Part shown: positions 1 to 64,000 of the stretch, one piece after another
Layout of the letters: each line of letters starts with the position of its first letter
Position numbering within the stretch: position 1 is the stretch's first letter
Source of the DNA: Antiquaquibacter soli
Lineage (GTDB): Bacteria; Actinomycetota; Actinomycetes; Actinomycetales; Microbacteriaceae
Direction of reading: 5' to 3'
DNA: 64,000 bases
Assembly: GCF_030580675.1 (NCBI RefSeq)
Contig: NZ_JAUQUB010000001.1
Coordinates: 1,178,001-1,242,000 of the forward strand
Position numbers and translations under genes: made by a program
The notes under the pieces: model-generated
Database searches by the model: none
What the model was told of the DNA's origin: nothing
What the model saw: the letters and a program-made list of their open reading frames with translations, nothing else

Positions 1-121
1 CGTGCTGGGGGAGCCGGAGCATCCGTACACCAGGCGGCTGCTGGCCTCCCTGCCCGTGCCGGACCCGATCGAGCAGCGTGAGCGGCGCCTCGAATTGCAG
101 TCGCTGGATCACGAGGAGTAG
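1..121 (+). CDS. Peptide/nickel ABC transporter ATP-binding protein, C-terminal fragment
   Basis: Only the last 39 residues lie in the window; the reading frame enters from the left edge at base 2 and stops with TAG at 119-121. The visible piece contains HPYTRRLLASLPVPDP, which is the hallmark of the oligopeptide/dipeptide ATPase C-terminal domain (oligo_HPY) found in DppD, DppF, OppD and OppF. Such proteins energise uptake of short peptides or nickel from the cytoplasmic face of the membrane. The start, Walker motifs and partner permeases are outside the window, so the substrate cannot be judged. Confidence 0.75.
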   Translation, partial: VLGEPEHPYTRRLLASLPVPDPIEQRERRLELQSLDHEE

Positions 122-190
122 CTCCGCGGTTATCCACAGGGAGTGGACCCACCGGTTGACCCCCATTTGGGGGTGTGATTGTGTGGGGGG

Positions 191-928
191 ATGGACCCCC
201 TCGTCGTTCTCGACCGTGTGAACAAGCACTTCGGCGAGCAGCACGTCCTGAAAGACATCTCGCTGACCGTCAGCCGAGGCGAGGTCGTCGTCGTCATCGG
301 GCCCAGCGGCTCGGGAAAGTCGACACTCTGCCGCACCATCAATCGGCTCGAGACGATCGATTCCGGCTCGATCACGATTGACGGCCGAGCTCTTCCCGCT
401 GAGGGAGCGGCGCTCGCCCGACTGCGGGCCGATGTCGGGATGGTCTTCCAGTCGTTCAACCTTTTCGCGCACAAGACTGTGCTTCAGAACGTCACGCTCG
501 GCCAGACCGTGGTGCGCCGTCGGTCCGCCGCAGACGCGACCCGACGGGCGATGGAACTCCTCGACCGGGTCGGCGTCGCGAACCAGGCCGGGAAGATGCC
601 CGCCCAGCTCTCCGGCGGTCAGCAGCAGCGCGTCGCGATCGCTCGAGCGCTTGCGATGGATCCGCAAGTGATGCTCTTTGACGAGCCGACGTCTGCCCTC
701 GACCCCGAGATGATCGCCGAAGTGCTCGACGTCATGGAGGGTCTCGCCGACGACGGCATGACGATGCTCGTCGTGACGCACGAAATGGGCTTCGCGCGCA
801 AGGCCGCCGACCGGGTCGTCTTCATGGCCGATGGCGAGATCGTCGAGGAGGCCGCGCCCGACGCCTTCTTCGATCGCCCCACAAGCTCGAGAGCGAAGGA
901 ATTCCTCTCGAAGGTGCTCGCCCACTAA
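191..928 (+). CDS. Amino-acid (glutamate-type) ABC transporter ATP-binding protein
   Basis: A 245-residue ATPase of the polar-amino-acid family (GlnQ/GluA type), about the usual length. Visible motifs are Walker [10 protein letters not shown] (residues 37-45), a Q-loop MVFQSFNLF, the signature LSGGQQQR, Walker B VMLFDEP and the H-loop VVTHEMGF. It would hydrolyse ATP on the cytoplasmic side to drive the two permeases encoded by 1900-2547 and 2544-3467, with the lipoprotein at 963-1838 delivering substrate. The four genes are in transporter order with short gaps. The start is uncertain: ATG at 191 fits family alignments, but a TTG at 179 in frame lies 5 bases after a G-rich stretch. Confidence 0.9.
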
Positions 929-962
929 CCGGTGGGTGGGAACACAGCGAACAGGAGGAACC

Positions 963-1838
963 ATGCGGCTGCACAAGAGCCTGATGATCTCTGCACTAGC
1001 GACCGCCGGCGTGCTCGGCCTCGTCGGATGCACCGATTCGGGGGCGCCGACGGATGACTCGGCGGCTCCCACCCAGGAAGCGGTCGAGTTCGAGGCCGGC
1101 ACCACGATGGCGCGGCTGAACGAGGCGGGCGCCGTCACGATCGGCACCAAGTTCGACCAACCGCTGTTCGGCCAGGTCGACGCGAACGGCGAGCCACAGG
1201 GCTTCGATGTGGAGATCGCGAAGATCATCGCGTCGGAGCTCGGCATCCCGGAGAGCGGGATCACCTGGACCGAGACCGTGTCGGCCAATCGCGAGCCCTT
1301 CATCCAGTCGGGGGAGGTGGACTTCGTCGTCGCGACCTACACGATCAACGACAAGCGCAAAGAGGTCATCTCCTTCGCCGGGCCGTACTACAACGCGGGC
1401 CAAGACATCCTCGTCCTCGCGGGCAACCCCGAAGGCATCGAGGGCCCGGAAGATCTCGCTGGCAAGCCGGTGTGCACTGTAGCCGGGTCGACCTCCGAGG
1501 CGAACATCGCCGAGTACACCGACCAGATCACGTCCCTCGCCGGTTACGCAGACTGCCTGCCGCTCGTCAGCTCGGGCCAGGTGGTGGCGCTGACGACGGA
1601 CAACGTGATCCTCGCGGGGCTCGCGGATGGCTCGGGTGGTGAGTTCGAGGTCATCGGCAACCCGTTCACCGAGGAGCCGTACGGCATCGGCCTTGCGCTC
1701 GACGACACCGACTTCCGGATGTTCATCAACGACGTCCTCGAGGAGGCCTTCGAGGACGGCCGTTGGGAAGCGGCGTGGGAGAAGACGGCAGGCACCGTGC
1801 TTCCGCTCCCCGAGCCCCCGACCATCGACCGCTACTGA
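963..1838 (+). CDS. Glutamate ABC transporter substrate-binding lipoprotein
   Basis: A 291-residue extracellular binding protein. The N-terminus has two basic residues, a hydrophobic stretch and the lipobox GLVGC, so Cys23 should be the lipidated residue anchoring it to the outer membrane face. The mature part follows the family 3 solute-binding fold (SBP_bac_3): GFDVEIAKIIA near residue 80, FVVATYTINDKR, and GPYYNAGQDILV. A strong ribosome site, AGGAGG, sits at 954-959 just before ATG 963. Its place between the ATPase and two permeases indicates a polar amino acid ligand; glutamate is the best guess from similarity to GluB-like proteins, but the ligand is inferred. Confidence 0.9.
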   Translation: MRLHKSLMISALATAGVLGLVGCTDSGAPTDDSAAPTQEAVEFEAGTTMARLNEAGAVTIGTKFDQPLFGQVDANGEPQGFDVEIAKIIASELGIPESGITWTETVSANREPFIQSGEVDFVVATYTINDKRKEVISFAGPYYNAGQDILVLAGNPEGIEGPEDLAGKPVCTVAGSTSEANIAEYTDQITSLAGYADCLPLVSSGQVVALTTDNVILAGLADGSGGEFEVIGNPFTEEPYGIGLALDDTDFRMFINDVLEEAFEDGRWEAAWEKTAGTVLPLPEPPTIDRY

Positions 1839-1899
1839 CCGATACGGGTGGTCCGCTCGTCGCGGGCGGGCCACCCATCCTTCCGCCGAACGGAGGCGC

Positions 1900-2543
1900 G
1901 TGGACGCGATCATCGAGAACCTGCCGCGATTCGTCGACGGCTTCCTCATGACTGTGCGGCTCCTCGTGGTCTCCGGGACCGGCGCTCTCGCGATCGGCAC
2001 TCTGGTGGCCGCCATGCGCATCTCGCCGATACCGGCGCTGCGGGGCTTCGCGACGGTGTACACGGAGGTGCTGCGCAATACCCCCCTGACTCTCGTCCTG
2101 TTCTTCTGCGCCTTCGTGCTGCCGTACCTGGGCATTCGCCTCGACTTCGTCGCCTTCGCCCTCATCGGGCTCACGCTCTACACGTCGCCCTTCGTCGCGG
2201 AGGCCATCCGCTCGGGCGTCAACGGCGTGGCGGTGGGGCAGGCCGAGGCGGCGCGAGCACTCGGTTTCGGTTTCGCTCAGACCGTCGGCATCGTCGTTCT
2301 GCCGCAGGCGATTCGGATGGTCATCCCCCCGCTCATCAACGTCCTCATCGCGCTCACGAAGAACACGTCCGTCGCTGCGGGCTTCTCTGTGCTCGAACTC
2401 GTCGCAGTGTCGCGGCAGGTCATCCAGCTCAACGGCAACGCGACCATCGCCATTCTGGTCGCCGTCGCCGTGTTCTACCTCGTCGTCACGGTGCCTCTGG
2501 GTCAGCTCGCGCTGCGCCTGGAGAAGAGGGTCGCGGTGCAGCG

Positions 2544-2547
<4 letters not shown>
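1900..2547 (+). CDS. Amino-acid ABC transporter permease (GluC-like)
   Basis: A 215-residue integral membrane permease of the HisM/GluC type with about five hydrophobic helices. The EAA loop is visible as GQAEAARALGFGFAQTVGIV, the site that docks onto the ATPase, and is followed by VLPQAIRMVIPPLINVLIALTKNTS. GTG at 1900 was chosen because GGAGG lies just upstream (1892-1896) and it starts immediately before the first hydrophobic segment; spacing to the ribosome site is short. Its stop overlaps the ATG of the next permease in an ATGA, so the two are translationally coupled and should form a heterodimeric channel. Confidence 0.87.
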
Positions 2548-4518
<1,971 letters not shown>

Positions 4519-4519
<1 letters not shown>

Positions 4520-7032
4520 TGCGCGTCCCGATCAGCTGGCTCCGCGAATTCGTCGACGTCCCCGCCGACGCGACGCCCGAGGACGTGCACGCCGCGCTCG
4601 TGCGGGTGGGTCTCGAGGAGGAGGACATCCACACGTTCGAGATCACCGGTCCCGTCGTCGTGGGCCAGGTCATCTCGGCGGAGCCCGAGCCGCAGTCCAA
4701 TGGCAAGACGATCAACTGGTGCCAGGTCGACGTGGGTGAGGCGGAGCCTCGAGGCATCGTCTGCGGCGCCCACAACTTCGGCCCGGGCGACAAGGTCGTG
4801 GTGTCCCTCCCCGGCGCGGTGCTGCCCGGACCGTTCCCCATCTCGGCCCGCAAGACCTACGGGCACGTGTCCGACGGCATGATCGCCTCCGCGCGCGAAC
4901 TCGGGCTCGGCGACGAGCACTCGGGCATCCTGCGCCTCGCCGACCTCGGACTCGACCCGGCGCCAGGCACCGACGCAATCGCCCTGCTGGGACTGGATGA
5001 CGCGGCGGTCGAGGTCAACGTCACGCCGGACCGCGGCTACGCCTTCTCCATCCGCGGTATCGCGCGGGAGTACTCCAATTCCACAGGTGCCGCCTTCCGC
5101 GACCCGCTGCTCGATCCGGCGCTCGTCGAGGCCGCCGCCGCACGGCGCGCGGCGACCGGCTACCCGGTGACGCTCGCCGACGACGCCCCCGTGCGGGGGC
5201 GCCCGGGTTGCTCGGTATTCACCGCCGGCGTCGTGCGCGGCGTCGACGGCTCCGTCCCGACGCCGCCGTGGATGGTCGCGCGGCTCCTGCTCGCCGGCAT
5301 CCGGTCGATCTCGCTCATCGTCGACATCTCCAACTACGTGATGCTCGAGCTGGGTCAGCCCTCCCACGCCTACGACCTCGCGAAGGTCTCCGGCGGGCTC
5401 GTCGTGCGGCGCGCGACCGAGGGGGAGAGGCTCACTACCCTCGACGGCAAGGAGCGCATCCTGTCCGCCGAGGACCTGGTCGTCGCCGACGAGTCGGTGC
5501 CCGTCGGCCTCGCCGGCGTGATGGGAGGCGCCGACACGGAGATCTCCGACACGACGACCGACGTGCTCGTCGAGGCGGCCATCTGGGATCCGGTGACGAT
5601 CTCGCGCAGCGTCCGTCGCCACAAGCTGCCGAGCGAGGCTGCGAAGCGCTACGAGCGCGGGGTGGATCCGGCAGCCTCGTCCGCGGCGGCCGCCCGGGTG
5701 ATGGCGCTCATCGCGGAGCTCGCCGGCGGAACCATCGACGCCCAGGGCTACTACCTCGATGAGTCGGTGCCGCCGCCCGTTATCGAGTTGCCGGAGGGCT
5801 TCGCGCAGTCGATCACCGGTGTCGCGTATTCCGCCGACGAGATCACCGGCTCCCTGACCGCGATCGGAGCCGCCGTCGAGTCCACGGCGACCGGCTGGTC
5901 GGTCACCCCGCCCACGTGGCGCCCCGACCTCACCGATCGCTGGACGCTCACCGAGGAGGTCGCCCGTATCGTCGGCTACGACCGCGTACCCAGCGAGTTG
6001 CCGGTCGCACCGCCCGGTCGAGGGCTCTCTCGATCGCAGCGGCTCCGGCGTTCGGCAGCAGGCGCACTCGCCGCCGGCGGGCTCACCGAGGTGCTCAGCT
6101 ACCCCTTCGTCTCGGAGCAGTCGAACGACTGGTTCGGGGCTCCTGAGGCCGGTCCGGTCCCCGCCATGAAGCTCGCCAACCCGATCGACCCGGATGCGGC
6201 GTGGATGCGCACGAGCCTGATCCCGGGCCTCATCGCGACCGCCCGCCGCAACCTCTCCCGCGGTCTGACCGACCTCGCACTGTTCGAGCTCGGCACAGTC
6301 TTCCGCCCCGAGCCCGGTGTCCAATACGGCAGCGATGCCCTGCCGGCCGGAGACTCGCTCCCGTCGGAGGAGGTGCTCGGCGCGCTGCGCTCGAGCATCC
6401 CGCCGCAGCCCTGGCACGTCGCGGCGCTCTTCGTGGGTGACGCCGTCCGCAAGCAGCCCGGCCAGGCGGCCGTCGCGAGCGGGCTCGCTGACGCCCTCGG
6501 GGTCGCGCACCAGCTCGGCACCGTGCTCTCGAGCCCGGTCACGGTCGAGGCGGGGCACCACCAGGCGATGCACCCTGGCCGGACCGCGGTCCTCCGCGCG
6601 GGGGGCCGTGTCGTCGGCTACGCCGGCGAGCTGCTGCCCGCCCTCGCCCTCGAACTCGACCTGCCGCGAGTCGTCGCGGTCGTCGAGCTCGACCTCGATG
6701 TGCTCGTCGACCTGGGTTCCACGGAGATCTCGGCGGCCCCGATCGCATCGTTCCCTGCCGCGACCCAGGACCTCACGCTCGTCGTGAGCGAGTCCGTGCC
6801 CGCCGGTGAACTCGTCTCGCTCATCGTGGAGGGCGCGGGCGAGCTCCTCGAGCACGTGACCCTCATCGATGACTACCGCGGCACGGGGATCCCGGACGGC
6901 AGCAAGGCCCTGACGTTCGCGATGCGCTTCCGCGCGACCGATCGCACGCTCACCGCGGCTGAGGCGACCGAGGCGAAGAACGCGGCGGTCGCGCTCGCGG
7001 CCTCCCGCGTGGGAGCGACTCTGCGGGAGTAG
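4519..7032 (+). CDS. pheT: Phenylalanine--tRNA ligase beta subunit
   Basis: An 837-residue beta subunit of full length. In order it has the N-terminal domain (MRVPISWLREFVDVP), an EMAP/OB-type tRNA-binding domain around residues 40-155, the B3/B4 editing domain (about 210-390, including AYDLAKVSGG), the B5 domain (about 400-480) and the C-terminal ferredoxin-fold anticodon-binding domain (last 90 residues, SFPAATQDLTLVV). It hydrolyses mischarged Tyr-tRNA-Phe and positions the tRNA. It overlaps pheS by one base (TGATG) and is followed by a bidirectional hairpin at 7045-7083. Confidence 0.97.
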
Positions 7033-7044
7033 CGCGCCGAGAAT

Positions 7045-7083
7045 GACGACGGGGCCCCCGGGATCTCCGGGAGCCCCGTCGTC
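7045..7083. terminator. Bidirectional terminator between pheT and the DUF937 gene
   Basis: Perfect 11-base arms GACGACGGGGC (7045-7055) and GCCCCGTCGTC (7073-7083) enclose a GC-rich loop that can itself pair. It lies between two convergent genes. There is no long T run on either side, as is common in high-GC actinobacteria. Confidence 0.75.
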
Positions 7084-7091
7084 GTTCGCAC

Positions 7092-7646
7092 CTACTTGCG
7101 GCCGCCGCCCAGGAGTCCGCCGAGGAGTCCGCCGACGATGTCCTGCCCCTCCTTGCTGCCGAGGAGGCCGCCGAGGATCGATCCGATGTCGCCGCCGCTC
7201 GGCTCCTCCGCCTTCGGCTCCTCCGCCTTCGGCTCCTCCTTCTTCGCGCTGCCGCCCATCTGGCTCGCGAGGTAGGCGAGGATGATCGGCGCGATGATCG
7301 GGAGGATCTGCTGCACGATCGCGCCGAAGTCGACGCCCTCCTTCTCGTCGGCCTTCGCGGCCACCGCCTTGACGACGTCGTCCGTGTTCGTGCCGAACAC
7401 GTTCTTCACGATCTTCTTGCCGTCGGCCTCGTCGATGTCGGCAAGCTTTGTCGACTTGCCCGAGTGCTTCTGCGCGGCGTTCTTGAGCGAGTCCGCTCCG
7501 CCCGCCTTCGCGTTCGCCTGCATGCCGCCGACGACCGCGGGAACGGCGACCTCGATCGCGGCGCGCGCGGTGGACTCGTCGATGCCGAGCTTCTTGGCGA
7601 TGTCGCCGATCGGAATGGAGTTGATGAGGCCATCGAGGTCGGACAT
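7092..7646 (-). CDS. DUF937 domain-containing protein
   Basis: A 184-residue acidic protein of the DUF937 family, whose function is not known. The N-terminal 110 residues carry the family pattern with IAKKLGIDESTARAAIEVAVP and repeated Gly-Gly turns. A hydrophobic stretch (IVQQILPIIAPIILAYLASQM) follows, then a low-complexity KAEEPKAEEP linker and a Gly/Leu-rich tail repeating GGLLG. ATG 7646 was chosen because AAGGAG lies 8 bases upstream; the longer upstream frame lacks a ribosome site. The gene is convergent with pheT and divergent from the arg operon. It could be a small envelope-associated protein, but nothing here proves it. Confidence 0.8.
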   Translation of the reverse strand: MSDLDGLINSIPIGDIAKKLGIDESTARAAIEVAVPAVVGGMQANAKAGGADSLKNAAQKHSGKSTKLADIDEADGKKIVKNVFGTNTDDVVKAVAAKADEKEGVDFGAIVQQILPIIAPIILAYLASQMGGSAKKEEPKAEEPKAEEPSGGDIGSILGGLLGSKEGQDIVGGLLGGLLGGGRK

Positions 7647-7732
7647 GGACTTCTCCTTGAGTTGTGCGGTGGACCCCCGGTCGAGCATCCGTCGACAAGG
7701 CTACCGATTCGACCCCGGCGGCGGGAGGGGAG

Positions 7733-7738
7733 TACGCT
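7733..7738 (+). promoter_or_regulatory. Predicted -10 box of the arginine operon promoter
   Basis: TACGCT fits the actinobacterial TANNNT -10 pattern. A weak -35 candidate TTCGAC lies at 7708-7713. Transcription should begin around 7745-7746, which is exactly the GTG of the short leader ORF, so that ORF would be translated from a leaderless message. Confidence 0.5.
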
Positions 7739-7745
7739 GCCACTC

Positions 7746-7826
7746 GTGACCGTTCTGAGCGCCGCCTCGACCAGCCTCGAGCTGGTCGTCGTGCTGCGCC
7801 GACGCGGCTCCGACGAGCGACGCTAG
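7746..7826 (+). CDS. Putative 26-residue arginine leader peptide
   Basis: A short ORF (GTG start, TAG stop) whose product ends LRRRGSDERR: five of its last nine residues are arginine. It sits between the predicted promoter of the arginine biosynthesis operon and a strong hairpin at 7826-7870. By analogy with amino-acid leader peptides (trp, his, ilv), arginine-starved ribosomes would pause at the CGC/CGA codons and change folding of the RNA downstream. The ORF is too short for codon statistics, and leader control of arg operons is not something I can cite as established in this group, so this is a sequence-based inference. Confidence 0.5.
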   Translation: MTVLSAASTSLELVVVLRRRGSDERR

Positions 7827-7870
7827 GCGACGCCCGGTTCGCGCGGCCATCGGGCCGCAGGGTCGTCGCC
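7826..7870 (+). terminator. Putative attenuator hairpin upstream of argC
   Basis: An outer stem pairs GGCGACGCCC (7826-7835) with GGGTCGTCGCC (7860-7870) with one bulged T. An inner perfect stem pairs GCGGCC (7843-7848) with GGCCGC (7853-7858) around an ATCG loop. GTTTCC follows. It begins at the last base of the leader stop codon and lies 56 bases before argC, so it would reduce read-through into the operon unless prevented from folding. Confidence 0.5.
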
Positions 7871-7926
7871 GTTTCCTGATCCTCGTCCTGACTCCGCGCG
7901 AGTCCCGTCGTCAATAAGGTTGATCC

Positions 7927-8973
7927 ATGACTTACTCCGTCGCCGTCGCGGGAGCGAGCGGCTACGCCGGCGGCGAGTTGCTGAGGCTCCTCGCCGCCCA
8001 CCCCGAGCTCGAGGTCACTACGGTGACCGCCCACCAGAACGCCGGGCAGCAACTCGGCGCGGTGCAGCCGCACCTGCGCTCGCTCGCCCACCTCGAGCTG
8101 CAGCCCACCGAGCCCGAGGTGCTCGCGGGCCACGACGTGGTGTTCGTGGCCCTTCCCCACGGCAAGTCGGGCGAGCTGTCCGAGCACCTGCCGGAGTCGA
8201 CCCTCGTCGTCGACTGCGGCGCGGACCACCGGCTCACGAGCGAGGACGACTGGGCCCGCTTCTACGGCGGCGAGTTCTTCGGAGCCTGGGACTACGGGAT
8301 GCCCGAGCTGCTGCACTCCGCGGGCGACGGCCAGCGCGCGGTGCTCGCCGCGTCCCGCCGCATCGCAGTGCCGGGATGCAATGTCACCGCGATCACGCTC
8401 GGCCTGCAGCCGGGCATCCGCGCCGGCCTGATCGAGCCCGGCGATCTTGTCGCGGTGCTCGCCGTCGGGCCCTCCGGGGCTGGGAAGACCCTGCGCACCG
8501 ATCTTCTCGCGTCGGAGCTCCTCGGCTCGGCGTCCGCGTACGCGGTCGGCGGGGTGCACCGGCACACGCCGGAGATCATCCAGAATCTCACCGTGGCCGG
8601 CGGCGAGGGCGTGAGCGTGTCGTTCACGCCGGTCCTCGTGCCCATGAGCCGCGGCATCCTGGCCACCTCCACAGCCCGGCTCTCTCCGGGTGTGACGGCT
8701 GAGCAGGTCCGCGCCGCGTGGGAGGAGGCCTACGCGGGCGAGCCGTTCGTGCAACTGCTGCCCGCCGGGCAGTTCCCGCGCACGGCCGACACGGTCGGCG
8801 CGAACACGTGCCTGATCGGGCTCGCCGTGGATGAGGCGGCAGGGCGGGTCGTCGTCGTGAGCGCGCTCGACAACCTCGTCAAGGGGACGGCGGGCGCCGC
8901 CATCCAGTCGGCCAACATCGCCCTGGGGCTTCCCGAGACCACCGCACTGACGACGAATGGAGTGGCCCCGTGA
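7927..8973 (+). CDS. argC: N-acetyl-gamma-glutamyl-phosphate reductase
   Basis: A 348-residue NADPH-dependent reductase for the third step of arginine synthesis, N-acetylglutamyl-phosphate to the semialdehyde. The N-terminus has the Rossmann motif [14 protein letters not shown]. The catalytic cysteine is C151 in VPGCNVTA, and the C-terminal domain has [15 protein letters not shown]. An AAGG before ATG 7927 supports the start. It is the first structural gene of argCJBDFH; its TGA overlaps the argJ GTG by four bases. Confidence 0.96.
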
Positions 8974-10118
8974 GCGTGACGGCGGCGAAGGGATTCGAGG
9001 CGGCCGGAGTGGCCGCGGGGCTCAAGTCGAGCGGCGGTCTCGACCTCGCGCTCGTCGTCAACCGCGGACCGTTGAGCGCGGCGGCAGCGGTCTTCACGAG
9101 CAACCGCGCGAAGGCGAATCCGATCATCTGGTCCCAGCAGGTGATCGCCGACGGCGAGGTCTCGGCGATCGTCCTCAACTCGGGTGGGGCGAACTGCTTC
9201 ACCGGGCCCCAGGGCTTCCAGGTCACCCACTCCACCGCGGAGGCTGTTGCCGAGGCCCTCGGCGTCTCCGCGGGCGACGTGCTCGTGTGCTCCACGGGGC
9301 TGATCGGAGACCAGCTGCCGCTCGACAAGGTTCTCGCGGGTGTGGCATCCGCGGCCGCCGCCCTCGGAGACCGTGGCGAGGACGCCTCGCTGGCGATCAT
9401 GACCACCGACTCGAAGCCCAAGCGCTCCGTGCGTGAGGGCACCGGCTACACGGTCGGCGGCATGGCAAAGGGCGCGGGGATGCTCGCTCCCGGGCTCGCG
9501 ACGATGCTCGTGGTCATTACGACCGACGCCGACCTCCCGTCGGCGGTGCTCGACTCCGCCTTGCGGGCAGCGACGCGCGTGAGCTTCGACCGGCTCGACT
9601 CCGACGGCTGCATGTCGACGAACGACCAGGTGTCTCTGCTCGCGAGCGGAGCATCCGGGGTCGTACCGTCCGTCGACGAGTTCACGGCGGTGCTCACCGC
9701 GGTGTGCCTCGACCTCGCCGAGCAGCTGCAGGGCGACGCCGAAGGGGCGAGCCACGACATCCGGATCGAGGTCACCGGCGCGGCGAGCGAGGACGACGCG
9801 GTCGAGGTCGGCCGCTCTGTCGCGCGTAACAACCTCTTCAAGGCCGCGGTGTTCGGCAACGACCCGAACTGGGGACGGGTGCTCGCCGCGATCGGCACCA
9901 CGTCGGCCGAGTTCGACCCCTACGACGTGGACGTCTCGATGAACGGAGTGCGCGTCTGCCACGCGGGCGCCCCCGACCGGCCCCGCTCGGACGTCGACCT
10001 CTCGCCGCGCCGGGTCGACGTCCACATCGCGCTGAACGTGGGCCAGGCGGCCGCGACGATCCTGACCAACGACCTCACGCACGACTACGTGCACGAGAAC
10101 AGCGCGTACTCGAGCTGA
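8970..10118 (+). CDS. argJ: Bifunctional glutamate N-acetyltransferase / amino-acid acetyltransferase
   Basis: A 382-residue ArgJ. It recycles the acetyl group from N-acetylornithine to glutamate and so makes the pathway cyclic; many ArgJ enzymes also acetylate glutamate from acetyl-CoA. The autocleavage site is clear in [14 protein letters not shown], where T178 becomes the N-terminal nucleophile of the beta chain. [17 protein letters not shown] is the typical N-terminus. GTG 8970 overlaps the argC stop and the TGA overlaps the argB ATG by one base. Because ArgJ is present, no argE-type deacetylase is needed. Confidence 0.96.
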
Positions 10119-11002
10119 TGGTCAGCCAGGATCAGGCGGCCGCGAAGGCCGGAGTGCTCATCGAATCGCTGCCGTGGCTCAAGCGGTTCCGCGGTGAGAC
10201 GATCGTCGTCAAGTTCGGCGGCAACGCGATGGTCGACGACGAGCTCAAGCGCGCGTTCGCCGAGGACATGGTGTACCTGCGGCTCGTGGGGCTGCATCCC
10301 GTCGTCGTCCACGGTGGCGGCCCGCAGATCACTGCAGAGCTCACCCGTCGGGGCATCCCGAGCGAGTTCCGGGGAGGTTACCGCGTGACGACGGAGGAGT
10401 CGATCGGCGTCGTGCGGCAGGTGCTCGCCGAGCAGGTCGGCGGCGAGCTGGTGGGTCTCATCAACGAGCACGGCCACTTCGCCGAGGGCATCTCCGGCGA
10501 CGAGTACGGTCTGTTCACGGGCGTGCGCAAGGGCACCGTCGTCGACGGCGAGGAAGTCGACCTGGGCCTCGTGGGGGAGGTCACCGCTGTGGATCCCGCC
10601 GCCGTCCGGCTCGCGGTCGAGGCCGGGCGCATCCCCGTCGTCTCCACTGTCGCGATCGAGACGGGCACGGATGACGGTCTGCTGAACGTCAATGCGGACT
10701 CCGCCGCCGCATCCCTCGCCATTGCCCTCGGAGCAGCGAAGCTCGTCGTCCTGACGGACGTCGCGGGACTGTATCGCGACTGGCCGGACCGTGACTCGCT
10801 CGTCTCGGTGATCACGACCGACGAGCTGGCCGAACTCCTGCCGAGCCTCGAGTCCGGCATGATCCCGAAGATGACGGCGTGCCTCGATGCGGTCGCCGGG
10901 GGAGTACCGAAGGCGGCGATCATCGACGGCCGGCAGCAGCACTCGATCCTTCTCGAGGTCTTCACGACGCAGGGCATCGGTACGGAGGTGGTGCCGTCAT
11001 GA
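10118..11002 (+). CDS. argB: Acetylglutamate kinase
   Basis: A 294-residue amino-acid kinase that phosphorylates N-acetylglutamate, the usual arginine-feedback step. Visible features are [12 protein letters not shown] near residue 30, [10 protein letters not shown], and the substrate-binding [27 protein letters not shown] region. The N-terminal extension of about 20 residues before the kinase fold is the type that forms the arginine-sensitive hexamer in other species, so allosteric inhibition is likely. The gene is overlapped on both sides (argJ by 1 base, argD by 4). Confidence 0.96.
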
Positions 11003-12146
11003 CGTGGCAGGACGACTACGCGGGGCGGATCATGAAGTCCGCACCGGTGCCCGCCGTGCAGCTCGTGCGCGGTGCGGGGGCTCGAGTGTGGGACTCCGAG
11101 GGTCGCGAGTACCTCGACTTCCTCGCGGGGATCGCGGTCAACGCCCTCGGGCATGCGCACCCCGCTTTCGTCGAGGCGGTGTCTACCCAGGCGGCGACTC
11201 TCGCGCACGTCTCGAACTACTTCGCCACCCCGCCGCAGCTCGAGCTCGCCGGGCGGCTGCTGCGGCTCTCCGGGGGTGACCGCGTCTACTTCGCGAACTC
11301 CGGCGCCGAGGCGATCGAGGCGGCGATCAAGCTCGCCCGCCGCACGGGGCGGCCGCGAATCCTCGCCCTGCAGAACTCGTTCCACGGCCGCACGATGGGG
11401 TCGCTCTCGCTCACGGGCAAGCCCGTCTTGCGCGAGCCGTTCGAGCCGCTGCTGCCGAACGTCGAGCACCTCGAGTCGACGATCGAGGCGCTCGAGGCGG
11501 CGATCGCCGACGATGTCGCCGCGCTCGTGGTCGAGCCGATCAAGGGCGAAGCGGGCGTCGTGCCCCTCCCCGAGGGCTACCTCGAGGCGGCGCGCGAGCT
11601 CACGACGCGGCACGGGGTGCTCCTCATCCTCGACGAGATCCAGACGGGAGCGGGGCGAACGGGCTCGTGGTTCGCGTTCCAGCAGTACGGGATCGTTCCG
11701 GATGCGGTCGCGCTTGCGAAGGGGATCGGCGGAGGCATCCCGATCGGCGCGCTCGTCGCGTTCGGTGCCGCGGCCGACCTGCTCACGGCGGGCCAGCACG
11801 GGAGCACCTACGGAGGCAACCCGCTCGCGACCGCGACGGCGAACGCCGTGCTCGCCGAGATCGAGCGAGCGGGGCTCGTCGAGAACGCCCGGCTGCGCGG
11901 CGAGCAGCTGCGGGACGCGATCTCCGGGATGCCCGGAGTCGCCGAGGTCCGCGGATCGGGGTTGCTCCTCGGGGTCGGCCTCGATGCGCCTCGTGCGACC
12001 GCGGTGTACGCGGCGGGCCTCGAGCTCGGCCTGATCGTCAACGCACCCAACGACACCACCATCCGCCTCGCGCCGCCGCTCATCATCGGCGATGCCGAGA
12101 TCGACGAGTTCACCGAGAAGTTCACGACAGCACTGGAGACGACAGC

Positions 12147-12150
<4 letters not shown>
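10999..12150 (+). CDS. argD: Acetylornithine aminotransferase
   Basis: A 383-residue class III PLP aminotransferase converting N-acetylglutamate semialdehyde to N-acetylornithine. Motifs are [17 protein letters not shown] (phosphate binding), [14 protein letters not shown] and the PLP lysine K241 in [14 protein letters not shown]. The longer upstream frame is ruled out because ATG 10999 overlaps the argB stop in an ATGA and matches the normal N-terminus ([14 protein letters not shown]). Confidence 0.96.
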
Positions 12151-14651
<2,501 letters not shown>

Positions 14652-14655
14652 TCGC

Positions 14656-15246
14656 GTGATCGAGCTCCTCTCCCGGCCCGCGACGGAGGTCGCGCCGCGA
14701 CTGCTCGGCTCGATCCTCGAGGTCGGTCCGGTGGCGCTGCGCATTACGGAGGTCGAGGCTTACCTGGGGGAGGCGGACCCCGGTTCGCACGCCTTCCGCG
14801 GTCCCGGTCGGCGCAACGCCGTCATGTACGGCCCGCCCGGGCACCTGTACGTCTACTTCACCTACGGGATGCACGTCTGCGCGAACGTCGTGTGCTCGCC
14901 CGAGGGCACTGCGTCCGGAGTGCTCCTGCGCGCGGGCGAGGTCGTGGAGGGCATCGAGCTCGCCCGCGCCCGGCGCTCGTCGAGCAAGCGCGACACGGAT
15001 CTCGCCCAGGGCCCCGCCCGCCTCTGCGTCGCGTTGGGAATCGAGCTCGGCGACAACGGCACCGATCTGCGGACAGGGCGGGTCCGGCTGCGGCTGGGGG
15101 AGCAATCGCCGCTCATCGCCCAGGGGCCGCGCACGGGTGTCTCCGGGCCCGGCGGTTCGGCCGATTTCCCGTGGCGCTACTTCATCCCGGGCGACCCGAC
15201 CGTCTCGCCGTACAAGGCGCACGTACCGAAGCGCAGGACCGGGTGA
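14656..15246 (+). CDS. DNA-3-methyladenine glycosylase (AAG/MPG family)
   Basis: A 196-residue alkyladenine DNA glycosylase that removes alkylated purines in base-excision repair. Typical family stretches are [41 protein letters not shown] and the C-terminal [10 protein letters not shown]. The glutamate in TEVEAY is the expected general base. GTG 14656 follows the preceding stop by four bases and fits the family N-terminus ([18 protein letters not shown]). The stop overlaps the ATG of the DUF817 gene by one base. Confidence 0.92.
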
Positions 15247-16124
15247 TGCGCCTCACGAGCGTCGAGGAGCGCATCGACGCGTGGGCGCACAGACGGTTGG
15301 GGGGCGTCCCCGAGCACGGCTGGCGGGCTCGCGCCGTCGAGTTCGTCGTGTTCGTGCTCAAGCAGGCGTGGGCCTGCATCTTCGGTGCAGCACTGCTGGC
15401 CGCGATCGTCGCCGCCAAGCTCTGGTACCCCGATGACGCGGCCCTCGCCCGCAACGACGCGCTCGTGCTCGCGGCCGTCGGCATCCAGTTCGCCATGCTC
15501 GTCTTCCGGCTGGAGACGGTGCGCGAGGCATCCGTGATCCTGATGTTCCACGTCGTCGGAACAGCGATGGAGATCTTCAAGACCGACGTGGGCTCGTGGG
15601 TCTATACGGGCGACGGCGTCCTCCACATCGCCGGCGTCCCGCTGTACAGCGGGTTCATGTATGCCGCGATCGGCTCGTACATGGTGCGCGTCTACCGGCT
15701 CTTCGATCTGCGGTTCGACCGCTATCCGCGGCGGTGGATCACCGCGGTGCTCGCCGCACTGATCTACGCGAACTTCTTCTCGCACCACTGGATCTGGGAT
15801 TTCCGCGTGGTGCTGTTCGCCGCAACGTTCGTGATCTTCGGATTCTGCACCATGTACGTGCGCATCTACCGCGCGACCGTGCAACTGCCGATCCTCTTGT
15901 CGTTCGTCGGGGTCGCCTTCTTCATCTGGGTCGCCGAGAACATCGGAACGTGGGCGAACGCCTGGCAGTATCCGCACCAGGAGTCGGGCTGGGAGATCGT
16001 CTCGCTCGCAAAGCTCGGGTCGTGGTTCCTCCTGATGATCATCTCCGTGGTCCTCGTCGCGTGGGTGTACCCGCCGAGGCCGCCGGACGGGCTCGAGCGC
16101 CCCGTCCTGCCCCGCGGGAGCTGA
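15246..16124 (+). CDS. DUF817 family integral membrane protein
   Basis: A 292-residue polytopic membrane protein with seven or eight hydrophobic helices. It matches the DUF817 family pattern: FVLKQAWACIFGAALLAAIV near residue 40, then FKTDVGSWVY, GVPLYSGFMYAAIGSYMVR, and WVAENIGTWANAWQYP. The conserved polar residues within membrane segments suggest an enzyme or transporter, but the role of this family is unknown. It is translationally coupled to the glycosylase upstream (TGATG), which may reflect operon structure only. Confidence 0.85.
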   Translation: MRLTSVEERIDAWAHRRLGGVPEHGWRARAVEFVVFVLKQAWACIFGAALLAAIVAAKLWYPDDAALARNDALVLAAVGIQFAMLVFRLETVREASVILMFHVVGTAMEIFKTDVGSWVYTGDGVLHIAGVPLYSGFMYAAIGSYMVRVYRLFDLRFDRYPRRWITAVLAALIYANFFSHHWIWDFRVVLFAATFVIFGFCTMYVRIYRATVQLPILLSFVGVAFFIWVAENIGTWANAWQYPHQESGWEIVSLAKLGSWFLLMIISVVLVAWVYPPRPPDGLERPVLPRGS

Positions 16125-16177
16125 GCTCTCCGCGGGACGGGACGAGCGATCCGTATGACTGGGCTACGGTGGTTGTC

Positions 16178-17476
16178 GTGTCAGCCCCTGCAGCAACCGC
16201 CCCGGCCATCGATCCGTCGTTTCCCTCCGTGTGGGAGGAGATCGTCTGGCGCGGGCTCGTCCACGTCTCGACGAACGAGGATGAGCTGCGCGAACTGCTC
16301 TCGGGGCCTCCGATCGTGTATTACTGCGGGTTCGACCCGACGGCGCCGAGCCTGCACCTGGGCAATCTCGTGCAGCTGCTGCTCATGCGGAGACTGCAGC
16401 TCGCCGGCCACCGTCCGCTCGGTCTCGTCGGGGGATCGACCGGGTTGATCGGCGATCCGCGCCCGACGGCCGAGCGCACGCTGAACGACGCCGCCGTCGT
16501 GGCGGAGTGGGTGGGCTACCTCCAGGCTCAGGTCGCCCGCTTCCTCAGCTTCGAGGGGGAGAATGCCGCGCGATTGGTGAACAACCTCGACTGGACCGCG
16601 CCGCTGTCGGCGATCGAGTTCCTCCGCGATGTCGGCAAGCACTTCCGCGTCGGGACGATGCTGAAGAAGGATGCCGTGAGCGCGCGCCTCAACTCCGAGG
16701 CCGGAATCAGCTACACCGAGTTCAGCTACCAGATCCTCCAGGGCATGGATTTCGCTCAGTTGTACCGGGAGTACGGGTGCATCCTGCAGACCGGCGGCAG
16801 CGACCAGTGGGGCAATCTCACGAGCGGCATCGACTTCATCCACCGCACGGAGGGGGTCTCCGCGCACGCGATCGGCACGCCTCTCATCACCAACTCCGAC
16901 GGAACCAAGTTCGGCAAGAGCGAGGGCAACGCGGTCTGGCTCGACCCGACGATGACGAGCCCCTACGCGTTCTACCAGTTCTGGCTGAACACCGACGACG
17001 CGGATGTCATCGCGCGGCTCAAGGTCTTCACATTCCTCTCGCGCGCCGAGATCGAGCGGCTCGAGAGAGCGGTCGCGGATGAGCCGTTCCGTCGCGAGGC
17101 CCAGAGGGTTCTCGCGTGGGAGGTCACCTCGATCGTGCACGGCGCCGACGCCGCGAGCGGGGCGATCGCGGCCTCGGAGGCGCTCTTCGGGCAGGGCGAC
17201 CTGTCGGCACTGCCGGCGGACGTCCTCGAGTCGGCGCTTCGCGAGCTTCCCCACACGACGACGACGCCGGGGTCGGGCATCGCCCAACTCCTCGTCGACA
17301 CCGGACTCACGTCGAGCCTGGGGGAGTCGCGGCGTGCCATCGCGCAGGGCGGGGTGTCCGTCAACAACGCGAAGGTCGACGACGAGTCGGCCGTACTGGA
17401 TGACGCGGCGCTCCTGCACGGCATGGCCGTGCTCCGACGCGGGAAGAAGTCCTTCGCCGGCGTCTTCGTCGAGTAG
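16178..17476 (+). CDS. tyrS: Tyrosine--tRNA ligase
   Basis: A 432-residue class I synthetase. The HIGH-type motif is HLGN in PTAPSLHLGNLVQLLL, the KMSKS-type motif is KFGKSEG, and a C-terminal S4-like RNA-binding domain (about residues 365-430, SRRAIAQGGVSVNNAKV) contacts the tRNA. A -10 box TACGGT (16165-16170) ends seven bases before GTG 16178 with no ribosome site, so the message is probably leaderless. It is the last gene before the rRNA operon. Confidence 0.96.
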   Translation: MSAPAATAPAIDPSFPSVWEEIVWRGLVHVSTNEDELRELLSGPPIVYYCGFDPTAPSLHLGNLVQLLLMRRLQLAGHRPLGLVGGSTGLIGDPRPTAERTLNDAAVVAEWVGYLQAQVARFLSFEGENAARLVNNLDWTAPLSAIEFLRDVGKHFRVGTMLKKDAVSARLNSEAGISYTEFSYQILQGMDFAQLYREYGCILQTGGSDQWGNLTSGIDFIHRTEGVSAHAIGTPLITNSDGTKFGKSEGNAVWLDPTMTSPYAFYQFWLNTDDADVIARLKVFTFLSRAEIERLERAVADEPFRREAQRVLAWEVTSIVHGADAASGAIAASEALFGQGDLSALPADVLESALRELPHTTTTPGSGIAQLLVDTGLTSSLGESRRAIAQGGVSVNNAKVDDESAVLDDAALLHGMAVLRRGKKSFAGVFVE

Positions 17477-17661
17477 CTCGGGGCGGGCGGCAATGACCGG
17501 AATTCCGGGGGACGCCGCCGCGACACGCCCGGGATGCACGGTAATTTGCAGGACGCCGAACATCCACGTAATGTTCTTACTCGTCACCCCAAAGGTGCGG
17601 AGAAGCGGAAGAGCTTCCCGGCCTCAAGCGGGACTAAATCCTCCAAGCAAGTAGTAGCTCC

Positions 17662-17690
17662 TTGTGAGCTCCGGCTTCCAGGTTTAGGAT
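17662..17690 (+). promoter_or_regulatory. rRNA operon promoter P1 (predicted)
   Basis: -35 TTGTGA (17662-17667) and -10 TAGGAT (17685-17690) are separated by 17 bases. It lies about 320 bases upstream of the 16S gene, within a 530-base stretch that contains no convincing gene. Confidence 0.5.
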
Positions 17691-17714
17691 GAAAAACCCA
17701 CTCGGTGAGTGAAC

Positions 17715-17733
17715 CCGAGATTTCGAATCTCGG
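17715..17733. repeat. Perfect inverted repeat upstream of the rRNA P2 promoter
   Basis: Arms CCGAGATT (17715-17722) and AATCTCGG (17726-17733) flank a TCG spacer. It lies between P1 and P2, ending nine bases before the P2 -35 box. It could be a protein-binding site or a hairpin in the P1 transcript. Confidence 0.6.
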
Positions 17734-17742
17734 CGTGTCAGT

Positions 17743-17770
17743 TTGACAGTCTCACTCCTGGTGGTAGGTT
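17743..17770 (+). promoter_or_regulatory. rRNA operon promoter P2 (predicted)
   Basis: A consensus -35 TTGACA (17743-17748) and -10 TAGGTT (17765-17770) with a 16-base spacer, about 240 bases before the 16S 5' end. The downstream leader contains the CTTGAGAACTCAACAG stretch (about 17823-17838) common to actinobacterial rRNA leaders and a GCTGA/TCAGC hairpin near 17873-17888, likely antitermination and processing signals. Confidence 0.65.
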
Positions 17771-18008
17771 AGAGCAGTTGCCCTGAAGCGAAGCCGAAAG
17801 GTGGAGCGGCAGGAGCGCCCGATCCTTGAGAACTCAACAGCGTGCACAATGTCAAATGCCAAAAACCCGTTGGCTGACTTCGGTCAGCTACGGATTCCTT
17901 TGGAAAAAGATATGAACAACAAAGCAAGTCAGTATTGATTTGTTCTGTCAGTTTCAAACTTGCCATTGTCTGTCCTCCTATTCCGGAGGCGACGGTGGTG
18001 CATAAACA

Positions 18009-23033
<5,025 letters not shown>

Positions 23034-23155
23034 AACACCTCTCTTCAGTGAGAATGAGGAGATGCTTGCGTCCACTTTGTGGTTCCCGATTTACGGTCGG
23101 GAATCGCGCCCAGAACAAGACGTTCTGGCCACGAACTGATACATAAATCAATAGT

Positions 23156-23273
23156 GTTTCGGCGGCCATAGCGAGAGGGAAACGCCCGGTCACATTCCGA
23201 ACCCGGAAGCTAAGACTCTCTGCGCCGATGGTACTGCAAGGGCGACTTTGTGGGAGAGTAGGACACCGCCGGA
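23156..23273 (+). rRNA. rrf: 5S ribosomal RNA
   Basis: About 118 bases starting GTTTCGGCGGCCATAGCG and ending in ACACCGCCGGAC, whose ends pair to form helix I. The conserved CCCGGTCACATTCCGAACCC block lies near 23187. The 23S-5S spacer (23034-23155) contains no gene. Confidence 0.95.
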
Positions 23274-23283
23274 CTTCTTTGTG

Positions 23284-23314
23284 AAATGGCCACCCTGAAT
23301 CAGGGTGGCCATTT
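23284..23314 (+). terminator. rRNA operon terminator
   Basis: Perfect 14-base arms AAATGGCCACCCTG (23284-23297) and CAGGGTGGCCATTT (23301-23314) around an AAT loop, directly after the 5S gene and followed by TGCGTT. Confidence 0.92.
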
Positions 23315-23344
23315 TGCGTTAAGCCACATGCACAGGAGGACCCA

Positions 23345-24463
23345 GTGAGCGACACCCCCCAGCGGGACAGCCGTGCCTCGAGCGAGCGCGGCAAGGGCAC
23401 GGGTGGCCGGCCCGGGCGGCGCGAGGGTGGCCGCGCGGGATCTCCGGCGGGATTTTCTGGCGCGAGGGGGCAGCGCGGCGATCGGGCGAGCGACCAGCAG
23501 TCGGACGCCGGGCGCTCAGGCGGACAGCGCTCCGGCGGTCAGGGCTCCGGCGGTCAGGGCTCCGGTGGCGGTCGGGGTCGCGATGGCGCCCCCGTCGGTC
23601 GCGGGCGCGGTTCAGCCTCCGGGGAGCAGCGACTGTGGACCCGCGACGGGAAGCCGGCTAGGGGGGACCGGGACGCTCGAGTCCGCGAGCCCGAGGTCGA
23701 CCGGGATCCGTTCAACACGCGCTCTGTTCGACCTCGCCACGACGACCCGGACATTCCGGCCTCGGTGACTCCGGACAGCTTGGACCGTGTCGCGCGGAAT
23801 GAGCTCAAGACTCTGACGAAGGAGAACCAGGAGTTCGTCGCCCGGCATCTCGCGATGGCTGCGATTCTGATCGACGATGATCCCGAGCTGGCGCATCGCC
23901 ACGCGACGTCCGCGGCGCGGCGCGGTGGCCGCATCGGGGTCGTGCGGGAGACGCTTGCGATTACCGCCTACGCGACAGGGGACTACGCCCTGGCCCTGCG
24001 CGAGCTTCGCACGTACCGCCGGATCACGGGCCGCGACGACCAGCTGCCGATGATGGTCGACAGCGAGCGAGGGCTCGGCCGCCCCGATCGCGCTCTCGAA
24101 CTCGGACGATCGGTCCCGCGCGCTTCCCTGCCAGTGTCCGTGCAGGTCGAGTTGGCGATCGCGATGTCCGGTGCCCGGCTGGACCAGGGGTCGCCTGAGC
24201 TCGCCCTCGACGAGCTACGCATCCCCCAACTCGACCCGGCTACCGCGTACTCGTACAGCCCCGCGCTCTTCTCCGCGTACGCGACAGTGCTCGAGGATCT
24301 CGGGCGAGAGTCCGAGGCCCAGGAGTGGTTCGCCCGAGCGGATGTCGCCGCTCAGGCGCTCGGCGTGGATACGGAAGACGACCTCATCGAAGTGGTCGAG
24401 GAGGACGTCGATCTCGACGACACTGAGGCGCACCCGGGCCCCGGAGCGCAGAGCAATGACTAG
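23345..24463 (+). CDS. TPR-like protein with an Arg/Gly-rich N-terminal tail
   Basis: A 372-residue protein with two parts. Residues 1-130 are low complexity, rich in Arg, Gly, Ser and Gln, including GGQRSGGQGSGGQGSGGGRG, and are probably disordered and RNA-binding-like. Residues about 145-350 are alpha-helical with TPR-like helix pairs such as ALALRELRTYRRITG and PELALDELRIP; the C-terminus is very acidic (EVVEEDVDLDD). GTG 23345 has AGGAGG seven bases upstream. It is the first gene after the rRNA terminator and overlaps the next gene by eight bases. Similar proteins occur before the HAD phosphatase gene in other actinobacteria; the function is unknown. Confidence 0.82.
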   Translation: MSDTPQRDSRASSERGKGTGGRPGRREGGRAGSPAGFSGARGQRGDRASDQQSDAGRSGGQRSGGQGSGGQGSGGGRGRDGAPVGRGRGSASGEQRLWTRDGKPARGDRDARVREPEVDRDPFNTRSVRPRHDDPDIPASVTPDSLDRVARNELKTLTKENQEFVARHLAMAAILIDDDPELAHRHATSAARRGGRIGVVRETLAITAYATGDYALALRELRTYRRITGRDDQLPMMVDSERGLGRPDRALELGRSVPRASLPVSVQVELAIAMSGARLDQGSPELALDELRIPQLDPATAYSYSPALFSAYATVLEDLGRESEAQEWFARADVAAQALGVDTEDDLIEVVEEDVDLDDTEAHPGPGAQSND

Positions 24464-25454
24464 AACCCCGATCGAGGAGATCGACGTCCTCCTCGCCGAT
24501 CTCGACGGTGTCGTCTATCGCGGCCCCTCGTCCGTGCCATATGCCGTTGAGAGCATAAACGCCCTGGGGTCGGGAATCCGGGTCGGGTACCTCACCAACA
24601 ACGCCTCCCGCTCGGATGTGACGGTCGCCGCGCACCTGACCGAGTTGGGCCTCCATGTGGGGCCGGACGACGTCGTGACGTCTCCGCAGGCCGCGATGTC
24701 GCTACTGGAGGACCTCGTTCCTGCCGGATCTACGATCCTCGTCATCGGGGGCGAAGGTCTCACCGTCGAACTGGCGCGCCGGGGTTTCGTCGCGACCCGG
24801 TCGGCTGAGGATTCACCGGCAGCGGTGGTCCAGGGCTTCGACCCGAGCGTGGGATGGGTGCATCTCGCCGAGGCGGCGTTCCTGCTGAACGGGCCTGGCG
24901 GCGCCGACATCCCCTGGGTCGCGACGAACACAGACTGGACGATCCCGCAAGCTCGCGGCACGGCGCCCGGCAACGGCACACTGGTCTCTGCCGTCCATAC
25001 TGCGGTCGGCAGGCTGCCGATCGTCGCGGGCAAGCCCGAGGTGGCGATTTTCGAGGAAGCGTTCCGCCGTTTCGGGTCCCGTCGCGCGCTGATGATCGGC
25101 GACCGGCTCGACACCGACATCCTGGGGGCGAATCGCGCGGGCATCCGCTCCGCTCTCGTGCTCACCGGCATCGACCGCGCCAAACAGGTTCTCGCAGCCG
25201 TGCCCGACCAGCGGCCGACCTATCTGTTCGAGGATCTCCGTCAGTTGCACGAACCCTATCCCGACGTGCTCTCGCTGGACGACGGCTCGGACGTCGTCAC
25301 GGTCGTCGGCGATGCACGAGTGCGTCGTTCGGCCAACCGGCTCCTCGTCGAGAGCGGAAGCGGTATCGACCTCCTGCGCGCGGGTGCTGCCGCCATTTGG
25401 AACTCGGGGATGGCGATCTACGGCCTCGACGTGCCCGCGGCGCTCTACGAGTGA
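24456..25454 (+). CDS. HAD-superfamily phosphatase, class IIA (NagD/PGP-like)
   Basis: A 332-residue hydrolase. Motif I is DLDGVVYRG, motif II TNNASRS, and the C-terminal HAD part shows KPEVAIFEEAF and GDRLDTDILGANRAG, the class IIA layout with a large cap domain. Members dephosphorylate small sugar or nucleoside phosphates; the substrate here is unknown. ATG 24456 overlaps the preceding gene by eight bases. About 60 residues after the HAD core form an extra C-terminal piece (residues 275-332) often seen in actinobacterial homologues. Confidence 0.9.
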   Translation: MTRTPIEEIDVLLADLDGVVYRGPSSVPYAVESINALGSGIRVGYLTNNASRSDVTVAAHLTELGLHVGPDDVVTSPQAAMSLLEDLVPAGSTILVIGGEGLTVELARRGFVATRSAEDSPAAVVQGFDPSVGWVHLAEAAFLLNGPGGADIPWVATNTDWTIPQARGTAPGNGTLVSAVHTAVGRLPIVAGKPEVAIFEEAFRRFGSRRALMIGDRLDTDILGANRAGIRSALVLTGIDRAKQVLAAVPDQRPTYLFEDLRQLHEPYPDVLSLDDGSDVVTVVGDARVRRSANRLLVESGSGIDLLRAGAAAIWNSGMAIYGLDVPAALYE

Positions 25455-25473
25455 TGGCGGTAGTCTCGACCCG

Positions 25474-25641
25474 ATGACTGATACGGACTACACCGAGGCC
25501 TCGGAGGTCGAGGCGGCTCTCGTGCCGCGACTGCGCCTCATCGAGGACCAGCCGCTCGACGCTCGCGCCGCATCCTTCGCGCAGATCCATGACGAGTTGC
25601 GCGCCCGTCTCGAGGGCGGCGACGCTCCGTCGCGTGACTGA
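25474..25641 (+). CDS. Small conserved-context protein between the HAD phosphatase and tlyA genes
   Basis: A 55-residue acidic ORF that reads MTDTDYTEASEVEAALVPR at its start and continues as an amphipathic helix (RAASFAQIHDELRARLE). ATG 25474 is 19 bases after the phosphatase stop, and its end overlaps the tlyA start by eight bases, which suggests translational coupling. Short acidic helical proteins in this position are familiar from other actinobacterial genomes, but no function is known to me. Confidence 0.7.
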   Translation: MTDTDYTEASEVEAALVPRLRLIEDQPLDARAASFAQIHDELRARLEGGDAPSRD

Positions 25642-26428
25642 GCGGGTGGACTCCGCGCTCGCAGCGCGGGGGCTGGCCCGGTCGCGAACGCACGCGGCCA
25701 AGCTGATCGCCGAGGGACTGGTGACCGTCGACGGGGTTCCGGTGGTGAAGCCCTCGATCCCGGTGGCGGCAGACCAGTCGGTCGAGGTCGCGGGGCAGGA
25801 CCACTACGTGAGCCGAGCCGCCCACAAGCTCATCGCGGGTCTTGACGCCTTCGAGGTGCCGGTAGCCGGGCGGCTCGCCCTCGACGTCGGTGCGTCGACA
25901 GGGGGCTTCACGCAGGTGCTCCTGGAGCGGGATGCCCGGCTCGTGATCTCCCTTGATGTCGGCCACGGCCAGCTCGTCGAGGAACTCCGCGCCGACCGAC
26001 GTGTCGTCGTCGTGGAGGGCTGCAACGCCCGGTACCTCGACGCGGACGCTCTTGCCGAAGCATCCGGCGTGCCCGAGCGACCCGACCTGGTCGTCGCCGA
26101 CCTGTCATTCATCCCTCTGGGGATCGTTCTCCCCGCACTCGTCGCGACTTCGCTCGAGGGCAGCGATTTCGTCCTTCTCGTGAAGCCGCAGTTCGAGGTG
26201 GGGAGGTCTGGCGTTCGGGAGGGGATCGTCCGTGACCCCGGACTACGAGAGGATGCCGTGTCCGCGGTCTTGTGGGCGGCGTGGGACCTCGGCCTGCGCA
26301 CCGCGGGCGTCATCGCGTCACCGATCGCCGGCGGTTCCGGCAACCGCGAGTACCTCGTGCATCTCTCGGCGGCTGTGGGCGACGATCCGGGGAGCTGGCG
26401 CGACACCATCGCGAGGCTGACCGCCTGA
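25634..26428 (+). CDS. tlyA: TlyA family rRNA 2'-O-methyltransferase
   Basis: A 264-residue protein with an N-terminal S4 RNA-binding domain (residues 1-60, RVDSALAARGLARSRTHAAK) and an FtsJ-like SAM methyltransferase domain with LDVGASTGGFTQVLL as the SAM site and the catalytic-lysine segment FVLLVKPQFEVG. In mycobacteria TlyA methylates 16S C1409 and 23S C1920 and its loss gives capreomycin resistance. GTG 25634 gives the standard N-terminus and overlaps the previous ORF. Confidence 0.93.
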   Translation: MTERVDSALAARGLARSRTHAAKLIAEGLVTVDGVPVVKPSIPVAADQSVEVAGQDHYVSRAAHKLIAGLDAFEVPVAGRLALDVGASTGGFTQVLLERDARLVISLDVGHGQLVEELRADRRVVVVEGCNARYLDADALAEASGVPERPDLVVADLSFIPLGIVLPALVATSLEGSDFVLLVKPQFEVGRSGVREGIVRDPGLREDAVSAVLWAAWDLGLRTAGVIASPIAGGSGNREYLVHLSAAVGDDPGSWRDTIARLTA

Positions 26429-26576
26429 GCATCCACTCCGCGCAGCGCTTGTGGACAGCGCCATGTGCGCCGATCGTGGCGGCGCTCAGAAAAATGGGGG
26501 AGGCATCCGCCAGAATGGAGTGCAGCCGTTTCCGCTCCGTGGGGCGGACGGGCACGATCTCGTGGAGGCGACGACA

Positions 26577-27503
26577 GTGACTACCGAACGGCACATCCTC
26601 GTCGTCGCCCACACCGGTCGCGAAGACTCGCTCGAGGCCGCCGTCGAGGTCTGTCGACAGCTCGCCGCCGACGGGCTCGTGCCGGTTCTGCCACCGGACG
26701 AGCACTCCCAGGTCCTCGCGCACGCTCCCGATCTGTCGGGAGCAGCGCTGCTGGGGGACTCCGTACAGATCGGCGACCTCGAGCTCGTGATCGTGCTCGG
26801 CGGCGATGGCACGATCCTGAGGGCGGCCGAGCTCGCACGGGGCTGTTCTGCGCCGCTGCTGGGGGTGAACCTCGGCCACGTCGGTTTCCTCGCCGAGTCC
26901 GAGCGGGAGGACCTGGGGGAGACGGTCGCGCGCGTCCTCGCGAGGGACTACCTCGTCGAGGAGCGCATGACGCTCTCGGTGAGGGTGAAGGTCGACTCAG
27001 AGGTCGTCTACGAGACCTGGGCGCTCAACGAGGCGACGGTCGAGAAGGCGAGCAGGGAGCGGATGCTCGAGGTCGTCATCGAAGTGGACGGTCGCCCGCT
27101 GTCGAGCTTCGGCTGCGATGGAGTCGTGATGTCCACTCCGACCGGGTCCACCGCCTACTCCTTCTCGGCCGGGGGGCCGGTGGTGTGGCCGAGCCTCGAC
27201 GCCATGCTCCTCGTGCCGCTGAGCCCGCACGCGCTGTTCGCCCGGCCGCTCGTCGTCGGCCCCGACTCCTCGCTCGCCGTCGAAATACTCCAGCGCACGC
27301 CCGGTAGCGCGGTGCTGTGGTGCGACGGCCGGCGGATGCACGATCTCCCGGCAGGGGCGCGCGTGGTCGTCCGGCGCTCTCCCGTCCCCGTGCGACTTGC
27401 ACGGCTTTCTCCGGGGCCTTTCACCGACCGGCTGGTCAACAAGTTCAACCTTCCGGTGTCCGGCTGGCGCGGTCCCGTCGGCGAGGAGGGAGCGCGCGCG
27501 TGA
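26577..27503 (+). CDS. nadK: NAD kinase
   Basis: A 308-residue enzyme phosphorylating NAD to NADP. The GGDGT signature is in VIVLGGDGTILRAAEL, followed by GVNLGHVGFLAE and the NAD-binding SFGCDGVVMSTPTGSTAYSFSAGGP. GTG 26577 was preferred to the upstream ORF extension because GGAGG lies nine bases before it and the usual N-terminus starts HILVVAHTGR. The 148 bases before it hold no gene. It overlaps recN by four bases. Confidence 0.95.
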   Translation: MTTERHILVVAHTGREDSLEAAVEVCRQLAADGLVPVLPPDEHSQVLAHAPDLSGAALLGDSVQIGDLELVIVLGGDGTILRAAELARGCSAPLLGVNLGHVGFLAESEREDLGETVARVLARDYLVEERMTLSVRVKVDSEVVYETWALNEATVEKASRERMLEVVIEVDGRPLSSFGCDGVVMSTPTGSTAYSFSAGGPVVWPSLDAMLLVPLSPHALFARPLVVGPDSSLAVEILQRTPGSAVLWCDGRRMHDLPAGARVVVRRSPVPVRLARLSPGPFTDRLVNKFNLPVSGWRGPVGEEGARA

Positions 27504-29200
27504 TCGAGGAGATCTCCATCCGCGACCTGGGAGTGATCGGGGAGGCCCGGCTTCCGCTCGGCCCTGGATTCACCGCCCTCACGGGTGAGACCGGCGCGGG
27601 TAAGACCATGGTCGTCACCGCCCTCGGCCTGTTGCTCGGCGAACGCGCGGACAGCGCGGCCATCCGGGCGGGGAGCACGCAGGCCTTCGTCGAAGGGCGC
27701 TGGATCGTTCCCGAGGACGGCGCTGTTGCCGACCGCGTCCGCGATGCCGGCGGCGAGCTCGACACGGGCGAGCTCATCCTCGGCCGCTCGGTCTCGGCCG
27801 AGGGGCGCAGTCGTGCGTTCGTCGGGGGGCGCAGCGCTCCCGTGGGCGTGCTCAACGAGATCGGCGAGCAACTCGTCGTCGTGCACGGGCAGTCCGATCA
27901 GATCCGGCTGCGCTCGGCGACGGCTCAGCGCGAGGCACTCGACCGGTTCGGGGGCCAGCAGCTGGCCGATGTCCTGGCGCGCTACGGCACCGCCTTCTCC
28001 CGGTGGCAGGCGAATCGCGGAGAACTCGATGTGCTCATTGCCGAGCGGGATCGCCGCGCGAGCGAGGCGGAAGAACTCCGGCTGGCTATCGAGGAGATCG
28101 AGGAGATCGCTCCGCAGCGGGGCGAGGACGACGACCTCGCCGAGCGCGCCGACCGGCTCACGAACCTCGAGGACCTCCGATTCGCGGCCGCGGCAGCACA
28201 CGAGCTCATCTCATCGGAGTCGCCGGACGACGGCCAGGACGCTCTCGGCCTGATCGCGGCCGCGCGGCGCCAGCTCGATCGGGTGTCGGCGCACGACGCG
28301 GCGCTCGCGCCCATCGCCGAGGCGATTGCCGCGGCATCCTTCGGACTCAGCGAGGCGGCGACGCAGCTCGCGGGCTATCTCGGATCACTCGACTCGGACG
28401 GCGCGCGGGAGCTGGAGATCGTGCAGGAGCGGCGGGCTCATCTCTCGGCGCTCGTGCGCAAGTACGGCCCGACCCTCGACGACGCGATCGACTTCCTCGA
28501 TACCGGCAGCGCTCGGCTGCTCGAGCTCGACAACGACTCGACGCGAATCGAGTCCCTGCAGGTACAGGTCGAGACGGATCAGGCGGAGGTCGTCTCCCTC
28601 GCGACTGAGCTCACGGCGCTGCGGGCAGCTGCTGCCGAGGAGCTCGGCCGGCGCGTGACCGAGGAGCTCGCCGCGCTCGCCATGGCGAACGCGACCTTCA
28701 CGATCACCGTCGAGGACCGACCCGAGTACTCGACCTCGGGCAAGGATCAGGTCTCGTTCCTGCTCCAGCCGCACTCGGGCGCCGAACCCCGGCCGCTCGG
28801 ACGCGGCGCCTCAGGGGGCGAGCTCTCGCGCGTGATGCTCGCGATCGAGGTCGTCGTCGCCGACACCGACCCGGTCCCGACCTTCATCTTCGACGAGGTG
28901 GACGCGGGCGTCGGTGGAGCCTCGGCGATCGAGGTGGGCAAGCGTCTCGCTCGATTGAGCCGCTCTGCCCAGGTCATCGTGGTGACCCACCTGGCGCAGG
29001 TCGCCGCGTTCGCCACCAACCACTTGCGCGTGACGAAGGACAGCGACGGTGCAGTGACCGCGTCGAGCGTCGAGCAGCTCGTCGGTGATGCTCGGGTCGC
29101 CGAGATGGCGCGACTGCTGTCGGGGCTCCCCGACTCCGAGAGCGGGCTCGCTCACGCGCGCGAACTCATCGACCTCGCGCGGGCGCAGTCGGCTGGCTGA
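27500..29200 (+). CDS. recN: DNA repair protein RecN
   Basis: A 566-residue SMC-like ATPase for double-strand-break repair. Walker A is TGETGAGKTM near residue 30; the middle 300 residues form coiled-coil arms rich in Glu/Arg/Ala; the C-terminus has the signature LGRGASGGELSRVMLAIE and Walker B PTFIFDEVDAGVGGASA. GTG 27500 overlaps the nadK stop. The tlyA-nadK-recN order is a conserved actinobacterial block. Confidence 0.95.
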   Translation: MIEEISIRDLGVIGEARLPLGPGFTALTGETGAGKTMVVTALGLLLGERADSAAIRAGSTQAFVEGRWIVPEDGAVADRVRDAGGELDTGELILGRSVSAEGRSRAFVGGRSAPVGVLNEIGEQLVVVHGQSDQIRLRSATAQREALDRFGGQQLADVLARYGTAFSRWQANRGELDVLIAERDRRASEAEELRLAIEEIEEIAPQRGEDDDLAERADRLTNLEDLRFAAAAAHELISSESPDDGQDALGLIAAARRQLDRVSAHDAALAPIAEAIAAASFGLSEAATQLAGYLGSLDSDGARELEIVQERRAHLSALVRKYGPTLDDAIDFLDTGSARLLELDNDSTRIESLQVQVETDQAEVVSLATELTALRAAAAEELGRRVTEELAALAMANATFTITVEDRPEYSTSGKDQVSFLLQPHSGAEPRPLGRGASGGELSRVMLAIEVVVADTDPVPTFIFDEVDAGVGGASAIEVGKRLARLSRSAQVIVVTHLAQVAAFATNHLRVTKDSDGAVTASSVEQLVGDARVAEMARLLSGLPDSESGLAHARELIDLARAQSAG

Positions 29201-29269
29201 GCGCCCGTCGCGATCGGGGCTCCGCGCGTCGGGCGAATGCTGAGCCGGGGTGGGATACGATGAAAACCC

Positions 29270-30967
29270 GTGGTGAACATTTCTGAAGCGGCCGTTACCA
29301 AGCACATCTTCGTCACCGGGGGCGTCGTCTCCTCGCTGGGCAAGGGCCTCACCGCCGCCAGCCTCGGCAATCTCCTCACCGCGCGCGGACTCCGCGTCGT
29401 CATGCAGAAGCTCGACCCGTACCTGAATGTCGATCCGGGAACGATGAACCCGTTCCAGCACGGCGAAGTGTTCGTGACGGATGACGGTGCCGAGACCGAC
29501 CTCGACATCGGCCACTACGAGCGCTTCCTCGACATCAACCTCAGCCAGGCCGCCAACGTGACCACCGGCCAGATCTACTCGCAGGTCATCGCCCGTGAGC
29601 GGCGCGGCGAGTACCTCGGCGACACCGTGCAGGTCATCCCGCACATCACGGATGAGATCAAGCGACGGATGCGCCTGCAAGCGCAGCCCGGACCGGCCGG
29701 CGAGCCAGCACCCGACGTCATCATCACCGAGATCGGCGGAACGGTCGGCGACATCGAGAGCCAGCCCTTCATCGAGTCCGCCCGTCAGGTGCGCCACGAG
29801 CTCGGCCGCAAGAACGTGTTCTTCGTGCATGTCTCGCTCGTTCCGTTCATGGGAGCGTCAGGGGAGCAGAAGACCAAGCCGACGCAGCACTCGGTCGCCG
29901 CCCTGCGATCGATCGGTATCCAGCCCGACGCCCTCGTCTTGCGCAGCGACCGGCCGGTCTCCGAGAGCAACAAGCGCAAGATCGCCCTCATGTGCGACGT
30001 GGACGAGCAGGCCGTCGTCAACGCGATCGACGTGCCGAGCATCTACGACATCCCGACGATGCTCCATGATCAGGGCCTCGACGCGTACATCATCGATCAG
30101 CTCGGGCTCGCCGCGGGCCCCGTCAACTGGGATGGCTGGGGGGAACTCCTCAAGACCGTCCACGACCCGAAGCACGAGGTCACTATCGGCCTCGTCGGCA
30201 AGTACATCGACCTCCCGGACGCCTACCTCTCGGTGACCGAGGCGCTCAAGGCGGGCGGATTCGCCCACCAGACCAAGGTCGCGATCCGCTGGGTCCCGTC
30301 TGACGAGTGCGAGACGCCGGACGGCGCCGCCCGCATGCTCGCCGATGTCGATGGCATCCTCGTGCCGGGAGGCTTCGGGGTGAGGGGCATCGAGGGAAAG
30401 CTCGGGGCGCTCCGCTTCGCGAGGGAGAACGGCATTCCGGCTCTCGGGCTCTGCCTGGGCCTGCAGTGCATGGTGATCGAGTACGCGCGCAACGAGGCGG
30501 GGCTCGCCGGAGCATCCTCGTCGGAGTTCGATCCGGAGACCGAGTTCCCGGTCATCGCGACCATGGCCGAGCAGGTCGACATCATCGACCACGGCGACAT
30601 GGGCGGCACCATGCGCCTCGGCCTCTATGAGGCCGCGCTCGAGCCCGGCTCGATCGTGGAGGAACTCTACGGCGCGCCGACGATCGCCGAGCGTCACCGC
30701 CACCGCTACGAGGTCAACAACGCCTACCGTCAGCAGATCGCGGATGCGGGGCTCGTGTTCTCCGGGATCTCGCCCGACCGCACGCTCGTCGAGTTCGTCG
30801 AGTTGCCGCGCGAGGTCCACCCGTTCTACGTCGGCACCCAGGCCCACCCGGAGCTGCGGTCGCGGCCGAATCGCGCGCACCCGCTCTTCCGCGGGCTGGT
30901 GGGCGCCGCGCTCGAGCGTCAGCAGGCGTCGCGACTCTTCGAGGTGCCCGAGCCCGCCGATGCCTGA
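29270..30967 (+). CDS. pyrG: CTP synthase
   Basis: A 565-residue amidotransferase making CTP from UTP and glutamine. The N-terminal synthetase domain carries [20 protein letters not shown]; the C-terminal class I glutaminase domain carries the nucleophile elbow GLCLGLQCM and the HPELRSRP catalytic His/Glu. A -10 box TACGAT (29256-29261) lies eight bases before the tandem GTG GTG at 29270, and there is no ribosome site, so a leaderless start is likely. The stop overlaps the Nudix ATG by eight bases. Confidence 0.97.
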
Positions 30968-31583
30968 GCTCCGCGATGAGCCCACCTCGGTGGACGTGCT
31001 GGAGTCGACTCTCGAGTTCGAGGGTCGCGTGTGGGACATCCGCCGCGAGCGCTTCCGCATCGCGGGCACGGAGGTCGTCCGTGACTTCGTCGACCACACG
31101 GGTGCAGTCGCCGTGCTCGCCCTCGACGAGCGCGACCGCGTTCTGCTGATCCAGCAGTACCGTCACCCGGTGCGCTCGAGGGACTGGGAGCTGCCCGCGG
31201 GTCTCCTCGACATGGCGGGGGAGGACTACCTCGCCGCCGCTCAGCGAGAGCTCGCCGAGGAAGCGGATCTCGTGGCGGAGCAGTGGAACGTGCTCAGCGA
31301 CATCCTGGTATCGCCGGGCGGGAGCACGGAGACGATCCGCATCTACCTCGCGCGCGGAGTGAGCGCCGCTCCCGCGGTCTTCGAGCGGACCGAGGAGGAG
31401 GCCGAGATCGTCCTGCGCTGGGTCGACCTCGACGAGGCGGTCGACGCAGTCCTCGCGCGAGAGCTCCAGAACTCACTGCTGTGCATCGCCCTACTCGCCG
31501 CCCACGCCGGCCGGTCGCGCGGATGGTCGACGCTCGCGCCAGCGGACTCGCCGTGGCCGCAGCATCGCGGTCAGGGGCGATGA
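30960..31583 (+). CDS. Nudix hydrolase (ADP-ribose pyrophosphatase-like)
   Basis: A 207-residue protein with a Nudix box, [22 protein letters not shown], of the form Gx5Ex7REUxEE with one variation: the position of the first Glu fits the MAGED stretch. Preceding [16 protein letters not shown] is typical of ADP-ribose pyrophosphatases. It would hydrolyse ADP-ribose to AMP and ribose-5-phosphate. It overlaps both pyrG and xerD, in the conserved pyrG-nudF-xerD order. Confidence 0.9.
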
Positions 31584-32500
31584 CGACGGGCGACATCGCC
31601 CTCCCGGTCGCCGTGGACCGGTACTTGCGCCATGTCGCCATCGAGCGGGGCCTGTCCGCGAACACTCTTCAGGCCTACCGCAGAGACCTCGCGGCGTACG
31701 TGGACCTTCTGGGCTCCCGCGGCGTCGGCTCACCGCGAGCCATCAGCGAAGCCGACGTCGCCGCCTTCGCGACGGCACTGCGAACGCGACCGGAGAACCC
31801 GCTCACGGCTGCCTCCATGGCGCGGATGCTCTCGTCCGTTCGGGGGTTCCACCGCTTCCTGCTGCTCGAGGGCCTCGTCGACACTGACGCCGCGGCCGAC
31901 ACCGCACCCCCGAAGCTCGGCCTGCGGCTGCCGAAGGCGCTGTCGATCGAGCAGGTCGAGGCGCTCCTCGCCGCGACCGACGGCGACGACACCCAGTCGC
32001 TGCGCGACAAGGCGCTCCTCGAGCTCCTCTACGCGACGGGTGCGCGGGTGTCGGAGGCCGTGTCCCTCGACGTCGACGACGTCATCGAGGGCGACGTGGT
32101 CCGGCTCTTCGGCAAGGGCGGAAAGCAGAGGATCGTCCCCGTTGGCAGCTACGCTCGCGCAGCGCTCGACGCCTATCTCGTCCGCGCCCGCCCCATCCTG
32201 TCCGTGCGGGGTGCGGCGACGGGCGCCCTGTTCCTCGGGATGCGCGGTGCCCGCGTATCCCGCCAGAACGCGTGGCTGATCATCCGAGCCGCCGCCGAGC
32301 GCGCCCAGTTGGGGGTGGAGGTGTCCCCGCACACGCTCCGCCATTCCTTCGCGACACACCTTCTCGCGGGTGGGGCCGACGTTCGCGTAGTGCAGGAGCT
32401 TCTCGGGCACTCCTCGGTCGCGACGACCCAGCTTTACACCATGGTGACGGCGGACACCCTCCGCGACATGTACACGACGGCCCACCCCAGGGCGCGCTGA
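31580..32500 (+). CDS. xerD: Site-specific tyrosine recombinase XerD
   Basis: A 306-residue recombinase that resolves chromosome dimers at dif. It has an N-terminal SAM-like DNA-binding domain (residues 8-100) and a catalytic domain with all catalytic residues visible: Arg in [13 protein letters not shown], Lys in [34 protein letters not shown] with the nucleophile Tyr. It is a housekeeping recombinase, distinct from the element integrase at 40862. ATG overlaps the Nudix stop. Confidence 0.93.
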
Positions 32501-32587
32501 GAACCTTCAACCTCTGGTCGAAGTGACCCTGCGGCGGCGGGCGCGCGCCGAGCGGGGCCACTCGGCGGGCCGACGTACACTGGCACA

Positions 32588-33478
32588 ATGACGGTGCACC
32601 AGGATGACTCGGCGGTTCTGCCGGGCCTCGAAGTGGTCTCCGCCATCGGCCCCACTGGTCGCCCGCAGACCGAGTTCCCGACGCCCGCGCCGCTGCGCGA
32701 GCACGGCCCGGCCCGCGTGATCGCCCTGTGCAACCAGAAGGGCGGGGTGGGGAAGACCACCACGACGATCAACCTCGGGGCATCCCTGGCCGAGTACGGC
32801 CGTAAGGTCCTCGTCGTCGACTTCGACCCGCAGGGGGCGCTCTCCGCGGGCCTCGGCGTTCCCACCCACGACGTCGCCACGATCTATGACCTGCTCCTCG
32901 GGACGGTCAAGAACCCGGCCGAGGCGATCATCAACTCCGGGCATCCTAATCTCGACGTCATCCCCGCGAACATCGACCTCTCTGCGGCGGAGGTCCATCT
33001 CGTCAATGAGGTCGCCCGCGAGACCATCCTCGCGCGAGTGCTGCGCAAGGTGAGCGACCACTACGACGTGATCCTCATCGACTGTCAGCCCTCGCTCGGG
33101 CTCCTGACGGTCAATGCGCTCACGGCGGCCCACGGGGTGCTCATCCCCCTCGAGTGCGAGTTCTTCGCCCTGCGCGGGGTCGCTCTGCTCGTCGAGACGA
33201 TCGACAAGGTCCGTGATCGGCTCAATCCGGCGATCGAGTTGGACGGTATCCTCGCCACCATGTACGACGCCCGCACCCTGCACTCGCGCGAGGTGCTCGA
33301 GCGCGTCGTCGAGACGTTCGGCGATACGGTGCTGGAGACCGTCATCGGACGCACCGTCAAGTTCCCGGATGCCTCGGTCGCTGGGGCGCCCATCACGAGC
33401 TTCGCCCCCGACCACTCGGCTGCGGACGCGTACCGCCAGCTCGCCCGAGAGTTGATCTCCCGTGGCGCCGTCGCCTAG
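32588..33478 (+). CDS. ParA-family ATPase (Soj-like)
   Basis: A 296-residue ParA/MinD ATPase. The deviant Walker A NQKGGVGKTTTTINL starts near residue 48, Walker A' is VVDFDPQGALSAGLG and Walker B is VILIDCQPSLG. There is no ParB gene next to it; it leads the scpA-scpB-rluB-tyrA-cmk-der run, the standard position of this second ParA in actinobacteria. A -10 box TACACT (32576-32581) lies six bases before ATG 32588, indicating a leaderless mRNA. A role in chromosome organisation with ScpAB is plausible but inferred. Confidence 0.92.
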   Translation: MTVHQDDSAVLPGLEVVSAIGPTGRPQTEFPTPAPLREHGPARVIALCNQKGGVGKTTTTINLGASLAEYGRKVLVVDFDPQGALSAGLGVPTHDVATIYDLLLGTVKNPAEAIINSGHPNLDVIPANIDLSAAEVHLVNEVARETILARVLRKVSDHYDVILIDCQPSLGLLTVNALTAAHGVLIPLECEFFALRGVALLVETIDKVRDRLNPAIELDGILATMYDARTLHSREVLERVVETFGDTVLETVIGRTVKFPDASVAGAPITSFAPDHSAADAYRQLARELISRGAVA

Positions 33479-34340
33479 CGAGGTCGCGGACGCGGAGGAG
33501 CTCGCCGGCGGGGCTGAGCCCGACGCGGGCGCCGCGGCCGAGGAGTCGACCACCGATCCCACCGTCTTCCGCGTCTCACTGGCCAACTTCGACGGCCCGT
33601 TCGACCTGCTGCTCTCACTGATCGCCAAGCACGAGCTCGACATCACGGAGATCGCGCTCTCCGCGATCACCGACGAGTTCATCTCCTACTTGCGCGGGGT
33701 CGATTCCGAGGAGGAGCTCGACCGCGCGAGCGAGTTCCTCGTCGTCGCCGCGACGCTCCTCGACCTCAAGGTCGCCGGGCTTCTGCCGCAGGGTGAGCTC
33801 GTGGACGCCGAGGATGTCGCCCTCCTCGAGGCGCGCGACCTGCTCTTCGCCCGACTGTTGCAGTACCGCGCCTTCAAAGAGGCGGCGCGCTGGTTCTCCG
33901 ACCGGCTCGACGCCGAGTCGGGTCGTCACTTCCGATCGGTGCGGCTTGAGGAGAAGTACCGCAAGCAGACCCCGGAGCTCGTGTGGACCCTCTCCCTCGA
34001 GGACTTCGCCGCGCTCGCCACCCTCGCCTTCACCCCGCGCGAGATTCCGAGCGTCGGCCTCGACCACTTGCACGCGCCCCTCGTGAGCATCCGCGAGCAG
34101 GCGGCTCACGTCGTCGCGCTGCTCCGCCGGGGCGAACCGATGACGTTCCGCCAGCTCATCGCCGGAGCCGACCAGAAGGGCGTCGTCATCGCCCGGTTCC
34201 TCGCGGTGCTCGAGCTTTACCGGGGCGCCTTCATCGGTTTCGAGCAGCTCGAGCCGCTGGGGGAGCTCACCATTCACTGGTCCGCCGAGCACTGGTCGGA
34301 CGACAGCCTTGCCAACCTCGGAGCAGACTATGGAAACTGA
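33462..34340 (+). CDS. scpA: Segregation and condensation protein A
   Basis: A 292-residue kleisin that bridges the heads of the SMC dimer. The N-terminal kleisin segment is FDGPFDLLLSLIAKHELDITEIALS (residues about 44-68) and the C-terminal winged-helix domain closes with FIGFEQLEPLGELTIHW. A 40-residue acidic, Ala-rich extension precedes the kleisin core, as in other actinobacteria. GTG 33462 overlaps the ParA gene by 17 bases; the end overlaps scpB by 11. Confidence 0.93.
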   Translation: MAPSPSEVADAEELAGGAEPDAGAAAEESTTDPTVFRVSLANFDGPFDLLLSLIAKHELDITEIALSAITDEFISYLRGVDSEEELDRASEFLVVAATLLDLKVAGLLPQGELVDAEDVALLEARDLLFARLLQYRAFKEAARWFSDRLDAESGRHFRSVRLEEKYRKQTPELVWTLSLEDFAALATLAFTPREIPSVGLDHLHAPLVSIREQAAHVVALLRRGEPMTFRQLIAGADQKGVVIARFLAVLELYRGAFIGFEQLEPLGELTIHWSAEHWSDDSLANLGADYGN

Positions 34341-34920
34341 CGAACTCGTCGAGGAGTCCGCGCCGCGCGTGGGCGATGTCGAGCGGGCGATCGAGGCGAT
34401 CCTCATGGTCGCCGACGAGCCGCAGAGCCTCGTGCACCTGGCGACGGCGGTCGGGCATCCCGTCCCCGCCGTCCGCCAGTCGATCGAGCGCCTTGTCGCC
34501 GACTACGACGGGGAGTCCGGGGGAGTCCGCCGCGGCTTCGAGCTGCGGGAGGTCGGCGGTGGCTGGCGCATCTACGTGCGGCCGGAGCACGACGCCGTCG
34601 TGCGCGACTTCGTCCTGACGCAGAATCCGACCAAGCTCAGCCAGGCGGCGCTCGAGACCCTTGCGGTGATCGCCTACAAACAGCCGATCAGCCGCGGCGC
34701 CATCGCGTCGATCCGTGCGGTCAACGTCGACTCCGTCGTGCGCACCCTCCTCGGCCGGGGTCTCATCACCGAGGCCTTCACCGACAACGAGACGGGGGCC
34801 ATCCACTACGAGACGACCCCGCTCTTGCTCAGCCAGCTCGGCATCAACTCGATCGAGGAGCTGCCGCCCATCTCGCCGCTCCTCGACGACGGGTCGGCCG
34901 GGTTCGATGAGCAGCGCTGA
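34330..34920 (+). CDS. scpB: Segregation and condensation protein B
   Basis: A 196-residue protein with two winged-helix domains; it binds ScpA as a dimer in the SMC-ScpAB condensin. Typical stretches are VERAIEAILMVADEP, and LSQAALETLAVIAYKQPISRGAIASIRAVNVDSVVRTLLGRGLI. ATG 34330 inside the end of scpA was chosen because GGAG precedes it by eight bases; a start seven codons earlier is possible. Confidence 0.93.
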   Translation: METDELVEESAPRVGDVERAIEAILMVADEPQSLVHLATAVGHPVPAVRQSIERLVADYDGESGGVRRGFELREVGGGWRIYVRPEHDAVVRDFVLTQNPTKLSQAALETLAVIAYKQPISRGAIASIRAVNVDSVVRTLLGRGLITEAFTDNETGAIHYETTPLLLSQLGINSIEELPPISPLLDDGSAGFDEQR

Positions 34921-35692
34921 GCCGCCCGCCGAGGGCGAGCGACTCCAGAAGGTGATGGCGGCGGCGGGAGTCGCGTCGCGTCGCGCCTCCGAGGAGCTCA
35001 TCGCCCAGGGTCGCGTGACGGTCAACGGGGAGACGGTTCGCGAGCCGGGGCGTCGCGTGCTCCCGACCGACCGCGTCACCGTCGATGGCACGGCGATCCA
35101 GCTGGACGTCTCCAAGCGGTACGTGATGCTGAACAAGCCCGTCGGCGTGGTGAGCTCGATGGCGGACGAGAGCGGGCGACCCGACCTGCGGACCTTCACC
35201 CGTGACTACGAGGAGCGACTCTTCAACGTCGGGCGACTGGATGCCGCGACCTCCGGTCTCCTCGTCCTTACCAACGACGGCGAACTCGCTCACGTGCTAG
35301 CGCACCCCTCGTTCGGTGTGTCCAAGACGTACATCGCGAAGGTGGAGGGCGCCGTCTCGGCTCAGACCATCAGCCGGCTTCTCTCGGGCGTCGAGCTCGA
35401 CGACGGGCCGATTGCGGCCGACCGGGCTCGAGCGCTTCCCGGCGGAACCGTGCGGGAGTCCCTCGTCGAGCTCGAGCTGCACTCCGGGCGCAATCGCATC
35501 GTGCGGCGGATGATGGCGGCGGTCGGGCATCCGGTCATCGACCTGGTGCGGCGCCAGTTCGGCCCGCTGCACCTCGGCTCCCTGCCGGTGGGGCGGTCCC
35601 GTGATCTCACTAAGGTGGAACTCGGCCAGCTGCTGACCTTGTCCCGATCGGGCGGGCGGCCGGCCCCCGACTCGAAGGACTCCCGTGGCTGA
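34907..35692 (+). CDS. Ribosomal large-subunit pseudouridine synthase (RluB-type)
   Basis: A 261-residue enzyme with an N-terminal S4 domain (GERLQKVMAAAGVASRRASEELI) and an RsuA-type catalytic domain; the catalytic aspartate lies in NVGRLDAATSGLLVLTNDG. RluB/RsuA-family enzymes convert a specific uridine to pseudouridine; in this genomic slot, after scpB, the target is normally 23S rRNA. ATG 34907 overlaps the scpB end by 14 bases. Confidence 0.92.
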   Translation: MSSAEPPAEGERLQKVMAAAGVASRRASEELIAQGRVTVNGETVREPGRRVLPTDRVTVDGTAIQLDVSKRYVMLNKPVGVVSSMADESGRPDLRTFTRDYEERLFNVGRLDAATSGLLVLTNDGELAHVLAHPSFGVSKTYIAKVEGAVSAQTISRLLSGVELDDGPIAADRARALPGGTVRESLVELELHSGRNRIVRRMMAAVGHPVIDLVRRQFGPLHLGSLPVGRSRDLTKVELGQLLTLSRSGGRPAPDSKDSRG

Positions 35693-36776
35693 TCGCCGAC
35701 TCGCCGGGCCAGTGCGCATCGTCGGCACCGGGCTGCTCGGCACGAGCATCGGGCTCGCGCTCACGGCTCGCGGGGTCGACGTGATCCTCGCTGACGTGTC
35801 CCCGGCGAGCGTGGCCCTCGCCGTGGACTACGGCGCCGGGCGGCGGGCCGAGGCGGGCGACGAGCCCGAGCTTGTCGTCGTCTGTGTGCCGCCGGATGTC
35901 ACGGCGGCTCTTGTCGCGAGCGAGCTGGCCGCGCATCCGGGCGCCCTCGTCACCGACGTCGCGAGCGTGAAGGTGGGTCCGCTCGCGGAGCTTCTCTCGC
36001 TCGGCGCCGACGTGTCGCGCTACATCGGATCGCACCCGATGGCGGGCCGGGAGCGCAGCGGCGCGATCTCCGCGCGGGCGGACCTGTTCATCGGGCGCCC
36101 GTGGGTTATCGCCGGCCACGACGGCATCACCTACCGGCGCGCCGCCGCTGTGGAGCAGCTCGCTCTCGACCTCGGCGCCATTCCGATCGAGATGACGGCG
36201 GAGGAGCACGACCGCAACGTCGCCCTCGTGTCGCACGTGCCGCAGGTGGTCTCCAGCCTTCTCGCCCGCCGACTGGGAGCTGCGCCAGACTCGGCGGTGT
36301 CGCTCGCCGGTCAGGGGCTGCGGGACACGACTCGAATCGCGTCGAGCGATCCGGAGCTCTGGGTGCAGATCCTCAGCGCGAATGCGTCCCCCGTCGTCGA
36401 CATCCTGCGGGAGTTCCGCGACGACCTCGACGCGATGATCGCCGCGCTCGACGCGCCGGATGCCCGCGGCGCTCGCCGCACGATCGCCGAGTCACTCGCC
36501 GGAGGCAATGCGGGAGTGGCGCGCATCCCGGGCAAGCACGGTCAGTCGGCGCAGTTCAGTCAGCTCGTCGTCATCGTCGACGACAGACCTGGCCAGCTCG
36601 CCCGGCTCCTCACCGACATCGGCGAGGCAGGGATCAACATGGAAGACCTCCGGCTCGAGCACTCTCCGGGCGCCCAGATCGGGCTCGCGGAGATCTCGGT
36701 GCTGCCGGAGGCGGAGGAGCGGCTCGCCGGCGAACTCGTCGCGCGCGGCTGGAGGATCTCGGAGGTGTCCTTGTGA
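35685..36776 (+). CDS. tyrA: Prephenate dehydrogenase with C-terminal ACT domain
   Basis: A 363-residue enzyme of tyrosine synthesis that oxidatively decarboxylates prephenate. The NAD-binding motif is [16 protein letters not shown] near residue 11, and [11 protein letters not shown] is the conserved substrate-site segment. Residues about 287-363 form an ACT regulatory domain ([20 protein letters not shown]), so feedback inhibition, probably by tyrosine, is expected. GTG 35685 overlaps the pseudouridine synthase gene by eight bases and the end overlaps cmk by four. Confidence 0.93.
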
Positions 36777-37438
36777 CCATCGTCGTCGCCGTCGACGGAC
36801 CGGCGGGGAGCGGCAAGTCGAGCGTCTCACGCGCGGCGGCCCGGGCCCTCGGCTTCGACTACCTGGACACCGGGGCGGCGTACCGGGCGTTCGCGTGGCG
36901 CTGTCTCGAGGAGGGCATCGACACGCACGGCCCTCGAGACGTTATCGAGTCGCTTCCGTCGTTCGAGTACGCCATCGGCACCGACCCGGACGGGTACTTC
37001 GTGCGCGTGGGATCCGAGGACGTCACGGCGGACATCCGGGAGCCGCGCATTTCGTCGACGGTCAGCTCGGTCGCTCGCATCCCGGAGGTGCGCGCGCACC
37101 TCACGGCGCTGTTCCGCTCGATCATCGCGGGCACGGTCAAGCCGGGGATCGTCGTGGAGGGCAGGGACATCACGACGGTCGTGGCTCCCGACGCCGAAGT
37201 GCGGATTCTGCTCACCGCTTCCGAGGAAGTTAGGATGAGGAGGCGTTCTGCCGAGCTCTCAGGAGAGTCGGCCGAGGCGACTGCTCGGGAGCTGAGCTCC
37301 CGCGACGCGAAGGATGCGAAGGTGGTCGACTTCATGAATGCCGCGGAAGGGGTCGTCACCGTCGACTCCACCGATCTGGACTTCGATTCGACCGTCCATG
37401 CGGTCGTCACCCTCGTGCGGGAGCGCACTCAAGCGTAA
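36773..37438 (+). CDS. cmk: Cytidylate kinase
   Basis: A 221-residue P-loop kinase phosphorylating CMP and dCMP. Walker A is [10 protein letters not shown] at residues 8-17; YLDTGAAYR and [16 protein letters not shown] are the CMP-binding signatures, and RMRRR lies in the lid region. GTG 36773 overlaps the tyrA stop. It is followed after 10 bases by der, a pairing common across bacteria. Confidence 0.95.
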
Positions 37439-37448
37439 GGAACCAACC

Positions 37449-38963
37449 ATGGCCGATCTCGACGAGCACGACGACTTCCCCGAGCTGGATGCGGCGCTCG
37501 TTGAGCGCCTCGGTTCGCTCGACGAGGCGGAAGCGGTCCAGCGCGCGAACGCTCTGCGCGCGGGCCTCGACGACTACGAACTCGACGAGGAGGATCTCGA
37601 CCTCCTCGACGCTGCCGGCGAGGACGTCGACGCGATCACCTACCTTCCAGCGCTACCGGTGCTCGCGATCGTCGGTCGGCCGAACGTCGGCAAGTCGGCG
37701 CTCGTGAACCGCATCCTGGGCCGACGCGAGGCGGTCGTCGAGGACACGCCGGGGGTGACGCGCGACCGCGTCAACTACAAGGCCGAGTGGAACACCCGCA
37801 AGTTCACCCTCGTCGACACCGGCGGGTGGGAACCGGACGCGAAGGGGATCAACGCCGCGGTCGCGGCTCAGGCCGAGGTTGCGATCGACCTCGCCGACGC
37901 GGTGCTGTTCGTGGTGGATGCCACCGTCGGCGCGACCTCCACCGACGAGCATGTCGTGCGCATGCTCCGCCAGACCAAGAAGCCGGTGATCCTCGTCGCC
38001 AACAAGGTGGATGACGCCTACCAGGAGCCCGAGGCGGCCGCGCTGTGGTCGCTCGGTCTCGGTGAGCCGTGGGCGGTCTCTGCTCTCCACGGTCGCGGTG
38101 TCGCGGACCTCCTCGACAAAGTGCTCACCGTGCTCCCCGAGGTCTCTGCAGTCGCTAAGGAAGAGGTGGGGGGTCCGCGACGCGTGGCGATCCTCGGCCG
38201 CCCCAACGTCGGCAAGTCGAGCCTGCTCAACAAGACGGCGGGGGAGGAGCGCGTCGTCGTCAACGAGATGGCAGGAACGACTCGCGACCCCGTCGACGAG
38301 CAGATCGAGCTCGGAGGCAAGTTCTGGCGGTTCATCGACACAGCGGGCATCCGTCGTCGCGTCAATCTCACTCAGGGCGCGGACTTCTACGCGACGCTGC
38401 GCACCTCGGCAGCGCTGGAACGCGCGGAGGTCGCTGTCGTCGTCATCGACGTGACGGCCCCCATCAGCATCCAGGACCTCAAGATCATCGACCTGGTCCT
38501 CGAGTCGGGCCGCGCCCTCGTGCTCGCGTACAACAAGTGGGACCTGCTGGATGACGAGCGCCGCATCTACCTCGAGCGCGAGATCGAGCAGGATCTCTCG
38601 CACGTGGACTGGGCGCCCCGCGTCAACATCTCCGCAAAGACGGGTCGCCACCTGGAGAAGCTGGTGCCGGCTCTCGAGCTCGCGCTGGAATCGTGGGACA
38701 CCCGCATCCCGACTGGAAAGTTCAACGCGCTGCTGGCCGAGCTGACGGCGGAGCATCCGCACCCGGTTCGCGGTGGCAAGCAGCCGCGCATCCTGTTCGG
38801 CACTCAGGCCTCGTCGAGGCCGCCGACGTTCGTGCTGTTCACCACGGGGTTCCTCGACCCCCAGTACCGGCGCTTCATCACGCGGCGGCTCCGGGAGATC
38901 TTCGGCTTCGAGGGCAGCCCGATCACCGTGAACATGCGCGTGCGGGAGCGCCGGAAGCGCTGA
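37449..38963 (+). CDS. der: Ribosome biogenesis GTPase Der
   Basis: A 504-residue double-G-domain GTPase needed for 50S assembly. G domain 1 (about residues 70-230) has [14 protein letters not shown] and DTGGW; G domain 2 (about 240-410) has [22 protein letters not shown] and NKWD; a KH-like domain ends at [20 protein letters not shown]. The 65-residue acidic N-terminal extension is typical of actinobacterial Der. ATG 37449 follows AAGGAA with seven bases. It ends 18 bases from the convergent MFS gene. Confidence 0.95.
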
Positions 38964-38981
38964 CCCGCACGCGCAACCGGC

Positions 38982-40493
38982 CTAGTGCCCCCCGTGCATC
39001 CCGGCGCCCACGAGCTCGGGGTCGGGCTTGGGTACGAACGCGGCCGCGACGATCGCGAAGAGAGAGATGATGGCGCCCGCGAGGAACGCGGTGTGGATTC
39101 CGCTCGCGAGGGCGTCGATCTCGCTCGCTCCAGCCGCCTCGCCTGCAACCGAGCCGACGGTGAGCAGGGCGATGAACAGGGCGGTCCCGGCTGCGCCCGC
39201 GAGCTGCTGGACCGTACCGATCGTCGCGCTGCCGTGCGAGTACAGCTGCGGGCGCAGCGAACCGAGAGCGGACGTGAAGAGCGGTGTGAACATGAACGCG
39301 AGGCCCACGCAGAGGGCGATGTGCAACGCGAGCACGAGCCAGACGGGACTGGTGGCGTTCAGGAGCATCGCCATGGACCACAACACGACGCTCACCCAGA
39401 TCGCGCCGGGGAGGATCAGCGGCCGCGGGCCGACGCGGTCATAGAGCCGACCGACGAAGGGGCCGGCGAACCCCATCAGGAGGCTACCCGGCACGAGCAT
39501 GAGTCCGGAACCCAGTACGTCGAGGCCTAACACGTCTTGCGTGTAGATGGGCAGCAGGATGATCGTGCCGAAGAGCGCGGCCATCATCACCATCATGATC
39601 ACGATCGAGATGGTGAATCCACGGGACGCGAACGTGCGCAGGTCGAGCAATGCCTTGTCGGCCTTCTCGAGGGACAGCTGGCGCCAGACGAACGCGCCGA
39701 GCGCGACGAGCCCCACGAGGATCGGGATCCAGGGGGCCACAAAGGTCTCGCCGCGCGCGGCCTCGCCCAGGCTCGACAGGCCGTAGATCAGGCCGCCGAA
39801 GGCGAAGGCCGACAGCACGACCGACAGCACATCGACGGGGACCTTGCGCGGTTCGGTGACGTTCTGCACGCGGCTCGCGCCGAGGGCGAGGGCGCCGAGG
39901 GCGATCGGCAGCACGAGGATGAAGATCCACCGCCAGTCGAACACGCTGAGGATCACGCCCGAGATCGCCGGTCCGGCCGCGGGCGCCACGGACATGACGA
40001 TCGAGATGTTGCCCATCGTCTTGCCGCGCTCGTGCGGCGGGACGAGCGTCATGACGGTCGTCATGAGCAGGGGCATCATGATGGCCGTGCCGCTCGCCTG
40101 CACGACGCGGCCCGCGAGCAGGATCTCGAATCCCGGGGCGACCGCGGCGAGCGCGGTGCCCGCGCTGAACAATGACATGGCGAGGATGAACACGGTGCGC
40201 GTCGTCAGCCTCGTCATGAGGAAGCCCGTGACGGGGATGACGATTGCCATCGTGAGCATGAACGCTGTCGAGAGCCACTGGGCCGTCGAGGCCGTGATCT
40301 CGAGCTCGCGCATGAGGTCGGGCAGCGCGTTGCCGATGATGGTCTCGTTGAGGAAGACGACGAAGGTCGCGGCCAGCATGAGCGCGATGACGACTCGGTT
40401 GCGCCGCGAGTGGTCGGGCTGCGCATCCGCAGCAGTCGGCAGCCGGATGCCGTCGGTCGCGGGGTCGTCGGTGGAAAGGGCGCGGTCGGTCAC
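38982..40493 (-). CDS. MFS drug exporter, DHA2 (EmrB/QacA) family
   Basis: A 503-residue transporter with about 14 hydrophobic helices. The N-terminal half has NETIIGNALPDLMRELEITASTAQW and the motif C-like APAAGPAISGVILS, as in EmrB/QacA drug:proton antiporters. It should extrude drugs or other amphipathic compounds. GTG 40493 was chosen because it leaves a 35-residue hydrophilic tail before helix 1; the longer ORF upstream reads through a region with promoter-like features. No TetR or MarR gene is adjacent. It is divergent from tRNA-Pro. Confidence 0.87.
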   Translation of the reverse strand: MTDRALSTDDPATDGIRLPTAADAQPDHSRRNRVVIALMLAATFVVFLNETIIGNALPDLMRELEITASTAQWLSTAFMLTMAIVIPVTGFLMTRLTTRTVFILAMSLFSAGTALAAVAPGFEILLAGRVVQASGTAIMMPLLMTTVMTLVPPHERGKTMGNISIVMSVAPAAGPAISGVILSVFDWRWIFILVLPIALGALALGASRVQNVTEPRKVPVDVLSVVLSAFAFGGLIYGLSSLGEAARGETFVAPWIPILVGLVALGAFVWRQLSLEKADKALLDLRTFASRGFTISIVIMMVMMAALFGTIILLPIYTQDVLGLDVLGSGLMLVPGSLLMGFAGPFVGRLYDRVGPRPLILPGAIWVSVVLWSMAMLLNATSPVWLVLALHIALCVGLAFMFTPLFTSALGSLRPQLYSHGSATIGTVQQLAGAAGTALFIALLTVGSVAGEAAGASEIDALASGIHTAFLAGAIISLFAIVAAAFVPKPDPELVGAGMHGGH

Positions 40494-40614
40494 GGGGATC
40501 CTGTCGATCGTGGAGCTGTGGTGAAGGTACGGGCGAACCGGCCCGCGAAAGTTTACGTTGTGAACATCCTGCCGCACGCCGCCGACATTGCGTGGCCGTT
40601 CTCCCCGATTGGAC

Positions 40615-40631
40615 GTTCGCGCCTCGCGAAC
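40615..40631. repeat. Inverted repeat in the MFS/tRNA-Pro intergenic region
   Basis: Arms GTTCGCG (40615-40621) and CGCGAAC (40625-40631) with a CCT centre, between a TTGGAC element (40609-40614) and TAAGCT (40636-40641) that could form part of the tRNA promoter. It may be an operator for the exporter gene. Confidence 0.4.
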
Positions 40632-40654
40632 ACGGTAAGCTATTCGAGTTGTCA

Positions 40655-40729
<75 letters not shown>

Positions 40730-40767
40730 AAGCCACGGGGGATCGTACTTCCGCGGAAACTCAAGCG

Positions 40768-40805
40768 AAAGGCCCCGTCTCCACTAGACCGGAGACGGGG
40801 CCTTT
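40768..40805. terminator. Terminator between tRNA-Pro and the integrase gene
   Basis: Perfect 15-base arms AAAGGCCCCGTCTCC (40768-40782) and GGAGACGGGGCCTTT (40791-40805) with an 8-base loop, followed by CTT. It has A/T runs at both ends so it can serve both the tRNA and the convergent integrase transcript. Confidence 0.9.
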
Positions 40806-40861
40806 CTTCGTTCCCGCACGAGCCGTTGCACAAGGCGTTGCACAGCGCGCGCCGCGTTCGG

Positions 40862-42196
40862 CTAGACCCCCGACGCGACCGCCTTCTGCATGCCCTCGCC
40901 GAGTGCTCGCGCGGCTGCGCGAATGCCCGCCGACCCAGAGTGCGGTAGGTACGTCGTGAGGTGTACCTCGACGCTGTGACCCAGAAGCGCTGCCGCATCT
41001 GCGGGCGCGACTTCCAGCTGGTGGAGCCAGAAGGCGATGCTGTGCCTCACGTTGTGTAGCTTGATCACGGGCACGCCAGCGAGCGCGCACAGTCGCCTGA
41101 ATCGGTCGGAGTAGACCTGCGGCGCGAGCGGGTCGCCCAGCTCGTCCACGACCACGAGGCCGCAGTCGCGCCACGCTGCCCCAGCGGCCAGCCTGTCGGC
41201 AGCCTGTTGTGCCTTCATCCGCTTGAGTAGCGCCACAGTCCCAGGGTGGATGGCCTCGAAGGGAACTGACCGAACGCGCTGCGCACTCTTCGGGTCGTTC
41301 TCCTCCGTCGAGCCATCATCGAGCGCGACTCGCCCGACCGAGACAGACGCGATGCCGCCGTCGAGGTCAACGTCACCCCATCGGAGTCCCATGATGTCGG
41401 CGCGCGTCATGCCCGAGAGGGTGAGCCGCCATGCACCGGCCAGACGGTCCGCATCCGCGTGGTCGCGGAACTGCACCAACTCGACGGGCTGCCAGTGGCG
41501 CAGGTCCTGACCCCTGACGGTCCGAGCCTTGGGCCAGCGAGCGAGCTTCACGACGTTTCGCTGGATCGTCCCCTCGGCCACCGCGAGGTCGAGCGCCTGC
41601 TGGAGCGCGATCTTCACGGAGCGCATGGACGACGCGGACAGCGGCGTGCCGATCTCGCGCCCCTTCCGAGGTCGCATTCCCTCTCGCGCGAGCCATGCGA
41701 CGAACGACTGCACCTCAGCGACGCCCAACTCGGTCACCGGCGTCAGTGCGAGGTCGTGCCTGAACACCGGGGCGAGCCAGTTGCGGTAGCCCTCGCGAGT
41801 GACACGTCGAACATCGACTCGCGTCTCGATCCAGCGCTCGCAGAGGTGCCCGACCGTTTCTGACGCGGCCCGTGCAGCTGCCCCGTAGAGCCCGCTCGCG
41901 GCCACAGCAGACCGAACCTCCGCCACCCATGAACGCGCGCCGTCGAGAGTCGGGAACGATGCACTCCCCTGCTGGCGTGGCCGACCCGGGGTCGGGCGCG
42001 CGCTGTCCACGCGAGCGCGGTAGACGACCCGCCCCGGCTTGGTCTCGACTCGGCGGATGGGCTCGACGGCGGTCGGGCACTCTGGGCAGGTGTAGCCGAC
42101 AACGGCTTCGTCACGGGTGATCGGCACCCAGCCTGCGCGCTGGTTCGCCCGGGGCCTCGCGCAGGATCCGCATGACTTCGGGTTCGGCTGAGTCAC
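40862..42196 (-). CDS. Tyrosine recombinase (element integrase)
   Basis: A 444-residue phage-type integrase, responsible for insertion at tRNA-Pro. It has an unusual N-terminal zinc-ribbon-like segment (CGSCARPR then YTCPECP, residues about 9-40), an arm/core-binding region (about 100-215) and a C-terminal catalytic domain. Catalytic residues are seen as Arg in SGMTRADIMGL, LHNVRHSIAFWLH and GHSVEVHLTTY with the nucleophile Tyr. GTG 42196 overlaps the stop of the 91-residue gene upstream (GTGA). The gene lies next to attL and reads toward it, the usual arrangement. Confidence 0.93.
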   Translation of the reverse strand: MTQPNPKSCGSCARPRANQRAGWVPITRDEAVVGYTCPECPTAVEPIRRVETKPGRVVYRARVDSARPTPGRPRQQGSASFPTLDGARSWVAEVRSAVAASGLYGAAARAASETVGHLCERWIETRVDVRRVTREGYRNWLAPVFRHDLALTPVTELGVAEVQSFVAWLAREGMRPRKGREIGTPLSASSMRSVKIALQQALDLAVAEGTIQRNVVKLARWPKARTVRGQDLRHWQPVELVQFRDHADADRLAGAWRLTLSGMTRADIMGLRWGDVDLDGGIASVSVGRVALDDGSTEENDPKSAQRVRSVPFEAIHPGTVALLKRMKAQQAADRLAAGAAWRDCGLVVVDELGDPLAPQVYSDRFRRLCALAGVPVIKLHNVRHSIAFWLHQLEVAPADAAALLGHSVEVHLTTYLPHSGSAGIRAAARALGEGMQKAVASGV

Positions 42197-42468
42197 CTTT
42201 TGACCTCAACTCCCGCTGCAGCGTGCGCAGCTTCGAGGCGCGTGTTGAACTTCGTCCACAGGTCAGCGTTTCGACTCCAGATGTTCTTGTCGGTCGATTC
42301 GATGAGTGCCATTAGCTCCTCGACTACTCGAAGTTCTAGGTCGGCGTCGTTCTTGGCCAACCAAGCATTGAACTCTTCGACTTGAAGGTCCTGCCGCGCG
42401 TGCCCTTCTGTGTAGTGGTCGGCCTCGGCGTACAGCTCGCGGACTCGATCCGTGTTCAGGGGTTGCAT
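42193..42468 (-). CDS. Small element protein, function unknown
   Basis: A 91-residue, acidic, highly helical protein (MQPLNTDRVRELYAEADHY at the start). ATG 42468 has AAGGAG eight bases upstream, and its stop overlaps the integrase start, so the two are co-translated. I recognise no domain. Its position directly before the integrase suggests a role in recombination control or simply co-expression. Confidence 0.7.
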   Translation of the reverse strand: MQPLNTDRVRELYAEADHYTEGHARQDLQVEEFNAWLAKNDADLELRVVEELMALIESTDKNIWSRNADLWTKFNTRLEAAHAAAGVEVKR

Positions 42469-42497
42469 GTTTGTCTCCTTCTCTGGTGAACCGACGG

Positions 42498-43064
42498 CTA
42501 CTTGTCGTCGGTGGTCTTCGCGCGATAGCCCTTGCCGGTCGCGGGGCTCGGAACCTCGGGGAAGTTCACTGGGCCGCCACTCCGCGCGGCTTCCTCTTCT
42601 GCCTCGCGTCGCTTCGCGCGTGCCCGCGCGATCCAGCCATCCACCGTTCGCTCCTTCGCGTCGAAGTAGATGGCTAGCTCTGCCCGACCCCAACCACGGC
42701 GTGTCATGAGCTCGGCCACTCGTTCGAGCGTCGGGGTCTTCCCAGCCCCGTCACCGTCGTCGGTGAGTAGCCCGCCCTCGGGGATGAACTGCAGGGCATC
42801 AGGGTCGTAGTCACGCACCCACGCTGCGACGACGGACTCGATTCGCTCGCGCGGGATGCTCCGAAGGCGGGCGAGGCGGGCGTCGTCGATGTAGCCGTCC
42901 ATCTCGATCTCCAGATGGTCGAGGTGCCCTTGCTCATTCACGGTCGCTCGGTAGGTGACCTGTCGGCGGCTGTCGTGAATCGCTGCCCCGATGACAGGAT
43001 CCCGATCCTCGTCGAAGTGGCGGGTCCAAGGGAACACCGACCAGCGAAGTCTCATGTCGTTCAT
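42498..43064 (-). CDS. Putative element regulator with C-terminal HTH-like segment
   Basis: A 188-residue protein. The N-terminal 100 residues look like a beta-rich domain (YRATVNEQGHLDHLEIEMDG); residues about 110-160 (LERVAELMTRRGWGRAELAI, then FDAKERTVDGWIARARAKR) read like a helix-turn-helix; the tail is charged. ATG 43064 is seven bases after a -10 box TACAGT (minus strand, 43077-43072), so translation is probably leaderless. The gene is divergent from the excisionase-like gene across an 82-base region holding a 24-bp palindrome at 43082-43105, the layout of a phage-like control switch. The family is not recognised; DNA binding is inferred. Confidence 0.6.
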   Translation of the reverse strand: MNDMRLRWSVFPWTRHFDEDRDPVIGAAIHDSRRQVTYRATVNEQGHLDHLEIEMDGYIDDARLARLRSIPRERIESVVAAWVRDYDPDALQFIPEGGLLTDDGDGAGKTPTLERVAELMTRRGWGRAELAIYFDAKERTVDGWIARARAKRREAEEEAARSGGPVNFPEVPSPATGKGYRAKTTDDK

Positions 43065-43081
43065 GTGCGTAACTGTAGACA

Positions 43082-43105
43082 CTTGTTGCGTTGCAATGCA
43101 ACAAG
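43082..43105. promoter_or_regulatory. 24-bp palindromic operator candidate
   Basis: Outer arms CTTGTTGC (43082-43089) and GCAACAAG (43098-43105) are perfectly complementary and enclose a second palindrome TTGCAA (43091-43096). It overlaps the expected -35 region of the leaderless minus-strand gene and lies upstream of the plus-strand genes, so a bound repressor could control both directions. Confidence 0.7.
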
Positions 43106-43146
43106 GCAGCCTCAACAGCAACAGAACGCGAGAAAGGCAGGCAAGC

Positions 43147-43380
43147 GTGGCAAGCATCCAAGACGACCGCTTCTACCCAGTCACGGAGGTCGCCGACCTC
43201 ATCGGTGTCAACTACCGCACGGTGCTGAACGAGATCCACGGTCAGCGACTCCACGCCGTTGCAGTTGGGCCCAAGCCGATCTACCGCGTCCCGGGCTGGG
43301 CGCTGCGCGACTACCAAGCGGGCCGTGCTCCACGACCCGCGGCGCTCGTGGCCAGCATCGGCGGCGCAGGAAACAACTGA
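43147..43380 (+). CDS. Excisionase-like helix-turn-helix protein
   Basis: A 77-residue protein with a MerR/excisionase-type winged helix: YPVTEVADLIGVNYRTVLNE followed by the wing IYRVPGWALRDYQAG. Such proteins bend DNA for excision or act as DNA-binding helpers in replication. GTG 43147 has GAAAGG ten bases upstream; an ATG at 43096 would add 17 residues but begins inside the operator palindrome. It heads the rightward operon of the element. Confidence 0.72.
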   Translation: MASIQDDRFYPVTEVADLIGVNYRTVLNEIHGQRLHAVAVGPKPIYRVPGWALRDYQAGRAPRPAALVASIGGAGNN

Positions 43381-43446
43381 CCTACCAAGCACGAACGGCC
43401 CGCCGGACGAGGGCGAGCCGTTCCGACCCTCACTCAGGGAGGACCG

Positions 43447-43776
43447 ATGACCACAGGATACGCCGAGAGGTACGACGAGATGCTGGCTCAGGCCTACGGG
43501 CCATTCACTCCCGGCTCGCTAGCTCGCGCAGTGCGAGCCGACAACGCCTCGCGCGGGCTGCGCACCTGCTGGTTCTGTCTCGCGGCCTTCGCGCCCCGAC
43601 GAGTCATTGACAGTGACGGGAGGCTACGCCGACTGGGACGGGGGCGCTTCTTCTGCTCGACCCGGTGCGCGGTGTACGAGCGCCGCAGGGCTGTCCGGGA
43701 ACGCCCCATCATCACGGCCAACCCTGACGGCTCGTTCACTCTCGACCTCCGCCGATGTTGGGACTGTGCCGCATGA
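43447..43776 (+). CDS. Small zinc-finger-like protein of the element
   Basis: A 109-residue basic protein with three Cys pairs: CWFC (around residue 40), CSTRC (around residue 72) and CWDC at the end. The first two pairs could bind one zinc ion in an HNH- or FCS-like arrangement. GAGG precedes ATG 43447. The end overlaps the ATPase gene by four bases. Function is unknown; phages of actinobacteria often carry such short Cys-rich proteins before replication genes. Confidence 0.65.
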   Translation: MTTGYAERYDEMLAQAYGPFTPGSLARAVRADNASRGLRTCWFCLAAFAPRRVIDSDGRLRRLGRGRFFCSTRCAVYERRRAVRERPIITANPDGSFTLDLRRCWDCAA

Positions 43777-45080
43777 GCGATGAGGACGAGGTGATGACGA
43801 TCGACCTCACCAAGTACACGGAGCCAACCGACCTCGACGCCGCATGGGCGCTCGTGCTCGCAGACGCGCGCGAAGAAGCGGAAGTTGAGGACGCCGAGCC
43901 CTTGCAGGTGGCCAGCGATCCTGACCTCGGAACCCTGAGCGCGAGTGCTCGCGAAAGCTGGGCGGCAGAGGACGGCATCGGTCGCGCCGAGGCTCGCCGC
44001 CGACTGGGTTTAGTGGACGAGTGGGAGAGGCAACACGAGCCGCAAGGCCGACACGCCGACGCCCAGCGCTCGGGGTGGGGCGACGTGCCCCTCGACGGCC
44101 TGCTCGACGCGCTCGCCGCAGGCACCCTTCAGCTCCCGACCCCGACGGTAGGGATGCTCGCCGATGCCTCGTCAGGACTCTTCTACCCGGGCCGGGTGAA
44201 CGGGCTAGCGGGGGAGTCAGGGGCGGGCAAGGGCTGGATCGCGCTCACCGTCGGCATCGAGCAGATGACCGCGGGCCGACACTTCTTCTACCTCGACTTC
44301 GAGGACAGCCCTGCACTCGCCCTGCTGCGGCTCGTGCACGTGCTCGGAGCCGAACCCGACCTCCTGCGCTCCCGGTTCCACTACCTCCACCCTGCGCGGC
44401 ACGACGACGAGGGCATCGCCGATCTGGTGAGCCGGGTCGCCGACGAGCGCAGCGCGTTCGTCGTGATCGACTCCACCGGCGAGAGCATCGCGTCAGCAGG
44501 TCTCAACCAGAATCACGACGAAGAAGTCGCCCGCTGGTTCCAGTCGCTCGCGCACCCACTCGCCGACCACGGGGGCGCGACGGTGCTCCTGCTCGACCAC
44601 ATGGTCAAGAGCGACGACGGGGGGCTCTGGCCGATCGGCTCCCAGCGCAAGCGCGCCGCGATCACCGGGGCTCAGTATGTGGCCGAGATCGCCCAGCCAT
44701 TCAGCCGCACGGCCAACGGCATGGTCACCCTCCGCGTGGCCAAGGACCGCCACGGGGCGCGTGAGGCTCGCAGCGTCGCTAGCTATGTCCAGTTCCAGCA
44801 CCCGCAGACGGTTTCGACGTCGGCGGACGGGACGATCGACATCTCCCTGGGGGAGCAGCTGTCGGTGGTGTTCGGCCCGGGCAAGTCGTCGGATCAGATC
44901 AAGGCCGACCGCGACGCGAAGGCCGCCGCCGCCATTGACCTCGACGTGGCCGACCTCGACCGGCTCACCCCGCCCCCGAAATCGCAGCGCGACGTGCAGG
45001 CCCGCATGAGCTGGGGAGCGAAGCGCTCGATGGAAGCGCTGCAGGAGTGGCGGGCGCGGCAGCAGGGGAGCGCATCATGA
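43773..45080 (+). CDS. RepA-like AAA/RecA-fold ATPase
   Basis: A 435-residue protein. The N-terminal 120 residues are acidic and variable. Residues about 125-330 form a RecA-fold ATPase of the RepA/AAA_25 type: Walker A GESGAGKG (147-154), FYLDFEDSP, Walker B-like FVVIDSTGESIA and VLLLDHMVKSDD, as in plasmid RSF1010 RepA-like helicases. The residue after the Walker A lysine is Gly rather than the usual Ser/Thr. The C-terminus is Arg/Ala rich. It is directly followed by a phased array of 7-bp repeats, which suggests a replication role as a helicase or helicase loader. Confidence 0.75.
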   Translation: MSDEDEVMTIDLTKYTEPTDLDAAWALVLADAREEAEVEDAEPLQVASDPDLGTLSASARESWAAEDGIGRAEARRRLGLVDEWERQHEPQGRHADAQRSGWGDVPLDGLLDALAAGTLQLPTPTVGMLADASSGLFYPGRVNGLAGESGAGKGWIALTVGIEQMTAGRHFFYLDFEDSPALALLRLVHVLGAEPDLLRSRFHYLHPARHDDEGIADLVSRVADERSAFVVIDSTGESIASAGLNQNHDEEVARWFQSLAHPLADHGGATVLLLDHMVKSDDGGLWPIGSQRKRAAITGAQYVAEIAQPFSRTANGMVTLRVAKDRHGAREARSVASYVQFQHPQTVSTSADGTIDISLGEQLSVVFGPGKSSDQIKADRDAKAAAAIDLDVADLDRLTPPPKSQRDVQARMSWGAKRSMEALQEWRARQQGSAS

Positions 45081-45085
45081 GCGAC

Positions 45086-45196
45086 TGCTACTCGTGCTAC
45101 TGGGTGCTACTGGGGTGCTACTCAGTAGCAGCACGGCAAGCCCGGACGAGTGCTACTAGTGCTACTACACCCCTAGGGGGTAGTAGCGCAGTAGCA
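45086..45196. repeat. Phased TGCTACT repeat array, possible replication origin
   Basis: Six direct copies of TGCTACT at 45086, 45095, 45105, 45116, 45151 and 45160, and two perfect inverted copies AGTAGCA at 45124 and 45190. Start-to-start distances in the direct groups are 9, 10, 11 and 9 bases, about one helical turn. A CCCCTAGGGG palindrome lies at 45170-45179. The array sits in the gap just after the RepA-like gene, as plasmid iterons do near their Rep gene. It could instead be an operator cluster. Confidence 0.65.
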
Positions 45197-45226
45197 CCCG
45201 GAGCGCCCGACATGCTGCGGTCGAGG

Positions 45227-45706
45227 CTAGCTCTTGATGCGGAGGTGCTTTCGAGCTTCAAGGATCAGGGCGTTTCGCGCATCGATCAGGTCGTCGATGG
45301 ACTTCCGCGCCGCTTCAAGCCGGACGTCCCACTCTGCATCGGTCTGATCTTCACGGGTGAGCGTGGTGGGGTGCTCGATGTCAAAAGTTGCGTGCATGTG
45401 GTGGGTTGCTGCCTCCGCTACGGTCTTGGGACCGACAAGAAGCACGGCGCTGAGCGCAGCCGCAAGATCCTGCAGGTAGTCCGCGTACTCCTCCTCGGTG
45501 ACCTCGTCGCGTGGCATTCGCTCCGCCCAACTGAGATAGCCGCGGTACGCATCCATTCGAACTTCCCGTACCCAACGGAAGTGCTCGCGTCTCGACTGAA
45601 TCCACGCGCCGAGAAGTCCGATGAGCGCGGCGCCAAGTGCGCCGACGAGCAACGACAGCAGGGGATCGATAGAGGCGACCGCAACTGCGGCGGGCTCGAC
45701 TGTCAT
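45227..45706 (-). CDS. Membrane-anchored protein of unknown function, opposite strand
   Basis: A 159-residue protein with one N-terminal hydrophobic helix (residues about 12-35, DPLLSLLVGALGAALIGLLGAW) followed by a charged helical region ending in two long helices. A -10 box TACCCT (minus strand, 45719-45714) is seven bases before ATG 45706, so it has its own promoter and a leaderless start. It is the only minus-strand gene within the rightward part of the element. Single-anchor proteins with a cytoplasmic helical domain can be superinfection-exclusion or signalling factors, but I recognise no family. Confidence 0.68.
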   Translation of the reverse strand: MTVEPAAVAVASIDPLLSLLVGALGAALIGLLGAWIQSRREHFRWVREVRMDAYRGYLSWAERMPRDEVTEEEYADYLQDLAAALSAVLLVGPKTVAEAATHHMHATFDIEHPTTLTREDQTDAEWDVRLEAARKSIDDLIDARNALILEARKHLRIKS

Positions 45707-45915
45707 GGGTCAGAGGGTACCGCGCGCCGCGCCAAACCGCCCACCTCGCGCTCCTCAAAACGCCGCGCGCGCGTGACACGCCGCCGACTTCACCTGTCGT
45801 CAAGTGTCTCGCCGGCCAGCCGCCGCGAGCTTCCGGGGGAGTCGCCCCGTTTCCGCACTCGCGTTGCACCAATCAGTGCACCGCGCCCCCACCACCGCAC
45901 CGAAAGGCCGAGCTC

Positions 45916-46278
45916 ATGACCGACCACACACGCACGATCACCCGCGACTCTGACGACTGGCCGCAGGGCGCGCCCCGGTGGGCGACCTGCGCCGACCTCG
46001 AGGCGGGCGGCGGGCTGCGCTTCACTCGCGGCTGGACGATCCCCAGCATGCACCGCGGCGCGGAGCCGCTGATCGTGGTGTGCGTCGAGCAGGAGTGGAC
46101 GCCCAGCGCTGGCGGCTACGTGGCCGAGGCTCCGCGGGTCGCAGCTGGGGCCGGTGCCCTGTGGGCGGACTGGCGCGCGGTCGATGTGGCGGCAGCGCTG
46201 CGCGAGATCGCAGACGCGCTCGACCCGAACGCCGAGGGCGCGACCCTGCCCGCGATGGAGGAAGGCGAAGACGGATGA
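45916..46278 (+). CDS. Element protein of unknown function
   Basis: A 120-residue acidic protein (MTDHTRTITRDSDDWP at the start). The middle contains a beta-rich stretch EPLIVVCVEQEW and the C-terminus a helix VAAALREIADALD. GAAAGG precedes ATG 45916. The end overlaps the terminase-small-like gene by four bases. Similar short proteins occur in actinophage genomes, but I cannot assign a role. Confidence 0.65.
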   Translation: MTDHTRTITRDSDDWPQGAPRWATCADLEAGGGLRFTRGWTIPSMHRGAEPLIVVCVEQEWTPSAGGYVAEAPRVAAGAGALWADWRAVDVAAALREIADALDPNAEGATLPAMEEGEDG

Positions 46279-46859
46279 GCGCGGACGCAACCGCCGAAGC
46301 ACCCGACATCGCGCCGCACACCGGCCCACAGGGTCGCACGCCCCAGAGTGCGCCCGAGACGACGTGGGAGCCGGAGTTCGATGGGCAGCGCCCGCCCTTC
46401 GAACCCGGCAACAGTGCGGCGGTCAAGAGCGGGGCGCACTCTCAGCGCAAGGTCGAGGAGATCGCGAGGAAGGTCAGCGACGAACTGCTCGAACGCTTCC
46501 CCGTGGTTGCCGAATACCCCGAGACGCTGACTGCGCTGGCGCGGGTCGAGGGCATCACCCGGCTGCTCTTCTCGGACATCGTGACCAACGGTGCCTACGA
46601 CAAGAAGGGGCAGTTCCGCACCTCGCTGCTGGAACGGTACTTCACCGCGGAGAACACCGGAGCCAAGCTGCGCTCGTCGCTGGGGATGACCCCGCAGAGC
46701 GAGGCGCAAGTCGCCCGCGACCGTGCGGTGGCGGCGTCGAACACGGTGGACGTGCTGGGGGAGCTGATGAAGCAGGGGCGGGCGACCAAGGCCCAGAGTG
46801 CACCCCTCCCCGCCGACCGCGTAGTGCTCGACAGCGAGCCGAACGCTCCCGGTTCCTAG
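46275..46859 (+). CDS. Terminase small subunit-like protein
   Basis: A 194-residue protein. The stretch PPFEPGNSAAVKSGAHSQRK (around residues 40-59) resembles the N-terminal motif of actinophage terminase small subunits, and the helical region that follows (VVAEYPETLTALARVEGITR, then AENTGAKLRSSLGMTPQSEA) fits that family. Such proteins recognise phage DNA at the packaging start. ATG 46275 overlaps the preceding gene. The terminase large-subunit-like gene lies 1.7 kb downstream in the same direction, supporting the call; it remains an inference from motif and context. Confidence 0.62.
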   Translation: MSADATAEAPDIAPHTGPQGRTPQSAPETTWEPEFDGQRPPFEPGNSAAVKSGAHSQRKVEEIARKVSDELLERFPVVAEYPETLTALARVEGITRLLFSDIVTNGAYDKKGQFRTSLLERYFTAENTGAKLRSSLGMTPQSEAQVARDRAVAASNTVDVLGELMKQGRATKAQSAPLPADRVVLDSEPNAPGS

Positions 46860-46876
46860 AGGAAGGACGACCAATC

Positions 46877-47191
46877 ATGACCACGCCCCAGCCCGACGCG
46901 TACGACCTGCTGCGCACGCTCGCCGTCATCGAGACCTCGCGCTCGCGGGTTGCAGCAGCCCTCGCAAGACCATGCTCCGAGCATGAGGCCGCCCCCGGGG
47001 CGTACTGCTGGGGCTCTCGCCTCAGCGGCGTTCGTGGTGTCTGCGCCTCTCGCTACTCCCACGCGCTGCACGCGCCGAGCGCCCAAGCTGCGCCGCCGCG
47101 CACCGCTGCCCAGAGCGCGCCGACGCGCCTCGACTTCCGGCACCCCAACCGCCACCCCATGACCCCTATCCGTACCGGAGCCGCGCGATGA
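46877..47191 (+). CDS. Small Cys/His-containing element protein
   Basis: A 104-residue protein with the pattern CSEHEAAPGAYCW then GVCASRYSHAL near its middle, a plausible one-zinc site, followed by an Ala/Pro-rich tail. GAGGAAGG lies upstream of ATG 46877. The stop overlaps the next ATG by four bases. Proteins with this spacing are seen in phages of Microbacteriaceae; no function is known to me. Confidence 0.6.
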   Translation: MTTPQPDAYDLLRTLAVIETSRSRVAAALARPCSEHEAAPGAYCWGSRLSGVRGVCASRYSHALHAPSAQAAPPRTAAQSAPTRLDFRHPNRHPMTPIRTGAAR

Positions 47192-47532
47192 AGTACACGA
47201 TCGTTCGCCTACCTGCTCCCAAGACCGCCCGAACTGAGAAGTCGGGCAAGCCTCTCGTCACGGTCCTTCCTCCGAGGCATCCAAACGTGACGAGGGGAGA
47301 GGCCTCGTCCGTCGTGCGTCGGGAAGCGCACGGCGGACGGGTGCCCTCGGATGCCGACGGCCTCAACGCGGCGGAGCGCCAAGAGCTGGACCTGCTTGCC
47401 TTCGGCGCGAGCAGGACCAAGGACCGCAGGCGCGACCGCGCCGACGCGATCCGCGAGATCGCCGAATTCCAACTCGACCGGCTCGTTGACGAGTTCAACG
47501 GCGGGCCCACAACCAATAGGAGAGACCGATGA
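47188..47532 (+). CDS. Small basic element protein, function unknown
   Basis: A 114-residue basic protein with no recognisable domain. The first half is Pro/Lys/Arg rich; residues about 60-100 form a charged helix (AAERQELDLLAFGASRTKDR). Both ends overlap neighbouring genes by four bases, which is the main reason for calling it real. Confidence 0.58.
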   Translation: MKYTIVRLPAPKTARTEKSGKPLVTVLPPRHPNVTRGEASSVVRREAHGGRVPSDADGLNAAERQELDLLAFGASRTKDRRRDRADAIREIAEFQLDRLVDEFNGGPTTNRRDR

Positions 47533-48536
47533 CCGACGCCCTCACCCCCGCCGCGACTGCTGGCGCGCCTCGTAAGCGCCGACCCGCGCCGGTCACCGTC
47601 GCCGCAACCGTATGCCGGGTCTGCGGCAAGATCGTCAAGCGTCCCGACCCCTCGCGGGCCGAGACCGTGCTCGTGTACGGTCCCGAGTTCCGCTCCGCGC
47701 AGGCACGCGGCGTCCCCGCCTCGCCCGCGGAGGTCGCAGCTACGAGGTGCGACGAGTGCGCCGACCGGCGCAGGCTCGCAGCGTCCCTGTTGGCGCAGCA
47801 CCCGAGAGTGCAGCGCGCGCACGGCAGTGTCGCGCTCGACCGGCTCGACGCCGCGCTCGCGGCCCTCGACGTGGGCGGAGTGCTTCGTCGTGGTCGCCTC
47901 GTCAACGACCTCACCGCGACCGACGACGACCTCGCAGAGCTGATCCTCCGAATGGCAGCGCTCGGTGCCTTGGCGTCGTGGTCCTCGCGCGGTCAACTGG
48001 AGGGCGCGACGAAGCGGTGGGCGCATGTTCGCGCAGACCTCCTCGCAGATGTTCGCGCCGAGCAGACGCGGCTCGTGCGCAGACTCGTTGAGTTCCCTTT
48101 CCCCTTCACTCCCCCTGGGGCCGACGCGGGGGAGTGCGCAGGGTGCATGTTCTGCGGCGTCGGCACCCTGATGGTGAGGGAGAGCGAAGCGCTCGCGGCG
48201 TGGGGTGAGCAGCGCCGCGTCGATCCGAGCGTGCTCGGGGGCCGACACCGCCCGCAGCCAATCGCCGGACACCTCTGCCCTCCCTGCCGCCGCGCAGTCG
48301 AGCAGGTCGGAGCAATGGGCATCCCGGCGGTGCAGCGGGCGCTGCTCCGTCACTTCGGCTACACCGTGACGTTGGGCCGCGCACTCGACTTCCACGGCAG
48401 CCTCCGCGCATGGGTCGCGCTCAAGTCGGGGACACCCGCGAACCGCACTCCGTGGGCCCACATGGGGCCGAGCATGAAGGAGCAGCTGCTCGACCTAGAG
48501 CGGCGGGGGTTCATCGTCAAGGTGGCCCGGGCGTGA
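47529..48536 (+). CDS. Multi-CxxC zinc-binding element protein
   Basis: A 335-residue protein with four Cys clusters: VCRVCGK (about residue 28), RCDECADRR (about 73), ECAGCMFCG (about 200) and HLCPPC (about 250). The first and second pairs, and the third and fourth, are spaced like two separate zinc ribbons joined by a helical middle region. ATG 47529 and GTG 48533 of the next gene are both in four-base overlaps. Its place between the two terminase-like genes suggests a packaging or DNA-processing role, but I do not recognise the family. Confidence 0.65.
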   Translation: MTDALTPAATAGAPRKRRPAPVTVAATVCRVCGKIVKRPDPSRAETVLVYGPEFRSAQARGVPASPAEVAATRCDECADRRRLAASLLAQHPRVQRAHGSVALDRLDAALAALDVGGVLRRGRLVNDLTATDDDLAELILRMAALGALASWSSRGQLEGATKRWAHVRADLLADVRAEQTRLVRRLVEFPFPFTPPGADAGECAGCMFCGVGTLMVRESEALAAWGEQRRVDPSVLGGRHRPQPIAGHLCPPCRRAVEQVGAMGIPAVQRALLRHFGYTVTLGRALDFHGSLRAWVALKSGTPANRTPWAHMGPSMKEQLLDLERRGFIVKVARA

Positions 48537-49996
48537 ACGCACGACCACCCCTCGACCCGTCGGCGCTGCTCGCGGGGCTGGTGCTCGATGACCAGGGGAC
48601 GCGGTGGGGCGACATCGCGGAGCAGTTCCAACGAGACGACGCCTCAGCGATCCTCGCCGGTGTCGCGCCCGAGGACAGGCGGCTGCACTTCCTCACGCGC
48701 CCGCGCGGTGGCAGCAAGACCACCGACCTCGCCGCTGTGCTGCTCGTCGTGCTGCTCACCCAAGCGCCGCGTCGGTCAACCAGTCACGCCTACGCCCGCG
48801 ATCAGGACCAAGCAGGCCTGCTTCTCGACGCGCTACGTGCGCTCGCCGAGCGGTCCGGTCTCGCATTGCTGCTCGATATTGGGGTCGCGACTGTGACCGT
48901 GAAGGCGAGCGGCGCGAGGCTGCGCGTCGAGTCGGCAGACGCGGGGAGCGCATTTGGCCGCATCCCGTACTTCGTCGTCGTGGACGAGGTGGCGCAGTGG
49001 CCCACTACCCGGCAAGCTCGGACGCTCTGGGAAGCGCTCACCTCGGGACTGCCGAAGCGAAGGGACTCACGCCTCGTGGTGCTGACCACGGCAGGCGACC
49101 CGGCGCACTGGGCTGGTCGTGTGATCGGCGGCGCGCGTCAGTCCGACCGGTGGCGTGTCTCGGAGGTGCCCGGACCGCTCCCGTGGGCGGACCCTCACGA
49201 CCTCGCGGAGCAACGACGGCTGCTGCCCGAGTCTGCCTTCGCTCGGTTGCACCTCAACCGCTGGACTGCTGCCGAGGACAGGCTCGTGAGTCTCGACGAC
49301 CTTCGCGCGTGCGTCACCCTCGACGGGCCACTCGACCACGACCCTGCGCACCGGTACGTGATCGGGCTTGACCTCGGACTTAAGAACGACAGGACGGTCC
49401 TCTCTATTGCGCACTCCGAGCGCCGCGACGGCGGAGCCCCACGAGTGGTGCTCGACCGGATCGCGGTGCTGCAGGGCACCAAGAATCGCCCGGTGCAGCT
49501 GGACGACGTGGAGCGGCTGACGCTCGAAGCGAGCCGGTCGTATGGTCACGCTCGCGTCAGGCTAGACCCGTGGCAGGCCGTCGGCCTCGCACAACGGCTC
49601 CGAGAGCGAGGGGTGACGGTGGAGGAGTGGACGTTCTCCGCTCAGTCCGTCGGCAGGCTGGGCCAGACACTCCACCTGCTGCTGCGCGACCACAGGCTCG
49701 CGCTGCCCGACGACCAAGAACTTCTCGACGAGCTGATGACGGTGCGTCTCCGCGAGTCAGCCCCGGGCGTCTACCGACTCGACCACGACGCAGGTCAGCA
49801 TGACGACCGCGCCGTCAGTCTCGGGCTGGCAGCGCTCGCGCTGACCGAGCGCACGGTGTCTGACCTCGGCGGGTTCAGCGACATCAACGCGGTCGCCGCG
49901 TCGATGGGCATCCTGAACATCAGGGCCCATCGACAGGACGTGCAAACGCCGTACTCATCTAGGATTCCGCGGCAACAACAATTGGGGCGCAGATAG
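48533..49996 (+). CDS. Terminase large subunit-like ATPase/nuclease
   Basis: A 487-residue protein with the two-domain layout of phage packaging motors. The ATPase half shows a Walker A-like RPRGGSKTTD with K62 and Walker B VVVDEVAQW with D151-E152. The RNase H-fold nuclease half shows the first acidic residue D280 in VIGLDLGLKND and the late acidic pair D424-D425 in GQHDDRAVS. It lacks any nearby portal or capsid gene. It may package element DNA into helper-phage capsids, or be a remnant. The 93 bases after it contain no gene. Confidence 0.75.
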   Translation: MNARPPLDPSALLAGLVLDDQGTRWGDIAEQFQRDDASAILAGVAPEDRRLHFLTRPRGGSKTTDLAAVLLVVLLTQAPRRSTSHAYARDQDQAGLLLDALRALAERSGLALLLDIGVATVTVKASGARLRVESADAGSAFGRIPYFVVVDEVAQWPTTRQARTLWEALTSGLPKRRDSRLVVLTTAGDPAHWAGRVIGGARQSDRWRVSEVPGPLPWADPHDLAEQRRLLPESAFARLHLNRWTAAEDRLVSLDDLRACVTLDGPLDHDPAHRYVIGLDLGLKNDRTVLSIAHSERRDGGAPRVVLDRIAVLQGTKNRPVQLDDVERLTLEASRSYGHARVRLDPWQAVGLAQRLRERGVTVEEWTFSAQSVGRLGQTLHLLLRDHRLALPDDQELLDELMTVRLRESAPGVYRLDHDAGQHDDRAVSLGLAALALTERTVSDLGGFSDINAVAASMGILNIRAHRQDVQTPYSSRIPRQQQLGRR

Positions 49997-50089
49997 CGCG
50001 TTCGTTGATGATGCCCCGCGCGGGGCGCGCCCCGAGCCCGAGTGTCTCCTGACCTGAGTAGTGTTCGCTTCGAAGGAAGGAGCCCCACA

Positions 50090-51079
50090 ATGCCTACAGA
50101 AGTGCCCGGCATTTCCCGAACCTCCGGCGCAGTGAGTTTGAGCTACTACGAGGAAACTGGAATCGGACCTGCCTTGATCGAGGGCGGACTCTTTCGGGAG
50201 ATCCTTGTTTGGGCTCTATCGGATGCCGACGCGCTTGTACCTCCCGGCGTGGTTTGGCGAATCCACTTCACGGGGGACATGGTAACGAGCGTCGCTGAAC
50301 TGAACGGGACTAGCGAAGGTGAGACCTACACTCTCGACCGGGGCGCGAACGTGGTTGCGGGCAAGACGATCAAGCAACCCGACGGGTCCTTTGACGTCGT
50401 TGTTTCATTCGACGTCTGGAATGTCGCAGTTAGCGAAGACATAGACCACTCCGTTCAAGAAATGGCGTTGACTCTGCGGCACACGCTGATGCACGAGGCC
50501 GGCCATGTTGCCATCGACGCAAGGGGAGAGGACGCGCTCGACTTGATCGATGACGTCGACGGCCTTGACCGAGCCTCCGTCGAGTGGGCAAGACACCTCG
50601 GATTCATGCTTGAGGACTACCGAATTGAGCTCGCGCTTCACTCGTTGGCTCCAAACCAGATCCCGCGAGTCTCGATGATCAGCGAGGATCTTGCTCTATT
50701 CGACGCCGAACGGTCGAGGTCGCAACGTGTAGGAGCCGAAGGCCGGTTCGTTGAGGGGCGGGAGGTCATGCTCAAGGCCATGGTCGACCTAACTCGCGTT
50801 CTCGCCTACCTTGCAGCAGAGTGCGTTGACCCCGTACCGACGCTGGTGGGGGCCGATCTAGAGCGGTGGAATCGATTCGTCGCCCCGACTTGGGAATCTT
50901 GGGTGGCAGCTTACGGGGCGGCGTTACCTGCCACCCAACCGATGGCTCGGACTGAGATCATCGAGATCATTCGAACACTTTCTCGACTCGCCCCGGCGAT
51001 GCTCAGCTCAGTTGGCTTCGAAAGAACCTTTGAGGGCGACAACGAGGCAGTTTGGTGGCTGCGGTCCTTCGAATGGTAG
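50090..51079 (+). CDS. Putative HExxH metallopeptidase-like protein (cargo gene 1)
   Basis: A 329-residue protein. The zinc-peptidase motif HEAGH is at residues 135-139 within ALTLRHTLMHEAGHVAID; an acidic cluster FMLEDYRIE at 173-180 could provide the third zinc ligand. The N-terminal 110 residues look beta-rich, the C-terminal 140 helical. AAGGAAGGAG lies seven bases before ATG 50090. Codons are clearly less GC-rich than in the rest of the window (many GAA, GAT, AGT, ATT), suggesting separate acquisition. It is 37 bases upstream of the nuclease-like gene, so the two probably form an operon. I recognise no family; a protease that cuts a host, phage or partner protein is inferred only from the motif. 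Confidence 0.68.
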   Translation: MPTEVPGISRTSGAVSLSYYEETGIGPALIEGGLFREILVWALSDADALVPPGVVWRIHFTGDMVTSVAELNGTSEGETYTLDRGANVVAGKTIKQPDGSFDVVVSFDVWNVAVSEDIDHSVQEMALTLRHTLMHEAGHVAIDARGEDALDLIDDVDGLDRASVEWARHLGFMLEDYRIELALHSLAPNQIPRVSMISEDLALFDAERSRSQRVGAEGRFVEGREVMLKAMVDLTRVLAYLAAECVDPVPTLVGADLERWNRFVAPTWESWVAAYGAALPATQPMARTEIIEIIRTLSRLAPAMLSSVGFERTFEGDNEAVWWLRSFEW

Positions 51080-51116
51080 GCACAGTGGAGCTTGACGCTG
51101 AGGGCAGGGGAGACGA

Positions 51117-53480
51117 ATGACGTCACTCGAGGTTAGTTTTGCTTCCGCGAGGCTGGTGCTACGCCCTCCTCGGGTAGTGATCATGTTTGCAGACGATGAC
51201 CACTGGCGAGACTGGGCGATGTTGGCGCTTGCGACAGCGTCCGACTATTGGGGTGGTGGCGGCTTCATTCTCGTTCCCTACGATCGTGCAAGTGGAGAGC
51301 CCTCGCCCCACTTCCGCGAAGTAGTGCGTTCCTATGACCCGGATCACATCGTCACGCTTGAAGTCGGGGCGACACAGATGGATGAGTGGTATCCGGGATA
51401 CATCCAGATTTCGGGAGTCAAGGACGAGGCCGAACATGCCCGCCTTGTTCGAACAATCCACGGCGGGGTGGATGACGCCAACGGACTTCGCGCGAGAAGC
51501 CTTGTCGCTTCTTGGTGCTCACCATTTCGGTCCATTCGCTTGACCCGCGATGCGGATACCCGGCAGCGCGAGACAATCACCAAGCTTGGGCGCGCGGACC
51601 GATCGGACCGGTACCGTCGCGGGCTAACTGTCGCGCCCCTGCCTTCATCGACATCCAGAGTCGCCGCGTCTGCAAGCTGGCGCTCGGACGTCGGGCTCGC
51701 AGCTGCCGCGAAGGTGGGTGTTGCCGACTCCGAATCGACTGAACGCGGCGAGCCAGAACTCGACAGCATCGGCTGGATGACCAAGCCCTTTGGGGAACCA
51801 CCTGTCTCGCTCCTGTGGACCACGGCGGAGCCGAGCCAGACAACTGATGAGCCTGATTGGTGGTTCCGCGCCAACCAGGGGCTTATCCAAGTCTCACGGT
51901 CCTTTACTCGCGACAAGGGATCGGTAGTAGTCGGCGACACAGGTACTGACTTCGCGCTGGCGCTCGCGTATGACCGGATTCTCGGGCGGGGTGTTTGGCT
52001 GCCCTCCGCCGTCCTCGGTAGCGCAGACATCATGAGGCGCCAGGTTCGACCCGCAGTGCAATCACTGATTGCGGATCTACAGCAAGACGCTTCCAGCTTG
52101 GTTGTGTGCTCAACTTCAGTACCCGCACGGAAAGTTGCTCGGATATCCGAATCGCTTCAGAAGCACGAGTACGGCTTCGAGACTGAAGTCGATAGAGAAA
52201 CCGTCCAGTTGCGATTCGCCGACACCGGTCGAAGCCCGTTGTTCTACGTGGTTGATGATCACGTCGGTGCATCCGTCTTTCTGCCGATGGCCCAAGACGA
52301 AGATGGGACGCTGAACGCACTCACCGGGCTGGAAACGCCGATACCAAGCGAGCTGATGTATAGCGTTGGCTCAGGAAAGGTCCCATATTGGTACGTCGAG
52401 GTCGGCATGTCGGGCGATCATGCCCCGCGGGCGCGGGACATTCCGGCGAGTCGACTCACAATCGAAAGCGGAACTTTTCCCGAGGTCCAGCTACGCGCGA
52501 GCGCTGACGGCGTAACCTTCGATCCGTCCTCGATGGGCTTTGTCCCCGGGGGATCATTGCTTCCGGGACGCATCGGCCGCCCACGCCTTCGGTCTCTATC
52601 GTTGCGCGCTTGGGTCGAGGGGATGGCGGCTGCCGAGGGACTCGGGGTGAGGCTCTCCACGCCGGGTCGACAGGCTGAGCTTGTCAGAAGGCGCATAGGT
52701 TCACGACGTGATCTCTTGGACCTTGTGGCGGGCCCCAGCCTGTCGATGCTGAGAGCGTTCATCCCCTACGAGAGGCGGCCCGACTCGCGTGATCCGGACA
52801 CCGTCGTACTCGGACTCGATCCATATCTTTCGTTTGGTGGTATCAAGAACCTGCTATTGGATTCGGAAGAGAGAACGATCGAGGTCATCGACGTACTCAC
52901 CTCTGCGCGACTGCTTCGGCGTGGATTGATCCTGAACTGCTCCGAGTGCGGTCGTCCCTCGTTCCTCGACGCTGACAGGCTGGGCCAGCAGTACGAGTGT
53001 CCACAGTGCGCCACCATGAACACCTTGACCTCTGACCGTTGGCGACTAGGGAGCGAACCGCGTTGGTTCTTCGATCTCTATGCAACCTTCCGTGAGCTGC
53101 TTGCCTCTCACGGTGATGTGCCGATTCTCGCCTCAGCAGCACTCAGCCAAAGAGCTCGCGGATACTTGGATACTCCCGAGCTTGAGTTCTTTGAGCTGGA
53201 TGGTGGCAAGACCGTTGCGGAGATTGACGTCATCTCAAGCGTCAACGGTGAGGTGATCGTGGTTGAGGCGAAGTCTTCGAACGAGTTTTCCCGAGGCAAG
53301 CGGGTTGACCAAGTGAAGAAGCTGCTCCGTATCGCAGAAGTGCTCCGAGCAGATCGAATAGTGCTTGCGACGCTTCAAGATTCTTGGAAACCCGGAGATG
53401 TAGAGCACCTCGCCAAGGAAGCAGCGAAGTCCGCTCCCTTCCCCTTGCACACCGAAGTTCTAGCCGCGCTCGGGCGTTGA
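51117..53480 (+). CDS. Large protein with zinc ribbon and PD-(D/E)XK nuclease motif (cargo gene 2)
   Basis: A 787-residue protein. The N-terminus (about 1-140) contains VVIMFADDDHWRDWAMLALA, a GGGGFILVPYD turn and RSYDPDHIVTLEV, an alpha/beta-like domain I do not recognise. The middle 450 residues are also unassigned. A zinc ribbon has Cys608, 611, 628 and 631 (NCSECG, ECPQC). The C-terminal domain has a restriction-endonuclease-like core: E702, D704 and then E717-A-K719 in EIDVISSVNG and VIVVEAKSS, followed by a helical end. GGGGAGACGA precedes ATG 51117. Codon use is AT-richer like its partner. It is the last gene before attR, a common place for defence cargo. Confidence 0.72.
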   Translation: MTSLEVSFASARLVLRPPRVVIMFADDDHWRDWAMLALATASDYWGGGGFILVPYDRASGEPSPHFREVVRSYDPDHIVTLEVGATQMDEWYPGYIQISGVKDEAEHARLVRTIHGGVDDANGLRARSLVASWCSPFRSIRLTRDADTRQRETITKLGRADRSDRYRRGLTVAPLPSSTSRVAASASWRSDVGLAAAAKVGVADSESTERGEPELDSIGWMTKPFGEPPVSLLWTTAEPSQTTDEPDWWFRANQGLIQVSRSFTRDKGSVVVGDTGTDFALALAYDRILGRGVWLPSAVLGSADIMRRQVRPAVQSLIADLQQDASSLVVCSTSVPARKVARISESLQKHEYGFETEVDRETVQLRFADTGRSPLFYVVDDHVGASVFLPMAQDEDGTLNALTGLETPIPSELMYSVGSGKVPYWYVEVGMSGDHAPRARDIPASRLTIESGTFPEVQLRASADGVTFDPSSMGFVPGGSLLPGRIGRPRLRSLSLRAWVEGMAAAEGLGVRLSTPGRQAELVRRRIGSRRDLLDLVAGPSLSMLRAFIPYERRPDSRDPDTVVLGLDPYLSFGGIKNLLLDSEERTIEVIDVLTSARLLRRGLILNCSECGRPSFLDADRLGQQYECPQCATMNTLTSDRWRLGSEPRWFFDLYATFRELLASHGDVPILASAALSQRARGYLDTPELEFFELDGGKTVAEIDVISSVNGEVIVVEAKSSNEFSRGKRVDQVKKLLRIAEVLRADRIVLATLQDSWKPGDVEHLAKEAAKSAPFPLHTEVLAALGR

Positions 53481-53629
53481 GTGCGATTCGACAAGAGTCG
53501 ATGTAGGCGGTGCAACACCTCCGACCCATGCACCGTTGTTGCACAGCCTGCGCGGCACCACATTCCCAAGTGCCGCAAGAGACGGCACGATAGCTCACAA
53601 AACAACCGGAAACCGCGAGGCTAGACGTC
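53481..53629. other. Non-coding right end of the element with integrase arm-site candidates
   Basis: No gene is visible. GTTGCACA occurs at 53538-53545 and its core inverted at 53511-53516; the same octamer is present twice near attL at 40825-40832 and 40837-40844. These are plausible arm-type binding sites for the integrase. Confidence 0.5.
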
Positions 53630-53673
53630 ACTGGGGGTCAAGGGGTCGCAGGTTCAAATCCTGTCAGCCCGAC
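53630..53673 (+). repeat. attR: 44-bp direct repeat, right copy
   Basis: Identical to 40686-40729. It contains only the 3' half of tRNA-Pro and so cannot encode a tRNA; it marks the right border of the element. Confidence 0.95.
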
Positions 53674-53678
53674 TCAAC

Positions 53679-53712
53679 GAGAAACGGACCGCCCTCCGGC
53701 GGTCCGTTTCTC
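53679..53712 (+). terminator. Terminator, probably the original tRNA-Pro terminator
   Basis: Perfect 15-base arms GAGAAACGGACCGCC (53679-53693) and GGCGGTCCGTTTCTC (53698-53712) with a CTCC loop, five bases after attR. Before the insertion it would have lain directly behind the tRNA gene. The 147 bases from here to the next gene hold nothing else I can name. Confidence 0.9.
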
Positions 53713-53859
53713 GTTCCTGGCGTAGTGACAGCGGGGTCGCCATCGCGCCGGTTCCGGCGCATCGCCCTCACCGATAGCCGCCACCTCCCCGTGACCGCGA
53801 TGTGACGGCCGTGCCGATGGGGCGCAGCCCGACCCGCAGCCCGACCCAGTACCCGACGA

Positions 53860-54879
53860 TCAACCACCGAGTGCGGGCAGCACGTCCCGCACGATGCTGC
53901 CGAGCATCCGTGCGTTCAGGTCCACGCCGAGCTTGTTCGGCACCGTGACGAGGAGGGTGTCGGCGGCGGCGACCGCGGCATCCTGAGCGAGCTCCTCGGC
54001 GATCCGGTCGGGCTCGCCGATGTAGCTGCGGCCGAAGCGGGAGAGGGCCCCGTCGAGCACGCCCACTTGGTCGCTGCTGTCGGCCTGAGCGCGCAGCCCG
54101 AAGTAGTACCGCGTCTCGTCGTCGATGATCGGCAGGATGCTGCGGCTCACCGACACGCGCGGCTCGTGCTGCCATCCCGCCGCCGCCCACGCACTGCGGT
54201 ACCTCTCGATCTGCTCCGCTTGGAGCTCGTCGAAGGGAACGCCGGTGTCCTCGGTGAGCAGTGTCGAGCTCATGAGGTTCATTCCCTCGGTGCCCGTCCA
54301 CTCGGCGGTCGCGCGGGTGCCGGAGCCCCACCAGATGCGCTCCGCGAGCCCGGGCGACTGCGGTTGGATCGCGAGCCCGCCGGACACCCCGGTCATGCGG
54401 GGGTCGGATCGGGCGATGGATGCCCCGGCGATCGCCTCCCGGAACTCGGCGGTGTGGCGGCGCGCCATGTCCGCGTCATCCTGTCCCTCGGCGGGGACGA
54501 AGCCGAAGGACTCGTAGCCGGCCAGCGCCGTCTCGGGCGAGCCCCGGCTCAGTCCCAGCTGCAGGCGGCCGTCGCTGATGAGGTCTGTCGCGGCGGCGTT
54601 CTCCGCCATCGCGAGGGGGTTCTCGTACCGCATGTCGATGACGGCGGTGCCCATCTCGATGGTCGATGTTCGGGCCGCGATCGCGGCGAGAAGCGGGAAC
54701 GGCGACGCGAGCTGCCGGGCGAAGTGGTGCACGCGCAGGAACGCGCCGTGGGCACCGAGCTCTTCGGCGGCGACGGCGAGCTCGACGGTCTGCTGGAGCG
54801 CGTCCCGGGCGTCGCGTACGAGCGACCCCGGCACAGCCTGGTAGTGCCCGAACGTGAGGAACCCGATCCGTTTCGCCAT
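53860..54879 (-). CDS. LLM-class flavin-dependent oxidoreductase
   Basis: A 339-residue luciferase-like monooxygenase of the group 1 type. Typical stretches are RIGFLTFGHYQAVPGS at the N-terminus, ELGAHGAFLRVHHFARQLASPFP, EMGTAVIDMRYENPL and DGRLQLGLSRGSPE. It should use reduced FMN or F420 to oxidise an unknown small molecule. ATG 54879 fits the usual N-terminus; the longer ORF upstream is non-coding in style. It is divergent from the DUF4397 gene. Confidence 0.88.
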   Translation of the reverse strand: MAKRIGFLTFGHYQAVPGSLVRDARDALQQTVELAVAAEELGAHGAFLRVHHFARQLASPFPLLAAIAARTSTIEMGTAVIDMRYENPLAMAENAAATDLISDGRLQLGLSRGSPETALAGYESFGFVPAEGQDDADMARRHTAEFREAIAGASIARSDPRMTGVSGGLAIQPQSPGLAERIWWGSGTRATAEWTGTEGMNLMSSTLLTEDTGVPFDELQAEQIERYRSAWAAAGWQHEPRVSVSRSILPIIDDETRYYFGLRAQADSSDQVGVLDGALSRFGRSYIGEPDRIAEELAQDAAVAAADTLLVTVPNKLGVDLNARMLGSIVRDVLPALGG

Positions 54880-55018
54880 GCCTCTATCAGCGCTCGATGG
54901 GTCCGCGGCATTCCCGGGGCGACGCTCAAAAAAAGTTCCAGGACGGTGCATCCGAACCGAGTGCCCTGCGGGAAGTACTCCATGACGAGCGAAAAGGTCG
55001 CTCGAATGAGAGGACATC

Positions 55019-55837
55019 ATGCGCACGAAGAAGATCGCCGCGACCGTCGCGGTCGCCGCGGTGGCGACGCTGGGTTTCGCGGCTCCGGCTAGCGCCATCT
55101 CCGCCAGCACGGCCGACCTGTACGTCCTGCACGCGGTGCCCGACACCACTGTGGATGTCTGGGTCAATGGCGAGGTCCTGCTCCCGGACTTCGCTCCCGG
55201 CACCCTGACCGATCCTCTGGACCTGCCCGCGGGCGACTACGAGGTGGTCATCACCCTTCCGAACGACCCGATCACCTCCCCGGTCATCGGCCCCGCGACG
55301 CTTCCGCTCGCGGCCGGCAACAGCTACACCGCAGTGGCGCACCTGGACGCGTCGGGCGCCCCCACGGCGACGCTCTTCACCAACGACCTGAGCACCATCC
55401 CCGCTGGGCAGGGCAAGCTCACCGTTCGTCACACGGCCGCCGCCCCGGCGGTCGACATCCTCGCCAACGGAGCGGCCGCGTTCTCGAACCTCACCAACCC
55501 GAACGAGGTGAAGGCGGACCTTCCGGTCGGTACGATCTCCGCCGCCGTCGCGGCGACCGGCACCACCGACCCGGTGATCGGACCGGCCGACGTCACGATC
55601 CAGGAGGGCGTCAACACGATCGTCTACGCCTGGGGAAGCCTCGAGGACGACAACCTCGCGCTCGCCGTGCAGACCATCAGCGGCCTGCACTCCACTCCCG
55701 ACGGCGTGAACTCCGGTCAGGCAGGCCTCGTCGCCGACCCGAACCCGGCTCTGGTGGGGTCGATCGCTGCGGCGATCGCTCTCGTGCTGCTCGCGGCTGT
55801 CGGCCTCGGGGTCCGCGCCGCCCGCTCAGCACGCTGA
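55019..55837 (+). CDS. Secreted DUF4397 domain protein
   Basis: A 272-residue exported protein. A Sec signal peptide with an Ala-x-Ala site (APASA) occupies residues 1-26. Residues about 30-225 contain the DUF4397 domain, beta-rich, with two similar halves (ADLYVLHAVPDTTVDVWVNG and KLTVRHTAAAPAVDILANG). The C-terminus is a hydrophobic helix followed by RAARSAR, like a cell-wall sorting signal, but no LPxTG is present before it. The class F sortase gene follows after 44 bases. AGAGGACATC precedes ATG 55019. Confidence 0.87.
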   Translation: MRTKKIAATVAVAAVATLGFAAPASAISASTADLYVLHAVPDTTVDVWVNGEVLLPDFAPGTLTDPLDLPAGDYEVVITLPNDPITSPVIGPATLPLAAGNSYTAVAHLDASGAPTATLFTNDLSTIPAGQGKLTVRHTAAAPAVDILANGAAAFSNLTNPNEVKADLPVGTISAAVAATGTTDPVIGPADVTIQEGVNTIVYAWGSLEDDNLALAVQTISGLHSTPDGVNSGQAGLVADPNPALVGSIAAAIALVLLAAVGLGVRAARSAR

Positions 55838-55881
55838 TCCGCCGCATCACAGCAGCAGGACCCGACGAGGAGGAGGACGGC

Positions 55882-56496
55882 ATGGCGAAGGTCACCATGG
55901 TGGTCGTGACGATCGCGGCCGCCCTCCTCCTCGCGGCCTGCACCGCGACGGCGTCGGCACCGGAGGCTACTCCGGAGCCGACGCCGTCAGCTCCACGGGA
56001 GGGCGCGGTCGACGCCCACAGCGCCGAGCTCGTGCCGGTAGTGCCGATTGCCGAGCCGACCCTCATCGAGATCCCGAGCGCGGGAATCTCCATGGTCGTC
56101 CGCGCCGTCGGCGTCCAGGCGGACGGGCTCATGGAACTGCCGGAGGAGACTGCCGTGGCGGGGTGGTATCGCTTCGGGCCGGCGCCGGGATCCGAGTCCG
56201 GCACGACCGTGCTCGCGTCCCACGTCGACTCGCTCGAGTACGGTATCGGGCCCTTCGCCGCTCTTCGCAACCTTGTCGCGGGCAGCGAGATCACGGTCAC
56301 CGACAGCTCGGGAACCCTGCACCGCTACGGCGTGACATCGGTGAGTTCGGTGCAGAAGCAGCAGCTGCCCGTCGCCGACCTCTTCGACCGGGTGGGCCCC
56401 CGCCGGCTCGTGCTCATCACGTGCGGCGGTCAGTTCGACTACTCCACCCTGTCCTACTCCGACAACATCGTCGTGATCGCGGAGCCACTGCCGTGA
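55882..56496 (+). CDS. Class F sortase, lipoprotein-type
   Basis: A 204-residue sortase-fold protein. The N-terminus ends in a lipobox LAAC at residues about 17-20, so it may be lipid-anchored. The catalytic His is in VLASHVDS and the catalytic Cys in LVLITCGG; the usual arginine is not obvious after YSDNIVVIAE. Class F sortases are common in actinobacteria and have poorly known substrates; the adjacent DUF4397 protein is the obvious candidate. GAGGAGGAGG lies just before ATG 55882. Confidence 0.88.
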   Translation: MAKVTMVVVTIAAALLLAACTATASAPEATPEPTPSAPREGAVDAHSAELVPVVPIAEPTLIEIPSAGISMVVRAVGVQADGLMELPEETAVAGWYRFGPAPGSESGTTVLASHVDSLEYGIGPFAALRNLVAGSEITVTDSSGTLHRYGVTSVSSVQKQQLPVADLFDRVGPRRLVLITCGGQFDYSTLSYSDNIVVIAEPLP

Positions 56497-56522
56497 GGGC
56501 GACGACCGGTTATCCTGCAGCA

Positions 56523-57095
56523 GTGGTTCGGGAGGCACCCGTGGATGAACGGGCAATCGAGGATGCCCGCATCGAGGCATCCTTCGCCCGCGGCGACGAT
56601 CGCACGCTCCGAGACGCCTACGACCGCTGGTCGGGGGTGATCTACACGATCGCTCTCCGGTCGCTCGGCGACGTCGGCGATGCCGAGGATGTCACCCAGC
56701 GCGTGTTCGTATCCGCGTGGACTTCGCGGGAGCGCTTCGACCCGAGCCGCGCCCGGCTGTCCACATGGCTGATCGCGATCGCGAAGAACCGCATTGCCGA
56801 TGTGCACGAGGCGAGAGCGCGAGTGCGTCGCCTTCACGACTCGATCGTGGCGACCGCGCTGCCGGATGAAGTCGCCGACGCACCCGACCTTGCCGACACC
56901 GTGCTGATCGCCGACGAGCTCTCACGACTCGAACCCGCCGCGCGCGCCGTCATGACGCTGGCGTTCTACGATGACCTCACTCACGATGAGATCTCGCGCC
57001 GGCTCGACATGCCCCTGGGCACGGTCAAAAGCCATATCCGTCGAAGTCTGCAGAAGATGAGGAACCGGCTGGAGGTGCCCGATGTCGCACGTTGA
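56523..57095 (+). CDS. ECF RNA polymerase sigma factor
   Basis: A 190-residue group 4 sigma factor. Region 2 has DAEDVTQRVFVSAW and region 4 has LTHDEISRRLDMPLGTVKSH. A -10 box TATCCT (56511-56516) is six bases before GTG 56523, supporting a leaderless start there rather than the in-frame GTG at 56493. It overlaps the anti-sigma gene by 14 bases, so the two form one unit. The regulon cannot be told from the sequence, though the envelope genes just upstream are candidates. Confidence 0.9.
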   Translation: MVREAPVDERAIEDARIEASFARGDDRTLRDAYDRWSGVIYTIALRSLGDVGDAEDVTQRVFVSAWTSRERFDPSRARLSTWLIAIAKNRIADVHEARARVRRLHDSIVATALPDEVADAPDLADTVLIADELSRLEPAARAVMTLAFYDDLTHDEISRRLDMPLGTVKSHIRRSLQKMRNRLEVPDVAR

Positions 57096-57816
57096 CCCGG
57101 AGGTGATCGCGCTCCTCGCCCTCGGAGAGGGACAGCCGTCGGATGCTGAGCGGATGCACCTTGCGCACTGCGGCCAGTGCCGTGCCGACCTCGCGATGCT
57201 CACCGCGACCGCGTCCGTAGGGCGATCCACCGTCGTCGTCGACCGCGTGGAGTCTCCCTCACCGGAGGTCTGGGACCGCATCGCCCACGAGCTCGGCCTC
57301 GACGGCGAGGGGCGGCCGGGCGTCGAGCCGACCAGTGCTCCCGTCGTTCCCCTGCGACGACGTCGACGCATCCTGCCCGTGCTCATCGGCGCGTCGGCGG
57401 CGGCGGTCGTGGCGGTCGTGGCGGTCGTGGGCTGGCAGATACTGCGTCCTCTCCCGACGGTTCAGGTGGCGAGCGCCACCCTCGAGCCGTTCCCCGCGTG
57501 GCCGACATCGAGCGGCACGGCGACCGTGCTCGAGCTGCCCGACGGCACTCGAGAGCTCCACGTCGACCTGGATGCCCCGGAGGAGGCTGACGGCTACCGG
57601 GAGGCGTGGCTGATCTCGACCGACGGGAGCAAGCTCGTGAGTCTCGGGGTGATCGACGGTTCGGCTGCGACATTCGTCGTTCCCCGCGCGATCGACCTCG
57701 GCGAGTTTTCGCTCGTGGACGTGTCGCTCGAGCGGGCCGACGGCGATCCCGGGCACTCGGGCGACTCGATCGTACGCGGCCCACTGGCCTCGTCGGGCTC
57801 ATCCCGACCGAGCTGA
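57082..57816 (+). CDS. Zinc-binding anti-sigma factor (RskA-like)
   Basis: A 244-residue membrane protein. The N-terminal anti-sigma domain has the HxxxCxxC motif at H26, C30 and C33. One hydrophobic helix lies around residues 100-118, and the extracytoplasmic C-terminal domain (about 125-244) is of the RskA type with WLISTDGSKLVSLGVI. It should hold the sigma factor inactive at the membrane until a signal triggers release, often by proteolysis. A CPBP-type membrane protease gene follows downstream, though a link is only speculative. Confidence 0.9.
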   Translation: MSHVDPEVIALLALGEGQPSDAERMHLAHCGQCRADLAMLTATASVGRSTVVVDRVESPSPEVWDRIAHELGLDGEGRPGVEPTSAPVVPLRRRRRILPVLIGASAAAVVAVVAVVGWQILRPLPTVQVASATLEPFPAWPTSSGTATVLELPDGTRELHVDLDAPEEADGYREAWLISTDGSKLVSLGVIDGSAATFVVPRAIDLGEFSLVDVSLERADGDPGHSGDSIVRGPLASSGSSRPS

Positions 57817-58019
57817 CCCAGCCTCGCCGCGATGGGCGCCGGCTACTCTCCGAGGGGCTCGATCCCGCGCCGAACGGAGCACCCCGGGGGACTTCTGGCC
57901 CTGCCGTGACGGTGGGCGGACGAGTCATCCTGGGGCATGCTCTCGTGGCCTCTCGTTCAGCTGCTGGCCGGTTCGGTCGGCGGGTATCCCCGTCCGGTCC
58001 GTCTTCGCCCGGCGTCGGC

Positions 58020-58916
58020 GTGAGCGTCGCCCCGCGCGCGAGTCGACCTGCGCGCCGCGGCGGCGTCGCGGTCTTCCTCGTCGTCGCCTTCGCGGTGACG
58101 TGGGCGATGTGGACGCCGATCCTCGTGCACGCCCAGGGCACCGGGCTTGCCGCGATGCCGTGGACCTTCTTCCTCGCCTCCGTGGGACCACTGTGCGGCT
58201 CGGTCGCGGCGTCGCTGTGGGAGGGCGGCCCACTCGGACTCGCCGAGTGGGCGCGCCGCACCTTCTCGGTGCGGTTCCGCTGGGTGTGGTGGGTGGCCGG
58301 AATCGGGATGCCCGTCGCCTACCTTCTCATCGCGTGGGTCGTGACGCTCGTCGTCACCGGAGCCTGGCCCGAGCAGGGCGGATTCGGCGTCACCGAGAAA
58401 CTCCCGGGTCTGCCGTGGCCCGCCGTCGCTGGGGTGTGGGTCCTCACCTTCGGCCTGGGGGAGGAGGCGGGCTGGCGGGGCTGGCTGCTTCCCGCGCTGA
58501 TGCGTCGCCTGTCCGGCTTCTGGTCGGCCCTCGTCGTCGCCGGTGTCTGGATCGCGTGGCACCTGCCGGCCTTCTTCTTCAACCCGACCTACACGCAGAT
58601 GGGCCCGGGGATCGTCGGCTGGATGCTCGCCCTCGTGTGCGGTTCGTTCCTCCTGGCGTGGCTGACGATCGGCGCGCGGGGGAGCATCCTGCCGGTCCTG
58701 CTGTGGCACGCCGGCTTCGACCTGCTGACGGCGGCCGATCAGTCAGCGGGTCTCGTCGCCTCGACGATCAGCGCGGTCGTCATGGTGCAGGGAGTGCTCA
58801 GCGCCTGGCTGCTCTGGCGTCGCGGTTCGGTGGCCCGACCACCGCACGGCGAGTCCGATTGCGAAGTCACCCCACCCGGAGCCCGAGCCAGTCGGCCAGC
58901 GACTCGATCTCGTTGA
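58020..58916 (+). CDS. CPBP family intramembrane metalloprotease
   Basis: A membrane protein of about 298 residues with about eight hydrophobic helices. The CPBP (Abi) motifs are intact: EEAGWRG with the catalytic Glu pair, AWHLPAF with His, and LLWHAGF in a later helix. Such proteases process prenylated or membrane proteins or provide bacteriocin immunity. The start is uncertain: GTG 58020 precedes a basic stretch and helix 1, but the frame stays open upstream with other GTGs at 57945 and 57906. Its 3' end overlaps the convergent winged-helix gene by 50 bases. Confidence 0.8.
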   Translation: MSVAPRASRPARRGGVAVFLVVAFAVTWAMWTPILVHAQGTGLAAMPWTFFLASVGPLCGSVAASLWEGGPLGLAEWARRTFSVRFRWVWWVAGIGMPVAYLLIAWVVTLVVTGAWPEQGGFGVTEKLPGLPWPAVAGVWVLTFGLGEEAGWRGWLLPALMRRLSGFWSALVVAGVWIAWHLPAFFFNPTYTQMGPGIVGWMLALVCGSFLLAWLTIGARGSILPVLLWHAGFDLLTAADQSAGLVASTISAVVMVQGVLSAWLLWRRGSVARPPHGESDCEVTPPGARASRPATRSR

Positions 58917-59943
58917 TGACAGCGCGACGAACGGCGGGCGCGAACGGCTCATCCTCATGGAGGGCGTGGACGACGAGGATGCCGCGATCGCGGTCAGCGG
59001 TCGCATCGAGCTTGCCGATCAGCCGGTCGCCGTGGAGAACCGGGAGGGCGTAATACCCCCAGCGTCGCTTCGCGGCCGGTTTGTACATCTCCAGCGCATA
59101 GTCGAACTCGAACAGCAGTGCCATCCGCTTACGGTCGCGGATGAGCCCGTCGAAGGGGGAGAGCAGCGCCGTCCGCGGCGCGAAGTCGCGGTCGAGCGCC
59201 GCGGGGTCCAGCCGCCACGACCCGCGGACTCCCTCCACCGCGGCGGGGATGCCGGCGTCTCCGACACGGGTCGTCTCGACGGGCAGGTCGGGGGTGCGGT
59301 CCGGCACGAGTCCCTGAGCGGCGAGGCGCCGCTCCGCCCGGATGCGGAGTGCCTGGTCCATCGGGACGGTCGGGGTGTCGGCGTGGTAAACCCGCTCGGC
59401 CAGGTCCCACAGGCGGTCCCGGCCGCGCCGACCGCACACGGCGATCCGGCCCTGTCGCATGAGGCACTCGAGCACCATCATGACATTGCGATTGTTGTTC
59501 CAGCCCGACGAGGGCCACGACACCAGAGAGGTGTCGGGGATGTCGCGTGCCGTGAGCGGCCCCTCGAGCTCGAGCCGATCGAGCACATCGTCGATGAACT
59601 CCTCGTTGTCGTCGAGCCAGCGTCGCGTGGACTCGCGCTCGGGCCACGCGGCCATCTCGGCGAGAAACAGCGGGAGGTCGGCCATCGGACGCACCAGCAG
59701 GTCGAGCTCGAACAGGGTTCCATCCCGCTCGAGTCCCTCCGTGACCTGAGACGGCTCGAACCCGCTCCCGAGCCTGCTCCACAGCACGAGGTCCGCCGTG
59801 GGGGCGACGGCGGCCGTGGGCTCGACCTGGACGAAACCGAGTCGGCCCACGGTCTCGACGAGGTCGTCAGGCCGATGGTCGTCGAGCAGTTGCGCTGTCA
59901 CCGCGATGCGCCGGGCATCCTGTCGGCTGAGCTCGATGACCAT
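58867..59943 (-). CDS. Winged-helix protein of the YcaQ/AlkZ DNA glycosylase family
   Basis: A 358-residue protein of the HTH_42 family. The N-terminal block LSRQDARRIAVTAQLL, the active-site-like loop LGFVQVEPTAAVAPTADLVL and the late KRRWGYYALPVLHGDRLIGK and LDATADR are characteristic. Members YcaQ and AlkZ unhook interstrand cross-links; their catalytic loop has a Q-x-D/Q motif, here Q-V-E. The enzyme activity therefore needs caution. ATG 59943 begins the conserved part; the longer ORF upstream runs through the MerR promoter. Confidence 0.82.
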   Translation of the reverse strand: MVIELSRQDARRIAVTAQLLDDHRPDDLVETVGRLGFVQVEPTAAVAPTADLVLWSRLGSGFEPSQVTEGLERDGTLFELDLLVRPMADLPLFLAEMAAWPERESTRRWLDDNEEFIDDVLDRLELEGPLTARDIPDTSLVSWPSSGWNNNRNVMMVLECLMRQGRIAVCGRRGRDRLWDLAERVYHADTPTVPMDQALRIRAERRLAAQGLVPDRTPDLPVETTRVGDAGIPAAVEGVRGSWRLDPAALDRDFAPRTALLSPFDGLIRDRKRMALLFEFDYALEMYKPAAKRRWGYYALPVLHGDRLIGKLDATADRDRGILVVHALHEDEPFAPAVRRAVINEIESLADWLGLRVG

Positions 59944-59980
59944 GCCGCGAGCATAGACGCGACCTCTGTCGAGAGGGCAC

Positions 59981-60012
59981 TTGACCTTGACCCCGGGGGC
60001 AGGCTCTACCGT
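59981..60012 (+). promoter_or_regulatory. MerR-type promoter/operator
   Basis: -35 TTGACC (59981-59986) and -10 TACCGT (60007-60012) are separated by a long 20-base spacer that contains an imperfect dyad, CCTTGACCCC and GGGGGCAGG. Over-long spacers with a central dyad are the hallmark of promoters remodelled by MerR-family regulators, so the downstream MerR gene is probably self-regulated. Confidence 0.6.
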
Positions 60013-60018
60013 GGTCGC

Positions 60019-60393
60019 ATGAGGATCGGCGAACTCGCCCGGCGGGCCGGGGTGACCACCAAGGCAGTGCGGTACTACGAATCGGTTGGGCTGCTCGACG
60101 CACCGCGGCTGACCAACGGCTACCGCGACTTCGACGAGCGGGACGTGCGTCTCGTGCGCGAGATCAGTGGACTCGTCGCACTCGGGGTACGCGCGGAGCA
60201 GGCCCGACCTTTCGTGGAGTGCCTCGTCGCGGGCAACGAGCGCGGCCACGACTGTCCCGATTCCGTGACGGCCTACCGCGACGCGATCGCGGAGCTCGAC
60301 GAGCGCATCGGCGAGCTCAGCGCGCGCCGCGCCGCGCTCGCGACACTCCTGGAGAGCGCCGGCGGCTGCGTCGAGTGCGGGAGGACGGACTAG
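60019..60393 (+). CDS. MerR family transcriptional regulator
   Basis: A 124-residue regulator. The winged-helix N-terminus reads MRIGELARRAGVTTKAVRYYES, followed by a dimerisation helix. The C-terminal effector part has a lone Cys in HDCPDS (about residue 76) and a terminal CVECG, giving three cysteines that could bind metal or sense thiol stress. ATG 60019 lies six bases after the -10 box, so the message is leaderless. The TAG stop overlaps the GTG of the thioredoxin gene. Confidence 0.88.
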   Translation: MRIGELARRAGVTTKAVRYYESVGLLDAPRLTNGYRDFDERDVRLVREISGLVALGVRAEQARPFVECLVAGNERGHDCPDSVTAYRDAIAELDERIGELSARRAALATLLESAGGCVECGRTD

Positions 60394-60713
60394 TGGGCGC
60401 CCTGGCTGCCGTCACCGACGAGTCATTCGAGCGAGACGTGCTGCGGTCGAGCGGTACGGTCGTCGTCGACTTCTGGGCGGACTGGTGCCCGCCGTGCCGG
60501 TTGCTCGAGCCGCATCTGGAGCAGCTGGCGGCCGAGCATCCGGGCCTGACGATCCTTAAGATGGATGCCGACGCCAACCCCGAGCGCTCGCTCGAGTACG
60601 GCGCGCTGTCGCTGCCGACCCTGAAGGTCTTCGTCGACGGCCGACTGGAGCGCACGATCATCGGCGCGAAGCCCCGCGCGGCTCTCGAGCGGGAGCTGGA
60701 GCCCTACCTCTAG
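60393..60713 (+). CDS. Thioredoxin with a CPPC active site
   Basis: A 106-residue thioredoxin fold of normal size. The active site is WADWCPPCRLLEPH; the Pro between the cysteines replaces the Gly of classical thioredoxin (CGPC), which usually shifts redox potential. The cis-Pro segment is LSLPTLKVF. GTG 60393 overlaps the MerR stop by one base, so the two are co-expressed, which suggests a redox or metal-stress response module. Confidence 0.9.
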   Translation: MGALAAVTDESFERDVLRSSGTVVVDFWADWCPPCRLLEPHLEQLAAEHPGLTILKMDADANPERSLEYGALSLPTLKVFVDGRLERTIIGAKPRAALERELEPYL

Positions 60714-60790
60714 GACCTTGGCCCCTGTCGTTCGGGGTGATGCCGCGCGACGATGTGATCGAGAGATCACCACCACGGAGGGCGGGAACC

Positions 60791-61573
60791 ATGTCTAGAA
60801 CCTACGTCGTGACCGGAGCGGCGAGCGGGATCGGCAAGTCGACCGCTGAACTCCTGCAGGAGCGCGGTCATCGCGTCATCGGGGTCGACATCGCCGGAGC
60901 GGACGTCGTCGCCGACCTCTCCACCGCGGAGGGCCGGTCGACCCTCGTCGAGCGGGTGCGCGAGCTCTCGGGGGGAACGATCGACGCGATCATCGCCAAC
61001 GCCGGTCTCGCGAGCTCGACCGCCGCGACCGTCGCCGTCAACTTCTTCGGCGCCGTCGCCACTCTCGACGGCCTCCGGCCTCTGCTCGCCGGTTCGGCTG
61101 CGCCGCGTGCCGTGGCGACGTGCTCGATGGCGTCCCTCTTCCCGCCGGACGAGGAACTGCTCGCGGCGCTGCTCGCCGCCGACGAAGCGGCAGCGCTGCA
61201 CCGAGCGGGCGAACTGGTGGCGGCAGGGGAGCAGCCGGCCTCGCAGATCTACGGCACCACGAAGCAGGCTCTGGCGCGCTGGATCCGCCGTGCGGCCCCG
61301 ACCCCGGAGTGGGCGGGGGCGGGCATCCCGCTCAACGGCATCGCACCCGGGGTCGTCGCCACGCCGATGACGGCGGCCTTCACGGGGACCGCGGAGGCGC
61401 GCGAGGCGATCCTCCAGCAGGTGCCGATGCCGCTCAACGGCATCTTCGAGCCGCGCGACGTCGCGTACCTGCTCGCGTGGCTGACGAGTGAGGAGAACGC
61501 CCACCTGTGCGGTCAGATCGTCTTCATCGACGGCGGCTCGGACGCCGTCATCCGCGGCGACTCGACCTGGTAG
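60791..61573 (+). CDS. Short-chain dehydrogenase/reductase (3-alpha-HSD/carbonyl reductase-like)
   Basis: A 260-residue NAD(P)-dependent oxidoreductase. The cofactor motif is [12 protein letters not shown] is at IIANAGLAS, and the catalytic YxxxK is YGTTK preceded by a Ser in CSMASLF. The short N-terminal arm and the insert between the Ser and Tyr (about 45 residues) resemble 3-alpha-hydroxysteroid dehydrogenase/carbonyl reductase. The substrate is unknown. GGAGGGCGGGAACC precedes ATG 60791. Confidence 0.88.
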
Positions 61574-61610
61574 TCGCGGTACTCCGCCGCCTCCCCGGTA
61601 CTCTGGGGGG

Positions 61611-62792
61611 ATGGAGAACACCCGCCCCCAGGTGCGTCCCGCTGCCGAGGGCTGGACTCAGAAGCTCGGCCCGGACGGCCGCCCGTCGCTGCAGTTCGCG
61701 TCGCCGAAGCGCGGCAAGCCGCCCGTGCACCTCGCCGACCTCACGGTCGAGGAGCGCCGGGCGCGGATGACCGAGCTCGGGTTGCCCGCCTTCCGGGCGG
61801 CGCAGCTCTCCACCCATTACTTCACGCACTACACCGCCGACCCCGCTCACATGACGGACCTGCCGGCGGCCGGTCGGGACGAGCTCGTCGCGGGGATGCT
61901 CCCGCCCCTGCTCACCGAGGTGCGGCGTCTCGCCACCGACAACGGCGACACCATCAAGTTCCTCTGGCGGCTGCACGACGGCGCCCTCGTCGAGTCGGTG
62001 CTCATGCGCTACCCCGGGCGCATCACGCTGTGCGTCTCTTCGCAGGCAGGGTGCGGAATGAACTGCCCGTTCTGCGCGACCGGCCAGGCGGGTCTCACGC
62101 GCAACATGTCGACCGCGGAGATCGTCGACCAGGTGGTGCGAGCCAATCGGGCGATCTCGGAGGGACAGCTCGGTCCCGCGGAGCACGACAATGAACGGGT
62201 CACGAACATCGTGTTCATGGGCATGGGGGAGCCGCTCGCCAACTACGCGCGAGTGATGGATGCCGTGCGCACGATGGTCGCCCCCCAGCCCGACGGGCTC
62301 GGGATGTCCGCCCGCCACATCACCGTCTCGACGGTCGGCCTCGTTCCCGCGATCCAGAAGCTCGCGAACGAGAAGATCCCCGTGACGTTCGCGCTGTCGC
62401 TGCACGCCCCCGACGACGAGCTCCGCGATGAGCTCATCCCGGTGAACTCGCGCTGGAAGGTGGACGAGGCGCTGGATGCCGCGCGAGCCTACTTCGAGGC
62501 GACGGGCCGTCGAGTCTCGATCGAGTACGCCCTCATCAAGGACATGAACGACCACGCGTGGCGCGCCGACCTCCTCGCCTCGAAGCTCAACGAGCGCGGC
62601 CGGGGGTGGGTGCACGTGAACCCCATCCCGCTCAATCCGACTCCCGGGTCGATCTGGACCTCGTCGGAACCCGCGGTGATGAAGGAGTTCGTCCGACGGC
62701 TCGAGGAAGCGGGCATCCCGACGACGCTCCGCGACACGCGCGGCAAGGAGATCGACGGCGCCTGCGGTCAGCTCGCGGCGGCCGACGCCTAG
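61611..62792 (+). CDS. rlmN: Dual-specificity RNA methyltransferase RlmN
   Basis: A 393-residue radical-SAM enzyme adding a methyl group to C2 of A2503 in 23S rRNA and A37 in some tRNAs. The [4Fe-4S] motif is [11 protein letters not shown]; the methyl-carrying cysteine is expected near the C-terminal [19 protein letters not shown] is the family GEP motif. The -10 box TACTCT (61599-61604) is six bases before ATG 61611, so the message is leaderless. Confidence 0.95.
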
Positions 62793-62821
62793 ACGCGAGG
62801 GCTCGCCGCTAGGATCGACCC

Positions 62822-64000
62822 ATGCCCACCGGGACCGAGACCGGGCTCACCGCCGCCGAGGTCGCGGAGCGCCGCGCCGACGGCCGGTCGAACGACTACT
62901 CGCCCCCGTCGAGCCGCAGTCTCGGGATGATCCTCCGGTCGAACATCCTGACCCTCTTCAACGCGATCATCGCCGGCTGCTTCCTGCTTCTGCTGCTGCT
63001 CGGGCGGTGGCAGGACGCCTTGTTCGGACTGAGCGCCCTCGCCAACGCGGTGATCGGCACCGTTCAGGAGTACCGGGCCAAGCGCTCCCTCGATCAGCTC
63101 GCGCTCCTCAACGCGCCGGCGGCGCGCGTGCGCCGCGACGGGGCAGAACTGCAGGTCGCCGTCGCGGAAGTGGTGCTCGACGATCTCCTCGAGCTGCGAC
63201 CCGGCGACCAGGTGCCCGCGGACGCGGTCGTCATCATCTCGGCGGGCCTCGAGCTCGATGAGTCCCTGCTCACGGGGGAGTCCGACCCCATCGACAAGAC
63301 GGCAGGCGACCGGGTGCTGTCCGGTTCGATCGTCGTCGCGGGGGAGGGCGCTGCCCGAGTGGACCGCGTGGGAGCAGACTCGTTCGCGAACCAGCTCGCG
63401 AGCGAGGCAAAGCGATTCTCCCTCGTCACGTCGGAACTGCGGTCGTCGATCAATCGCGTGCTGCGCTGGTTGACGTGGCTGGTGGGACCGCTCGCGCTGC
63501 TGGTGCTGAACGGCCAGATGGTCGCGGCAGGCGGGTGGGGTCCCGCGATCGAGTCGGGCCGATGGCGCGGCGCAGTCGTCGACACGATCGCGTCCGTCGT
63601 CGCCATGATCCCGCTCGGCCTCGTGCTCATGACGAGCATCGCCTTCGCGGTCGGCGCGGTGAAGCTCTCGCGACGCAAGGTGCTGGTCCAGGAGCTCGCC
63701 GCCGTCGAGGGCTTAGCCCGCGTCGACATCATCTGCCTCGACAAGACCGGCACGCTCACCGCGGGGGACATCGTGTTCGACGACGTCCACCCACTCGTCG
63801 AGGAGGCTGGCGACGACTGGCGCGACGTCCTCGCCTGGAACGGGGCCGACCCCGACGCGAATGCGACGGCACGCTGTCTCGCCCCGCGGTTTGCGGTCGA
63901 GTCGCCGCTCACGGTGGCGCAGCGCATCCCGTTCTCCTCGTCCCGCAAGTGGAGTGCCGTCTCGTTCGCGACGGGGCCGGCGGGCACGTGGGTGCTCGGC
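62822..64000 (+). CDS. P-type cation-transporting ATPase, N-terminal part
   Basis: The first 393 residues; the gene continues beyond the window. It is a P-type ATPase with the actuator-domain motif LLTGESDPIDK, phosphorylation site DKTGTLT with D307, and four hydrophobic helices seen so far (around residues 40-80 and 220-280). The short N-terminus without metal-binding CxxC motifs argues against a copper pump; it resembles actinobacterial CtpE-like cation (calcium) ATPases, but the ion is uncertain. A -10 box TAGGAT (62810-62815) lies six bases before ATG 62822, indicating a leaderless start. Confidence 0.88.
   Translation, partial: MPTGTETGLTAAEVAERRADGRSNDYSPPSSRSLGMILRSNILTLFNAIIAGCFLLLLLLGRWQDALFGLSALANAVIGTVQEYRAKRSLDQLALLNAPAARVRRDGAELQVAVAEVVLDDLLELRPGDQVPADAVVIISAGLELDESLLTGESDPIDKTAGDRVLSGSIVVAGEGAARVDRVGADSFANQLASEAKRFSLVTSELRSSINRVLRWLTWLVGPLALLVLNGQMVAAGGWGPAIESGRWRGAVVDTIASVVAMIPLGLVLMTSIAFAVGAVKLSRRKVLVQELAAVEGLARVDIICLDKTGTLTAGDIVFDDVHPLVEEAGDDWRDVLAWNGADPDANATARCLAPRFAVESPLTVAQRIPFSSSRKWSAVSFATGPAGTWVLG

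Follow-up and report, generated by a model that had tools for sequence, protein, structure and literature searches.

A predicted sensor-nuclease family, probably defensive, represented beside attR of a satellite-like element in Antiquaquibacter soli

Results and discussion

A 787-residue protein encoded at the end of a satellite-like insertion in Antiquaquibacter soli represents, on sequence comparison, a new, undescribed family of predicted sensor-nucleases. The reading we favour, held at about even confidence, is that it is a self-contained, one-gene sensor-nuclease effector limiting phages or mobile DNA, and that the HExxH protein encoded just ahead of it is independent cargo. We infer nuclease activity, sensing and a defence function from domain models, conserved residues and gene neighbourhoods, and on these grounds the single gene is probably defensive. 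All positions refer to the window, the whole 64-kb stretch of DNA analysed here.

Element and insertion site

A 49-bp repeat with 96% identical copies bounds a 12.9-kb insertion, and the window contains two copies of its 42-base core, against 0 expected from shuffling. The attL-like copy (40681..40729, + strand) forms the 3' end of a tRNA-Pro(ggg) gene (40655-40729), and the attR-like copy lies at 53625..53673 (+). Between them are encoded a tyrosine integrase (40862..42196, -; Pfam Phage_integrase E 2.2e-10), a possible excisionase or HTH protein (42991..43380, +) with a weak match to PHROG 66, excisionase and transcriptional regulator (E 0.006), a replication-type AAA ATPase (43755..45080, +; Pfam AAA_25 E 8.9e-9, PHROG 695 DNA polymerase/primase E 4.9e-7) and a terminase large subunit (48533..49996, +, in an ORF open from 48410; PHROG 9 E 3.1e-35), whose match to Pfam TerL_ATPase (E 1.8e-4) is slightly below the model cut-off. 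The ORF at 46275-46859, before the large terminase, we take from a motif to be small-terminase-like; a PHROG scan of part of it gave no match. No virion structural genes were recognised among the element ORFs searched. With integrase, AAA ATPase and TerL between att repeats at tRNA-Pro, the element may, by gene content, be a phage satellite. When tblastn was run with the terminase large subunit at 1e-5, 50,697 phage records yielded no match, and a search of 19 other relatives was also empty, so the satellite type looks uncommon. Satellites that carry capsid and packaging genes are described from Streptomyces in passages of one report (PMC10690885). Elsewhere in the window, a second low-GC block at 18000-23000 (54-57% per kilobase versus ~68%) with positive GC skew is possibly another island.

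The final genes of the insertion, ahead of attR, encode a 329-aa predicted zinc metallopeptidase (50090..51079, +; ATG at 50090), with HEAGH at residues 135-139 and a glutamate at E180, and the 787-aa predicted sensor-nuclease (51117..53480, +; ATG at 51117, stop ending at 53480), separated by a spacer of 37 bases (51080-51116) on the same strand. Purine-rich, ribosome-binding-like stretches were read directly ahead of both starts, and a scan for consensus promoters across 49700-53900 found none, with 0.8 expected by chance. GC content is ~60-62% per kilobase across 50-54 kb compared with 68-70% in the adjoining kilobases on both sides, and third-position GC is 0.67 and 0.64 in the 329-aa and 787-aa genes, respectively, whereas five other genes of the element range over 0.81-0.87 and two flanking genes have 0.87 and 0.92. 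A preliminary description of this DNA had reported the two proteins with their motifs and spacing, their less GC-rich codons and the adjoining attR of a satellite-like element; coordinates and motifs were as described, the codon difference was reproduced, and the repeat pair, integrase and terminase bear out the setting.

Domain structure of the 787-aa protein

AlphaFold2 models were obtained for the whole protein (pLDDT 87, pTM 0.86) and for residues 1-402 alone (pLDDT 84, pTM 0.87). We read the N-terminal half (residues 1-402; 51117..52322, +) as Rossmann-like alpha/beta from the strand-helix order of the model, in which a three-strand start and a long helical insertion are followed by strands with GDxxxDFALA, WLP and S-x-S loops (G273-D274-x3-D278-F-A-L-A, W294, S332, S334); G273, D278, A280 and W294 are invariant in the 30 aligned members. 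A duplication within this half, considered for the similar residue rhythm of 8-140 and 250-352, was rejected as not significant by profile comparison (probability 1.2%, E 0.045). Beyond it the model continues with a beta-rich middle, a winged-helix-like segment placed by secondary structure and carrying a four-Cys zinc ribbon (~547-636; 52755..53024, +; C608, C611, C628, C631), and a nuclease core. Sub-threshold fold matches include winged-helix (MarR-type) regulators.

The C-terminal region (~667-786; 53115..53474, +) is a predicted PD-(D/E)XK nuclease domain with E702-x-D704 and E717-x-K719. D704 and E717-x-K719 fall within or between the strands modelled at 699-703, 705-709 and 712-719, with a helix following at 729-742, so that in the model an acidic residue is followed by E-x-K on adjacent core strands, as expected of this fold; E702, before D704, completes an E-x-D pair. 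Because the four cysteines, together with E702, D704, E717, K719 and K735, show no variation in 30/30 aligned members, which share 24-58% identity with the window protein, the nuclease motif is not a chance occurrence, and the zinc ribbon and D704...E717-x-K719 motif of the preliminary description are confirmed. Labels of Hjc resolvase for this protein (E 0.053 over residues 700-757) and of UPF0102 for its family were sub-threshold only and were set aside.

Relatives and distribution of the 787-aa family

Neither window protein had a match at useful thresholds in Pfam, NCBIfam, PADLOC, PHROGs or PDB sequences, in agreement with the earlier remark that nothing recognisable was matched, and at E <= 1 neither matched any family in PADLOC 2.0. 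Among the best matches of a literature search, judged from abstract openings and passages, no paper could be connected with the 787-aa family. Relatives were found on three plasmids by tblastn, at 30 loci by a pattern scan of species genomes and on one viral contig, which together make up our set of 34 loci other than the window. Judged by record title and plasmid taxonomy, 33/34 are actinobacterial, the exception being the viral contig; they include Microbacterium, Arthrobacter, Rhodococcus, Nocardia, Streptomyces and Kitasatospora, a range that reflects actinobacterial seeds and two short patterns and may extend further. The phage records gave no tblastn match and the viral contigs a single one, which weighs against the effector reading. 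The family is rare and patchy, being present in 4/299 sampled genomes of the host's taxonomic family and 5/396 of the phylum (own genome counted in both). Since relatives also occur on plasmids and near transposases, the gene is not tied to satellites.

Counting the window protein with those of the 34 loci, 30 of 35 sequences were aligned. L005-L007 were omitted on account of their sequence source, and L027 and L028 on account of apparently interrupted frames; L038 and L040 entered with a shortened N terminus. Further matches (G177, G379, G428, G550 and G600) were counted in the samples and stand outside the alignment and neighbour analysis. By our gene calls, the apparently interrupted relatives occupy ~9992-12363 in L027 and 9977-12319 in L028.

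Fold comparison with CARF nucleases

A search of the PDB with the whole model gave 14 matches at E <= 1e-3, all of them VC1899, Can2 or Card1 (best E 1.2e-6), followed by the cA3-bound nuclease Cdn1 (E 5e-3). The best match had a probability of 1.00 but TM-scores of 0.18/0.32 and an rmsd of 16.8, from a tool that reports no aligned ranges, and full-length comparison with the CARF nucleases gave low TM-scores (0.15-0.18, normalised by query length). At the same level a viral structure library yielded two matches, an uncharacterised Bacillus phage protein and one nameless entry. The fold search with residues 1-402 gave no PDB match, its best E being 0.25 and a CARF ring nuclease standing at rank 21 (E 0.83), and for this reason we infer that the Card1-like resemblance lies mainly in the winged-helix and nuclease half of the model. 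A profile comparison of the N-terminal half with CARF nucleases was likewise not significant (E 0.63), and a CARF identity for this half was rejected on these two results.

The family profile compared with a Can2/DUF1887 profile (four Can2-type proteins, two of them checked against PDB sequences) was not significant either (E 0.31), and it is at this non-significant level that the E-x-D of the latter aligns in register with E702-x-D704. PF09002 (DUF1887 / Card1_endonuc) had no match at E <= 1 in the window protein, did not figure in the set of 10 families that the 30 members hit at E <= 0.1, and had no match in the own genome. Card1/DUF1887 membership, seen as a fold match only, was not adopted in view of the negative PF09002 and profile tests.

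It is reasonable, given the model, to suppose that the 787-aa protein works in the manner of a Card1-type sensor-nuclease. Card1, Can2 and VC1899 are its sole whole-model PDB fold matches at E <= 1e-3, and they share a sensor-like domain first and a nuclease last; E702/D704 can be set beside the E-x-D pair E276/D278 given for SthCan2 in passages of PMC7969007. In contrast, these proteins have ~370-440 residues rather than 787 and lack the added beta-rich middle and zinc ribbon, their CARF domain is unmatched by the N-terminal half, and E717-x-K719 is retained in the 787-aa protein where the four Can2-type proteins show S-C-x at the aligned place. Type III CRISPR genes were absent from the matches listed for neighbours of the 787-aa genes, each list holding at most 25 models; one farther gene matches Cas3 models. 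The same passages present VC1899 as an orphan CARF protein unlinked to type III CRISPR, a weak RNase that is not cA4-regulated (PMC7969007), and a passage of a further study notes CARF genes away from CRISPR-Cas (PMC4012209).

The 329-aa protein

Three confident relatives of the 329-aa protein were found, one on a Gordonia plasmid (E 4e-12) and two in host-family genomes (2e-20 and 1e-13), and six further host-family genomes gave weak matches only, at seven places. The HExxH motif and downstream E180 are invariant in 4/4 aligned members, from which the protein is predicted to be a zinc metallopeptidase with E180 as candidate third ligand. HExxH with a conserved downstream Glu gives the protein a likeness to ImmA/IrrE-type peptidases. 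Membership of that family (Peptidase_M78, PF06114) was rejected, since the model has two matches in the own genome, both away from this gene. None of the four members had a Pfam match above cut-off; a methyltransferase label, below cut-off in one of the four (E 0.028), was discarded. No viral relatives were found in two viral scans or in the phage records. At L054 (7993-10694) a peptidase relative and an unassigned 567-aa gene overlap; tblastn found no match to the latter in the window or at the remaining peptidase loci.

A pair or a single gene

The preliminary description had proposed the peptidase and nuclease as one two-gene system, in which the HExxH peptidase activates the nuclease or is guarded by it. 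The 37-base spacing on one strand, the similarly unusual third-position GC and the ribosome-binding-like stretches ahead of both starts fit such a pair, but outside the window its homologues were not found together in any of the loci or genomes searched, a pattern that the preliminary description had named as telling against it. At the 34 other nuclease loci (0/34 with a peptidase relative), tblastn with the 329-aa protein found nothing better than E 0.30, and a 4-sequence profile searched against 4,266 ORFs around the 34 nuclease genes nothing better than E 6.6. The reverse search with the 787-aa protein at 11 loci with strong or weak peptidase matches was equally empty (0/11; nothing at E <= 0.1), these loci representing eight places, as three pairs cover the same place, with L050 and L051 (weak matches) left out; the three confident peptidase relatives have no 787-aa partner. 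Across the 299 sampled host-family genomes, the same in both searches, the two genes occur together in the own genome only. We therefore rejected the pair as a general system and consider a two-gene mechanism very unlikely. It could be a real local partnership, and the similar third-position GC points at most to a shared recent origin.

Gene order around the nuclease, from our own codon-based gene calls, agrees with a gene that acts alone. The upstream gene is divergent at 16 of the 34 loci and lies on the same strand with a gap below 100 bases at two, where the genes are unlike each other (a 245-aa gene of unknown kind at L013 and, by our reading, a transposase-like gene at L034); at L028 the 'upstream gene' belongs to the interrupted frame of the nuclease itself. 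The commonest neighbour families reach only three loci each. From these calls the 787-aa gene looks like a usually stand-alone gene, with no fixed partner in the analysed loci, and we read the 329-aa peptidase gene as a separate, independent cargo.

Defence genes near the nuclease

A strong match to known defence genes lies within two genes of the nuclease at 7/34 loci: an Avs2-like gene (L012, E 8.8e-180), a type I restriction enzyme (L024, E 9.4e-168), PDC-S73 with a TIR-type stretch (L021, E 2e-136), a type I methylase (L006, E 2.3e-126) and CBASS-endonuclease-type N-terminal stretches of ~70-130 residues at L015, L019 and L026 (best E 4e-25, 1.2e-24 and 7.8e-27). When 20 hand-picked neighbours were scanned singly against PADLOC at 1e-8, eight (from 8 loci) matched and 12 did not; seven of the eight are strong or domain-level defence matches and one (L030) is weaker, to restriction-type models. 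In bulk, 184 PADLOC models were matched by 131 near genes, 78 by 86 farther genes and 86 by 131 random genes, counts that refer to models rather than genes, one helicase being able to match many. Of 133 genes listed as near, 131 were used, two being excluded for lying inside interrupted nuclease frames; of 118 farther genes, 86 remained once 31 that reach a locus end and one shared with the near set had been removed; the random set comprises 131 of 183 genes from 13 regions of our choosing. Because the models are redundant and random genes also hold strong matches (DpdE 1.4e-219, ZorD 1.2e-100, methylases), the enrichment near the 787-aa genes is only suggestive, a lean rather than a test. Of the proposal of an undescribed defence cargo, the nuclease as cargo, with defence matches near it, was upheld, and the two-gene system was not.

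The CBASS-endonuclease-type neighbours differ greatly in length (L015 13134-16553, L019 8852-9655, L026 7236-9587). Very large genes (~1,650-1,800 aa) of one family lie near the nuclease in L006 (11891-17293), L039 (13189-18288) and L011 (15620-20599).

Proposed mechanism and alternatives

In the single-gene reading, the Rossmann-like N-terminal half and beta-rich middle would sense a trigger, which may be a small ligand or a nucleic-acid or phage feature; the winged-helix/zinc-ribbon module would contact nucleic acid or relay the signal; and the C-terminal PD-(D/E)XK domain would cut DNA or RNA, so limiting incoming phages or competing mobile DNA. The effector would act as a single gene, with the HExxH protein ahead of it a second, independent cargo.

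An alternative is a CARF-type effector, whose N-terminal half would switch the nuclease on upon binding a cyclic oligonucleotide from another system, as in Card1/Can2. That 14/14 significant whole-model matches are DUF1887/CARF nucleases, and that the conserved residues fall in loops after strands of the Rossmann-like domain, argues for it; the N-terminal half alone nevertheless found no PDB match, the CARF profile comparisons were not significant, and the T-G-G-T-K stretch of the compared CARF proteins is absent on direct reading. The own genome also has no SMODS or Csm1_B match, and therefore a cyclic nucleotide from these two cyclase sources, the two searched, is not evident. We judge this alternative unlikely, and similarly doubtful is a restriction-type or satellite-helper interference nuclease that would recognise modified DNA or a helper-phage sequence, cut it and favour the satellite. 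Its cargo position beside attR in a terminase-bearing element, and a zinc ribbon and winged-helix-like segment suited to DNA contact, are what such a nuclease might show, but members on plasmids and near transposases speak against it.

More tentatively, and with somewhat less confidence than the effector role itself, the family may form a class of its own among single-protein immune effectors, found in Actinomycetota and combining a previously unseen Rossmann-type sensor, a winged-helix/zinc-ribbon module and a Card1-like nuclease outside CRISPR and CBASS. If so, a single gene thinly spread in actinobacteria would join the self-sufficient antiviral nucleases together with its ligand-sensing domain, and a Card1/Can2-like nuclease architecture would be tied to a trigger distinct from the cyclic oligoadenylate that CRISPR systems make.
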